From Apoderus coryli (taxonomy: Eukaryota > Arthropoda > Insecta > Coleoptera > Attelabidae), in assembly GCA_911728435.2 (NCBI GenBank), contig OU452203.1, positions 22,198,134 to 22,262,133 on the forward strand: 64,000 nucleotides of DNA, written 5' to 3'. The position numbers were made by a program, and so were the translations under genes. The notes beneath the pieces were generated by a model that was given only the letters and a program-made list of their open reading frames with translations, was not told the DNA's origin and did no database searches. Below, one piece after another: positions 1 through 64,000 of this stretch. The first letter of the stretch is position 1. The number at the start of each line of letters is the position of its first letter.

Positions 1-1543
1 CTGTAAAAAGTCACAATGATAAGAAAACCCGACATTTTTTTTACAGAATTCTGCAAAAAATGTTAAAATAATTAGTCATAATTCTGTAAAAGGCTCGGAA
101 TTTTTTATGAACCGGACTTTTTTTGTAAAATTTTTCAAATTCAATTCAAACTAGAAATTTTTCAAATTCAATTTTCAAAACCAGAATTCAAAAATTCAGA
201 ATCTGTAAAAATCTCGGAATTTTTTATCATTCTGACTTTTTTGCAGAAAAAAAAACTATAAAAATTAGAAAATTGAAGGTCTGATTAATAGCTGAAATTT
301 ATTGACAATTTTTTAGATAACTCTGGAAGGTTTTAATTTGTCCGTATACATCAGGACAAAACATAATAACACAATAAATATCAGCCAACGTTTCGGTTAA
401 TAAGTTTAAACTTCTTCGTGTCAATTTCTACATGAAGTTGATTAATTATTTAGTTACGGAAACTCTCAACAACTTTTGTTAAAATATAAAATTGATTTAT
501 CTAGTTACTTAAATAATAAAAACAAATTTGCCCATCATTTTGGAAAATACTATAGTTTTGAAAACATATTAAGTACAATGCCGGACTGGTACACTTTGAT
601 CAGGTGAGATTTTGGAACGCTTTTGAAGTAAATATATTTTTAATAAAGCAAGGAATAATAAGTGACCAATAAAATAATTAAAACAACAACGCATAACATA
701 AATGGAACATAGTAAATACATATGTAATTTAATTTTAATTTTGTAGTTTATTTAACGACTTTCATATCTTGATTCTTTTAATTTTTTGTTTATTTTTAAA
801 CATAACTTGAAGATTTCCTCAACAACTTTATTTAATTTACGTTAGATACTATATTTGAAATTGTTTTTGAAAAAAATATACTTAACCAAAAATTTTTTAT
901 ATATCGTTATAAAAAAATTAGAAATAATAAACCGATTTTGAAACAAATAATAAATAAAATTAATTTGATTTAATATACCAATAAAAACAGTTTAGAAATA
1001 CAAAATAACGTTTTGTTAGACAGTTACATCACCAGGCAAAAAACTAACATCAACTCACCGTTGCAAACTTGCACTTTAATTTAGTTTCACTCAAGTAAAA
1101 TAGTTAGTTAGGTAATATCGACAATTAAATTTAAATGATCCGTTCGTATAAGTAGTTGACACTGGTTATCATCAAGAACTAACTAAATGTGTCCTCAAAA
1201 AATCCACTATAAACAGCCTCGTCCTAACTCTTTATGTTCAAAGATTGTTTTTTGTATGTTTAGTAGATATTAACGGTACCTTTTATTGTTATTTTATGAC
1301 TTGACTTATGTGTAATGTTTTCCTCATAAAATCCATCCGTGAAATTAGTTTTGTTGTAGTATAACGGTTGTTCAATAATGGTTGTTACATACTTCAATGA
1401 TTAGTTTCGAGGACGAATCGGTTTATACAATACAATTCTTTAAAGTCAAAATAAATTACGTTAGATTAATTTAGCGTTATTTTAAAAATATTTTCCTTAC
1501 ACTTAGATTGTTCGTAATGAGGGACAAATAATTAAGACATTTT
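1..1543. other. AT-rich non-coding stretch
   Basis: No gene is recognisable. The first 280 bases are built from variants of a short phrase (CTGTAAAAA, CGGAATTTTTTAT, CAAATTCAA), so they look like an old degenerate repeat. A hammerhead-like hairpin lies at 383-420 on the minus strand and is listed separately. Confidence 0.6.
383..420 (-). other. hammerhead-like hairpin plus GAAAC motif (relic)
   Basis: On the minus strand a GAAGAAG box is followed by an imperfect AAGTTTAAACTT hairpin, then CCGAAACGTTGGC. The order (purine-rich box, hairpin, CGAAAC) is that of a hammerhead core, but the CUGANGA box reads CACGAAGA, so an active ribozyme is unlikely. It resembles the hairpins at 17.7, 30.5, 32.0, 49.5 and 56.2 kb and may be a retroelement remnant. 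Confidence 0.3.
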
Positions 1544-1556
1544 TAGCTCTCCATAT
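1544..1556 (+). repeat. left 13-bp inverted repeat of the composite element
   Basis: TAGCTCTCCATAT here is the exact reverse complement of 4739-4751. Just inside, 1549-1583 forms a further imperfect palindrome (TCTCCATAT ... ATATGGAGA). No convincing target duplication is visible outside the pair. Confidence 0.5.
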
Positions 1557-1678
1557 CATATATGTAATATATGTATATATGGAGACTATTAGTTTCATGA
1601 AAAAAAAAATTTTTTTAATTTCACCGGAAATACTTGTTTTTGGTCATTTTATACATAAATAAGTAGTTTAAAAAAAAT

Positions 1679-1705
1679 GTCTGTCTGTCTGTCTGTCTGT
1701 CTGTA

Positions 1706-1736
<31 letters not shown>

Positions 1737-1737
1737 A
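1679..1737 (+). repeat. (CTGT)n microsatellite
   Basis: A tetranucleotide CTGT run with one interruption (CTGTATGT) directly precedes the first A block of the composite repeat. The later A blocks lack it. Open frames across it encode only RQTD repeats and are not a gene. Confidence 0.95.
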
Positions 1738-3078
1738 TCCACGAAAACGCAAAAACCGCTTAACAGATTTTAACCAAATTTGGTACAAAAATACTATTGG
1801 ACATGGCAAGGAACTGATTAGATTTTGGGAAACATTGAGCGTAGGCAAAGGGTTTAAAAGAGGGTTCAAAAATTAAAAAAATTCATAGTTCTTAAACTTA
1901 TCCGACATACTGCATAATTTTTTACGCATTTAATTGAATATAACCTAAAATATTGAACATAAAATATTAGACCACATTGGCGTTCGAAAATAGTGTAAAA
2001 TGGGGTAAAAAAGTTTAAAAAAAAACGTATTTCTTAAAAATAGCAGAAATATTAACTAGTTATTTATAGTTTTGATAGAATATAACCTATAAAATGTGTC
2101 ATGAATAACTTACTTTCATAGGCGTTCGTAAATAGTGGAAAAGGGGTCAAAACATAAAAAATATATATTTCCTAAACTTATTCGAAATATGGAATAATTT
2201 TTCATAGTTGTGATACAATATAAGCTAAAAAATATTCCATAAAAGAATTGGTTCACACAGGCGTTCGAAAATAATTTAAAAAAAGGGTCAAAAACGAAAA
2301 AAAAAAACGTTTCCCAAATATACCAGAAAAATTGGCTAATTATATATAGCTTTGATATAAGATAACCTAAAAAATGCAGCATAAAATTTTTATTCACATA
2401 GGCATTCGTAAATAGTAGAAAAAGGGGTAAAATAAAAAAAAATTAAAATGTAAAAAATTTTATATTTAACTAGATGAATTGGTGTTAAAAATACACGACA
2501 AAAATTAATGTACCATAGGCGTCCGTAAAAATTCTATAAAAGGGTCAGAAAAAATTTGTATCCGTGATAACTCAAAAACCACTTAACGGATTTTAACCAC
2601 ATTTGGTACGAAAATACTACAGGATAATTATAGGTGGTGATTAACATTGAGCGTAGGCAACGGGTTTAAAAGAGGTTTCAAAAATTTAAAAAATCATAGT
2701 TCTTAAACTTATCCGAAATATTGAATAATTTTTTATAGTTGTGATAGAATATAACCTAAAAAATGTTACATAAAAGAATTAGTTCACACAGGCGTTCGAA
2801 AATAGTGTTAAAAAAGGGTCAAAAACAAAAAAATGTTTCCCAAATATACCAGAAAAATTGGCTAATTATAGCTTTGATATAAGATAACCTAAAAAATGCA
2901 GCATAAAATTTGTATTTACATAGGCGTTCGTAAATAGTAGAAAAAGGGGTAAAATAAAAAAAATTAAAATGTAAAAAATTTTATATTTAACTAGATGAAT
3001 TGGTGTTAAAAATACACGACAAAAATTAATGTACCATAGGCGTCCGTAAAAATTCTATAAAAGGGTCAGAAAAAATTT
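1736..3078 (+). repeat. higher-order repeat unit 1 (about 1.34 kb)
   Basis: It runs from one A block to the second-next A block and is made of an 823-bp half (A-B'-C-D-E-F) and a 520-bp half (A-B-E-F). The following 1.33 kb repeats the same two halves in the same order with only scattered substitutions and small indels. Confidence 0.75.
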
Positions 3079-4411
3079 GTATCCGTGATAACTCAAAAAC
3101 CACTTAACGGATTTTAACCACATTTGGTACGAAAATACTACAGGATAATTATAGGTGGTGATTAACATTGAGCGTAGGCAAAGGGTTTAAAAGAGGGTTC
3201 AAAAATTAAAAAAATTCATAGTTCTTAAACTTATCCGAAATACTGCATAATTTTTTACGCATTTAATTGAATATAACCTAAAATATTGAACATAAAATAT
3301 TAGACCACATTGGCGTTCGAAAATAGTGTAAAATGGGGTAAAAAAGATTTAAAAAAAAACGTATTTCTTAAAAATAGCAGAATAATTAACTAGTTATTTA
3401 TAGTTTTGATAGAATATAAGCTATAAAATGTGTCATGAATAACTTACTTTCATAAGCGTTCGTAAATAGTGGAAAAGGGGTCAAAACATAAAAAATATAT
3501 ATTTCCTAAACTTATTCGAAATATGGAATAATTTTTTATACAATATAAGCTAAAAAATATTCCATAAAAGAATTGGTTCACACAGGCGTTCGAACATAGT
3601 TTAAAAAAAGGGTCAAAAACGAAAAAAAAAAATGTTTCTCCAATATACCAAAAAAATTGGCTAATTATATGTAGCTTTGATATAAGATAACCTAAAAAAT
3701 GCAGCATAAAATTTTAATTTACATAGGCGTTCGTAAATAGTAGAAAAAGGGGTAAAATAAAAAAAAATAAAATGTAAAAATTTTTATATTTAACTAGATG
3801 AATTGGTGTTAAAAATACACGACAAAAATTAATGTACCATAGGCGTCCGTGAAAATTCTATAAAAGGGTCAGAAAAAATTTGTATCCGTGATAACTCAAA
3901 AACCACTTAACGGATTTTAAGCACATTTGGTACGAAAATACCACAGGATATTTATAGGTGGTGATTAACATTAAGCGTAGGCAAGAGGTTTAAAAGAGGG
4001 TTCAAAAATTTAAAAAAACATAGTTCTTAAACTTTTCCGAAATATTGAATAATTTTTTATAGTTGTGATAGAATATAACCTAAAAAATGTTACATAAAAG
4101 AATTAGGTCACACAGGCGTTAGAAAATAGTGTTAAAAAAGGGTCAAAAACGAAAAAAAAATGTTTCTCAAATATACCAGAAAAATTGGCTAATTATATAT
4201 AGCTTTGATATAAGATAACCTAAAAAATGCAGCATAAAATTTGTATTTACATAGGCGTACGTAATTAGTAGAAAAAGGGGTAAAATAAAAAAAAATTAAA
4301 ATGTAAAAAATTTTATATTTAACTAGTTGAATTGGTGTTAAAAATACACGACAAAAATTAATGTTCCATAGGCGTCCGTGAAAATTCTATAAAAGGGTCA
4401 GGAAAAAATTG
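3079..4411 (+). repeat. higher-order repeat unit 2 (about 1.33 kb)
   Basis: Second copy of the 1736-3078 unit, with halves of about 803 and 530 bp. Small deletions, for example near 3537, and substitutions such as GCGTTAGA at 4126 separate it from unit 1. A partial third unit (A truncated into E) follows up to about 4500. Confidence 0.75.
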
Positions 4412-4738
4412 TATCCGTGATAACTCAAAAACCACTTAACGGATAACCTACAACATGCAGCATAACAATTTTGTTTACATAGGCGTTCGTAAATAGTAGA
4501 AAAGGGGGCAAAATAAATTTTATAATAAAACCAAAAAAAAATCAATTATTTTGCGTACAAGAATTTGGCCTAGATCTGAAATATAAAATATCTGCGTATA
4601 AATAGTGCCTCCAAAGAGAAGAAAAAGGCACAAAACCCGATACTTAAAAAAAAATAGCTGATGTCTAAAACAAAACAAAAATTTATTAAATTTAGATAAA
4701 TGACAAAAAGGTCATAAAATTATTACTTTTACACTTAA

Positions 4739-4751
4739 ATATGGAGAGCTA
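4739..4751 (-). repeat. right 13-bp inverted repeat of the composite element
   Basis: ATATGGAGAGCTA pairs exactly with 1544-1556. A 13-bp match in AT-rich DNA could be chance, but its placement just outside the tandem array on both sides supports a terminal role. Confidence 0.5.
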
Positions 4752-5064
4752 TTCGTGCCTCGAGGGCAACAGTTTATTTATTTGCCTGTTAAGATTTTTA
4801 AAATTTAGACTTAATTGTTTTTTATTTATTGGCTATTTAAAAATATTTTTGAATGTGAAATAAATTAATTCTATTATGTTAGATAAAAACATTTTTATAA
4901 TCTGTTTGATGGTGTTATATTTTCGTCAATATTTAATTTATTGTTAATTTTCTTAAATATCTTTTAATTCAGTTAGAAAGGTTTTTTTATTTTAAATTAA
5001 TATAGATTCCAACTAAAAATATAATTAATTTGGTTTTCTTTCTATAATATTTTGACTATTTTTT
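4752..5064. other. AT-rich spacer
   Basis: No gene or repeat boundary is recognisable. It separates the composite repeat from the first LINE relic. Confidence 0.5.
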
Positions 5065-5076
5065 TTTTCTAAACAA

Positions 5077-5510
5077 ATGAACAAAAATATATATTCATCC
5101 TATACCACAGACGTGAATGGAGCTTGTGAAGCTTTTTATAGCAAGGTGTTTAATGTTTTCGAAACTTGCATACCAAAAAAAGTTAACAGAAAGCGTAGAT
5201 TTCCTGTTTATTACAATCAGGATATTATTAGTAATATTTATCGTAAGGAGAAAGCTTATAGGGATTTTAAATTGTATAGAGGTGCTTATTATCGCGATAG
5301 GTATGACAGGCTGAGGCGAATCATTACAAATCAAATAGATGCTACTTAAACGGAATATATACAGGAATGTGAGGCCTTAGTTATGTCTGACTCCAAAAAT
5401 GTTTGGTCTTTTATTCATAGTAGACTCAATATATCCAGGATGCCGGGAGTGATGAGGGACTCTGATGGGATAACCTATTCTGGGCCGCATTTAGTGGATA
5501 TTTTGAAAGT
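5077..5510 (+). pseudogene. LINE 1 inter-domain linker fragment
   Basis: It encodes the basic region that precedes the reverse transcriptase in LINEs (FPVYYNQDIISNIYRKEKAY, resembling the usual P-x-W-x-S-x-x-L-x-x-x-x-x-K-E-K-A pattern). A TAA at 5347-5349 interrupts it. The same frame continues with KNVWSFIHSRLN until about 5497, where a 1-nt shift moves the frame into the reverse transcriptase (FESVYA is readable after the shift). Translation is therefore broken, and the start shown is only the first ATG in the remnant. Confidence 0.7.
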
Positions 5511-5543
5511 GTTTATGCACGCTCATCGCCTACTGTTCCAGAC

Positions 5544-6575
5544 TTGCACATGCCACACTCGAATAGTATGGAAGTTTCGGTTTTGGATAGCGACGACATA
5601 ATCGGCGCTTGCAGGAAGTTAAAGAACAAGTTCACGGCTGGCACTGATAATATTCCGAGCTTTCTGGTAAAGGATTGTGTGTCTGCATTTTTGAGCCCTC
5701 TGTTGTACATTTATAATTTGATTTTATCCACCAACATATTTCCTTCATTGTGCAAATCTGCTAGGATTATTCCTGTATTTAAAAAGGGCGATACATCATT
5801 AATTGACAATTTTGCCAAAATTTTCGAGATTGCCTTGCACAATAAACTGAATCCGCAAGTAAAAATTTTATTGTCTCCATATCAGCACGGTTTTAGTGGA
5901 GGACGTTCTTGTCTAACTAACTTGTCCTCCTTTTCACATAGCATATGTGAGGCCCTGGATGATCGATCTCAGGTAGATGTTGTATATACGGATTTCCGTA
6001 AGGCATTTGACCGCATTGACCATTATATACTCTTGAACCATTTAGATAGGATTGGTTTTTCCAATGGGCTTGTTAAGCTGTTTGATTCTTACCTTGTTGA
6101 TCGCATGCAGTTTGTTGAGTGTGAAGGTTATAAGTCCAGAAAGTTTGCTTCAACATCACGTGTGCCACAGGGATCAAACCTTGCCCCACTATTGTTTAAC
6201 ATATTTATTAATGATCTTGTTGAAATTATAGAATGTCCCAAATTGGCTTATGCTGATGATCTAAAGATATTTTGTAGGATTGACTCCATAGAGGACTGCG
6301 TGGTACTCCAAAACGCACTGCGAGTTGTCGACAACTGGTGCAATCGAAATAAGCTCTATTTGAACATTTCTAAATGTAACGTTGTTAGCTTTCACAGAGT
6401 GAAAACCCCAGTAATTTGGAATTACACTATTGGAGCTGTATCCATTGAAAGACTTTCGCAGGTTCGAGACTTGGGTGTATTGTTTGATGAAGCTTTAACC
6501 TTTGTTCCCCACTATGAGCACTTGTCCGCATCTGCATCCCGTATGTTGGGGTTTGTGATCAGAAACACTAAATAG
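5544..6575 (+). pseudogene. LINE 1 reverse transcriptase fragment
   Basis: Over 343 codons this carries ordered reverse transcriptase motifs: FKKGD near 5785, HGFSGGRSC near 5885, the catalytic-Asp motif YTDFRKAFD near 5985, VPQGSNLAPLLFNIFINDL near 6160-6215, and the catalytic YADD at 6249-6260. The segment normally reading NYRPI-x-LLS just after FKKGD is missing (LIDN runs straight into FAKIFE), an in-frame deletion of roughly ten residues in the finger region. A TAG at 6573-6575 separates it from the C-terminal domain in the same frame. Catalytic aspartates remain, but the protein is not expected to work. Confidence 0.8.
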
Positions 6576-7020
6576 TTTAGAAATATTTCAACCATTAAAT
6601 TATTATATTTTTCATTTGTGCGGTCTAGACTTGAGTATTGTTCTATCGTGTGGAATCCCTTGTATCAGTGCCATGCACGTGCATTAGAGTCTGTGCAAAG
6701 GCGATTCGTAAAGTATTTATATTTTAGGGAGTTTGGAGTATATCCAGCGAGGGGTGCAGATCACGATGTCCTGCTTTCAATATTTGACATTAGATCTTTG
6801 TGGATGCGGCGAATGGTCTCTTCCGTCAGGTTTTTGTATAATTTATTGCATAATAAAATCGATTGTGCGTTTCTTCTTGGCTGTCTTTGGTTTCGTATTC
6901 CTAGAACTGAGTCCAGGTCTGATAACACCTTTTATCTCAGCATGGCTAGATCCAATGTTTTGCTGCAGAGCCCTGTATATTTTATCTGCTCCGTTTTTAA
7001 TGACTATTGTGCGGGGTCGC
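6576..7020 (+). pseudogene. LINE 1 C-terminal domain fragment
   Basis: It continues in the frame of the reverse transcriptase beyond the TAG. RSRLEYCSIVWNPLYQCHA and LESVQRRFVKYLYF are the conserved thumb-to-C-terminal motif of this LINE group. The end decays into hydrophobic sequence at the ATT tail. Confidence 0.75.
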
Positions 7021-7051
7021 AATTAATACTATTATTATTATTATTTTTTGA

Positions 7052-9040
7052 ATACGCCACTATATGCTCTCTAAATGTTATAAAAAAAACTATTATGAAA
7101 AACTGTAAACTAAGTCAAATGAGTTATTTTGCAGACAATTTCATTAACAAATGCGTCTTTATTTTATAAAATAATACCTACTTAACAAATTCAGCCTTAA
7201 AACTCACTTAATATAAATGAATTTATTTTTATTAACAAATTTTAACACATCAAGGTTGTTAATGATTACTACGAGTACTAAAAATCACAAGGCTATCTGC
7301 AATTATATTATAAAATAAAAATTATTCTCTTACAATCATTATTATTCTATTATAATTTTCGTACAACACCCGTATATCACTTTATGACAATGTGTTGGAA
7401 GAAGACAGAAATAGAGAATATATAAATGCACCCGCGTAGAATGTGGAAGTACAGATCCCTGCTTAGAATGCGTGTTAAGTTTCAAGAGACAGAACCTAGA
7501 TGGCGCCTAAAAATTTCATCAAGTGAATCAATATAATTGTTATTATATAACTGATAACTATTTGCTGTTTCAAACAATTCGACAGTTTTATTTGTTAATA
7601 ATATATTTATTAATAATAATTGTACAAAACAGTAGTTGATTATGATGTAGGTATACGTATAGTATAAAAAAATCACGATATACTATGTATAGGTATCTGT
7701 TATGTAATTATGATTAACTTATTTTTGTTTTATAATTGATTTGTATTATAAATAGGTAATAACACCTTTCGATATTAGTTTATTTATGTAAATGAATTTA
7801 TTTATAAAAGATATATATATACAATTCTTACACGTGCTTAATAAAAGTTATCTAAGAAAAATAACAGTTCTTAATTAATAATTTTAAAATAATTAGTTTT
7901 AAAACATATTGTTTATAATAATTATACAAAAAATAGTTAAAAAATTAAATCATGATAATGTATATTATAATATGCTGCTTAGAATAATGTAATTTAGGCG
8001 AGATCTGTTATTTACAAATTATAATTTATTCAAAACATCGATATTGAACTTGAATTTTAAATAAATATTTATAGTAAGTATATAAGATCTGTAACATGGG
8101 CTTTAGATGTGTTACTGTAAATAATTATGTGTTAACTAAAAATTAGTTCAGATTTTGATTTCAAATTTAATAACTTGATTCAAATCCATCAGTATCTATT
8201 ATGATGGGGGGTAATATAAATAATGAACTCTTTCAGATCTAGATGAGGCCTTTCGTTATTTTTTTTTATTATTTTTTGTTATAAATTTACTATTTTTAAT
8301 TTTTTTTTGAATATTAATAAAAATGTTGTTATTTTTTCGTTGCAAATGATAATATATTTTGTTTATTTTCTCAATTTAAAAATGATGACTAATGATCGTT
8401 GCTTTAATGATGTTTTTTTTAAAGAAATTATGCATGAAAACAAAATACGTAGGTATTGTAGATTTTTATCAGATTTAGGTAAAGTAATTTGTTTTTATGA
8501 TTTAGAATTTTGAACAAATTATAACTTCCTAGTTGCTGCAATTTATTGATTCACAGCTTACCTCTTGATTTTCATTTTTAATTGTTAAAATTGTAATAAA
8601 CATTGATTTATAATTTGTAATATAAATTAAATAATATTTTTATATAATTTTTTTAAGAGAAAAATTAAATTAAAATTATATATCAGATCTATGTATGCGG
8701 TGACGAAATTTTCCTCCCATAAAGGGCCATAGAAACATTATTTATTACATAAATAAATGCTTAAAATCATTTTTGTATTTAAAATATTATAGGAATTCTC
8801 TGTCTGAGAGTTTTTAATATATTTTTCTTTGAAGTTATGCTAATGTGCAAGTAAATAGACACGTTCCTTTATAAACTCTTTTAATCTTTTAATTCTTACA
8901 ATTTTTGACCGAACATGTTTGAAGAGATAACTGTGATCGAGCTTAAATGTATATATACCGGTTTTATTACTCAAAATATAGGAATATATGTCGGGATGCG
9001 GTTTAAGAAAGAGGCTTCATAATAAATAATTGAACTGTTT
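7052..9040. other. AT-rich non-coding stretch
   Basis: Only homopolymer runs and AT-rich sequence are visible. A slightly less AT-rich patch at about 7390-7510 contains no recognisable gene. Short open frames here are low-complexity and are not supported. Confidence 0.5.
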
Positions 9041-9055
9041 TTTATTTTTGCCTCC

Positions 9056-9754
9056 TACTTCTCTGATCGACAACACTATGTCGAATACAATGGTCATAAA
9101 TCGGAAACTTTCACACCCACCAGCGGAGCGCCTCAGGACAGCTGTTTGGCACCATTAATATTTTCCATTTTCATTAATGACATACCCCAGGAACTTACAA
9201 GCAACCATTTGATGTTTGCAGACGATCTGAAGTTGTATCGTGTTATTCGAGACACTTCGGATTGCGTATTGTTGCAGCGCGACTTATCTAAGCTTGAAGA
9301 TTGGTGTAACTATAATAAATTGCCTTTAAATATTAATAAATGTAAGTTTGTCATATTTTCGAAATCGCAAACTGTTGTCAGGGATCTTGGAGTTTGCGTC
9401 GACACTGAATTGTCATTTAATTATCATATTCAAAGTATTACCCGAGATGCACTACGCATGCTTGGCTTTTTGTTTCGTGTTACCAAAGATTTTAGTGATA
9501 TTGAATGTGTAACCAATTTGTATTGTGCTCTGGTAAGATCTAAGCTTCAGTACGCATCTATAATATGGTCTCCCATTTACCAATCTCATGCAGGACACAT
9601 TGAATACATGCAGCGCAAATTCCTTAAATATAAATTGACGGTAGATTCCCATGTAGAGGATTCGATCATAGAGCACTGCTCGATCGCTTTCAAATGGTTT
9701 CGCTGGCTGCTCGCAGAGTGTATGCCGGACAACTCTTTCTGTTTAAGATTATAA
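9056..9754 (+). pseudogene. LINE 2 reverse transcriptase C-terminal half
   Basis: The frame is open from about 9056. The conserved PQGS motif reads APQDS (Gly to Asp), a damaging change next to the active site. FADD is at 9215-9226, followed by LKLYRVIRDTSDC, WCNYNKLPLNINKC and RDLGVCVDTELSFNYHI. The segment normally between KC and RDLGV is shortened, since VIFSKSQTV runs directly into VRDLGV. After about 9640 the correct reading moves to another frame. Confidence 0.8.
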
Positions 9755-10035
9755 ATAGCTTGGTGGACTGTTCAAATCGACTCCGATTGTTAAATTTTAA
9801 CATACCGCGCCCCTCTGCGAGGAGTAGCAGACTATTTCACGTTCCTGTTTTTCGTACTAATTATAAATCCAAAGCACCACTACTTCGAGCATGCCAAACA
9901 TGTAACATAGAAGGATTTGGTCAAGAAATTAACTATTTCAATGACCCTGTAAGATCTTTCTGCGGTCAATTGTCTCGGTTCCTGCAAAATCTGGCCATTT
10001 ATGTGCGTATTTTGTTTTGTAGGATTATAAATTAG
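9670..10035 (+). pseudogene. LINE 2 C-terminal domain
   Basis: This is the continuation in a shifted frame. RFQMVSLAARRVYAGQLF corresponds to RFGFRPLAERRIIASQIF of the relic at 19.8 kb, followed by VPVFRTNYKSKAPLLRAC. The terminal residues are hydrophobic and degenerate. An AATAAAG just upstream of the ATT tail could be a polyadenylation signal. Confidence 0.7.
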
Positions 10036-10128
10036 TTTATTATTATAGTAGCTTATTTATTTAGTTATATTGTCTTGTACTTGGGTCTGTAACCTGTTAG
10101 ATAATAAAGAATATTATTATTATTTTAT

Positions 10129-10960
10129 TTTTAGGAATGTAAATTCAACAATTACAAAATTTGTCTTTATAACTATTGTTAAAAGTTAGAATAATTAAAT
10201 AAAATTGTTGTAATTGTTTAAGTTACAACCCCAAAATTAAAGTAAAATAATTAATGGTTAAAATAAAACAATAACATTGATATTTATTCAAATAAAACAG
10301 TAATAAATGTTTTTAATTATCATTTTATTACATTTGAGAAATAATTGCATATATTAGTATAACACTATTGCTTACCTATATACTAAATGACAGTTACTCT
10401 TACTTTTGTTATACATATTAGAAAAATATGGATACATAAAAAATGAAAAAAGAAAGTTAACAAACGTGACTACAATATATATATTTTGTCAAATTCCAAA
10501 AGTATCGATAACTGTAAAATATACACAATATAAGGAAAAATCTAACGGATTTAACTCTGGTGACTTTGCATCCTCGTAACTCCCATCTTCGGCCGATGTA
10601 TCTACCATAGCAAATGTTTGTTTTTGTTTTATATATATTTTTATGGACTTAAAAATAAGAAACCACTGAATCCTAACTAATAAGTAAATTTAAAGTTGCT
10701 GAAATGCTGTCAATAAAAAAGCTTAACTCGCAAATTGTAAACACCATGGGTGGAATTTAAAATGTTATCATACAGCTTATGCTATAGAATCTAACTGAAG
10801 AAATTGCCAGATACTTAACGTTCCAAGATAATGGAAAAGTTAGGAATGCTTCAATCATCATCAACAATCCATAAACGAAGTGGATACATCTTTAAATCTT
10901 TCTCGATAAGTCAGATAAATTAAATCTTTGTCGTTTTTGTTGGCAAACTATTAGGTAACA
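10129..10960. other. AT-rich non-coding stretch
   Basis: No gene or repeat is recognised. A small patch of mixed composition at 10,535-10,620 is unassigned. Confidence 0.45.
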
Positions 10961-10967
10961 TTAAAGT

Positions 10968-11309
10968 TTGTCAGGTTACAACCTTAGACGTTCCGGTTTT
11001 GATAGACCCCGGACATTCAGAGTGGTGTTTTCTGATGAGCTTCAACATGAATATGATGATCTCCAATATATGAATTGGCTAAGACAGCACATTCAGGATG
11101 ACAACTTGCATCAAACTTATAGGGAGCGTAGAGGTGGGGTCAGGCGAATGATTTCGATCGAGAAGAGCAATCGGTTTATTCGTTGTTTGGCCGAGACAAA
11201 GACTGTCTGGAATATATTGAGTGAATATACAGGTAGACAGGAGAAACAGCGGCGGAACTTGACAATATCTCAGAATGATAAAATAACAATATTCCCACTG
11301 AGGTTGCAT
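10968..11309 (+). pseudogene. LINE 3 linker fragment
   Basis: YRERRGGVRRMISIEKSNRF and TKTVWNILSEYTGRQEK are the typical LINE linker between endonuclease and reverse transcriptase (a basic segment, then K-x-x-W-x-I). The frame changes near 11,300, where EAFQRH in this frame and the FSTVIQARLSSHF track in the next overlap. No authentic start is present because the element is 5'-truncated. Confidence 0.65.
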
Positions 11310-12120
11310 CGGCCTTCTGTTTGTATTTTTCTACGGTCATTCAAGCTAGATTGTCCTCTCATTTTGGCGGAGGCTTTTCAGCGTCATGTACTGTGTATCC
11401 GTTTAATCCTCAGAGTATGTTTTTCTCTCCGGTGTCTTCGCATGATGTGGCTAGAACAATCAAGAACTTCCCAAATAAAGGGTCCACTGGTATGGATTGT
11501 ATCCCTATTAAAATATTTAAACATTCCTTAGATATGCTCTCCCCTGTAATAGCCGAGTTACTAAACATGTCGATACAATGCGGGATAATATTTCCAGATC
11601 AATTAAAAAATGCCCTTATTATCCCTATATATAAAAAAGGTAATGAACTGGCGCTGGAGAATTACAGGCCTATAGCCCTGCTAAGTACTTTATCGAAGAT
11701 TATTGAAAAGATTGTAGCAGACAGAATATTTGAATTTTTAAAATTTACTAACGTTTTGAGTGAATGTCAACACGGCTTCAGGGAGGGTTTTTCAACGGAA
11801 AACTGTACATTTCAGTTCATTCAGAGAGTGCACGATCTGATGGATGGAGGTTTTTATGTTGTGGCGTTCCTGTTTGACCTGCCGAATGCGTTCGATTTGG
11901 TCGACAGAGATTTTCTGTGTACAAAGCTGGAGACTCTTGGGTTACGTGGGTCGATTAACAGATGGATTCGATCATATTTAACAAATAGACGAATAGCGGT
12001 TAGGGTTGAGTCGGTGGTGTCAGAGTCGCGGAGCATCGGTTTGGGAACGCCTCAGGGCAGTGTACTTGGACCTTTGCTTTTTCTGCTTTTTATCAATGAT
12101 CTTTCAGCTATGGTAAGACC
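11310..12120 (+). pseudogene. LINE 3 reverse transcriptase lacking FADD
   Basis: Motifs in order are GSTGMDCIPIKIFKH, IPIYKKGNELALENYRPIAL near 11,620-11,680, CQHGFREGFSTENC, the first catalytic motif FLFDLPNAFDLVD near 11,865-11,900 (K of the usual SKAFD is N), and GTPQGSVLGPLLFLLFINDL near 12,045-12,100. Immediately after NDLSAMV the FADD motif and the following helix are absent and the track resumes in another frame at 12,121. The enzyme is therefore dead by deletion. Confidence 0.8.
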
Positions 12121-12531
12121 GTGGCACTGCCCTTCAATAGATACAAATCATCAAATATCGAAATTAAATTCAATCACGTTCTTTTGCCATTATCAAGGTC
12201 GGCTAAACTGCTGGGGGTGCTTGTGGATGACAAACTGGACTGGGTAACGCATATCGACGCCGTTTGCAGTAAACTGAATAAGAATCTATACTTACTTCGA
12301 TCTCTAAGAGGATTCATGGATACCCCATCTCTTATTTCTGTTTATTATGCTTTAATCTATTCAGTTATTGCATACAGTATTGTGATTTGGGGTAGAAGTG
12401 TTGAAATTGACAGGGTCATTGTGCTGCAGAAGCGAGCGAGGAGATGCATCTTTAAGATCCCGTTTCTAGGAACATTTAAAAAACATAAGTTGCTTACAGT
12501 CACTTCAATATATTTAACTGCAACTGCATAG
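12121..12531 (+). pseudogene. LINE 3 C-terminal region
   Basis: It resumes after the deletion in a new frame: ALPFNRYKSSNIEI, then KLLGVLVDDKLDWVTHID (the DLG/LLG-V-x-D motif after the palm), then LISVYYALIYSVIAYSIVIWG and VLQKRARRCIFK. The last part is shortened before the 3' untranslated region. Confidence 0.75.
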
Positions 12532-12690
12532 GTGTGTTCAAATTTTAGATTGTGACGTGTTTGTTTATTGCCTTATGTGTTATAAGGAACGAGGTTGAAT
12601 GTAGCTATGGATCATTTATTGTATTGTGTAGTAAAACTATAACGTTTTGTATGACTTGTGACAGAATAAAGATATTCTTATTATTATTAT

Positions 12691-14640
12691 TACAACTGAC
12701 TCGCCCTGTATAATATATAATTTTTAGGAATTAATTAGTGAATACAAAAATAAAATATTTTTTAATAACAAATTTCAGAGAATTTATACAAATTTTATGA
12801 TATAAACCTTTCAAATGTATGTCTCTACCTATATTATGTTGCACAAAATTCAATTTACTAGAGTAAAGCTTTCTCTAAATAAAACTTACTCTATTCCATT
12901 CGCTGATATATATATATATATATATATATATCTATTCGAATATTATGTTTTTTGTCTGAAATTGGAAATTTTATTTTTCTAAAAAGCTTTTTCCAGAAAA
13001 TAGCATCCATACACAGAGGTAACCCAAAATATTATTGTATACAAAAAAAAAAAGGAATCATAGTTTTTCTTTCCTTATTATTAATAAATACATTATTGTC
13101 TACCTTGTGACATAAAAATGCAATGGGGGTATTGTTTTTATGAACCCCAAATCCAGTTTTCCGCTTCTACTTTTCCTCTATATCTATCTTTGTAGTAATA
13201 TATTTGTTACACAGGATGTGGACTTGAAATTTGCAACTAACTCAATAAATTTCACAACAATTATTACTTTAATTAAATTATAAGACAAACTGTACTCATG
13301 AGCTTAGAATCAGTTGAGCAACCAGGGCCTGTTGTAACAGTTTTAGAAAAAATGAATATTAGCAATTTGATAACTAAGGTTTTTCTCAAACAAGAATGGA
13401 GACATGTATAGGAACGATTTATCTTTCATCGATAAAATTAAACTTCTTTGAATCAGTCGTCAACCAAGGAACTTTGTTGATTGAGTGTTGCTGGCTATCC
13501 TGATTTCATTTAACTTTACATGATTTGGAATTTCATAGTTTGATTGTCTATAGTTCTAAAGAAAATAACATTAGTTTTATTTTTCGTTTAATATTAGTTT
13601 ATTTTCCGAAAGCCACCTTACTAGGTACTATGTTGTTCATACAAATAAATAATTCTGGTTCTTACAATTTGCTGCTGTTTTATAATTGTAGAACTTTTAA
13701 AGTTTAATAATACTTAGAGACTGTTTGACACTTCGGAAATATAAAAAAATGATCAAAACGTCATTTTGACTCAAAATCACGAAATAAAATAATTGAAAAT
13801 TGTATAGATTACCCTTAATTTATGTTATAAACAAAAATAAAACATTAACTCAAATTGTATGTTTTAAAATATTTCTTTCCTACACCATGTACATTGGTAC
13901 ACACATTCAAACATAACTACATGGGTTTTCATCCCCCGAAAGCATGTTTTTGGCTTGGTTTTCGTGAAAGCTCAACATTTGAGAAAAAGGAAATAGCTGT
14001 AGATATGTAGTACGTATTTTTCTGCTGGCTCGGGAAACGAAATAGTGCATGCAGCGAACGTGTTTTTCCGCCTTTTTCGCCAAAGCCAAGGTAAATAAAA
14101 ATGGGAGAATCATATAAAAAATACATACACACACACGACATATATAAATTCTATTTTGTCATACAATAAGCCATTTTGGCAAGAGGCACGAAACACGCAA
14201 TACGACTTTTTGGACTTATAGAAGTGTTCATAAATAAAAAAAATATGTTCCTTCAAAAAAAAAAAGTAAATAACAGTTTAAATTGTCACAATAGATATGG
14301 AAGTCTTCATAGAACTTTCTCCAAGCTTGTGTTAATTCTCAAGCAACTCTATTTGTTAATATTTGCATGTATACAAATCAAAACTGGATTTTTTTGTAAC
14401 ATTTGCAGTGATTTTTGGATATAAAAATAGTTGCATCGATATGCTTCAAGTTCGGAGAAAATATACAGAGATTGTTGAATTCAACACAAGAACAAAAAAT
14501 TTCGCGCTATTAGACCTCTAAATTGATTTATAATAGCATTAAATATTTCTTCCTCGTCAAATTGATTTCCTGTTCGTTTTAACTTTTAAATATATAATTG
14601 CTTTATTTATCATAAATCATAAAACACTGAGGATCGCCCT
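12691..14640. other. AT-rich non-coding stretch
   Basis: It contains an AT dinucleotide run at 12,906-12,932. A patch at about 13,130-13,230 is less AT-rich but unassigned. Open frames here, for example on the minus strand at 13,907-14,141, match nothing I know and have no supporting signals. Confidence 0.5.
12906..12932. repeat. (AT)n microsatellite
   Basis: A simple AT dinucleotide run of about 13 units. Confidence 0.9.
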
Positions 14641-14659
14641 TTGGGAATGAAACATATCT

Positions 14660-15760
14660 GCCAATTGATTACGTCCGGTTAATAATGACAAATAATTTCA
14701 TTCAAATGGCTGCCTCGGCTGGCCATGCAGTAGCCTACACGGTCGGTCCAATTTTTAAGCACATTATCGATTGTGTGCAGCTGTATTTCACCAATGGCTT
14801 CACGAATATTGTCCTTTAAAGCATCAATTGTCTCTGGCTTGTCGGGGAAACACTTATCTTTGACGGCACCCCACAAATAATAGTCCAACGGTGTCAAATC
14901 GCAGCTCCGAGGTGACCAAACGACATCAGCTCTGCGGCTGATAATGCGATCTTCAAAAAACATCGAGTGTAGCTTCGGCTGTGTGGCACGTAGCGCGGTC
15001 CTGTTGAAACCAAATGTTGACAATATCCTTCTCTTCAATTAACGATCGCCATTGACTGTAACGGCCACTCCTTGCTCATTTTCGAAGAAAAATGGCCCAA
15101 TTATGCCTCCGGACCAAAATCCGCACCAAACAGTGACTCGTTTTGGGTGCATCGGCTTTTCAATGTATGCGTGCGGGTTTTCTGTGCCCCAAATGCGACA
15201 ATTTTGCTTGTTTACATACCCGGCAAGATCAAAATGAGCTTCATCTGAAAAGATGATTTTTTTGGCAAAATCGGCATCTTCTGTAAGTCGATCGCAGGCC
15301 CACTGAGCGAAGCGAAAACGCATTGGATGGTCAGTTGGGTTCAATTCCTGAACCAATTGAACTTTGTATGGCGTCATACCAAGGTCTTTATGCAAAATTC
15401 GTCTCAATGATGTCTCCGAAATGTTCAATTGTTGAGACCGATGGTGAATTGATGTTGATGGCGCTTCACGCACACTTTCTGTCACAGCAGCAATATTCTC
15501 GGGTGTACGCACTGTTTTTGGCTTTTCACGCTTTGGTTTATCGATGAGGATGCCAGTTTCTTTCACTTTTTTCACGAGATAACGAACATACGGAGCTGAC
15601 GGTGCTTTTCTTCTTCCAAAATCCGTACGCAATTTTCGCACACATTCTGCAACATTACCATGATTTTCAAAGTAATGTCGCAATATTTCCCAGCGTTGTT
15701 CAAGCGTATAACAACCATATTCGTTCAGAGGAAGGATAAAACTAATTATCTGTCTAATCA
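14660..15760 (-). mobile_element. mariner-family DNA transposon remnant
   Basis: A single decayed transposase gene occupies this minus-strand interval. Terminal inverted repeats could not be identified by eye on either side, so the limits are approximate. The transposase keeps the three catalytic acidic positions but is frameshifted by two small deletions. Confidence 0.75.
14679..15700 (-). pseudogene. mariner-like transposase, frameshifted
   Basis: The cut-and-paste transposase would bind terminal repeats through an N-terminal helix-turn-helix and cleave through a DDD/E RNase-H fold. Seen here are an N-terminal segment (LEQRWEIL, then HYFENHGNVAECVRKLR), an HTH-like stretch with RSQQLNISETSLRRIL, the first catalytic Asp in FSDEAHF (15,240-15,245), the second in QQDRATCHT (14,998-15,000) and the third in SCDLTPLDYYLWG (14,898-14,900). 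A deletion after NGDR (15,042) puts the second Asp in another frame, with a TAA at 15,039-15,041. A second small deletion near 14,965 restores the original frame, and the normal end (SHLNEIICHY) is intact. QQDRAT replaces the usual QQDGAT. Confidence 0.8.
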
Positions 15761-17710
15761 GACATGAGCTAACTGTTACCCTTCACGAAATAAGCACTAG
15801 TTGAAAAAAAAAACGTTAGAATGGCGGACCCGATATAAGTGGTCCAATGTCCAGTCGTTTTCGTTCGAAAATGTTGTTTGCATTTTTCTAAATTTTCGAT
15901 TTTTGTAGAGCACATTATAGATGTTGCAATACAAATGTTTAATTATTATAATTTCGTCCATTTGTCTTAATAAATGTTGCCAAAAGATTAGTAAATATTA
16001 AGGTATAATTTTTTCATGACGATGTTATTTTTTTCCAAAAAGGAACGAAAATAACCATGATTTATTACTATTATTATTTTTAAAATTTTGTGCAATTATT
16101 TTAGATCTATATACCTCAATAAAACAACAATACAAGAACAACAAAAATAATTCTTGACGAAGACTAGAGAGCAAATAAACATAATTTTGGAATTTTTGGT
16201 TTTATCACATTGTCAAAAAAAATATTATTTTCTTAGCAACAGTTAAATGTCTTAAATATGTAAATTTGCGGGTGTGTTGCGTCAATTTAAATGTAAAACC
16301 AAACATGTTTATAATAATTTCATCAAGTAAGATAACGTGATTCGGAAGAAGGTGGTTTTTTCAATATTTAATATATTTTTTACTTTCTCTCAATGATTAC
16401 AACATGTTAATCATAAAATAGACAAACAATTGATTTATTTTAGACGACATCTGTTTAATTTAATTTTAGTAATTTATTATGGTTCCTGTAGTTTCAAATA
16501 ATTTATATTTTACTTGCAAACTATTATTTATTATAATTATTAGAATGTTCCTTGAGAAATATTTATTATTTTTTGTTAAATAATTCATTTCGAGTTGCTT
16601 TAAAATAATTTAAAATTTATATTTATGTTCCAAACGGTTATATATAATTAATTTAAATATTTAATATACCATCGTTAACTTTTCTAAAATCCTGGTTTTC
16701 CTAGTGTACAAGTAATTATGTATACAAGGACATTTTTTTTAGAAATTTGAGAATAGAAATTTTTTAAAAGGGTTAGAATAAGTTAATTTTTCTTCCTCAA
16801 TCAGTTTTTGTACGAATTTTTGTAATATTTGAAATAAAATTGTATTAAAAATAATTAGAAATATGCTATTAATTTACAAAAACGTATTTTTGCGTAATAT
16901 TTATTCAATTAATTCCTGGTACTTTATAATAATTTAAATTTTGCATTTAACTTTACTTCTTATTTATTATAATTATTAAAACTACTTTTTAGAAATAATT
17001 TCGAAGCATGTCCACCATTTTTATTTAAAAAGAATGTAACTTTACTTCTTTTCCAATAAATTAGCGTATAATATATTTTAATCCTTTATGCATCTACCCG
17101 TATCAATCCATGTAGAAGCAAACTAATTTAGTTACTTTTGAAAATCCAATTATTATAAAAACGAGAACCAGTTCTTAAATTCTTTTACTTTATAATTATA
17201 AACAGAAAAAATACTTGTAATACCATACAAGTCAATTTAAACTAAATGCTTGAAACGCAAGAGTAGGTAGGTATTACTTTGCTTCTTTTTTTTTTTTGTT
17301 GTAGTATTTATAAATATTTTTTTTCTTTTTCTTTTAGTTAGTGATTAAACGAATCAAGATTAAAAGAAAACATTATATGTATACCTAAACATGAAGTATT
17401 TTTATAATAGATTAACAAATACATAATATCAAAGATTTTTTTTAAATTTATTCTACACGGAAATAAATCGTTTACAATTCGAAATTAAGCCAAAGAAACG
17501 CTAAAATAGTCTAGGAATTGTTATGAAGGGAATGAATATCACTTCTTGTATCAAAATCTTACAGATCTCGGACATTGTTGTCCTGTCATTTAATGACACG
17601 ATATTGTATTTAAGCGTATGATGGGTCGTCATCGCTAAATTCTGTGAAAGCGGCGATTTTTATGTATTTATTCGAGTTATTTTGTAAATACATTTCTACT
17701 AATTTTATCG
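15761..17710. other. AT-rich non-coding stretch
   Basis: No gene is visible. Two loosely similar blocks (about 16,480-16,620 and 16,900-17,050) share ATTTATTATAATTATTA followed by AGAAAT-rich sequence, perhaps an old duplication. Confidence 0.45.
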
Positions 17711-17748
17711 TCATCAAGACGCCAATCGTATATTGGCGAAACACTGGG
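17711..17748 (+). other. hammerhead-like hairpin plus GAAAC motif
   Basis: A perfect 7-bp stem (CGCCAAT 17,720-17,726 with ATTGGCG 17,732-17,738, 5-base loop) is preceded by ATCAAGA and followed by AAACACTGGGC. The last stem G plus AAAC gives the GAAAC strand. The CUGANGA box is replaced by ATCAAGA, so it is a relic or a structural motif rather than a predicted ribozyme. Confidence 0.35.
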
Positions 17749-17850
17749 CAAGATGACGTGAAACTAAAGTTGCAAAGTAGTAACAAAATTATATTAAATA
17801 ATTAGTTAAATCAGAAATTAAAGCAAAAAAAAAACATGATAATGTATTGT

Positions 17851-18558
17851 ATCTTCTTCTTCTTAAAATGCCGTACACTTCTAGTGCGTTGGCGACTATC
17901 TCATCATAACAAGGGTCCTTGCTTCCGCAGCGCGACAGAGCTCGCCCGTATTGCTAATGCCTGTTCAGTTCTTGATGTTTCTCAACCAGGACATCTGTTT
18001 ACGTCCTACTCCTCTCTTCCCTTCAATTTTTCCTTGGAGAATTATCTGTGGTATTTTGTACTTCTCTCCTCGTAGTATGTGGCCCAGGTATCCAATTTTC
18101 CGCTTCATGATTATGTTGAAAAGTTCTCTTTCGCATCCCGCCCTTCTAAGAACGTCTTCATTTCGAACTCGGTCTACCCACGATATACGTAGCCTCCTTC
18201 TTAGACACCACATTTCAAAAGCCTCAAGCTTGTTTATCGACCGGATCTTTAGAGTCCATGTTTCCATTCCATATAACAGGATGGACCAGACGTAACACTG
18301 CACCATTATGCATCTTAATTTGAGGGACAATGTCAGGTTGCAAAGAAAGGGTGTTAGGCTTGTGAAAGCTTGCCTCGCTTGTTGTATGCGACAGCAAATT
18401 TCCTGTTCGGGATTCCATTGTTCATTTATGTTGGTTCCAAGGTATTTAAAGTTTTGCACTCGTTCAATAGGTTGGTCTTCCAAGTTTAACACAGCATTTT
18501 GAGGAGGGTTTCTGCTTACTGTATGTATTGTATACGTGGTATTTTCTAAAATTTGCAC
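17851..18558 (-). mobile_element. RTE-like LINE 3' end, copy 1
   Basis: This 5'-truncated LINE fragment lies on the minus strand and ends in an AAG-type tail (TTCTTCTTC on the plus strand at 17,853-17,861). It is nearly identical to 44,178-44,838 over about 650 bp, implying relatively recent dispersal. The clade assignment (RTE/BovB-like) is from recall of the C-terminal protein motif. Confidence 0.8.
17965..18558 (-). pseudogene. LINE endonuclease-reverse transcriptase, C-terminal fragment
   Basis: About 197 codons remain open. They hold the post-palm domain: IERVQNFKYLGTNIN, CRIQQARQAFTSL, CYVWSILLYGMETWTLK, LEAFEMWCLRRRLRISW, RNEDVLRRAG, RKIGYLGHILRGEKY and EGKRGVGRKQMSWLRNIKN. This domain is characteristic of insect elements annotated as endonuclease-reverse transcriptase. 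The palm with its catalytic aspartates is absent, so the fragment cannot act. Compared with the copy at 44.3 kb it has a few substitutions, such as RRRLRISW versus RRMLRISW. Confidence 0.8.
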
Positions 18559-19018
18559 GTAAACATTGATAACAATTTCTTTCGTGTACTAAATATTTCA
18601 GAGATCTGTTTTTTTTTCAAACAAATTATTAGTAAATTCTTCATTAAATTTTAGATGTATTTTGCAATAACATTTCCCTGTATATTTCAAAGCGGTTTAA
18701 AAGAATATTAATACTATACAATGTTGCTTCACGTTCTATACCTACATTTGAATAAATTACGGTAAATCCTATTTAAAAGAAGGTGTAAACAATTATTTAA
18801 GCTTTTTAGTTTGAATTAAAAAAAAGATTACCAGTTGTAAAGTACACTATGGTAAAGTATACTATGGAATTATAACCGTATATCTCAGAAATTATGAGAG
18901 AGTTCGTGTTAGATTTTTTACTTGGTTTGTGTATTTTTATAAATAAAAAACTACTTACTTAGATATTTTGTAAAAAAATTTCATGAATTTATCAAGCATT
19001 TAGTTATTATCACTTTCC
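18559..19018. other. AT-rich spacer
   Basis: Nothing recognisable is seen between the RTE-like fragment and LINE relic 4. Confidence 0.45.
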
Positions 19019-19020
19019 TG

Positions 19021-19620
19021 CAGGATGTAATTCCGGCTGTCGGTCGAGGTTTGCAAGTCGATGCAATCTATACTGACTTTTCCAAGGCGTTCGATAAGAT
19101 TGATTATTCCCTGATTCAACAGAAGATGTGCGACATTGGCTTCGGCAGGAATCTGATATCTTTTTTTCAGTCCTCCTAATACAATGGATTCAGTTCAAGT
19201 TCATTCACAGCCTCAAGTGGAACTCCGCAGGGCAGTACGTTGGCACCTCTTCTCTTTGCAATATTCGTAAACGATATTGGCTCTGGTTTCAATAGCAATT
19301 ATTTGTTGTTTGCGGATGATTTAAAATTGTATCGCACTGTTGTTTGTGAGAACGATTGCGCACAGCTTCAAACAGATCTGTGTCGGCTCTCCGAATGGTG
19401 TGATCGAAATAGACTTCCTCTAAATCTGAACAAATGTAAGTCGGTGACATTTACAAGACGTCAAGATCCGTTTTTGCGAAACTACACCTTTGATTATGCA
19501 AACTTGGAACGCTGCGCTTTAATCAAAGATCTTGGTGTATACTTGGATGGTGATTTATCTTTCAACTACCACATTGGGCAAGTTTCTGCTAATGCTTTGC
19601 GAATTCAACAACATGGACTG
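19021..19620 (+). pseudogene. LINE 4 reverse transcriptase fragment
   Basis: In one frame: QVDAIYTDFSKAFDKIDY (first catalytic Asp), an in-frame TAA at 19,177-19,179 where the SYL-x-x-R segment should be, then SSGTPQGSTLAPLLFAIFVND, the catalytic FADD at 19,309-19,320, DCAQLQTDL, WCDRNRLPLNLNKCKS and IKDLGVYLDGDLSFNYHI. A frameshift near 19,610, just after ANALR, moves the reading into the next frame. Confidence 0.8.
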
Positions 19621-20149
19621 CCTGAAAAGTCTCTATTTCGCCTTTGTTGTGTCTGTTTTGGAATTCGCTACAATCATTTGGTCGCCCATCTACCGTGTTC
19701 ATATACAGAGATTGGAGAGTATCCAACGTAAGTTTTTAAAATATTTGTCATTTAAAATTGATGGATATTTTCCTCCTCGTGGGTGTGATCACGGCCTGTT
19801 ACTGGCAAGGTTTGGATTTCGGCCGTTAGCCGAGAGACGCATCATCGCGTCTCAGATCTTTCTTTTTACGTTGATCAACAATATGTTGGATTGTCCTCGG
19901 TTGCTTCAGCAGCTATGGTTTCGTGTCCCTAGGGTTCACTCTAGAAGCGCTAGTTTATTTTGGGTGCCACAGATTCGTTCTAATTATGAATCTAACGCAC
20001 CGCTATTTCCGGCTTGTAAATACAGCAACCGATTAGTTATTAATGAAAACGTTGATTTTTTTAATGTATCGCTTGATTCTTTTAAGAAAAGTTTAGAGAC
20101 ATGTTTGCGGGCTACTGATAATAACGCTTTTTCTTTAAAATTTCAATAA
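19610..20149 (+). pseudogene. LINE 4 C-terminal domain
   Basis: This is the continuation in the shifted frame: LKSLYFAFVVSVLEFATIIW, SPIYRVHIQRLESIQRKFLK, RGCDHGLLLARFGFRPLAER, FWVPQIRSNYESNAPLFPAC and a natural-looking end (LETCLRATDNNAFSLKFQ). It serves as the reference for recognising the decayed ends of relics 1 and 2. Confidence 0.75.
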
Positions 20150-20232
20150 CCTTTGTTGAAAGCAATAATTAGTTTTATTTATGTTATACCTGTATCTACA
20201 CGTGGCTTGCAAAACTACTAAAAAATAATAAA

Positions 20233-21574
20233 ATAAATATTTAAAATGGGTATAATGCCTTCGTATATTAAACAATACCATATATACTTACTGGCCCATT
20301 AGTAAACGCTTATATATCTTTATTTATTATTTATTAAATTTAAGTTTAGTAAATAATACATACCTATATGTAGTTTATTTGTTTACACTCAAAAACAATT
20401 TTTATTAATCTTCATTTTTATAAGTATTGCTATTAATTTTAAAATTTTAACGGTCTTTCCGATCAATTAAATGAACTTAAAATCAGCAGCAATGATTTAT
20501 ATTATTAGGACAAACGTCGGAATACATTTTCAGTCAGTCCGTTAAGTTTTTTCAAAAATTATTATTAAAAAACAATCCTAGTGGACTATCCAAAGTAACG
20601 CAGAAGTTTTAGAACTTAAAAATTTCTCATTCATCGGTTTTTCTATTTTTTTTAGTTGCCGAAACTATATCAGTTAGGTATTTTCATACTTTCAATTTTA
20701 TTGTAGCAACTTGTTAAATTTTTTGTAGGCGTTTTTTTTAACTATTTTTCTATTCAAAATAATAAGAATACAAGGGAGAAAGTTAGGTACCGAAAACTTT
20801 CTATTGGTCTTTTAAAAGTATTCTTATCCTATGTACACGTAACCTATACCTATTAAAAAAAAATGGCAGGTAGTCTCCTTAAATATTGTAAATAAAGGCA
20901 AGAAAATTCAACCATAATCGAAAAAAGAAAACACCCCACATCTAAACCAGTATTATAGTTAGGCATAATCTTATATTATAATTTTTATTACATGCAATTT
21001 TCTATATTTTGCGTATTTTTAATATTAAAATATTTGTTTCATTATGAAAATAAAAAACTAATAATTCGCTGTATGCGCTTTGGAAACGTTCACAAGTAGT
21101 ACATGTAGCGCCATCTAGCGAATTACATGGGAACTGGCAACGGAATATATGGGGTCCGCTGAAAATATTTCCTATTTATGAACACAATAGTAAAATTTAA
21201 TTTAAGGTAATATTTTGAGGATTTTAAAATAGAATCGAATCATTTATTACGCATTTACTCCAGTGGTTAATACCTACATTAGTTTAAAGTAAATTAATTT
21301 CACATTATAACGAAAAATAAGGGTTAAAATATTACAAATGACATTTATTCTTACTAGCTTCATAAGTAGTTCATAAATAAAATTAAACTACTACTCCTCT
21401 AGCTAATAGCTCTATTAAGGATATTACAATTATCTGCTGAAATTAAAATATTGCAAATAATAGTTTTCTTGCGAACTAGGTACCTTACAATGATATCATT
21501 CTGACACTATTGATGCTACTACTCCACTAACTAAGGCTTCTAATTATATACATATAATAAATTCAGATACATAG
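20233..21574. other. AT-rich non-coding stretch
   Basis: No gene is recognised. A patch at 21,060-21,160 containing AGCGCCATCTAGCG is less AT-rich but unassigned. Confidence 0.45.
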
Positions 21575-22255
21575 CAGATTGATGAGTCTAAACATAAACA
21601 CTAAAAAGACGAAGTTTATGATAATATCAAGGAACCTAAATGCGTTTGAAGACTCACAGTTAACATTCAACGCAATGCGCATAGAAAGAGTGAACAAATT
21701 TAAATACTTGGTCAAGAGTCGCATCGAACAAGCCCGACAAGCATTCCTAAGACTGAGGAGAGTATTTAGTTGCTCGGACTTCGATCTTGGTCTGAGGTTG
21801 AGATTCTTAAAGTCCTATGTGTGGTCAGTACTTCTCTACGGAGTGGAAGGCTGGACCCTTAAAGTCAACAACATTAACAAATTGGAAGCGGTCGAGATGT
21901 GGCTTTACCGCAGAATGCTCAAGATACCGTGGACTACAAGAATAACCAACGGAGAAGTTCTGTCCAACAGCAACAAAGAACGTGAACTGTTAACCACCAT
22001 TAAAAAGAGAAAGACTTCATATCTGGGGCACGTCATGAGGAACAAGAAGTATGATTATTTACAGTTGTTGATCGAGGGTAAGATAGAAGGCCGTAGAGGG
22101 ATAGGAAGGAAGAAATTGTCCTGGTTGCGGAACATAAGACAGTGGACAGGAATAAATGACATACAGACCCTAATTCATACTGCAAGAGATAGAGAGGAGA
22201 TGGAAAATGTGATCGCAAACATCCATTAGTGGATAGCATCCGAAGAAGAAGAATA
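21575..22255 (+). mobile_element. RTE-like LINE 3' end, second family
   Basis: This is a 5'-truncated fragment ending in GAAGAAGAAG-type tail sequence (22,240-22,254). It belongs to the same LINE group as 17.85 kb and 44.2 kb but is clearly diverged and in the opposite orientation. Confidence 0.8.
21579..22229 (+). pseudogene. LINE endonuclease-reverse transcriptase, C-terminal fragment
   Basis: The 216 open codons begin at the end of the palm (SLNINTKKTKFMIISRN) and keep ERVNKFKYL, RIEQARQAFLRLRR, SYVWSVLLYGVEGWTLK, LEAVEMWLYRRMLKIPWTTR, RKTSYLGHVMRNKKYDYLQL, EGRRGIGRKKLSWLRN and a complete C-terminus (REEMENVIANIH). After KYL an in-frame deletion removes the usual G-x-x-x-N-x-x-x-x-x-x-x-E segment (KYL is joined to VKSRIEQ). 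Catalytic residues are not included. Confidence 0.8.
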
Positions 22256-25200
22256 AATTAAAGACAAAATGAGTGTCCAAAAGGCATCCCTCAGGGTTTC
22301 GAAATGGGGCTAAAAAATAATGTGTTTTTATCCAAATCTAATAAAACATACTAACAAATGCAACTGGACCTAAAATAACTTTCCAAAAATGAATGTCTAT
22401 AGAACGTCCGTGGATTATGTAGAAAAAAAGTTGAATTTTTGTATGAAGAGAGTTTCTAAATTAATTTATTTATAAATATGTGCCTAAAATAATTTAAACT
22501 AATAGTCCTATATCTACTTTTTAAAATAAATCAAAATTTCTATGTGATAGATATATGAACATCCCTGTACATCTTGTATATCTATACCCACCTTGACCAT
22601 AAAATTTTTATGGCCTCTATTATCGTTATTCTTTTTTTTTTCCGTATTTTGTGTTGCATACGTCATCAACTAGATGGCGTATGAGTTCTAATAATCAAAA
22701 ATAAACCTACACGATATACCTGTCATCCTTATAATATCTAATGCTAGGGCTTAAAAGGTCCTTTCGTGTGAAAAAGTTTTACTTATAGCTAGGTACCTAT
22801 ATCGTAAATGATATCATGTATCATAATATTGTAAAAATATATAATATATAAGGCAAGAAAAGTGTCGTTTTATATAATATTAATAAAAGTTTTTCTGAAA
22901 CTAAAACGAAATTTTCCTACTACCTACGTATTTATGAAGCCAGTGGCGTAGTTTTAGATATTATCTAGGTATACGTCTATAGAACTTGCATAGTATACAT
23001 GCGTAATCAATCTGATGACCTTCAGATTATTGCTAAACTTCAAAATAACCAGAAAAAACTAATGGATATAAGAAAAATTTGAGCGTTTTGTATAGATATA
23101 TAAAACAATAATATAAATATAATTAACGAACAGAACAAAACCTACAAATTAATAGATAAGTTTTATGAATATTATTAATAGAATTGTGGCGACGTAAGCT
23201 AAAAAAGGAAAATTAAATATTAACAAAAAGGCTATAACTAAACTTTACTATTATTTATATTTTAGAAATTAATTGAATGGTGCTATTGACAGTTTATTCG
23301 TACATTTTGACGTGGTAGTAAGTTACGTACAATTATTCTTTCGAAAATAATTGAAATATCACTCGAGACTAGTAAATTATGCAAAAGTCGACCCCGAAAA
23401 GCATGTGGAATACTTAATGCGACAGAATGTATATATGCATGAGATAATTATTACAACCATAACTTTGTTAATTTTATTTTTCTGCATTTGCATATAATTA
23501 TTTTCTGCATTTTACGTACCTAGTGAGAGATGCATAATTTTTTAAACATTCTGCTTTTAGTAGCATTAAGGTGAAAATGTAAAATATGCACAAACTATTT
23601 AGAAAACTGCAACAGTATTTTGAATTGTATTAATAATTGGTCTCAAACTTTATTTGTTTTCAGGCAGTGGGAAAACGAAAAACCCTCTAAAATGTATTGT
23701 AATAATTAATTTTTATGAAGATTGAAAAACACACTTAAAACCTTCCCAATTTAGCTTATAAAAATGCTATGAAATTTTTGTATTTCATTGCCAAGGTATA
23801 CAAACAACAAAAAGGGCCATTTAGAAATATCAAAATAATTTTAAGACTCTTATTGTTTTATTTTGTGACATAAAAAACACTACAAACCAGTACTATACAT
23901 ACATATTGTGACATTTCTGTGGCATATAACACACACCCCTGTATAATCTGAAATTTTCAATAAAACTCCACTGTGTTCCTAATTAAATTATCCATCAAAC
24001 GATTCAAGAAGTGTGGAAACTAGTTGTTTAGAAATAAAAAGTTTATGAGGCTCAAACTTAGTCAAAATTTATTGTCAAAGAACGAACAGCTCATAATATA
24101 TTTGTTCGGGAAGAAACAACAAAATATGCACAAATTAAGCTGCTATTATTCCTCGTATATAATATAAATTCAACAGAAGAGGCTCAAACGAGTAGAGCAT
24201 TTTTTGCAAAATCCAAAAAGAGCAAGACTTTTTTACTGTATTATCATTAATGTTTCCTATGTTATACAAAATATACTAGTGCTAGTTTTTTTATCATAAT
24301 TAAGCAAATATATTGGTCTAGGCGCGTTTATTTAAAATTCCTTTTAAGATAACTTAGGTAGGTACCTACGTACATACCAATAGATAAATAATATATTATC
24401 CTCGTATGTATATCATAAGTTAAAACAAAAGTAAATAAATAAATAGGCTTGAAAGGATATATTGGATTCAACATGGCACTGCTTAAAAGAAGAAAAAAAA
24501 ATATTATTTATCATTAATTTTGATTTATATTATATTTCTGTAACCACTTTAAAGTATTCCCAAAGTCATTGAACTAATAATAGTAGTTTTTTATATTATT
24601 ATGAAGTTTTGTCAATTTTTTTTCTCACGTAAGTACCTACCTTACTAAACTCTTAATTTTATACTAAACATTGCGTTATTTTATTAATATTTATTATCAA
24701 CAATCTTCATTGTATATTTTTTAAAATTAATTAATATTCATAAATATCCTAGACATTCTCCATGTCTGGGAAACTATAGGTACGTGATTATTTTTTATAA
24801 TACAACTGTCACTTTCAAAGTTCGTTTATTTTTTTCAGAATATTCGTCTTTATGATTAATTTGCAGGCCTTCGTTAGGTGCCAACTCAGGACCTAACAAT
24901 AATAAGTATTGATAAGGCTCAATATATTTAAATAGTACTTTCTATATAAGCAACTTACATATAAATTTGAATTCACAAATATTTAATGAAATTCAAGGAT
25001 ACTTGAAATCCTTGAGATACTATTTTGTAACACTTAAGACACTGACCCTGGTTCGTGGTTTTTCTGGATTGACAACCCCTTTTTCTACCTGTTAGTTTTA
25101 CGCAATACCTATATAGGTATACAATAATTTCAAAGAAGTAATATATATTTTTATTACACTCTATATACTTACCTATACTATATGGAGTTGAAAAAGATTT

Positions 25201-25270
25201 TTTTTTTAATGCTTTTTAATAATACAGTATAGAGACTATCCTTGTAAAGTCAATTTGAAAGGACGAAGGT
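22256..25270. other. long AT-rich non-coding stretch
   Basis: No coding similarity, long repeat or RNA gene is visible in 3 kb. It holds homopolymer runs and TAGGTACCTA-like words (for example near 24,355-24,370). Confidence 0.5.
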
Positions 25271-25313
25271 TGTGCAATGTGTATACACCAGGTTCGGAAT
25301 AATATACTTTTCC

Positions 25314-25733
25314 TTACCGAAAATTATTACGCATCATTTTTAATGAAGTGCTGCATCTTTTTTTTGGATTTTCGGTTTTTCTTTTTGGGCAAAATCCACA
25401 AAATCCAGCTTGATCTTCTGCCGTTACACGTTCGGGTTCAGGAATGCCTACCAGTTCTCTACTTCGCTGTCGTCTGTTCAATGGCATACATATTACTGAA
25501 GCTCGGTATACTAAGTGTGGTTTCATCCTCAGAACTCGCGCAATGAGAGAATCACTCACAAACCTGCACTTGATCAACAACTTCATATTATATCGCAGAA
25601 CAGTCCCAGTGTACTGAATTTTGAATTTAACTAATAGGGGGCGCAACGTGAACACAAAGTCAGCTAGAGAGCCAGGTTGGCTCATCCAGTGTCTATATCG
25701 TGAAATCTTGCGAAGCTTGAGAGAAATGCTCAT
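25314..25733 (-). CDS. unrecognised open frame, possibly repeat-derived
   Basis: The 139-codon frame lies in a less AT-rich island (about 25,400-25,960). The predicted peptide is basic, with a Cys pair (CGFCPKRKTENPKKRC) near the C-terminus that superficially recalls the zinc ribbon at the end of piggyBac transposases. Nothing upstream resembles that transposase, and only part of the ribbon pattern is present. No signal peptide or membrane segment stands out. It could be a fragment of an unknown transposon or a fortuitous frame. I do not assign a function. Confidence 0.2.
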   Translation of the reverse strand: MSISLKLRKISRYRHWMSQPGSLADFVFTLRPLLVKFKIQYTGTVLRYNMKLLIKCRFVSDSLIARVLRMKPHLVYRASVICMPLNRRQRSRELVGIPEPERVTAEDQAGFCGFCPKRKTENPKKRCSTSLKMMRNNFR

Positions 25734-27641
25734 AGCGCGAGTTATGCAGGGTTAAAGCTGCTGGGCTGGTTTATCTTTGGGCATCTTGTATTGGAATGAG
25801 TAGAACCGTTCAGGCGTACTGTAAGGATCACACTTGGGGTCGCTTTTATTTAAGGTGTTTATAAATCAGGCAGCTAGGGAGCCTTTGATTCATTGACCAC
25901 ATAAAATATATCACGGCATTGATCATCGTTTCATTAGACGTGTTTTCAGGTCGGCAAATATCAACTTACAGGTATGAACTGCTGTTACGGAAAATTCGGA
26001 AGCAATTTTCGAATTTCCCATTATATATAATATTAGTTTAGTTGACTTTCTTCCGAACCCGACCCTGCCTGAGAACCATCTATTTTTTATTATGCAATTT
26101 TTAACAAATAAAGGCTTTGTTAGTGTACATACCCTTCCTATACTAGCAGTTTTTGGACTAGGTACCTTTTTTTTTTGGTCAAAAATTATTGTGTACTATA
26201 AAAAATGAGTTAAAAAAATTTTGAACATAAATTTAGCCCAGTCCGGCGAATGTGAATGAAATAGAATTTAGTGTTATCATGTTTTCGGTGTATCCCCGCA
26301 AGAGATCAAAGAAAAAAGTTTAAAATTATTGAAAAATAGTTTAGTTAAAAGTGTAATAATTATTATGAAATATTGTTGGTAATAATATAATTATGTAAGT
26401 GTTTATTTTTAATATTTTATTAAATTTTTATCAATAGCGGACATGTAATAACAATGTAACATTGCTTTTGAACATTACCGATGGTTGATTCCAGCGGCAT
26501 TTCTTCAAAACCGCGGTAAGCTTATAGCAGCATAGAAACCCTAATCTTTATCTCTTGATATACTTAGACAATTTTTGATACTTATTAACAACTTGTTTTT
26601 AGAAATTGAACTTTTCGCAAATTATGTCAGTCCCAAATACGCATTTTTTAGTTCATATTGTATAAATACCTCGTTCTGAATTTACAGGGGGTGTCAAAAA
26701 AGTTTGCCATTAGAAATATGTGTTTTGAGCAATTTTAGTACGATTATACAAATAATATTCCATACAAACATGCACAACAGCTCTGTTTTCCAGATAAAGA
26801 GTTTAAAAGTAGTAGTTAATAAAAAGTTGTATACACAGAAAAAAATCTTACTGTAATATCAATATTAGCGATATGTTTGATTGCCTCTATTTTGGTTTAA
26901 TGACAGTAATACTTAATTCATTAGATTACAATTCGGCCAACATTAAATATATACTTAATCCGACATTCCAGATATTATTGAAATTCAATTTCATATATGT
27001 TAGGCACAAAACAGATATATTTTTTCTTTCAATGATTACAGTAATAATTGGCAACTAATATTGCAATTGTATTATTTCAAATATTGTTATATTACGATAA
27101 GCAAGAAAAAGCATTGGAAGAATAGTATTTCTCTACTCGGATTATTAGATATATATCATTGAATTAACAAAATCAAATTTTACTCGCTATCATATTCTAC
27201 TATTTAAATAAACTAAATAATATTAAGTCAATACTTCTTATTGTTGGGACAACCTTAGCTTATTATTGGGCCGGGCTAAATTCATCGATATATCGAAACA
27301 CAAAACGTCGAGTATCCAACATTTTGCACTCATGCATGTATCGAATTTAAGTATATAAATTAAATAAATACTGGATTTTCGTACTATCTACCCCACTTCG
27401 TAAATATTAGTTTTTGACTTAAAAAAAAATGCTTTCATACGCCGATATCATAATAAAACTACTTCAAAACCATTGATATAAAAACGTAGATTTCGGGCTG
27501 ATGTATCGGGAAATTTCGGAACTCCCTAGTCACTAGCAAAGCTTAAAACAATAGGTTATGTTACATTTATATATTTATTCTATTTGTGTGCCGGTAGCGC
27601 GTGTCTATATAGTTAAGTTCTATAATCTGCAATAATATATT
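25734..27641. other. non-coding stretch
   Basis: Mixed composition continues to about 25,990, then the sequence is AT-rich. TACAGGGGGTGTC at 26,687-26,699 resembles the terminal motif of the DNA transposons elsewhere in the window. Nothing else is recognised. Confidence 0.4.
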
Positions 27642-27696
27642 ATGGAAGACTTCTTAAACGCCTCAGAATTGGACAAACTAATTCCAATATTCTCCG
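27642..27696 (+). CDS. candidate first coding exon of a host gene
   Basis: An ATG opens 18 codons (MEDFLNASELDKLIPIFS plus one base) that run directly into a strong splice donor, G|GTAAGT, at 27,697. Codon use and composition differ from the surrounding AT-rich DNA. The peptide recalls the first helix of SAM-type domains (FL-x-x-x-x-L-x-x-L-I-x-x-F), but the stretch is too short for more than a hint. The next exon is not established: the candidate at 34,760 is open only in a phase that would need another exon in between. No promoter motif is obvious upstream. Confidence 0.3.
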
Positions 27697-30470
27697 GTAA
27701 GTTTTACTCCTAAGTATATCTAATCATAAGTTTTTTACTATAAATTATTTTGTGTAAGCTTTTCGAACAATACTATTAAAGATCGGTCTAGCCAACAAAT
27801 GATTTAAGAGGTACCTATAATGCATAATAAAAACATTTTAACAAAACTATTCAGGGTGTTCCATTCAAAAGTTATGAATATTAACCTTTTTATTTCACAT
27901 TAACCAGTATAGCATGGCAGCATGGAATACATTTTTGCAACCTCAGATAACCTCAAAATTCAAAATATCCTGTTTTAACACGATGTAGGTATACAGTATA
28001 CAAAGTACCGAGTGGGAGTGGGACACTATGAAGATATGGTAAAAAAGCACAAATACGATATTTGGTTTAATATTTTGTTAGTCGTACATGTTCAATGTTC
28101 ATGTATTAGAATGACATACATCTTTTAATGTATTGTTTATTTTTTGTACTGTGATTATAGAGTAATATTTTTTTATTACAATACAATGTATTATAAAATT
28201 AATAAAACTATTTTTGAATAAAAACTTTCTTTTATTTCATACAATTAGTTAACGTGATAGTTTTATTAAATTAAGTAATTAATTTCTCTCCAGGATTATA
28301 TATAAAATTGATTTAAAATGACAAAACAATTATTTCAATACCAAAATATATTCTGTCTATAATTTCTGTATTCCCCTTAAAAAGCAATAAATGTTCTATC
28401 AACGATAGTGACACTTAGTCCAATCAATACTTTTTATTTTATTTCAATATATTCTTATAATTGAGGCATTTGATTGGAAGTCAATTAATTCTTATACTTA
28501 AAGCAATAAAGTCATATATTTCGCAATTAATCATATAAGTATAATTGAAAGAAATGTAGCTTTGATTGTGGAATACGGAATATATGCTATCATTGATTGA
28601 ATGTGCATATGGTTCATGATATGATAGATTTTTCTCTGTGTACGACTTTACTTTGGCTTATCAGGGTTGAAGTGGATTTTTGGGTTTTGGTTGGTATTAT
28701 CTGTTAGAACTCAATAGTATCTAAATGAGACTTGAAATGTAGAACAAATTAATCATTATCTTTTTAAGTAAACGTTCGAATTGCTGACTTTGGATTCATC
28801 TGAGCAACAATTATTCACCAGTCGCTCTTTAGTTTTTGATTTTGTATCTAAACATAAAACTTAATAAAATTACTGTTAGCAATTTACTCATTTGGCAATG
28901 TTTCAAAATCTATGCATTTTATAGAGATATCTATACAACCCTATACAAATTTACCCTTATTTTTAAAGCTTAATAAGATAAAACTAAAAATATTGGGGGT
29001 TCTATTTAAAAATATTGACTTTTGATATAGTTTTCTCATTTTCATTGATCTGACATTTTGCATAAATATTATTATATTATATTTACCAAAACAGTTCAAA
29101 GTTCTCATAAAACGTCTATTATTGATATAGAAATAGTACCTAAGTCAATTGATGAAGATTTCATTATATGAAAATTTTATAATCATTTTAGAGCCCGCAA
29201 CCTCGACATAGTTACATTGCCAAATTTTCAAAATTTTGAAGACAGTTGCCTTAGAGAGAATACAACGAGTACAGCGATTTTCATCAAAGTTTCCCTATTA
29301 CTCAACCATTACACCGTTATAATAAACGACACTCAAATATTTTAATGTAAAACAATAAACTACAACTTAAATGTCATTCCGAACCATCTTCCTTTCAATT
29401 TATGGTTTAATGTAAACACTATGTTTACACACAATTTAATTTTAACTATGATATCGATAATGTACAAATTATTTAGATCCTTTCTCATTGTTTTAATTCA
29501 CATAATTCCATTTGCAAACAGCTTAACAACAATTTAGCATAGTAATGGCTCTATTAGTCGTTTTGATCATGACATAAATATAGACACATTACAACTTAAT
29601 TGTTTGAAAAAACTTTTACGAGTTGCGGCAAGATCACACAGAAAAAATACCTAAACTGTTTTTGTTTTTTAAATATGGAAAGTATAGCTATTCTTAGAAT
29701 TTTCCCGATTAGTATTAGACGTTCTTCTGCAACTTAGACATCAATGGTTCTATTGTTTTGATAATATCAGTCTATACTCAATTCAATCCAATCTATCCCG
29801 CATTGTGATATATTTGTAGCACTTCCTGTTATAACGGAAATCGATACCTAAGATATAATTATACCTATAAGTTAGAAGATATCAAATTCCGGTATAAACT
29901 GAATCTATTCATATTTTAACAGCTCAATCTTCCTATTGAAGAGGATTGTTTTGCTGGATGCGGCTCTTGTTTTACAAGTTTCGTCCGCATCCGTATACTT
30001 AACTATTAAGAATGTATTTCCCAATAATAATTGCAGGTAAGCGAAAAACTCAAGTTCGTGCTGTGCTTACAGAGAAGAGACTAGTGGAATAACATCTCCC
30101 AGAAGTATATTGTGGAGTGATTTGGAGTTTTTTTACTCTCTATAGGGAGTTATAATGTATAGGTACTATTTTGTTTCTAACTGGATGGAGCAAAATCATA
30201 CTTTCTATACCGGGAAGGGTTTCGGTCGTACACTGTATAGAACAATCTCATTTTGTCATGTCATTTTTGACGTAAAATTGCAAATATTACGAAAACAGCT
30301 GGACATAGGTCCTATAACATATATCTACAATGAAATTACAAGTAGAATCCCAAGTATTTAAAATAAGGAAACTGGTATATTATGACAATTCTTAACCAAT
30401 TCTCATACTATTGAATAAAAGGCGTCTACTCCACAAAATGATTTATATATACGTTGAAATTTCTTGTTTT
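27697..30470. other. non-coding, possibly intronic
   Basis: If 27,642-27,696 is an exon, this would be the start of a long intron. The only notable site is TTGCAG|GTAAGC at 30,031-30,042, a back-to-back acceptor and donor. No gene is seen. Confidence 0.4.
30031..30042 (+). promoter_or_regulatory. candidate recursive splice site
   Basis: A 3' splice site (TTGCAG) is immediately followed by a 5' splice site (GTAAGC) with no exon between, the layout of the recursive or ratchet sites used to remove long insect introns. The polypyrimidine tract in front is weak (TTTCCCAATAATAA), so this may be chance. Confidence 0.2.
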
Positions 30471-30475
30471 TATCT

Positions 30476-30515
30476 GCCAGACATGTTTCGGACACATACG
30501 TCCATCATCAGTGGC
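30476..30515 (-). other. hammerhead-like motif, left member of an inverted pair
   Basis: On the minus strand: GCCA, then an exact CTGATGA box (30,511-30,505), a GGAC/GTCC stem with one extra U before it, GAAA, then CATGTC and TGGC. GCCA and TGGC would form stem I, and GTC is a normal cleavage triplet. Stem III would have only two pairs and a two-base loop, so self-cleavage is doubtful. The motif and the roughly 60 bases after it match 32,008-32,095 on the opposite strand. Confidence 0.4.
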
Positions 30516-30652
30516 TTAAGGAACCTTATACAATTTGTTACATGTGAGGGTATACTTCATACAAATAAACAGAGAGATTTTACATGGGTTTCGATTTAAA
30601 CGTTTATACAAGCTGCAAAATAATAACTTATTTAGGATGCGATATAATATTA

Positions 30653-30967
30653 TTATACTTTTTTCAGAAAATTCTCATACTGTTGCAGTTTAGTGTTATG
30701 AATCTTGGTTGATTTCTTAGTCGTGCTGATATTCTGCTTGTCATTAGTTATAGTTACATTAAACTTTAAAGTTGTCTTGTTATTGGGCAATATCGAATTA
30801 TTAGGAATTAAAACCTGCCTCTCTTTCAATGGTAGGAACCTACCTAAATCATCTAAAAGGATTTGAAGTAGATAACCCCCTATATGATAGAGAGTTTTTA
30901 TCGTAGAAAATTTTATATGAAACATTTTTTTTATATAGTACTTATATAAGACAAGCTTACATAACAC
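30653..30967 (-). CDS. unrecognised open frame upstream of the hammerhead-like motif
   Basis: The 104-codon frame ends about 140 bp before the minus-strand hammerhead-like motif. The middle reads LLQILLDDLGRFLPLKERQV and then IPNNSILPNNKTTLKFNVTI; the end is Lys/Asn/Thr-rich. No family is recognised. Its position raises the possibility that it belongs to the same retroelement, but there is no direct evidence. Confidence 0.15.
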   Translation of the reverse strand: MLCKLVLYKYYIKKMFHIKFSTIKTLYHIGGYLLQILLDDLGRFLPLKERQVLIPNNSILPNNKTTLKFNVTITNDKQNISTTKKSTKIHNTKLQQYENFLKKV

Positions 30968-31107
30968 TAACTTTTATCATAAGAGATTAATAAAATTTAA
31001 AATTTAAGCACGTTACTTTATTCACGCTTTTATCATACAATTTTCCTCAATTGGCCTCCAAAAAGAAATATCTACGTGCATAACTTGAACATGTGACATT
31101 TCATGTT

Positions 31108-31109
<2 letters not shown>

Positions 31110-31150
<41 letters not shown>
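31110..31150. repeat. (AT)n microsatellite
   Basis: A TA dinucleotide run of about 20 units. Frames across it encode only Tyr-Ile repeats. Confidence 0.9.
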
Positions 31151-31151
<1 letters not shown>

Positions 31152-32007
31152 CTTGTAATAATAATATGTATGGTTTCCAACAGAAAACTATGCGCTCGCG
31201 CAGCTTGTCAATACTGTACCCCGAAATGCATTTCTATACTCTTCGCTCGTTTTTCCCCTCTTATAAAATTATTTGGGTTTGCTCAAAGGAAACTTGGGTA
31301 TAGGGAATATAATTTTATAATAAAGCCAATAGGTACACATCTGGGATGCATTCTATAGGTAGATACGTGTATTTGATCTACCTGGTGTCGTATAGCCTAA
31401 TGTGGTTAAGTTGCCGAGCGTACATTTTTGTATTGCATTGCTTTTTGATGAAAAAAAATACAGTGAAGCTAACTGACATTGTAAAGATATCAGCTGGTAG
31501 TGTTTTTACCATTTGCTTGGACTGTTGTGATATTTTCAGTCGACCGATCAAGACGAACGCGTGTTTTTGTTTTCGTGTCATTAAAAGACCCAATTGTTCA
31601 TTAATGATTGTTTGGAGTATACTGATGGCCCGTAATTGTACGCATTTTGCAAACTGTGGCTCAAAAACTCTCACCAATTTGACAAATAATTTTTCACAAT
31701 GAGAATTCTAATGTCATGCTTTAACAGCAACGAATTGGCGTGTAATTCAAACCCGCGTTCTTTGGTTTATGTACTCCAAACAGATAGATATAAATTGAAG
31801 AAGTATAGTCCTGCACAAATTGAACACACCACATCAGACATATGTTTCGACGGACATATTATGCAATTTCCATCTCATGGGAACGACGAGTGAAAAATCT
31901 AAAAGTCAAAATGAAAAAACGGAAGCGAAAAAAAGCTCAACAACTTTGATTAATTTATAAAAATTATAAAGACACTTTTTCTTCATCAAATTGTTTCTAG
32001 AATGCAT
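31151..32007. other. interval between the inverted hammerhead-like motifs
   Basis: It holds open frames on both strands (notably 31,378-31,677 minus, 99 codons) with no recognisable family. The interval is less AT-rich than its surroundings around 31,180-31,700. Confidence 0.3.
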
Positions 32008-32048
32008 AATGGGGATGTGTGTCCTCGAAACATGTCTATGGTCTGACC
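32008..32048 (+). other. hammerhead-like motif, right member of the inverted pair
   Basis: GGGGATGTGTGTCCTCGAAACATGTCTATGG resembles the 30.5-kb motif: same GTGTCC...CGAAACATGTCT strand, with the CUGANGA box degraded to GCATAAT. The downstream bases up to about 32,095 (TATAAAATCAATTTGTGGAATTAGAC) match the minus-strand sequence beyond the 30.5-kb motif. Confidence 0.35.
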
Positions 32049-32596
32049 GATAGATGTGAATTATAAAATCAATTTGTGGAATTAGACTTTCATTCCAATT
32101 CAAGATATCTACCTAGATAGAAAGTTTATATACCTAAGCATCATAATTAAATTGATTTATTTACCGACGGACGTTCTGTATAAACAGTTTTTGTATGTTT
32201 TGACACTTTGGGAGGCCAAGATCTATTGACGCAAAAAAATTACGTAGTTTTTCATTTAGTTTAGCAAATATGACCCTTTTTTTAACAGTTTTAACTACGA
32301 CCTATCAGTTCCAAAATCTTATCAGACTCATGCTATGTATTTTCATACCAAATTAAATGCTGACATTCTCAAAAAATGCTTATTTACGTCAATTAGAAAA
32401 ATTTCGCAAAATACGAATTTTGAGAGTCTTCTTGAGAGTCTTCTGCTAGGGGCTGTAGCTCTTTGGGGGTGTGTTTCAAACATAGTTGTATACAGTAATT
32501 ATTTTTTTTTATTTGAAATAGGTATGGCATCCATTTTTGAAACACCTAATTAGATTAAAATGATTATGTCCAGTCACGTGGTGTTCCAAAAAACAC

Positions 32597-33064
32597 CCTA
32601 ACCAATATTTTTGGAAAACAATTCTGCGCCACTGACTTTTTTTCGAATTAAGCAGATCAAAATACAACTTTTTTGTTCCTTAAGTTTCATTCATATTTAG
32701 CTTGGTTTTCGAGAAAAACAGCACTTTATTCCTCATGGGGCAATATCCTAACCAATATTTTTGACAACAAAATTCTGCGCCACTGATTTTTTAAAAATTT
32801 TTTCGAATTAACCAGCTCAAAATACAACTTTTTTGTCCCCTGAGTTTCATTCATATCTCGCTTGGTTTTCGAGAAAAAAAGCACTTTATTCCTCTTGGGA
32901 CAATATCCTAACCAATAGTTTTGTCAACAAAATTCTGCGCCACTGATTTATTTCAATTTTTTTCGAATTAACCAGCTCAAAATACAACTTTTTTGTCTCG
33001 TGGGTTTCATTCATATCTCGCTTGGTTTTCGAGAAAAAAGCACTTTATTCCTCCTGGGACAATA
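32597..33064 (+). repeat. three tandem copies of a ~155-bp repeat
   Basis: Units start near 32,597, 32,747 and 32,907, each beginning CCTAACCAATA and containing AATTCTGCGCCACTGA, AATACAACTTTTTTGT, TTCATTCATAT and CTTGGTTTTCGAGAAAAA. Spacings are 150, 160 and 158 bp. The array ends at 33,065, where the unit start is replaced by CCTAATGAAAACTGG. Confidence 0.9.
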
Positions 33065-33099
33065 ACCTAATGAAAACTGGATCGGGCGGATTTAAATCA

Positions 33100-33215
33100 G
33101 CTACATTTTTTTCTTTGAGGGCATTTGAAGTCCCTCGTTTACAAAACTCCATAGTCAACACTGAAAGAGAATTAACCCAATGGATACGGGATTCATATGT
33201 GATCAAAGACGCCGG
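33100..33215 (+). repeat. dispersed repeat, copy 1
   Basis: The segment reading CTTTGAGGGCATTTGAAGTC through TAACCCAATGGATACGGGATT matches the reverse complement of about 50,110-50,215. It directly follows the tandem array. Confidence 0.7.
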
Positions 33216-34759
33216 GAATATTTCAATGCAATCAATGACGATCCAATGCTTGCATTGAGGTTGAAGAAGGACATTTTTAGCAAGTTTTGTGTTATTTACT
33301 GCTAAATGTTCTTTATTGGGAAGAAATGTTTAAGTGTAGTTTTACAAAAACGTTTTTTTTTTGAGAACTTTCAGCGTTGCAAATGTGCACGCCACTGGCG
33401 TGGAGCAAGATACAAAGTTTGATTTTGAAAATGGAACATTTCTGGACCTATGTTTGTATATGAACTTTTCATATTAGAATTATACTCAAAGAATCACCTA
33501 CTATCTAGAGTTTGACCACGTACTTAAATAACACCCTGTATAAACAGTTCTATGTAGATATTTTTTTTAAAGATACACCGAATAGAAGAATTGTAAAAAC
33601 CTTACAGTAGGTGTCTATATACCATAAATTACACCCTTCTTCCTTATTTACAATATTGCACAATATTTTTTCAACATGAAGGTCATAAAATTAACTGTAT
33701 AACCCTTTTTTTTATTTTAACTTGAACAAAAACTCATTCCTAAAATGAAGAATGCAGATCATCCTTGAGTTTTTTTTTTCTCAAGAATTTTAAAGAGAAT
33801 TGCAGCAAAAAATATACATGATGAAAAATATCACTTAAAAAGAATTTAAACTATCAAAATTTTAATTTACAGTCTTCGTTACAACATTTAGGTATATATA
33901 CAGGGTGATTTTTGTATATAGAGTTGAATGATTATCCTTATGAAATTAGAAAATAGCTATTAATGGATATTTATATATTATTAAATATAGTGGTATTGGC
34001 ACTCTCGATATACAGGGTGTATAAAGGTGTACTTTCTTATTTTAGGTACTAATTTTTTTTCCTGCTGCTATACCTACATTACCTCTAAGTCATAGTAAGT
34101 CATAGTAGTATTTGACTTTATCCGAAAGGCAAATTTGCTCACCGCTGAGAGTGGGGTTAATAATGTCCACCTTTCTCTTTCTCGTGAATGGTACCCACAC
34201 TGTTTTTCTAAGTCATAGTATAGGCGTAGGCTTATTTTAAATTTCGAAATTCAAAATATATCAAAAGGTCATATTGTAGGATGGTTTGGTAAGTCCGTGA
34301 CTTGTAAAAGAAACTTATTTTTAGCTCGATACATTATTTGGCCCAACATATTTCTATAATTTGTTTATTCGTTCTAAATACAGTTCCTTTACAAAAATGG
34401 GAATTTATTTTAAATAATACACGAGATTTAGACTTCCATTTGATGTTATAAAAGCTCTTTCAAAGCTGCGTTATTAATTATGAGAAATGGAAGTATCCAA
34501 ATGTCCTAAATGGATAAGAATGAAGATATGACATGATATTCCTCTGTCTTAAAGTTACCTACTTCCTTTTTATTTTATATTTAATAATTATAATTTTATT
34601 TTTTACTCATAATCGGTGTTAATTGGCAAGTTAAAGAGCTTTTCGTTATATCAAAATCGAAATGGTGTCTATATTAGTTGTGATTTATCAATCTGATCTG
34701 TTTATTTCGTTTTTTCTTGAAGCATTAAATAAACTAATTAAATATATTTTTGGTTACAG
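33216..34759. other. non-coding with transposon-terminus-like motifs
   Basis: ACAGGGTG-type words occur at about 33,533 (minus), 33,899 and 34,012, resembling the ends of the MITE and mariner elements downstream. CATTTCTGGACCTATGTTTG at about 33,437 recurs with small changes at 51,090. No gene is seen. Confidence 0.4.
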
Positions 34760-34821
34760 ATTAGTACGTTGTGGATTAACAATTTCTCATGAAACAGCTT
34801 TGGAAGCCAAAACTTCTATGG
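34760..34821 (+). CDS. candidate internal exon
   Basis: A good acceptor (TTTTTGGTTACAG) ends at 34,759 and a consensus donor (GG|GTAAGTA) begins at 34,822, enclosing 62 bp. One of three frames is open and encodes LVRCGLTISHETALEAKTSM plus one base. That frame requires two bases from a preceding exon, so it does not join directly to 27,642-27,696 (which ends with one base over). It is supported only by splice signals and an open frame. Confidence 0.25.
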
Positions 34822-35175
34822 GTAAGTAAATTAATATTCATTATTCATTAGATATCTATTATAAACTCAAAAAAAAAATAGGTATTTTGGTTTATAAGAG
34901 TCTAGATATTAAATTAAACATGGATCAAGAAGTTGCTTTATTCAATGACGATAACTTTGTTTACTTTGTATAGTTGTTGGGTTAAATTTAGTATGCTTTA
35001 GTATCCCGTATGTTTATAATAAATATAAATACACTTTCTTAAAATATAACAATATTTAGACATATGGTAAATCTTACTTATACTCTTTAATACGAGTGTA
35101 TGTAGATGTGGGTTTTGTATAACCATCAAAATGGTAGTTATACGTGTTGTACACGGTGATCTATAAAATATTTCC
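34822..35175. other. AT-rich spacer
   Basis: Nothing is recognised before the MITE. Confidence 0.4.
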
Positions 35176-35654
35176 ATACAGGGTGGTTTTGTCAGGCATT
35201 ATACGTTCGCACCATATGGAAAACTTTTTATTATTAATTTTACGAAGAAAGATTATTGTTTAAAAAAAGTTCTGTATGGCCTTAAACCTCAAATGCAACC
35301 ATCAGATATTAATTTTCTTTAGTCGTATACGCGGTGGCTTAAAAAGTATGAATTTGGCTCAAGAGTAAACTACCTTTATTTTTGGCAATATCGAGAATTG
35401 TTATTAAGAAAAGTTGATCAGAACTAAAAACTACATTCAAATATGCAATTACATCCCATTACATGGAAAACACATTTTTTATCAACCATTTTTTTGGGAC
35501 AAAACTCGTATACAACTAAAAAACTTTGATATCTGATGATTGTATTTTACATTCTAGAACCTGAAGAACTTTTTATGCAGAATAACTTTTTTTCGTAAAA
35601 TCAATAATAAAAAAATTTTCCATATGGTGCGAATTTAAGCAGACACACGTATAA
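35176..35654. mobile_element. MITE with ~150-bp imperfect inverted arms
   Basis: The left arm (about 35,195-35,330: GCACCATATGGAAAA, TTTTACGAAGAAAGATTATT, CATCAGATATTAA) is the imperfect reverse complement of 35,520-35,640. The right end (CAGACACACGTATA) reads, reversed, TATACGTGTGTCTG, matching the terminus of the related half copy at 43,473. No coding capacity. It abuts the mariner-like element at the shared TATA. Confidence 0.75.
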
Positions 35655-36580
35655 AGGGTGTCCCAAAAAACATTCCCCACCCTTCGGGGGTGAAGTCTAC
35701 GACCCAAAATAAGACGAAAATCACGTCAAAATTTCGAAAAATGTTTCCTTATGAAATTATGACCATTTTGAATATTGAAATTAGACAAATCTTTCACTTG
35801 AAATTAATAATTTAAATTTGGTCATCCTTGATAAAAACTTCATGCAAAGAGACAATCTGCATCCTTATCATATAAAGCCCATTCAAGAATTACATCCTGG
35901 GGATACTGAGTTGCGCTTATGATTTTGTAGATTTTTTTTAAATTGCCTGGACGCAAATGAAGCCCATTTTAACCAGCATGGAGTGTTCAATCAGCACAAC
36001 TTGCATTGTTGGAATTACGAAAATCAGCACCAAATTGGAGAATCACATAAGCAAGCACGCTGGAGCTTAAATGTGTGGCTTTGTCTGTTGGGAAATAGGA
36101 TAATAGAACCACAGTTTCTACCTAGGATACCACACACCGAAAACTATGCCAATTTTTGCGATAACAGATTACCAACTCTTCTGGAAGGAGTTCCTTTATT
36201 ACAGCGGCCAAATATTGTATTTCAACATGATCGTGCACCTGCCCGTTATTCTCGAAATGTTTAAGAGATATTAAATCGGCGTTTTCTCAACCATGAATCG
36301 ATCGTGGAGGACTTATTTCTTGGCCTCCTAGGTTCCCAGATCTCAACCCAATAGACTTTTGGCTTTGGGGTTATCTGAAAAATACGGTTTACCGTGTCCT
36401 ACCCAACAGTGACGATGATGTTATTGTTCGCATTTATGGAGCTTTAGCACAAATTACAAACGAAGCAATAGGCTGTGTAGAAAACAATTATTGAATAAAA
36501 TAGTGAGGATTTCGAACACTTTTTGGTCATAGATTCTACCCTCAAAGTGCGTGGGGAATGTTTTTTGGGACACCCTGTAT
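35651..36580 (+). mobile_element. mariner-like element with 30-bp terminal inverted repeats
   Basis: The left end (35,651-35,680) and the reverse complement of the right end (36,551-36,580) match at 29 of 30 positions, sharing GGGTGTCCCAAAAAACATTC. TA lies at both outer borders, as expected for mariner/Tc1 insertion. The 0.93-kb element holds a decayed transposase. Its GGGTGTCCC terminus also occurs at 42,013. Confidence 0.9.
35930..36495 (+). pseudogene. mariner-like transposase remnant
   Basis: In the frame opening at 35,983 are HNLHCWNYENQHQI, LNVWLCLLGNRIIEPQFLPR, LPTLLEGVPLLQ and the second catalytic Asp in FQHDRAPARY (36,229-36,231). Upstream in the same frame ANEAHFNQHGV stands where SDEAHF is expected, so the first catalytic Asp is Asn. 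A stop at 36,262-36,264 and a one-base shift near 36,320 follow. The third Asp is in FPDLNPIDFWLWGYL (36,339-36,341). The N-terminal DNA-binding half is mostly unrecognisable. The D2-D3 spacing, corrected for the shift, equals that of the 45-kb copy. Confidence 0.8.
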
Positions 36581-37650
36581 ATTGCTGAAATTGTATAATT
36601 TCTGATTGTGTTAGTATGGGAGAGAGGCAACTGATTATGTTACCTATATTTTTGAAAATCAAAAAATTTAAATATTATTCTTTATTGGGACCTGTTAAAA
36701 TAAAAAAAACATGAACCAAACTGAACATATTTCGTATTATGATCAACAAAAAAATTAAAAGTCCGTCTCTTACCTATAGGAGGGACAATTTCTTGCTCCT
36801 CCTCTGATTAATAGTGTCAAAATTATACACCCCGTGTATGCAAACATTTTTTTCGTCTACATTTGGTTTTCTTATTTTTTTTGCCTATAGGTAGATTGTT
36901 TAATTTTTTTTTTTCAATTTTGTAAATTCTCCTCTGCTTTTGGCACGTTTTCTCACATTTAAAACAGTTTTCTTTATGGGCGATATATGTAGCATCTTTC
37001 CAGGTGTTTCCTGTTGATCAGCGGGATCTTTTACAACGTTTTTTTAGACATTTTGCTCAATAATGCCTTCTGATCATGCGAATGTCAATTTTCTTTCGTT
37101 TTCAAAATTATTGATCATATATTTGCATATACAAATAAAAGAAAATACCTAGTAGTGAACGAAAATGTTACAAAACCAGAGATTAATATACACAATTAAT
37201 CTTAGCTAAAACTAAATAAAATTTCGTGATCCAATAACACTACTGTATTTTATTCAATCTTACTGCACTCTATTTTATTTTCATTTGGAGCATATTGTAC
37301 CTAGGTAAGTACGTCTACAACGTGAATGGAAAATGTCTTCAATAAATTCAGAAAACGATAGAACTTATATTGAAAATATCAAATACCTACTATAGGTTAT
37401 CTTAATTTCAAAGGCAAATACGTAAGTGAAATTTGTAATTTCATTAACATAATTAAGCTATTTGACTTCTTATTAAAACCAGTAATTAGGTATATCCATT
37501 CTCTATTATAAATATTATCTAGTTGCATTTATATAATACCTATACAGGTCGTTTCGTAAGGAATTGGATATCCTGAGACTGGAGACCGTATAGGTTCATA
37601 TTTCATGACGATTATGCATGCAAATGTTAATAGTTTACGAAATACAGGGT
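36581..37650. other. AT-rich non-coding stretch
   Basis: No gene is recognised. ATACAGGGTGTAAAC at about 37,643 is another copy of the terminus-like word. Confidence 0.45.
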
Positions 37651-37654
37651 GTAA

Positions 37655-38765
37655 ACAACATTGCGGCGTCAGGGGCACTCCTGAGGTGGATTGAGATGTT
37701 TCTTACAAAAAGAATTTTCCAAGTTAGTAGCTAAATTGTCGGTCTTGAGTGGTGTCCCGCAGGGTTCTGTACTGGGGCCATTGCTTTTTCTGGCATATAT
37801 ATCAGACTTAATAAGAACCATCACGTCAAACATATTACTTCTTTGCTGATGACACCAAATTGTTTTGTAACCCACTGCGAGACGATAATGAATTCCAGTT
37901 CGACATTAATGGGGTAGTGTCCTGGTCGGCGGTTTGGTTGATGAACTTGAATTTGGAGAAGTGTCAGGTACTACACATCGGAGCTAATAATCCCAGGACT
38001 TCATCAATGGAAATGCCGTTAAATCTGTAAATCCGCAGAAGGATCTTGGTGTCATAGTAACAGCGGATTTGAAGTGGGAGGCCCATATTTCCGCCACAGT
38101 GAAGAAAGCTAATAGACTGTGGCATCTGATACAGAGAGCTTTCAAATCGAGATCAAACTCTCTAATATTAGAATTGTATAAATCGTATGTCAGACCACTA
38201 TTGGAATATGCCAGCAGCGTTTGGTCCCCCTACTTCATTAAGGATATAGAGGCATTATAAAGGGTTCAGAGGAGATTTACTAAGCTACCTCATGCACTTA
38301 GCCATATACCATATGAGGAGCGATTGAGGCTTTTAAATTTGACATGTCTTTATGATCGACGACAACGAGGCGATCTAATTCAAACATACAAGATACTTAG
38401 TGGCTACTACTCGGTGAATCTCGATGTATTTCATCCTGCTAGAAATCCTAATCTGCGTGGCAATAGTAAGAAACTTGACAAGGAGAGATGTGCTAGACTT
38501 CCTCGGAAGAATTTTATAACAAACAGAGTTGTATATGCATGGAATTCATTACCTGAAGAGGTGATAATGGCGCAAACGATTGACAGCTTTAAGAACAGGC
38601 TGGACAATTTCATGGAGGCCAATGGCGATCAGTTGGTCCACTACTCGCTATAGAAGATTAGTGAGGATGACATCAATATTTCAAAAACCTCAAATTAGGA
38701 ACTGAGCAACAGTTTCATCGGTTTTACCGTTTACTGTTTTACGACTAATAATAATAATAATATTA
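37655..38765 (+). mobile_element. CR1-type LINE, copy A, 5'-truncated
   Basis: This fragment ends in a TAA microsatellite (38,744-38,763). It is nearly identical to 61,915-62,912 but starts about 80 bp further 5'. It contains a 27-bp segment near 38,610-38,640 that copy B lacks. The protein pattern DLGV-x-V-T-A-DLKWEAHI, KANR, RGDLIQTYK is typical of CR1/Rex1-like LINEs. Confidence 0.85.
37669..38653 (+). pseudogene. CR1-type reverse transcriptase, copy A
   Basis: Palm and C-terminal motifs are spread over several frames. LLRWIEMFLTKRIFQVSS is followed by a stop and a shift; SGVPQGSVLGPLLFLAYISD is readable around 37,745-37,810, and a FADD-like stretch at about 37,840. Relative to copy B a 7-bp deletion near 38,000 shifts the frame, and TAA at 38,258-38,260 replaces the Glu codon of ALERVQRR. 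The C-terminal part (RLLNLTCLYDRRQRGDLIQT through NSLPEEVI) is intact and ends at 38,653. Confidence 0.8.
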
Positions 38766-39780
38766 AAAAAATACATTTCAATAAGATTGGACTTTACTGA
38801 CATGATTTGTGTTTCTGCTGCTCAGGATTTTATTGAGGTTGCCTTGATTGCCGTTTTTGATAGGTATGCGTCTTAAGACAGTTTTTTTAAACTGTGAAGG
38901 TTTTTCAACCTCATCAAGCGTTCTAAGTCTTTCAAAACAACCCTCAGAGTGGACAAAATATTTTGAGAACCAATAAAATAGGTACCTACTTAATTTGTTC
39001 TCAAAAGTTGTGTTCCAGACTTTGTAGAAACCCTCGTATAGTTCAAGTAACAATACTAAATTATTATCGTACATAGGCAACTTTTTTTTATTACAATTAT
39101 TAATGAATGCAAAATAAAATAATTAAATATTGAAAAGGTAGGTAATTTGCGCATATTAGACAGTTGGATGCTTATGTAGGACAGTCTGACTTTATTATGT
39201 TATGCGTATATATACTACATCAGGTCTATAAAAATGCCATAAACACCGTCATTCATATAGCAAAATAAAAATTGTATTGAGGTAGGTTAGGTTTATAGTA
39301 GTAAAAGTATAGCATCATTTCATGTGTTTAGGGTTGCTCTGCTCGTTGATCTTGAAATCTTATCGATATCAAAAGTAGGTGATTAGAGGTCATTTAATTA
39401 ACATAATTGTTATTTTAATATTTTTAAATGTTACCGGATTCAGAAAATGACCGCCAACACCAATGAAACTCCTTAGAATTCTATGTCGTATCCAAAAAGT
39501 TGGAAAAACACGAATTTTTGGTGATTTACAAAATTGTCAGTGATACCTATGTTATTGTTTCTTTTAGGGGCTTCTATTTTACAATAAAAAATCACCTAAA
39601 TGTTTAATTTAAACTAAGTTTAATTATTTACAATAATAAAATACAACTAGCCTTCCAAAAAGTTCTTTTTTACTATAGCTAAATTGGTTTATAATTACAC
39701 TACGCTTGTGACTTTTTTCTATGATAATTCTCGAATAAAAATAATCCATTCTTCTTTTACATAATTAGGTACCTATAACT
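38766..39780. other. AT-rich non-coding stretch
   Basis: No gene is recognised. A minus-strand open frame at 38,778-39,080 matches nothing known and has no supporting signals. Confidence 0.4.
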
Positions 39781-39783
39781 AAA

Positions 39784-40020
39784 TTAAATTTCAATATTAA
39801 CAACTGTTTCCGAATCCTCGATTTCACCTGATAATTGTAAACAAACAAAACACACGATAGCATTCCAAGTTGCCGACGTTAATAAACAGATTTTTATTGT
39901 GAGTTTATGGCAATCGTAAAAATTTTTAGTAGCATATAATATACTTACTACAAAAACGTTTAAACACCTCTTTTTACTATAATATCCCTCATAATCATCA
40001 TGATTTTTAGTAGTTTTCAT
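39784..40020 (-). CDS. candidate small gene or 5' exon (minus strand)
   Basis: An ATG at 40,020 opens MKTTKNHDDYEGYYSKKRCLN. A consensus donor (GTA|GTAAGTA, 39,948) and a strong acceptor (GTTTTGTTTGTTTACAATTATCAG, ending 39,828) would define a 121-bp intron. Splicing gives a 44-residue basic peptide ending at a TAA near 39,765, whereas reading through without splicing gives 78 residues ending SETVVNIEI. Neither matches a family I know. A promoter-like island with an X-box and CCAAT lies 0.5 kb upstream on this strand, which is why I list it. Confidence 0.2.
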   Translation of the reverse strand: MKTTKNHDDYEGYYSKKRCLNVFVVSILYATKNFYDCHKLTIKICLLTSATWNAIVCFVCLQLSGEIEDSETVVNIEI

Positions 40021-40299
40021 TCACGTAACGTTCATTCATAAATAACGCATAGGAAAAAAAACGCCTTGTTTTCGGATATTTTTGATCAATTCTTTGATAC
40101 CTATAGGTGCCTAATTAATAATAATGGCATTACGTACCTACTAAAAATATCTCAATGTGCTTGCAGTGTCCTACTTTTTAATCATAGTACCTACCTAAAT
40201 TGATAATGTTACAGAATTAATAAGGAGTAGCTAATAATTATAACAAATATTCCCAATATCTTAAATTAAATGATTCTAAATTTTATATCCATTCAAACA

Positions 40300-40720
40300 T
40301 ACTTCCATAGTTAACTAGCTCCATCTAGACGAATTATTGCACTACAACTCCATGGTAATAATCAATATACCCCCTCTCTGTATCAAACTAAATAACCCAA
40401 TAAATTACCGGGAAGTTACGCCTTAAATTAATGTAGATCAACCATATTTGCTCTCATATCCAATCAAATACAACAAGGCGTTTGAACTCCACCCTAAATC
40501 TGTTATGGCCGACACTATCCTTGCTACGCTATTGGTTTCGTATGCGTTGCTATAGCAACAAAGTGTCACGTAAATCACAGTCGACTATGATGGCTGTACA
40601 AGTGTAACGAATCAGATTCAAATACAGTTGCATGGCCGTCTTGATTTATCTAGTATTTCTTTGTTGGGTTATTTGAATGGTAGATGGCGTTGTTGAGATC
40701 GTAATTGTATAGTTTGGAGC
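40300..40720. promoter_or_regulatory. less AT-rich island, candidate promoter region
   Basis: Base composition changes sharply compared with both sides. It contains a palindromic X-box-like site (40,546-40,559), an ATTGG (CCAAT) box at 40,531-40,535 and further CCAAT-like words near 40,460. No coding frame is convincing. It may be a host promoter serving the minus-strand candidate at 40,020 or a gene not otherwise seen. Confidence 0.35.
40546..40559. promoter_or_regulatory. palindromic X-box-like site
   Basis: GTTGCTATAGCAAC is a perfect 14-bp palindrome fitting the RFX consensus (RYYNYY, short spacer, RRNRAC). X-boxes of this type drive ciliary genes in animals. An inverted CCAAT box lies 10 bp away. 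Confidence 0.45.
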
Positions 40721-42008
40721 TTAGTTGATAGAGGGAGGCTCAGTATAGCCTGTATTTTAGCTGTATTGATTTTATAGGTGTATTAATATTTTTTAGTTGT
40801 AGGTTATTTTTTAGGTTAAAATAAAAAGCAATTTTGAATTTATTATTATTTTTAATTTAAATTTACGGTTAATTATATTACATTTTTAATTTGTTTGAGG
40901 TTATAATTTAAATCGACGTCCAAGAATGCAGATTCTACATTTGTTTAGCAAATAAAAATTCTGAATTATTGAACAGCAAAATAAGATTATTTTAAACTAA
41001 ATTTTTGTTTATTTTTTGAAACTATTGTCTTGTTTTTTTGGGGGGCTGCCCATAACGTTGTTTCGTTCGCCTTTTTGAGATTTCTATTGTTTTTTTTTTG
41101 GACAAGGGGTGTTCTAAGTTTTATTTCGGGTTTTTTAGAGGGTGTTACAACAGGATTTTTTTAATTGAATTCATTCAAAATAATGATCATATAATATGTG
41201 ATATTAGATATATACCTACCTAGTTAATTTATTTTTAAATAATAATGAAAATTATGCGAAAATTCATTTTTTATAACTCTATTGCTTTATTTTAAATATA
41301 AATTTAATCATATTTCTAGAGATATATGAAAAATACTTAAAAATCGTAATTATAATATAGGTAGGTATACCTAATTTTAACAGATTTACTCAAGTCTGGT
41401 GTATTCCGGCCTGATCCACACCAATCGTAGGCTGCGTGGAAAAAAAAACAAGAAATCTTCGATAATCTATTTAAAAATAGTATAAATACATTTAAAACAT
41501 TAAATTAGGATTAAGAATGATTAACTCATGAAAAAAAAACCAAAATAAATAATCAGATAAATTTAGATAAGTATTTAAAACATTTAAAAAAATAATAATA
41601 GGTATTCACGTTTATTATCTTAAAATAATTTCTAATTAATTAAATATTAAATTAATTTTTATAAATAATTTATAATAATATCTATTTGTATTCTACTATA
41701 GAAAATATAAATTAGAATACTAAGTAAATATAGATATTATATAGGCACCATTAAAATCTTTTAACAGATCATAATACCAAAAACAACTTTTTGAAAATAT
41801 CTTCCAACACCCCATTTTTTAAACAAACGTTTTAAAATTTATTAGATATACAGATTTTAGTTTATTTTGAATAGAATATAAAGAGATTTAAGATAAAAAC
41901 ATGGTGTATATAAGTATAGGTAGGTGTAACATAAATATCTAATTTTTTGAAATTTTACTCAAAAACAAAATTGTTTGGTATATTCAGTTTGTTTTAGAAT
42001 ATTGAAAT
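40721..42008. other. AT-rich non-coding stretch
   Basis: No gene is recognised. The patch at 41,385-41,440 is less AT-rich but unassigned. Confidence 0.45.
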
Positions 42009-42290
42009 ATACAGGGTGTCCCGGAATTAACTTAAAATAGTTTAACTGGACATTCTATGCAAGCGAAAATAAGATTTTTTTTTCATATAGGTATGCTTCG
42101 TTGGACTGCAGCAAATATTTTTTAAACTTGTGAATAAATATTCAGAAATACAATAATGATTTGCGTTTTATTGAAGTATCTAAATTTGTCATTTTAACTT
42201 CAACAAATTTGATACTTTAATAAAACGCAAATCATCATTGTATTTCTGCATATTTATTCACAAGTTTAATAAATATTTGCTTAAATCTTA
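42009..42290. mobile_element. MITE-like palindrome with a GGGTGTCCC terminus
   Basis: TACAGGGTGTCCCGG at 42,010 resembles the mariner end at 35,651. Downstream, about 42,108-42,192 is the near-perfect reverse complement of 42,206-42,287 (shared words CAAATATT, AACTTGTGAATAAATAT, AATACAATAATGATTTGCG), forming an ~80-bp stem with a short loop. No coding capacity. Confidence 0.6.
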
Positions 42291-43470
42291 ATTATGAAAA
42301 AACGTAAAAAGAAAAATGTATTTATTACTTTTGTGTTGAATTATATACCTAATATAAACAAAAAGTTTTTTTTTCCACCCTGATTTTGTATTAAATTGTA
42401 AGACCACAATATATTTACATAAATTAGAGACAATTACGCAAATGAGTTAACTACTCTGAAATGTAGGTACCTATACCAGTTCTAAAAATATAAGGAGGTA
42501 CTGAAGATGATTCCTTAGAGAATTGAAACATGTCTGCTGCTATTGTATATTAAAGATAACCTACAGATAATAAACTAAATTTCAGTGGATGAATGACAGT
42601 ATCATTTAAATCATTAAATGGAACACGAACCCAACATCTCCCGATTTGCGGCGACCCTTTTTCACAGATAAGTCAGTGTTAAAATGATCAGTATGATTTT
42701 TTTTTTTAATTTAAAAAAGAGTTTTTAACACTTAAAATGTAGGTAGGTATTTGTGCATCAAAAAATATAACCCAGACGCTGTTTTATATGGTGTTTTATA
42801 ATACCTAATAATCGAAAAGAACATCTGGTTAATACAAAAATAAAACAAAAAAAATATTTAAATAAACTTATAATAATGCTTAAAAATAAAAATTCTAGTT
42901 TAGCTGCGTTGACATTGTCAAGTCTGTTTTCTTATATTTAAATGTACGAATCCATATAGGTAGATGTGTATCATGATGTATTTATTCTGGGACACTGTGT
43001 ATATATAAAATTTAGTGAAATTCTTGAATAATACAAAATCATATAGGTACTATATTTTCTGCTAAAGTTACTTCGAGACCGACCTAACCTCCCTCATTTA
43101 ATCCGCTCAATAACTTCAGATTAATTTACAATAAAATTGTAAAATATCTATCTAAAGTTAAGTGACTTTAATATGCTTGAAATCTACTTAACTATATAAT
43201 TTATACAATAAAATAAAATGAAAATACAGCTTTTTAATGCAAATTTTTGCTACACAAACTTGTTATAAAAAATACATAACTATTAAAATAACCAAACGTA
43301 AAAACCATAATTTAATGACATGCGTATATAATTTGAATACACTTACAATTTAGTTTTATATTTATTTGTGAGATTTGGAATTACATATAGGGTGGACTCA
43401 CGCTTTTGCAGCAGGAATTTTTCTTCAGATTATCGTTTTATAATATTAACAATATTAAGAACGAAATTCT
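42291..43470. other. AT-rich non-coding stretch
   Basis: Nothing recognised. Confidence 0.45.
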
Positions 43471-43472
43471 TA

Positions 43473-43640
43473 TATACAGTGTGTCTACGTAAGTTGGCGG
43501 CATATCTTTTATTATTAATATTACGAAGAAAAGTTATTCTTTATAAAAAGTTCTGCATATGCCCCGAAACCTAAAAAACAACCATCAGATATCACATTTT
43601 ATCAGTTGTATTATACTTACGAGGTTTGTTAAAAATTGTG
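43473..43640 (+). mobile_element. half copy of the 35.2-kb MITE family
   Basis: TATACAGTGTGTCTACG, ATTACGAAGAAAAGTTATTC, TTTATAAAAAGTTCTGCAT and CAACCATCAGATATCA match the arm of the MITE at 35,176-35,654. The opposite arm is not found nearby. Confidence 0.7.
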
Positions 43641-44177
43641 ATGTTTGCTCTATAGGTACAGGGTGAAGATTCCTGAAAACAATTCAAGCATTTTTTGTTA
43701 TTGAACCCATGTTCGCAAATGCTTCGTTATCGAGATACAGGGTGTACAAATTTAGTGGTCAAATTAACTTTTTTGTTCATTTCGCAAAAACTAGCTAACC
43801 GTTTTCGACAAAATTTTACATGCATTTGAGGACAGATAACCTAAAATATTCTGAATTATTTTGGCTTTCATTAACTGTTCATTGGCGTAGATATAGGGGG
43901 CATTTGGATAAATTTTACACATAAATTAATTAAACACAGCTTTGACAAGCTTCATTATTTTAAATTATTACTTTTTTAAAAAGAGCAACTTATAAGCTAC
44001 AAAAAAGTTAAAAGTTGCGTCGATGTTGTGGTTTCTACCAGTTTTATGGAAACCGATACATTGCAAGTTAATGGTAGATTTAAATCAAAATAACGTTTTG
44101 TTACTTAACAACAAATTTTAAGGCCTATCAGTACAATTAAAAATTTCACAATAAAAAAAACTAAATTCGATATTAAA

Positions 44178-44838
44178 ATCTTCTTCTTCTTAAAATGCTG
44201 TACACTTCTAGTGCGTTGGCGACTATCTTATCATAATAAGGGTCCTTGCTTCCGCAGCGCGACAGAGCTCGCCCGTATTGCTAATGCCTGTTCAGTTCTT
44301 GATGTTTCCCAACCAGGACATCTGTTTACGTCCTACTCCTCTCTTCCCTTCAATTTTTCCTTGGAGAATTATCTGTGGTATTTTGTACTTCTCTCCTCGT
44401 AGTATGTGGCCCAGGTATCCAATTTTCCGCTTCTTGATTATGTTGAAAAGTTCTCTTTCGCATCCCGCCCTTCTAAGAACGTCTTCATTTCGAACTCGGT
44501 CTACCCACGATATACGTAGCATCCTTCTTAGACACCACATTTCAAAAGCCTCAAGCTTGTTTATCGACCGGATCTTCAGAGTCCATGTTTCCATTCCATA
44601 TAACAGGATGGACCAGACGTAACACTGCACCATTCTGCATCTTAATTTGAGGGACAATGTCAGGTTGCAAAGAAAGGGTCTTAGGCTTGTGAAAGCTTGC
44701 CTCGCTTGTTGTATGCGACAGCAAATTTCCTGTTCGGGATTCCATTGTTCATTTATGTTGGTTCCAAGGTATTTAAAGTTTTGCACTCGTTCAATAGGTT
44801 GGTCTTCCAAGTTTAACACAGCATTTTGAGGAGCGTTT
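44178..44838 (-). mobile_element. RTE-like LINE 3' end, copy 2
   Basis: It is almost identical to 17,851-18,506 over its whole length and has the same AAG-type tail. It is truncated earlier at its 5' end (44,838), exactly where the transposase remnant at 44,839 begins. Confidence 0.85.
44292..44819 (-). pseudogene. LINE endonuclease-reverse transcriptase, C-terminal fragment
   Basis: The 175 open codons carry the same domain as the 18-kb copy, with conserved motifs YLGTNINEQWNPEQEI, CYVWSILLYGMETW, RRMLRISWVDRVRNEDVL and EGKRGVGRKQMSWLGN. It lacks the catalytic palm. The few differences from copy 1 (M for R, K for M in IIKKRK, G for R in WLGN) indicate a recent common source. Confidence 0.8.
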
Positions 44839-45560
44839 AAAATAAGAAAATTAATAACAACTGTTCAAACTGCCCTCCATTGGCAGTCATGCACATTTTA
44901 CATCTTTCAACTAATGAATTTGTAGCTCTAATAAGGATATTATGATTGTTTTTTATTTTCCTAGCAGCTTCATGAACTATCTCCAGTAGTTGGTTTTCAT
45001 TGGTACACTGTAAACCAATTGTTTCATGTACCCCCATAAAAAGAAGTCGAGCAGATTCAGATCCAGTGATCTTGGAGGCCACTCATTGAAACCTCCCAAA
45101 CCAATCAAATTGTTTCCAAACAGTTGATTTAAAACTTTAGTTACTTGTCTACCACGGTGCGCAGGAGCTCCGTCATATTGATACCACATGTTTTGAACAA
45201 TATTCAGAGGTACATCCTCAATAAATTCGGGCAGGCGGTTGTGTAGGAAAAGAGTGTATTGATTTGAGTTTAAATGCCCATTAATTACGAACAACGGCAA
45301 TAATTTATTGTTAAACATGTCACCCCAAACATTGATACTAAAACGTTCTTGAAAATTTCGCGGCCTAATAGCACGAGGGTTGTTTAAAGACTATAGGTAC
45401 ATATGTTCATTATGGTTTGTATTTATGCCATCTCTCGTAAAAGTTGCTTCATCTGACCAGAGCACTTTCTCTCAAAATCTTTCATCTTCTTGATGCTTAC
45501 CAAGAACCCAATTACAAAATAGTAGGCGCCTTTCACGGTCTCCAGGATGTAGGGCCTGGA
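44839..45560 (-). pseudogene. mariner-like transposase, catalytic half
   Basis: Reading from 45,560 downwards: RRLLFCNWVLGKHQEDERF, then the first catalytic Asp-Glu in WSDEATFTRDG (45,448-45,453), RFSINVWGD, FVINGHLNSNQYTLFLHNRL, the second Asp in YQYDGAPAHRGRQV (45,172-45,174) and the third in PPRSLDLNLLDFFLWGYMK (45,061-45,063). There are 36 residues between the second and third Asp. A frameshift near 45,000 moves the reading to NENQLLEIVHEAARKIKNNH and CMTANGGQFEQLL, a normal-looking end. SLDLN replaces the usual SPDLN. Confidence 0.8.
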
Positions 45561-45585
45561 CATCTCACTTTATCTCACTTCCCCT

Positions 45586-45826
45586 CACTTCTGAAAGCCC
45601 GATATAGCAGGCTCAATAGTTTCGGAGTTATTAATTTTTCACCATCAGGAGGGTTTTGGCTGCTATCTTTTGAAGCTTTGGTACGCCCCTGCGACGGCCT
45701 GCAAGTGATAGTGAGTATATACGTTATATTGCACATGTTGTTATCTAATTCACTCTGAAAGCCCGATATGGCAGGCTCAATAGTTTCGGAGTTATTAATT
45801 TTTCAACCAATTTGGAATCATCAGGT
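45586..45826. repeat. direct repeat inside the interrupted transposase
   Basis: CTGAAAGCCCGATAT(A/G)GCAGG with GTTTCGGAGTTATTAATTTT follow each other at 45,591-45,643 and 45,755-45,807, about 165 bp apart and nearly identical. They lie in the insert that splits the mariner pseudogene. Confidence 0.8.
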
Positions 45827-46175
45827 TTTTTGAAAATTTTGACGATCTTTACATATTTGTTTCATTAAGTTTTGAAGATTTTGTTTGTGAAGGTGACGTA
45901 TTTTGGCAAAATTGGAATTTTTGTAGAACGAACACCTTACTCCGGAGCGTGAGTCTCACGCAGAAGTTAAATAGGGAATAGGTCTAGTAATATATTATTT
46001 TTATTCTCTTTACAAACCTTTTGTTTTTATTTAACTGTAAATAAAATAATGTACTATGAAAAATGCTGGTTTTATTACACTCTAAAAGTCTATCCATCTA
46101 GTGTCTGTGTGGCGATCACGCCGCCGACTGACATTTGCAGACATACTTCTGTCGCTTCTGACTTGATACTCAGTA

Positions 46176-46424
46176 CTAAATCGACAAATTGACACTAGTG
46201 AGCATTTTTTGATTTAATAGTCTCCAAACATCTGTTCGAGGTAATGCCAATTGAGTTGGTATTCTTCTAGTGCTTATTTTTGGATCGTCTAAAACTAAAT
46301 CCACTATGTTTTCTTCAGTTTGAATGTTTAGACGATGCGGTCGTTTGTTAACTCTAGGTAAAATGCTCCCTATCGTTCTAAGCCTGTGAATATTCTTTGC
46401 GAAAAAAATCATCTTCATTGCCAA
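46176..46424 (-). pseudogene. mariner-like transposase, N-terminal HTH fragment
   Basis: RPHRLNIQTEENIVDLVLDD and STRRIPTQLALPRTDVWRLL match the second helix-turn-helix of mariner transposases (I-V-x-x-V-x-x-x-P-x-x-S-T-R...TVWRIL). It is separated from the catalytic half by about 600 bp of unrelated sequence. It probably belongs to the same gene. Confidence 0.6.
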
Positions 46425-46430
46425 CGGATA

Positions 46431-47225
46431 TAAAAAAAGATCAAAGATTCTAAAAAAAAAAACAAGTAGGTATCACATCTCAATATTCTGTTGTGATATA
46501 CAGGGAACCTTTTTTTGAAAATATTTAATTTAAATTTGGCACCTAGGAACACCTATTTGGGGTCATTTTCAGTGTACGTACAGGTCGCTACCCCTTTTAG
46601 GCGTCTTATTTTTGAAAGTAAATGTTTTGACACATTGAATATTTTGAAAATAATAAAGCAAATTTGAATGAAAAAGTATCTAGGTCCCTATACTTATTTC
46701 AAATAATATATTTTTTAATTTTAAATTGATAATAAACCTAGTTTTGCCTTTTTATCTGCGAAATATAACAAATTCAATCCAAAGAATCGTCTGATAATTA
46801 ACATCTGCTTGAAAAAAGATTACACATGGGAAAAAATCTCCAGTAGGTTAATCTTTATTCAACAGTAGCTTAGATTCTCATCAGCAATTATAAGAAACAA
46901 ATCCGCATCAATCCATAGACCTACATTCATCAGAACTGCATTTTTGATGATCATAAATGATGACAATCCTTTTGAGTTTGAGAGAGTTCGGCAGTCAATG
47001 ACAATTAAAAGAAAGAAACGTTCCATTTTTAGTTTGCTAATCTAAAAAAAGAGAGATTGGGGAAAAAGTCATCATTATTGGACTCAAATTAAATTACTTA
47101 GGTCTTTGATGCAAATAAATAATTTAAAAAAACTGGGAAAACACTTGTAAACAACTGTATATACATATTATAACGATAAACAAACCACAATGATATCTAT
47201 GCAACCAAAATTCAAAAAGGTAACC
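46431..47225. other. AT-rich non-coding stretch
   Basis: TACAGGGAACC at 46,499 is terminus-like. GCTGATGAG on the minus strand at about 46,873 lacks a following GAAA strand. No gene is seen. Confidence 0.4.
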
Positions 47226-47237
47226 GTCCTATATTAT
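47226..47237 (+). repeat. left target-site duplication of the ribozyme element
   Basis: GTCCTATATTAT here is repeated at 48,231-48,242, at the two outer borders of the ribozyme-bearing insertion. The last one or two bases are ambiguous between duplication and element. Confidence 0.75.
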
Positions 47238-47353
47238 TAAGAGGATTTCATGTCCGTAAATATAATAAATGAAAATAATTTCGTGGCAAAGCGGACTAAA
47301 ATGTTGGCTTTACCTACACAAGGAATTTTGTTTAATTTAGCAGGGCCCCAGTC
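47237..47353 (-). repeat. inverted 5' fragment (117 bp)
   Basis: It is the perfect reverse complement of 47,625-47,741 as far as read. Because that segment spans the monomer junction at 47,711/47,712, the inverted piece must derive from a template containing at least two joined monomers or a circle. It joins the first monomer with a two-base overlap (TC). Confidence 0.9.
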
Positions 47354-47524
47354 ATACTATTTTTATTTATTTCTATTTATACGACTGGTTTTACCTGTAC
47401 ATTGAGTTTGTTCGGCCTCTGCATGGTATAGGATATGCATTACTATGTACATGTAGATGATATGTGTTTACATGTGTCTACTGTTGTGTATCCTATTGTG
47501 CTTAAATGCAGGCCGATATTTGTG

Positions 47525-47598
47525 ATGGGCAGCGACTATGGTGCTCTGACGAGCTCATAACAAGAGCGAAACGAATTCGTCAGTACCTGTCGACCCAT
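47525..47598 (+). ncRNA. type I hammerhead ribozyme, copy 1
   Basis: Core CTGACGA at 47,546-47,552 (C3 U4 G5 A6 N7 G8 A9), stem II GCTC 47,553-47,556 with GAGC 47,564-47,567 and loop ATAACAA, then GAA 47,568-47,570. Stem III is A-C-G 47,571-47,573 with C-G-T 47,578-47,580 and loop AATT. C17 is base 47,581, so cleavage is predicted after the GTC triplet at 47,581. Stem I is GGTGCT 47,540-47,545 with AGTACC 47,582-47,587, extended by CGAC/GTCG and ATGGG/CCCAT across small internal loops. All invariant bases are present. The open stem I makes it type I. The 3-bp stem III resembles those of retroelement hammerheads. Confidence 0.9.
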
Positions 47599-47711
47599 GC
47601 CTCGGTCTGGTTTCTATCGAATTAGACTGGGGCCCTGCTAAATTAAACAAAATTCCTTGTGTAGGTAAAGCCAACATTTTAGTCCGCTTTGCCACGAAAT
47701 TATTTTCATTT

Positions 47712-48230
47712 ATTATATTTACGGACATGAAATCCTCTTAATTTTTCATTATTTGGCATTAAACATCGACGGCAGAACGCTTGGAGACCACCGTCCGAGC
47801 ATTGCTGAAACCCAAATATTTGGGAGATGCTGGCAGAAGGATAAAATAGTCTCCTGCTAGCGTTTTGTGTTCATACTATTTTTATTTATTTCTATTTATA
47901 CGACTGGTTTTACCTGTACATTGAGTTTGTTCGGCCTCTGCATGGTTTAGGATATGCATTACTATGTACATGTAGATGATATGTGTTTACATGTGTCTAC
48001 TGTTGTCTATCCTATTGTGCTTAAATGCAGGCCGATATTTGTGATGGGCAGCGACTATGGTGCTCTGACGAGCTCATAACAAGAGCGAAACGAATTCGTC
48101 AGTACCTGTCGACCCATGCCTCGGTCTGGTTTCTATCGAATTAGACTGGGGCCCTGCTAAATTAAACAAAATTCCTTGTGTAGGTAAAGCCAACATTTTA
48201 GTCCGCTTTGCCACGAAATTATTTTCATTT
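47712..48230 (+). repeat. complete 519-bp monomer
   Basis: It begins ATTATATTTACGGACATG and ends TTATTTTCATTT, where the target duplication starts. Its first ~159 bp are not represented in the truncated copy, apart from 30 bp in the inverted fragment. A short open stretch (ERLETTVRALLKPKYLGDAG) near 47,775-47,835 is probably fortuitous. Confidence 0.8.
48044..48117 (+). ncRNA. type I hammerhead ribozyme, copy 2
   Basis: It is identical in sequence to the first copy over the ribozyme, with the core CTGACGA at 48,065-48,071 and predicted cleavage after 48,100. The cleavage sites are 519 nt apart, so a transcript across both would release a 519-nt RNA (47,582-48,100) with ends suited to circularisation. 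Confidence 0.9.
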
Positions 48231-48242
48231 GTCCTATATTAT
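48231..48242 (+). repeat. right target-site duplication of the ribozyme element
   Basis: GTCCTATATTAT, identical to 47,226-47,237. Confidence 0.75.
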
Positions 48243-48515
48243 GTTATTTATTAATATTTCTGTCTGATACCTTTTAAGACTCCAGAAACTTGTTTTTTCT
48301 CTTTATAGCTATAGGATAATATATTATTCTGTTTTTTTTTCGCCTGCCCGGTGCTGCTGTCTTATTATTCCTGCTTTATTTTTCCCTTGCCGCTCTCTTG
48401 CACACAAAAACTTTTCTTATTCTATTTTTCTTATATTATACCCGTTTCCAGGAGAGACTACTCTATCCTTTATCGGTATATATAGATATATACGGAAGAG
48501 GCAGGAATATAAGGG
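48243..48515. other. non-coding spacer
   Basis: Mixed composition with pyrimidine-rich runs (48,340-48,430). Nothing is recognised. Confidence 0.4.
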
Positions 48516-48518
48516 CTG

Positions 48519-48700
48519 GACTCAGTAATTTAGAACCACTTAACATATTTTAATCAAATTTGGTAAAAATATACTACATGCAGGATAATATTATGTCTAT
48601 AGACATTTAATTAGCACTTAGGTATGTCGATTAAATTTTATAAAACATTGAGCGTAGGCAAGGGGTATAAAAAAGGATTCAAAAATTTAATTTCTTCAAT
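48519..48700 (+). repeat. solitary diverged A block of the 1.7-4.4 kb repeat
   Basis: ACCACTTAACATATTTTAAT, AAATTTGGTA, ACTACATGCAGGATAAT and AAAACATTGAGCGTAGGCAA align in the same order with the A block at 1741-1875 and 2559-2690. None of the 130-bp subunits follow. Confidence 0.75.
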
Positions 48701-49465
48701 TTCAATAAAAAAATAAATAAAGAAAAAACTCTAAATAGTGCAGCAGATATTTTGGTATAAAACAATTTTCAAAAAGATTTATAAACGTATATTGGGAAAA
48801 TTTTAAACTGTATGATTGAAAATGTGATGTTTTGTGAATTAGATATTTTTGTGCATATGTTTTTATAATAAATAATATACAGAGTGTACCTATATATTAT
48901 TAATTTTTTTGATTCTCCATAAGATTCCAACAATATTTGGTATCATAAAATTGACCTAAAGTCAACGGTTATGAATTCTTAACGACACCTGAAATTCAGT
49001 TTTTTCATGATAACTTTTAAACTGCTTCGTATAAATGAATGCAATTTTAGTATAATTTACGTTAGATAGGGACTCGTAGAGGAACCCTATTTAAAACAAT
49101 AGCATTTCATTAAGGCCGCAGGGGCGTACTAAAGTAGGGATTGTTAATCCCCTTTTTTTAATGCGTCGTGCTACTGTGATTTAGAAACAGTTTTTTAATA
49201 GCTTAAACATTTTGCTGGAAATCGAAATGATATGAAATTATTATTCTACATTAGGTATATTATTATGCGTTTGTTTTGTGTTCTCATGGTGTAATATTTC
49301 TTTATGTAAACAATGTTTAAGAGATTTATGATTTTACAACATTTTTAACTCATTTTGGAAGGTAAGTTCTACAACCTTTGTCACATATTAATTCTGATTG
49401 TACCTATATAAGAAAAGCATTTTGTTTATCTGTTTTAATTGTGTATTTGTATATTATCCATAGCC
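48701..49465. other. AT-rich non-coding stretch
   Basis: Nothing recognised. Confidence 0.4.
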
Positions 49466-49507
49466 CTGAAGAAGAAATCAAATAAATTTCGAAAATTCGG
49501 CGTGTAA
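49466..49507 (+). other. hammerhead-like hairpin plus GAAA motif (relic)
   Basis: CCTGAAGAAG is followed by a GAAATC...AATTTC-type hairpin and CGAAAATTCGGCG. Same order as the motifs at 0.4 and 56.2 kb. The CUGANGA box is present as CTGAAGA, but stem III and a cleavage triplet are not convincing. Confidence 0.3.
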
Positions 49508-50109
49508 ACAACAGTTTTAATCACACCACATTCAAGGCAGACTTATATATAATAAATTCCCTAGTTCGTCTCTGTGCATTTGATAAATGGTAAACGATTT
49601 TTTGATCCTTTCTTTTTCTTCCAACTGCGCTCTTTCGCCTGCTTGGAAATGGTTAAATTTTTCAAGTTCCATAAACTTCGAAGTTTGCGAGCGTTCAGTG
49701 GCTGGTTTTTATTTTTTCTCCCCTTCTTGTTTTTGATATAGGTAGTATTATTTTGCTATTCCCTCCATGGTCTTTCCAATCTACATAAATATATATTTCT
49801 CTCGGCCTGGAACACCTGAAATTTAAATAGAAATACTTATACAATAATAAATCAAATTTTTAACAATATGCTGAGGCGCCACTGCTATGTTAACGAGTTT
49901 TATGACTAAAATGTAATGAAGATCTTTTTCCCTTGCACTGTAAAAAGGTTTGTTACTATTTATTTGAAGAAAGCTCAAAATGAAACGCATGTCAATATCG
50001 TCGTCTATCATTACTGTTCATCAAGACAATGTGAGCTCGTAGCTCTAAATCTTTGGGAATATATTATGAGGATATTGACTATCTTGTTCAATGGAGGATA
50101 CCTATGTCT
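49508..50109. other. non-coding stretch
   Basis: No gene is recognised. A pyrimidine-rich patch lies at 49,590-49,780. Confidence 0.4.
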
Positions 50110-50215
50110 CATCTGCTCACATGGATTTCGTATCCGTTGGGTTAATTCTGTTCTTCAATGTTTACTGGAGTTTTGTAAGCGAGGGACATTAAATGCCCCC
50201 AAAGAAAAAAGACAG
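50110..50215 (-). repeat. dispersed repeat, copy 2 (inverted)
   Basis: It is the reverse complement of about 33,100-33,215 with scattered substitutions, and directly precedes another LINE fragment. Confidence 0.7.
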
Positions 50216-50284
50216 TTTGTCAAAAATATTGGATAGTGTCTTTTCCGGGATGTCACTTGACTGGACTTAATTATTTTAATCCCC

Positions 50285-50705
50285 GCAGGGTTCCGGTGTT
50301 CCCCAGGGCTCAGTTCTAGGCCCATTACTATTTTGTTTACAAGTCTTATGCTGCATTCTCGCTGACTTATTCTCATTTACAATTCTCTGCTGATAATTCT
50401 CATCTTTTACATTATACTTTGATAATATAAAAATGTTGATTTGGCATCAGCCAAAATCAATCAAGATCTCAGAGGTATTTATAAATATTCTTTGGCCCAT
50501 AACTTGAAAATCTTGTACAACTTAGATATCAAAATAAATGACACACAATTACCTTTCACAAATTAAGCTAAATATTTGGGCTTGATTCCTAATGTTAATT
50601 CAAGGTTTAAGGAGCACTGTCAAGGCTTAATTCAGAGATCTTATGTTCGAATTCAAATTCTTTATGCCAACAGAAATATTTTGAATTATAAAATGAGGAA
50701 AAACT
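50285..50705 (+). pseudogene. LINE reverse transcriptase relic 5
   Basis: SGVPQGSVLGPLLF is readable at about 50,292-50,335. ADD-like remnants follow near 50,385 with stops, then INQDLRGIYKYSLAHNLKI, KYLGLIPNVNSRFKEHCQGL and RSYVRIQILYANRNILN are visible in further frames. The order matches the palm and post-palm region of a LINE. It is heavily decayed, with no tail seen. Confidence 0.65.
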
Positions 50706-51825
50706 GAAAAGTACGAAATATAAACCTGTTAACCATGCTTCAGCATTCGCCTGCATTATTTAAAAGAAGCTTTACATATCAAACAGTAAATTTACTAATA
50801 TAATTAATTTGAATTTTTAAAATTGAGTGATTTGGTTTTCTGGTGCATTTTTTTCTTAGTGTATTGCATCGATTTATTATTTTTTGTTTTGTTATATAAT
50901 TTAGAAATTTATTTGTAAAGGCATCTTGAATGTTAAGTGTTAAAGAATAGCTTATATACATATTTAATAAACGCGTTTGTTATTATGAATCTAATTGGAG
51001 CGAAATTAGCCCCTTATACTACCCTTAATACCACTGCGAAATTTAAACAAAAATCGACTGAACGGTTATTAAGATATTTGGAAAAATACAGCATTTCTGG
51101 ACCCATGTTTAGGTATATGAACTTTTCGAAACATTATTTAGAAGATAGAATATAAATATATATCGCCAGTCATATCTAATTCTAGGAATTGTGCAATAAC
51201 ATTTTTTTGGAGCTTAAAAAATGCTTTAGTATTCAACGTTACAACTCGTCTTCATTCAAAATTAATACTTATAAATAATTACAAAAAAGTATTGTCAAGG
51301 TTAAAATTATATTTATACTTTTGGGAAGAACTAAGAGCGTATAGGTAGTTAATTAAACACAAAAATGTGTCTTTAAACAGATGTCTAATATTTATACGTA
51401 ACTATCTAATTAAAAATACCTACAAAGATTTACCTCCTTAGAATTTAGAATATTTTTCTAACGCTTAGGTATCAAAATAGTTGATTTTAATTAAATAAGA
51501 ATCAAAATGAACGTATTTTTGTTAGAATGAAAATCACAGCTATTTTAAACATAAATTAAGACCTAATCAACCTTTATGTTTCCACAGTATTTGTTTTTTT
51601 CTGTACAAATTAGTTTCGGGGGTAGACCTATACCTATTCGCCCTCGGAATTAGTGAGTATAATATCACGTAGAAAGTAGATTGTTTACCACACAAATTGT
51701 TGTAATTTATTAGCAGAAGGGATTATAAGATCTTGTAATTTCTTTTAAACGGGATTGTACGGGGTCTCTCTTAGATATAGAGTTCTCAGAAAATTTGGAA
51801 GTCGATCAGACTAAAAGTTATTATA
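50706..51825. other. AT-rich non-coding stretch
   Basis: Nothing is recognised except GCATTTCTGGACCCATGTTT at about 51,091, a dispersed word also at 33,437. Confidence 0.4.
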
Positions 51826-51945
51826 AATTTTTTTTATTTATTTATTGTCCTTACATGTCATTACCAAAAAAGGTTTACACAAGTCACATTAAATACTAAA
51901 ATATTACATAACACAACATAAAACATAGTAATGTATATAACTTAA

Positions 51946-52467
51946 TCAAAACAGAAAGTCAGTGGAGTAAAAAGCCTGGTCAATTAAGTAGTTTTTTAAT
52001 CTATTTTTGAACATTGCAAGGCTCAGTGTTTTCAAACTACCTGGCAAATGATTATAGCATGTGGGACCATAATAATTTACAGAATTTCTGCTTCTACCCA
52101 ACCTCATATATTCAAGAAGAATGTCATTTTTGTTTCTGGTATTGTGGTTGTGAACTTCATCATGCCTTATGTACAGATTGTAATTATTTTTCACATACAT
52201 AATTGAATTGTAGATATAGAGACACGGGAGTGTAATTATTTTACATTCTTTAAATTTAGGTCTGACATCTTCTCTAAACTTTAAATCTCTCATTATTCGA
52301 ACCACTCGTCTTTGGATTGCGAATACCCGACTAGCATGACAAAATTGTCCCCAAATTGACCAAGCATATGAAGCCACACTGTGAAAAAGGCCAAAATATG
52401 CTGATTTCAAAACATTAAAAGAGACTTCACCCTTCAAGCTTCGCAACATGAACACAACCTTAGACAA
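51946..52467 (-). pseudogene. LINE 6 C-terminal domain
   Basis: The 173 open codons read VVFMLRSLKGEVSFNVLKSA, SYAWSIWGQFCHASRVFAIQ, RRVVRIM, PKFKECKIITLPCLYIYNSI, HNHNTRNKNDILLEY, YGPTCYNHLPGSLK and a normal end, DQAFYSTDFLF. Overlap with the preceding frame shows a one- or two-base shift. Confidence 0.8.
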
Positions 52468-53155
52468 CTTGGCAGTGGTAGCTTTTGGTCCAAAGTGACA
52501 CCCAAAAACTTTACCAGACCATCAGAAACAGCAACATCCGTCTCACGTAATGTAAATATTTTAGTAGCTGTTTTATTGGCATTCATACAGAGTTTGTTAG
52601 CTGCAAACCAGTCAGCAGCCCTCGACTGTGAATTAATCATACTTGAGGCCAGAACATCACTCGACAGTCCAACATCGACAATAGTTGAATCGTCTGCAAA
52701 CAATGTCAGGTCAGAGCATGGCAGATGTAGCGGTAAATCATTAATGAAAATCAAAAACAACAGAGGTCCGAGCACCGAGCCCTGTGGGACTCCACAAGAG
52801 CTCAACAAGGGCTGAGAAGACTTTGACTCAAACATCGTTACAACATTCCTACCAGTGAGATAGGAACTCAGCAAACGAATCGAATTCGCACTCATACCGT
52901 ATCACTTCAGTTTACCCAACAAGATATCGTGTGAGACGCAATCAAACGCCTTTGTTAAATCAAGAAAAGAAGCCCCCACAAGCCTTCTACTCTCAAAAGC
53001 GGTTATAACGCTATTTATAAAGTTTTCTATAGCTGAAACGGTGTCAAGTTTCGGTCTAAATCCAAATTGTTTCGGAGAAAGTAAATTATTTCTTTCAAAA
53101 TAGTTGGCTAATTGTTTAAAGAGTATCTTTTCAAAAATTTTGCCTAGAACATTTG
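52434..53155 (-). pseudogene. LINE 6 reverse transcriptase
   Basis: Reading from 53,155 downwards: VLGKIFEKILFKQLANYF, LLSPKQFGFRPKLDT, the first catalytic motif FLDLTKAFDCVSHDILL, then a TGA just before YGMSANSIRLLSSYLTGR (52,896-52,898, probably from CGA). This is followed by SSCGVPQGSVLGPLLFLIF, the catalytic FADD at 52,689-52,700, ANKLCMNANKT and KFLGVTLDQ. A frameshift near 52,460 leads into the C-terminal domain. Catalytic residues are intact. Confidence 0.8.
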
Positions 53156-53160
53156 AATAT

Positions 53161-53824
53161 GTTTTAAAGTTAAAGTTTTAAAGTTATTTTAAATGTAAAT
53201 GCCTTTGTTACCTGAAGAAGATTTAAGTTTCTCAAGTTCCTCGTTTTCTATAGACAATAATTATAAGTTCCCCAGCCGTTCTTATCCAATAGAAGTTCTA
53301 TAAGATAATTCTTGATCAATTTTAATTTGGAAAAACTCCTTTCTGGTGTATAGGGGTTATAACAGGAAGAGCCAAAAAAAAATTATAAACTAGAGGCGAT
53401 ACTAATAAATTTTATTCTGCGAGTTCCTTAATGGTCTGCACATATTATATAATTACATGAGCTTTCTTCGCAATCACAAAAAATATTTAATTTATACAGG
53501 ATCGTCTTTAAAATAGAAAAACATTTTATTTCCGTGATCTACTAAAAGTTTAGAAATCATATGGATTTGATCTTGAGTCAAGGAAAACAAGAAAAGGAAA
53601 CGCACTTATATATCTACAACAATTGAATAACTTTGTTTTAATGATTAAAATTTAACTTAGAAATAATGTTTTTAATTTTCTTTTGAGGTAATATAAATTA
53701 TATTAACTGAAGAAGACTTTGTGAGTTCTATAATCAACAAAATATTTGTATATATTTAGATATACAATCATTATGTTCTTACATAATATCACAATAGCAA
53801 AAACACTTGAATATGTCATTCACT
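53161..53824. other. AT-rich non-coding stretch
   Basis: Nothing is recognised. CCTGAAGAAGATTTAAG at about 53,211 resembles the start of the hammerhead-like motif but lacks a GAAA strand. Confidence 0.4.
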
Positions 53825-53945
53825 ATAATGTGTTAAACAATAGAGGTCCCAGATTTGAGCCCTGTGGCACACCTGATGGAAATTCACTACTGGTGAAGCC
53901 TTAGACAGGGCTTGAGATTGAAAATGATGTTCTAAAATATAAGTT
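53825..53945 (-). pseudogene. LINE reverse transcriptase scrap 7
   Basis: On the minus strand FPSGVPQGSNLGPLLFN is readable, preceded by a degenerate SLKASPVVN-like stretch. This is the conserved PQGS motif of a LINE palm in isolation. Confidence 0.6.
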
Positions 53946-54430
53946 ACAAATGGCAGACAGCTAATTTCGATAACCCGGTATTTACGTTACATAATATACG
54001 TAAGTATACCTACTACAAGTTCATTATAAGTATATTGTGATAAGCAACAATAAAAGCTCTAATAAATAATAAAGCTCAAACCATTTATTTAAATAATGAG
54101 AACGATTTATACTAATAACTCTCTTTTAAATATTTTTAGCTTATCGTTCATGTTAACAAACCATTTACATTACCAATTTTGTTTCGAAATTTATGACGAA
54201 CAGAAATGTTAGACAATCTCATAAATATTGGAAATTTGTGGTTTTAGAAAAAAAATAGTAAAGAATTTTATCTACTAAAAGCAGATATTTTTATAGATTG
54301 TAGATACGATACTTATATAAGAAAAGTTGATAAATACTTTAATAACATCCAACTTTATCTATAAATACTTCTAAAGTTTGAAAACTTTAATTTCCTTTTT
54401 GTTTTCAACTATATATATTCAGAGAATTAG
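53946..54430. other. AT-rich non-coding stretch
   Basis: Nothing recognised. Confidence 0.45.
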
Positions 54431-54439
54431 CTCTAACTC

Positions 54440-54620
54440 TATGGATCCGAGTGAGGCCCCGGGGGTCTAGTTGCCATGGCAACGCGTACGATGGCTATTT
54501 ACCAATCAGGTTGGGGTGTGGAACAAGGATGGAGATAGTCGGGTCTGGGATTATCTTCATCTTCATTTTCTGGTTTTAGTATTGTGTCCCCCCCTTTGCC
54601 TCTCTGTTTTGTATATGCCA
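54440..54620. promoter_or_regulatory. less AT-rich island with X-box and CCAAT box
   Basis: The sequence abruptly becomes GC-richer (GAGGCCCCGGGGGTC). It contains the canonical palindromic X-box (54,470-54,483) and a CCAAT box 19 bp downstream (54,502-54,506). An ATG inside the X-box and another at 54,491 open only short frames. I interpret it as a candidate host promoter; the gene it would serve is not visible. Confidence 0.4.
54470..54483. promoter_or_regulatory. canonical palindromic X-box (RFX site)
   Basis: GTTGCCATGGCAAC is the ideal RFX consensus palindrome, with GTTGCC and its exact inverse GGCAAC around AT. It lies beside a CCAAT box and CG-containing sequence, which is uncommon in this window. 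Confidence 0.6.
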
Positions 54621-55975
54621 CTATATATTAGAGTCTCTGGTAAATGTAAATGTCGGGGAATGGAAAAAGAATGCATATATTAATGCTTTGGAAAGTCTGG
54701 GCCTACTACTAATCTAGCACGACCGGAGTAAATGCGGCATTTCCTATAAGTATCAAAATTTGTAGAAAAATCTAACATGTGATTTTAGTAATATTTAAAT
54801 TTGATCAAGAAAAATTATTTTAATTAATTGAAAAATTTAATATGTAAAATTTTGCATAGAAAATAAATTGCAAATTTTAGTAACACTTTTGTTTGTCATG
54901 GACTTTCAATTTTATTTCGCTAGTTAATAATATCTTCTAACTGTCAATTATATTTCTAGAAACATAGTTTTGTTTCGTAGATTACCTATCAAAAAAAATA
55001 AAATAATTGCAAAAATAAAAGATGACTTTCTTCATTGAAGTTTGCAGGTTTTTATAAATATAATTATAGATTTTTAAAAATAAAGGATCGAAATAATATT
55101 TTTTCTTGTCTTTAATAAAATAAGTTTCTTCAAAACTCCAATTGCAGTCATAGTATTATCCAGTGGATTGCTTTGGTCTAATATCGAAAAAATTAAAATA
55201 TATTTTCTTATTTTTATTCAATAGAAGAAACATATTCCTCAAAGTTATCTAATAGGTACAAAGGTTTGTTTTTTAAATTGACAATAATAATAGCGTTTAA
55301 ATTTTGGGATGTAATTGCAAAAATTTATAACAGTTTCTGGTGACTTTAATATTAAATTTGGTACTAGTTTAATTTTTAAAAAAATCAAAGTAAATTCTAC
55401 TTACATTTAAATGTTGTTGTGTTATCCAAATATATACTTATATTAATCATTTTTATTGTCACTATTATACTTATACATATGTTTATAAATAATTTTTAAT
55501 ACATTCGAACTAAGTTAGTTCTAAATACCTTCACGGTTTGTACCAAACTATCTCCTTAAATCCCATAAAAAAAAAAGATGTTCAACATAAAGTTTGGTGA
55601 AAGTTTTCTACAACAATGCGAAAGGTATTATTACGTAAAAAATATTACCTAATTGTGTGTGATATTATGTAACTTTCTCTTCTATTATTCGTATACTTTA
55701 GTAGATACTAACCTAGATACCTATACCAATAAAAACCCTTTGAAATTAGTTGTAAAAAATGTTTTTCTTTATTACAAAATTGTAACAAAAATTAAACTAA
55801 AGTAAATCGTTCAGTGTATGGCAAAAAAAAGGTTGTCAAGTTGTTTCTGAAAATGTATTTTAAATTCTAATAGAAACTTAGACCAGTTCTCACAAATTCA
55901 TAAAATATTGCATATATTCTCTTTATTTAATTTACCTATTAATTAAGCTTTTATTTTTTTAAATTTTATATTTAT
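54621..55975. other. AT-rich non-coding stretch
   Basis: Nothing recognised. Confidence 0.45.
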
Positions 55976-55976
55976 A

Positions 55977-56050
55977 TGTCATAAAAGGTATTAAAATTAT
56001 TTATTATTATATATTTTATTAATAAATAATTCTAATACCTTTTATGACGT
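55977..56050. repeat. long imperfect hairpin
   Basis: GTCATAAAAGGTATTA at about 55,978 pairs with TAATACCTTTTATGAC ending near 56,047, with AATTATTTATTATTA arms and a ~14-base loop. It could be a very small MITE or a transcribed hairpin. It lacks the ACAGGGTG terminus. Confidence 0.6.
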
Positions 56051-56219
56051 ATAAAAATATATATAATACTTAGTATCTAATTAATTATAACCATTCAGTA
56101 TATAAAAAATAATACATAATACAAAACCAGGATATTTCTATAGCAAAACCTTGTATTGAAAGATGGTAAAAGGAACATTTTTTGTATTTATTTATTACAT
56201 GAAAAAAAATGTTCATATT

Positions 56220-56262
56220 TTCATAATTTCGACAGCCTGTAGGCTTTTTCAGGATTTTAAGA
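56220..56262 (-). other. hammerhead-like hairpin plus GAAA motif (relic)
   Basis: On the minus strand CCTGAAAAAGCCTACAGGCT forms a stem AGCCT/AGGCT with an ACA loop, then GTCGAAATTATGA. The order matches the other hammerhead-like motifs. The CUGANGA box is CTGAAAA, so activity is unlikely. Confidence 0.3.
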
Positions 56263-57715
56263 AATGTCCAGAACCAGAAGTACCTAATGCTCTAAATAAG
56301 AAACTTTGTATAGGTACGTATTTAAAATTTGTATTTGATTTTATCTTTCTTGGCAACCCTGTTCATTTTTATTACAACGATAAATGAAACCACGGCTTAC
56401 TAGGTATGTAGGTACATAAGTTAAGAAGTGTTTTTATTATTTTAATTAATTAAAATTTTCCAATCCTTAAACGAATTTTTGAGAAATTATTTTAAAATAT
56501 ATGACAGTAATGTATAAATGCCGAGAGAGATTATAACATTTTTTAACATTTAAGTACGCGAGTAAAATATAATGTGTTCCATTAAAAAAAAAAAAAAGAA
56601 TAGGTACTACCTTGAATAAATAATAATAAATGTAGGTACTAATGAATTTTGGTCACCCTGTATATTAATCTAGCACCGTATATGGAAAACAATTTTTCGT
56701 ATCAATACAATGAGAGTTAGTAGACTTTCAAGTCTTTTGTAATATGATTCATGATTATAATTATCTACTTTTAGCACATACCATACTTTTAGAAACATCC
56801 TGTATATAGGTATATCATTTTCATAGAGCTTAGACCTATTTTGTATGGAATACCAACGTAAAAATAATTTTATGCTGGTAATATTGCGTTCAACGGATGT
56901 ACTGGCGCATTCACCAAAATTGAAAATTTGAGTTTTAAAACATTTTATTACTATTTAAAGAATTAGAACTGCGACTAAAGAGAAACTGTTTTTTGTCCGT
57001 CATTTATTTTACTTAAGTATTTCGTTGTTTATTTATATCCATCATTTATATTTTGTAAAATAAAATATCTTAATCAGAGAGAAGGCGTTATTATAGAAAT
57101 GAAAAGTGTGTTTTGTTAGGTGTAGGTATTTAAACAAATAAATAATGTATTTAAAATATTTTTATTAATTAAATATACCTACTTAAGTATGAAATAAAAA
57201 TAATAGATTAATCAAATGTAATATTTTATTATTATAGTATCTAAAATTAGGTCAAACATAAATTACAATTATTATGTTATATAAACAATTAATTTGTATA
57301 CAAATTGTTTTAAAAACTTACATATAAACACAAGCAAATTTAATTAATACAATATACAAATTATGATAATTTTACATTTTTATTTTATATTTTTGTAAAT
57401 GTGTATAAAAATATAAATTACAACTTATTAAGTGTATTAATAACAAATAAATAATATTAAATATCTATTACATATTAATTTATTGTATACAATATTAAAT
57501 AGTTAGCTATTTATATATCAATACTTTATAAATAACAAACGAAAGTATGTATCTATATCTACTTAATTAAAAAATATATACATATAATTATTACATCTTT
57601 ACGACAGCCGGACGTTACCAGGTCCACAAACCGCAGATCAGTATATCAACAGAGTTGTATATGTAACCTCCTGTTACGTATACTGAAGGTATACCGGAAA
57701 TTCTAACACTCAGGA
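56263..57715. other. AT-rich non-coding stretch
   Basis: CACCCTGTATATT at 56,656 is a terminus-like word. No gene is seen. Confidence 0.45.
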
Positions 57716-57720
57716 TACAT

Positions 57721-57782
57721 TCAGTATACGTAGAGGAAGTTGGCATACGTTTCGACCAAATAATCAACACCAACATCGGTAC
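57721..57782 (-). CDS. candidate terminal exon of a minus-strand gene
   Basis: An ATATAG acceptor ends at 57,783. With one base carried from the exon at 58,086 the frame reads C-TDVGVDYLVETYANFLYVY and stops at TGA (57,721-57,723). The acceptor lacks a strong pyrimidine tract. Support comes only from phase compatibility with the upstream candidate exon. Confidence 0.15.
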
Positions 57783-58085
57783 CTATATGTAATGCAGAGA
57801 ATTATTTACCAGAGGAAAACATCATTAAATATTTGTATTAGAAAAGGTAGGTACAATAATAAAAATTAAAACAAACTTACAAACATTGTATCATTTTTGT
57901 GTTGTTGCCACACTATTTGGTAAAATCACTTTGGATAGGTATTTATGTTTTCTAAACTGTATGATATTCATTGTTAATATTGTGACTGATATTCGCGCGT
58001 TGCTGGCTTTGAATGGCGAGTATGGACGTCTCTGGATATTTTCGAACACCGTCCCGACGACACCCGTGCAGATGCGCCGACTTAC

Positions 58086-58191
58086 ATGCGCCATCACGAC
58101 ATCCCCTCCAAGTTGGATGTACATTTTTTACCACAGTCGTCTGGTTTTGTTCTTCTTTCTCTCTTCCGCACTGGTTCTCTTCGATGACTGC
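58086..58191 (-). CDS. candidate internal exon of a minus-strand gene
   Basis: An acceptor (TGAAATTTCAG) precedes 58,191 and a consensus donor (CAT|GTAAGT) follows 58,086. In phase 0 it encodes AVIEENQCGREKEEQNQTTV and then VKNVHPTWRGCRDGA plus one base, continuous with the exon at 61,444-61,512. The island 57,990-58,200 is distinctly GC-richer than its surroundings and extends past this donor, so a longer exon or a non-coding element is also possible. The product is not recognised. Confidence 0.25.
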
Positions 58192-58427
58192 CTGAAATTT
58201 CATTTAAACCATAATTTTATTAGACTCGTAATATTATACAGAGTGTGTATAACTAATATGAAAAAAAAATTGGAAACTTGGATTTTTATAATATATTGAG
58301 TAGGTTTGTTTTATTTCCTTAATATACAATAGTAATTATTAATACTTGATGATTACTAATTACCTCATTAGTGGATATTTAATTTTTATAGAAATATTGT
58401 CAATTATAGTTTTAAGAAGTTTGTATA

Positions 58428-58860
58428 TTGTGGCTGTCGTAAGGTCTTACACTGATATCTTGATTACAACACAAAATTATTAGCTTTTAAGCACGCTTAG
58501 TAAATTATTTAATTAATTTAATGAAAAAAACTGAATATGGTATCTATTAAAATCATGATGGTATAACTTGGTACATGAAAGTTTTGTTTATTTAAATGCA
58601 ATTTAAAAAAAAAAGTAGTGTTGCCATATTGTGGAGGTTGTAAGGTTTTATGTTGATATCCTCAATACAAAACGGCTTAATAAAATTTTGTAAATAACCT
58701 TTTAATTTCGTTTTCTAATTCAGCCTTAATGTTAAATTTGTTGTTTTAAAAGTTCAAAAATATGCTTAAAAATGTGTTTTTTAAATTCGCAGTGTTGCCA
58801 CATGTGCTGGGTGCCGTATAGTTTTACCTATGTCGGTATTTCAATGTAAATCTTACAAAA
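58428..58860 (+). repeat. three diverged copies of a ~190-bp repeat
   Basis: Similar blocks start near 58,430 (GTGGCTGTCGTAAGGTCTTA, then GATATC), 58,632 (GTGGAGGTTGTAAGGTTTTA, then GATATC) and 58,806 (GTGCTGGGTGCCGTATAGTT, then GTCGGTATTTC). The last two are each preceded by GTGTTGCCA. Similarity is weak and judged by eye. Confidence 0.4.
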
Positions 58861-59034
58861 GGCAATTTGTTGTGCCTGAAAAATTCTTTGAAAAAGTTAG
58901 TAGGTATCTAACATCTTTTAAATATGTTTGAATAAATAAAAAACTGATCTATTGATGTAATAACTTGTACCTATACATGAACATTTTACGTAAAGTTTTT
59001 TTTACTTACAATTTATGCTAATTTTCTGTAGTTG

Positions 59035-59345
59035 ACACGTCCTATAGCAAAAACAAATGCCATCCAAATAGGTAGTCAAATCTAGTCGTCTGATGCAGGC
59101 TGCTTGATAATACCTACAATTTTAAATGGCCGACCTCATCGTAGTCAGCCTTGCATGCAATTATTTCAAGTCACGTGCTGTTCAAAGGCGGCTATGAAAA
59201 CCCTGAAACGAGAGAGACAAAACGATTTAGTAGTGGGGGAAATGTATTTCCATGTATGGCAGAAGGTGGCAGAGAGGGGTGGTGGTTTTGGAAAAGTAGA
59301 GGGTGGTATTAATGCTCTCATGAAAATGTAGAGGGCGTAACTGTC
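59035..59345. other. less AT-rich island, unassigned
   Basis: It contains TCACGTGC (an E-box palindrome) at about 59,171 and a G-rich stretch at 59,230-59,320. The open frame 59,104-59,331 matches nothing I know, nor does a 23-codon frame starting ATGGCCGACCTC at 59,126. It could be a promoter or first exon; evidence is insufficient. Confidence 0.3.
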
Positions 59346-59702
59346 AAATAAATTTTAAGAAAATACCTTCTAGGATAAAGGATTTCGTAGACGTTAAGAT
59401 AAGTATACCTATAATATACCTACATAATGTATGGTGGTGATATTTTTAATCTGATAGTCTGTAGGTGTATTTTATACTGATTTTAGTTTTGCAAATTTGG
59501 ATCGTGACAAAACTAAATTTATTAAAATTATGTCTTCCTAGTAAATCGGCCTCAATATTTTTAAAACAGTTATACCTACTCCCATTTAGGTATAGAAGAA
59601 CAAGGTGTTTATTTTAAAGTGAATATTACCCAATAAACATAATTTTAAACACCATACCAACCCTATAATCTTTAAATGGAACACCCTGTATATTTATATA
59701 TA

Positions 59703-60193
59703 CAATGTGTTCACGGATAGAGTTTGGAAAAGGAAAAACTTTTTTATTTGTCGAGTTAGAAGAAAAAGTCATTCTTTATAAAACCGTCTGCTTGTGTCGA
59801 AACTACAATTTCAAATGCCAATTTTACGATTACTATACAGGGTATATCAAAAATAACAGTTTCAATGATTTTGATTTTTTTGTTTTTTTTTAGTTTTATG
59901 AAAATATTTTCAAAACCGTGATTTATTACACCAATTGTGCAAAAAACACTAATAAACTTTTTTCTCAAAGTGGTTAATTTCATAGCTACTATTAAAATAA
60001 TAAAATTAAAGGAAATCAAAATCATTAAAAATCTTATTTTTGATATACCTACCCTGTATAGTAATCGTAAATTTCGTACTCGAAATTGTAGTTTTGACGC
60101 AAGCAGACGTTTTTATAAAGAATGACTTTTTCTTCTAAATCTACAAATAAAAAAGTTTTTGCTCTTCCAAACTCTATCCGTGGACACACCATT
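59703..60193. mobile_element. MITE with ~165-bp inverted arms
   Basis: The left arm (CAATGTGTTCACGGATAGAG, TTTTTTATTTGT, AAGTCATTCTTTATAAAA, CGTCTGCTTGTGTC, ACGATTACTATACAGGGTAT) is the near-perfect reverse complement of 60,030-60,193. The central part is AT-rich and non-coding. Arm words match the MITE family at 35.2 and 43.5 kb (AAGTTATTCTTTATAAAA, GTTCTGC). Confidence 0.85.
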
Positions 60194-60345
60194 GGATAGA
60201 GTTTGGAAGAAGAAAAACTTTTTTATTTGTAGATTTAGAAGAAAAAGTCATTCTTTATAAAAACGTCTGCTTGTGTCAAAACTACAAATTCAAATACCAA
60301 AATTACGATTACTATACAGGGTATATCAAAAGTAATATTTTTAAT
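60187..60345 (+). mobile_element. extra left arm of the same MITE
   Basis: A second copy of the left arm, starting CATTGGATAGAGTTTGGAAG and running to ACTATACAGGGTATATCAAA, lies immediately after the first element in direct orientation and lacks a partner arm. This yields an arm / inverted arm / arm arrangement. Confidence 0.8.
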
Positions 60346-61440
60346 GATTTTTTTTTTAATTTTATTATTTTCTAGATCAAATAAAAAGTTTTGATATGCC
60401 ACACTTTTTTGGGCCCCTCCATATATTTAAAATTATTTTTATTATATTGATTATAATAAATAAACAGTAAAAAAACATTTTACAGTTGAAAAATTTTAGA
60501 AAATTGCCGACGTTTTGCTTGTTTTTTCACAGCGTCTTTACTATTTATTTTAACACTCCAAAATTTAATAATACTTATATAATGTGTTCCATTTAAAATT
60601 TGAAAAAGCTACAAACTTGAGGGTCCTAGCAAATATTCAATATGTTTGTTTATATCTAGATTGGGCGCTTTGCTGTGGGACACGTTATTAAAAAATAAAT
60701 CATTGAAGTCAAAACAAGTAGAATTTGTCTTAAAATAGTATTTAATATATCAAATTCTTTTGTCATGCGTTATTCCTCATATACTCTTAATCCAAATTAA
60801 AAAAATTAGTTGCAATTGAAAATATTGTTAATATTTATTTGTATAAATCTACTATACGCCCTATTCTCCTAGGACCGTCGCCCGCGGGTTTTGTATCCTT
60901 GTAGAACCTCAAATTTCAAAAGTAAAATAATATTAACACATTATTAAATAAATTTGTATTTAATTTAGTGTATTTTAGAAATATTTGTTTCAATTAATTT
61001 TCCTGTAGGTGTTTTTTGTGTCATCAATAGTAGAAAATTATTAATCCGACGGTTAGTAAAAAATACCTGCATCGTATTTCTAAGGTGACACTATTTTTAT
61101 TAATTCACTAGCTTAATCCTTATACGATGATTTATTAGTCACTATTTCAATTTAATATTTGTTAATCACTGCTTGTATAAAAGTGTAAAACATAATTTGC
61201 CTGGTCTTATAATCCACTGCTGATAATCACTAAATTAATTTGATATTAATTAGGTATTTATTATTTTTAACAAACGTCATATCGATTTGACTAATAATTC
61301 TTGACGTTAGTACGAATTACAACTGACTAAATTCGGTTCAAAAAAATAAATATTAGTCTCTGCCACAACAGTTTTATACTTTGTATAATATGATCTGATA
61401 AAAACATCTGTCAGTATAATAAATTACACAAAAATATCCT
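60346..61440. other. AT-rich non-coding stretch
   Basis: A short GC-richer patch is at 60,860-60,910. Nothing is recognised. It would be intronic if the minus-strand candidate gene is real. Confidence 0.4.
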
Positions 61441-61443
61441 TAC

Positions 61444-61512
61444 CCACCCATCATTGTTGTGTGGATATATTTTGCTGTCTTTGTTTAACGATTTATGAGG
61501 TATTTTCGCCAT
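61444..61512 (-). CDS. candidate first coding exon of a minus-strand gene
   Basis: AAAAATGGCG at 61,512 gives a good insect start context. The 23-codon frame MAKIPHKSLNKDSKIYPHNN-DGW runs exactly into a strong donor TGG|GTAAGG at 61,443. It ends in phase 0 and can join the exon at 58,191 without a stop. The peptide is basic and hydrophilic with no signal sequence. No family is recognised, and no transcript evidence is available here. Confidence 0.35.
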
Positions 61513-61914
61513 TTTTGTTTGTGACAGTTGTTGTAGATTTGTGGCACACTGTAAAAAAAATTTAGATATGTTAACACAATGTATGAGTTTTAATTAATTA
61601 AGTTTTAATTTGATAACATTCAATCTGTGTCGAAGTATGTAGGTGCCTATTTTTAATTAAAGGTTTTGCATTTCTTTAATATCTGGAATTAATGTGGAAT
61701 TTATTTTTAAATAAGGTTTAAATTAACGTTTTATAGACGTCCCAATTAATTTATTGCTTCTTTCTGAAATGGACTACTTTTAGATATATAAGTTTCTTTT
61801 TATTTTGCAAATTAATTGAACATATTATTATTATTTTTGTGCGATATTATTTATTACATTTTTTGCTTGCATATAATTATTAATATTTACTTGTTTTAAA
61901 TTCATTTTCTGATT
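61513..61914. other. AT-rich stretch upstream of the candidate exon and LINE copy B
   Basis: No clear TATA or other promoter motif can be distinguished in the AT-rich background. Confidence 0.4.
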
Positions 61915-62912
61915 TTGTCTTGAGTGGTGTCCCGCAGGCGTCTGTACTGGGGCCATTGCTTTTTCTGGCATATATATCAGACTTAACAAGAACCATCACG
62001 TCAAACATGAGCTTCTTTGCTGATGACACCAAATTGTTTTGTAATCCTCTGCGAGACGATAATGAATTCCAGATCAACATTGATGGGGTAGTGTCCTGGT
62101 CGGCGGTTTGGTTGATGAACTTGAATTTGGAGAAGTGTCAGGTACTACACATCGGAGCTAATAATCCCAGGACTCCATATTTCATCAATGGAAATGCCGT
62201 TAAATCTGTAAATCAGCAGAAGGATCTTGGTGTCATAGTAACAGCGGATTTGAAGTGGGAGGCCCATATTTCCGCCACAGTGAAGAAAGCTAATAGACTG
62301 CGGTATCTGATACAGAGAGCTTTCAGATCGAGATCAAACTCTCTAATATTGCAATTGTATAAATCGTATGTCAGACCACTATTGGAATATGCCAACAGCG
62401 TTTGGTCCCCCTACTTCATTAAGGCCATAGAGGCATTGGAAAGGGTTCAGAGGAGATTCAGTAAGCTACCTCATGCACTTAGCCATATACCATATGAGGA
62501 GCGATTGAGGCTTTTAAATTTGACATGTCTTTATGATCGACGACAACGAGGCGATCTAATTCAAACATACAAGATACTTAGTGGCTACTACTCGGTGAAT
62601 CTCGATGTATTTCATCCTGCTAGAAATCCTAATCTGCGTGGCAATAGTAAGAAACTTGACAAGGAGAGATGTGCTAGACTTCCTCGGAAGAATTTTATAA
62701 CAAACAGAGTTGTATATGCATGGAATTCATTACCTGAAGAGGTGATAACGGTTGACAGCTTTAAGAACAGGCTGGACAATTTCATGGAGGACCATCGCTA
62801 TAGAAGATTAGTGAGGATGACATCAATATTTCAAAAACCTCAAATTAGGAACTGAGCAACAGTTTCATCGGTTTTACCGTTTACTGTTTTACGACTAATA
62901 ATAATAATAATA
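61915..62912 (+). mobile_element. CR1-type LINE, copy B, 5'-truncated
   Basis: It begins at TTGAGTGGTGTCCC within the reverse transcriptase and ends in a TAA run (62,894-62,911). It shares very high identity with 37,737-38,765. Confidence 0.9.
61920..62855 (+). pseudogene. CR1-type reverse transcriptase C-terminal portion, copy B
   Basis: A single uninterrupted 311-codon frame reads SGVPQASVLGPLLFLAYISD (Gly of PQGS is Ala), the catalytic FADD at 62,016-62,027, WLMNLNLEKCQVLHIGANN, QQKDLGVIVTADLKWEAHIS, KKANRLRYLIQRAF, LYKSYVRPLLEYANSVWSPY, ALERVQRRFSKLPHALSH, RRQRGDLIQTYKILSGYY and NRVVYAWNSLPEEV. The stop is at 62,853-62,855. The 5' truncation removes the endonuclease and the first catalytic Asp, so it is inactive despite the open frame. 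Confidence 0.85.
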
Positions 62913-64000
62913 AATTGTTATGGGCATTTTTATGACTTTAAAATAAGCGAAACGAATTTATAATTTTATATGCCTAATTAAATATTTTTTTACTATAGTG
63001 AAACCTAGGCAACTTTTGGAAAATTGAGCAACATTGGAATATAGCTCTAAGTGTTTGGGACAAAATATAGTGAGATCTTTGTGAAAACATATTTTAATAT
63101 TTTTTATGGCCAGATGCAAAATACAATTTTATTTTTTATTGTAGCATATAAGTTAAGTTAATTTATCGAATATCGAGTAAACATTGCTACTAATATGACT
63201 CATTAAATTATGTGACGGTCTCAAACAATTTTTTTTAGGAAACCAGGGGGCATATTTGTACCAAAAAATATAAAAACTGTTAAATAGTACTAATTTTGTC
63301 GACCAAACCTATAGTAACAAACATTTTTATAAGAGAAAAAACACCATTAAACAAAAATATTTAATGCATTTTTTCACTAAGAAAAGAAAAAAAAAGGAGT
63401 TACAAAAATGTTCATAAACGAAACTTAAAAAATCAAAATAGTCACAGAGAGAAGTTGTAGGTAAACCATTTATAGATAATATAAGGCCAGGTGTCTTATT
63501 TGTTTTATTTTATTTTAAACATTGATTTCTTAAAATAGAGTTATTAAATTTCCTTAAACTCGATCTATAACGAAAACAAAGTTATTTAGTAAGTACCAAA
63601 AAAATATTTTAATTAAAAAAAAAAAGGTAAAAACCAAATCTTTATATACTTATATATATATATTATATACCTACCTATAGGTATCTAAGTATTACTTATT
63701 ATAATAATATGTGCCTTATCTGCTTGGAACCAATAAAATACATACCATATTATTATAGTTACTTTGTGTAAAGGTAGGATAAAAAAAATCCTGCTGCATA
63801 TGTCACTTTTCCTGCTAACGTATAATAACAATCCAAGTTTAATAGTATCCTGTCTGTATATTTTACTTTACCTGAGATGCGAAACTTATTATTTTTTTGT
63901 TCTTTTTATAAAACAAGTATATTACAGAAGTGGGTGTTGCGAAATTATTCCCTGTATACAGGGTGTTTCCGAAACCTAATCAGTATCGAACTTTTGGACA
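62913..64000. other. AT-rich non-coding stretch to window end
   Basis: No gene is recognised. TACAGGGTGTTTCCG at 63,957 is the start of a terminus-like motif and may be the left end of an element continuing outside the window. Confidence 0.45.

Follow-up and report, generated by a model that had tools for sequence, protein, structure and literature searches.

Paired S and L ends in head-to-head insertions of a hammerhead retrozyme from the beetle Apoderus coryli suggest priming of both arms on one, probably circular, RNA

The window, meaning the whole 64,000-nucleotide stretch of Apoderus coryli DNA analyzed here, held a retrozyme insertion bounded by a 12-bp target duplication, GTCCTATATTAT, at 47226-47237 on the left and 48231-48242 on the right, in agreement with the 10-12 bp duplication proposed by the first-pass annotation; the final 2 nt of the left copy also match the element. 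The left arm (47236-47353, minus strand, 118 nt) was a 100% inverted copy of 47625-47742 and ran from unit position 161 to 44, unit positions being numbered from the base after the predicted ribozyme cut. The right arm (47352-48230, plus strand, 879 nt) comprised 1.69 direct copies of a 519-nt unit and ran from unit position 290 to 130. The two arms met head to head at 47352-47353 with a 2-nt overlap (TC), and their outer ends belonged to two classes described below, L on the left and S on the right. The initial description of a tandem element held for the direct units but had overlooked the inverted partial copy on the left. Direct repeats were spaced by 519 nt and carried two differences in 360 nt (47428 and 47488), the same two monomer differences counted originally. 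One full unit from predicted cut to predicted cut occupied 47582-48100 on the plus strand and would be the RNA monomer or circle; its GC content was 39.9% and its longest frame around the circle 63 aa, making it non-coding. Within it, the interval between the S and L start sites (47713-47742, plus strand, unit positions about 132-161) is the retrozyme counterpart of the 'tail' of Penelope-like elements (PLEs), a concept taken from the available parts of PMC11167929 and PMC3846280.

Elsewhere in the window were a near-identical pair of reverse-transcriptase-like fragments (17885-18588 and 44212-44864) and minus-strand remains (14682-15782 and 44980-45390) that resemble mariner/Tc-type transposases by the look of their reading frames. 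mir-iab-4 is a microRNA of arthropod Hox clusters. A mir-iab-4 precursor (79.8 bits) lay at 57668-57738 on the plus strand, about 9.4 kb from the insertion, and since the window carries it the insertion probably sits within the Hox cluster.

Both predicted cuts fell within hammerhead ribozymes on the plus strand, at 47540-47587 (stem I, CUGACGA, stem II, GAAA, stem III, GUC; predicted cut after 47581) and at 48059-48106 (same sequence; predicted cut after 48100). Both cores read CTGACGA / GCTC-ATAACAA-GAGC / GAA / ACG-AATT-CGT / C, with GGTGCT/AGTACC as stem I in each copy. Re-reading them returned the cut positions originally predicted, and core letters and descriptor scan alike bore out a pair of complete type I hammerheads separated by 519 nt. 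The scan of both window strands found these two sites only, and 60 Markov-resampled windows gave 0 strict and 0.03 relaxed matches per window. The extended fold reached -24.3 kcal/mol (z -3.05), equaled by 1 of 200 shuffles. None of the Rfam hammerhead models reached its gathering score at these sites, the best being HH9 with 20.6 against 52 bits, so that the covariance-model check suggested in the first-pass annotation gave a poor score for Rfam's models. The Rfam scan was dropped as proof of a ribozyme, HH9 being sub-threshold only, and the case for the ribozyme therefore rests on core, fold and copy number. The 36-nt ribozyme core occurred at 2,567 places with up to 3 mismatches (428 Mb, 129 contigs) and its reversed control at 0, so the monomer is not unique in the genome; uniqueness would have counted against the original reading. 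We saw no purifying selection on the ribozyme among aligned copies, with variable columns at 3 of 37 ribozyme positions and 38 of 423 overall; this result and the low Rfam score speak against the retrozyme reading.

These features would place the element among animal non-LTR retrozymes, which in the passages covered of PMC7229834 and PMC7761336 are non-coding, have units of 150-450 bp and a GC content under 45%. As predicted from its letters the element has the canonical type I hammerhead core of that class, and its GC content and lack of coding capacity are those of a retrozyme. It shares with the published elements, as far as those parts go, short tandem repeats without an LTR and a proposed circRNA intermediate reverse-transcribed as multimers; it differs in unit length (519-525 nt here, 150-450 bp published) and in its inverted arms and S/L ends, which do not appear in those portions of PMC7229834 and PMC7761336. 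Neither 'head-to-head' nor 'target site' occurs in the passages covered of PMC7229834. Plant LTR retrozymes, as presented in part of PMC7761336, likewise have a hammerhead flanking a non-coding unit and a circRNA intermediate, but their ribozyme is of type III, they carry LTRs with PBS and PPT, and their duplications are 4 bp, whereas the element in the window has a type I ribozyme and a 12-bp duplication. A PLE encodes a reverse transcriptase (RT) and a GIY-YIG domain; the retrozyme, being non-coding, encodes neither.

A genome search with the 519-nt unit returned 247 matches, the best 150 of which resolved into 39 loci and so represent the closest copies rather than a random sample. All 39 were read letter by letter; one of them, L039, consists of a single plus arm within a PLE and was excluded, leaving 38 insertions. 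Every one of the 38 two-armed insertions aligned from the best 150 of 247 matches ran minus arm then plus arm. Target duplications, counted with any overlap with the element, measured 9-15 bp in 36 of the 38, and 5 and 7 bp in L046 and L055. Flank comparison among the 38 gave 0 matches, and because their flanks lacked similarity we took the insertions as independent. The element is dispersed, flanked by duplications and young, as was first said of the insertion in the window. It is hardly credible that we are looking at an ordinary tandem satellite or an assembly artefact with chance repeats: tandem ribozyme repeats were initially described as satellite DNA (PMC7229834), but unrelated flanks, target duplications and 2,567 dispersed ribozyme places argue against it here.

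Contig C1 gave the same arm order. Among 54 ribozyme clusters at 0-30 Mb, 14 of 14 with two orientations were minus-then-plus, some of these loci being shared with the 38; unit spacings in this list were 525 (20), 526 (9), 515 (2) and 556 (1), against 519 in the window. A separate C1 sample (0-35.6 Mb, exact 20-mers, first 100 of 1,047 and of 535 places) yielded 39 clusters among the places listed, comprising 18 of single orientation, left out of scoring, and 21 of two orientations, 5 of them among the 38. Minus preceded plus in 20 of these 21 (places listed); the exception, C1:17374206 (plus-minus-plus), is of the S/L kind and lies within an AT repeat, next to another retrozyme piece. The surrounding locus (L116, C1:17373900-17375100) comprised two retrozyme pieces separated by an AT-repeat of about 56 nt, apparently two side-by-side insertions.

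Outer ends of the 38 insertions fell either at unit positions 126-140 (S) or at 160-173 (L), about 30 nt apart, with none between. Each insertion had exactly one S and one L end (38/38), L lying on the left in 20 and on the right in 18. The probability of this by chance is about 4e-11 with the 76 end labels fixed, and 20,000 label shuffles produced at most 32 S/L pairs out of 38. C1 clusters beyond the 38 (n=16, places listed) included 13 S/L pairs, 0 S/S and 0 L/L; 6 of the 13 were letter-read at both ends, and in 7 the long end was identified by exact pattern only. The least clear S end was that of C1:3301396, where 15 of the 28 tail columns agree, whether fortuitously or through decay, against 4-11 in the other S ends read there; an 8-bp duplication follows it. 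Two insertions with target duplications (L114/L115 at C1:29792531; L121/L127/L128 at C1:12665838) paired L with a start at 473-475 in place of S, which may be a minor third site beside the ribozyme, and one C1 insertion combined L with a break at 284 and had no recognizable duplication. These 473-475 starts and the 284 break count against the S/L reading. Arm length did not differ by start site (medians 938 and 720, p 0.27), and the start sites, examined for a conserved stem, folded no better than shuffles. Judged by sequence, the retrozyme has the ends of a PLE, namely a tail, an inverted arm and a short duplication.

The main PLE family of the same genome followed the same rule. Several of 150 genomic GIY-YIG matches formed minus/plus pairs. 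One PLE (L060) encodes an RT (PF00078) and a GIY-YIG domain (PF01541), and its family (L060/L061) has open frames of 734 and 752 aa, one per arm of one palindrome; the protein was at most 64% identical to the best 120 of 685 matches. Ends in this family read GA(T/C)TGTCAGTTT, with or without a 33-nt tail. In a first set of 17 (3 initial copies, 7 pairs and 7 GIY-YIG pairs), 16 had exactly one tail, and L078/79 had one end not found. Comparing the first 100 of 736 core places with the first 100 of 397 tail places gave 35 minus/plus pairs among the places listed; 34 had one exact tail and the 35th, on reading its letters, a tail with one mismatch. Eight of the 35 were fully read and 2 were already in the first set. 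Overall the family had one tail in 49/49, of which 24/24 were letter-read at both ends and 25/25 scored by pattern, where a mutated tail would score short, as L094 did before letter reading; at least one GIY-YIG minus/plus pair (C14:19466716/19468210) was left out. A second family (L062) had one tail in 2 of 3, the third copy (L092/93) having one end not found. The single copy of a third family (L063, C5:24788800-24794400) was head-to-head with alike ends and no tail or duplication seen, and counts against a two-site rule.

Solo PLE inserts departed from the evenly spread inner ends of the retrozyme described below, 18 of 35 having a centre of 131-144 nt. Of 8 inserts read, 4 (L095, L097, L098, L100) had both arms stopping at one place or within a base of it, about 33 nt downstream of a TATA box, as though they had run off a capped linear RNA whose ribozyme was uncut. 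These four and other tiny PLE inserts had as many as 5 additional bases where the arms join; another solo insert (L096) had a centre of only 6 nt.

The two kinds of element met in L059, where 863 nt of retrozyme sit in the middle of a PLE palindrome and the plus PLE arm joins them at unit position 127, within the S zone; this single case would put PLE and retrozyme RNAs in one event, with the enzyme on a retrozyme start site. Derivation of the monomer from the L060 PLE by deletion was considered and ruled out, as there was no similarity. Start regions of the L060 PLE and the retrozyme did not align convincingly, 19 of 500 shuffles aligning better. The retrozyme and this PLE thus have no clear sequence in common, which counts against attributing the insertions to a PLE enzyme. 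The non-coding unit, the PLE-like insertion geometry and the one chimera lend support to the original proposal of a non-autonomous element using a Penelope-type RT in trans.

Arms were longer than one unit in 56 of 76 cases and crossed the ribozyme cut site in 69 of 76, which speaks against a linear cut monomer because such a template would stop there. Inner ends were uniform around the unit (KS p 0.30), with 2 of 76 within 5 nt of the cut site against 1.6 expected. At the centre, the 38 joints comprised 21 with an overlap of 1-6 nt, 8 blunt and 9 with 1-15 nt of filler. In the part of PMC3846280 available, head-to-head PLE copies are put down to self-priming on an antisense template. A single cDNA that folded back and copied itself would account for the head-to-head order and palindromic centres, and two large PLE copies (L060, L062) are near-perfect palindromes. 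It should also leave mirrored inner ends, yet inner-end pairs were within 10 nt of mirror symmetry in 0 of 38 insertions (1.5 by chance) and within 30 nt in 6 (4.4 by chance), and alike outer ends, which differed in 38 of 38 retrozymes, whose arm lengths moreover differ by up to several units. Fold-back is thus a very unlikely origin of the inverted arm, and since the retrozyme arms lack mirrored centres they contradict the self-priming account in that portion of PMC3846280.

Sequence variants connect the two arms of an insertion. Across 231 copies, with the priming zone and one indel zone excluded, we counted 0.76 differences/kb among copies in the same arm, 0.80 when the arms of an insertion were compared with each other and 5.86 from one insertion to another. 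Own-arm distance was 1.15/kb over 37 insertions, and 0 of 2,000 shuffled pairings were as low (minimum 3.61). Own-arm differences were present in 9 of the 37, the largest being L034 with 5 sites clustered in its innermost copy. Tandem arms would also result if the template were not a circle but a long multimer transcribed from a genomic array and left uncut, and the Anolis PLE inserts in vitro without need for ribozyme cleavage (PMC11167929, in the section available). We consider such a template unlikely: arms should then end at transcript 5' ends, and their inner ends are uniform instead; array heterogeneity would also be expected and the copies of each insertion are near-identical, a weaker point since arrays are homogeneous. 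Double-ended priming on two RNAs or circles in an asymmetric enzyme dimer, one half taking S and the other L, is a somewhat stronger contender, though still a doubtful one. It explains the S/L rule and the head-to-head order just as well, it accounts simply for those solo PLE inserts whose arms reach the same RNA 5' end, and two RNAs transcribed from a single source locus could likewise give the shared haplotypes. It requires, however, that both RNAs be of the same haplotype in nearly every insertion, and an asymmetry that one RNA supplies free. The simplest cause of the absent S/S and L/L pairs is that both starts lie on one RNA, on which each site is present once.

Retrozymes, PLE tails and inverted arms are already known. 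PLEs (PMC11167929 on Anolis, PMC3846280 on Adineta vaga and the curation guide PMC8969392, each in part) share with the retrozyme inverted arms, a tail of about 30-40 nt, a hammerhead and short duplications, the latter 8-10 bp in Adineta vaga (PMC3846280). According to the available text of PMC11167929, the Anolis PLE protein cleaves and extends both strands and has two adjacent internal starts, a likeness of the Anolis element PAc to ours; it is modelled as a dimer, and its authors observed no strand difference in start site, which fits the near-equal placement of L on left and right here (20 and 18). The same source leaves later steps for validation. In the accounts covered, the tail is optional at one inverted pLTR (PMC3846280) and inversion is put down to self-priming, whereas here there is one tail per insertion and apparently two-ended priming. 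The literature searched, partial in its coverage, contained no statement that every insertion has one S and one L end, and no argument from shared haplotypes for a circular template.

L1 twin priming, in which the RNA is primed by the second DNA 3' end as well, produces a 5' inversion, occasionally and at arbitrary sites. The retrozyme resembles it in the second 3' end that would prime on the same RNA, but here this is the rule, at two fixed sites and on a template that would be circular.

Arm order, outer ends, target duplications, shared variants and uniform inner ends are all read directly from the genome, and we postulate a mechanism that would produce them. The hammerheads would cut a multimeric transcript, and the product, about 520 nt long, would close into a circle. 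A PLE RT/GIY-YIG enzyme acting in trans would cut both target strands about 12 bp apart, presumably leaving 3' overhangs, and each free DNA 3' end would prime reverse transcription on the circle, as the geometry suggests, one starting at S (about 126-140) and the other at L (about 160-173). A single RNA molecule would serve each insertion, with S and L occupied once each, since no S/S or L/L pair was scored and private variants are common to both arms; one possibility is that each half of an enzyme dimer takes one of the sites. From either start, copying would travel round the circle 0.16 to 7 times, and the cDNA ends would then meet by end joining to give a minus-then-plus array between target duplications. 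On this evidence the animal retrozyme is probably moved by a PLE enzyme, the two DNA ends left by the cut each priming at a site of its own on a shared circular RNA. For the wider proposal the balance is about even: insertion of EN-containing PLEs in general may be an obligate two-site, two-strand event in which a dimer seats both ends on a single RNA, with retrozymes using a circular template and so forming head-to-head rolling-circle arrays.

A two-site rule would explain the insertion of a poorly understood class of retroelements. It would make the 'optional tail' and head-to-head copies marks of one reaction, and it predicts how paired junctions must look. For animal retrozymes, our results provide sequence evidence for single-haplotype, probably circular templates, and would tie these elements to the PLE enzyme.
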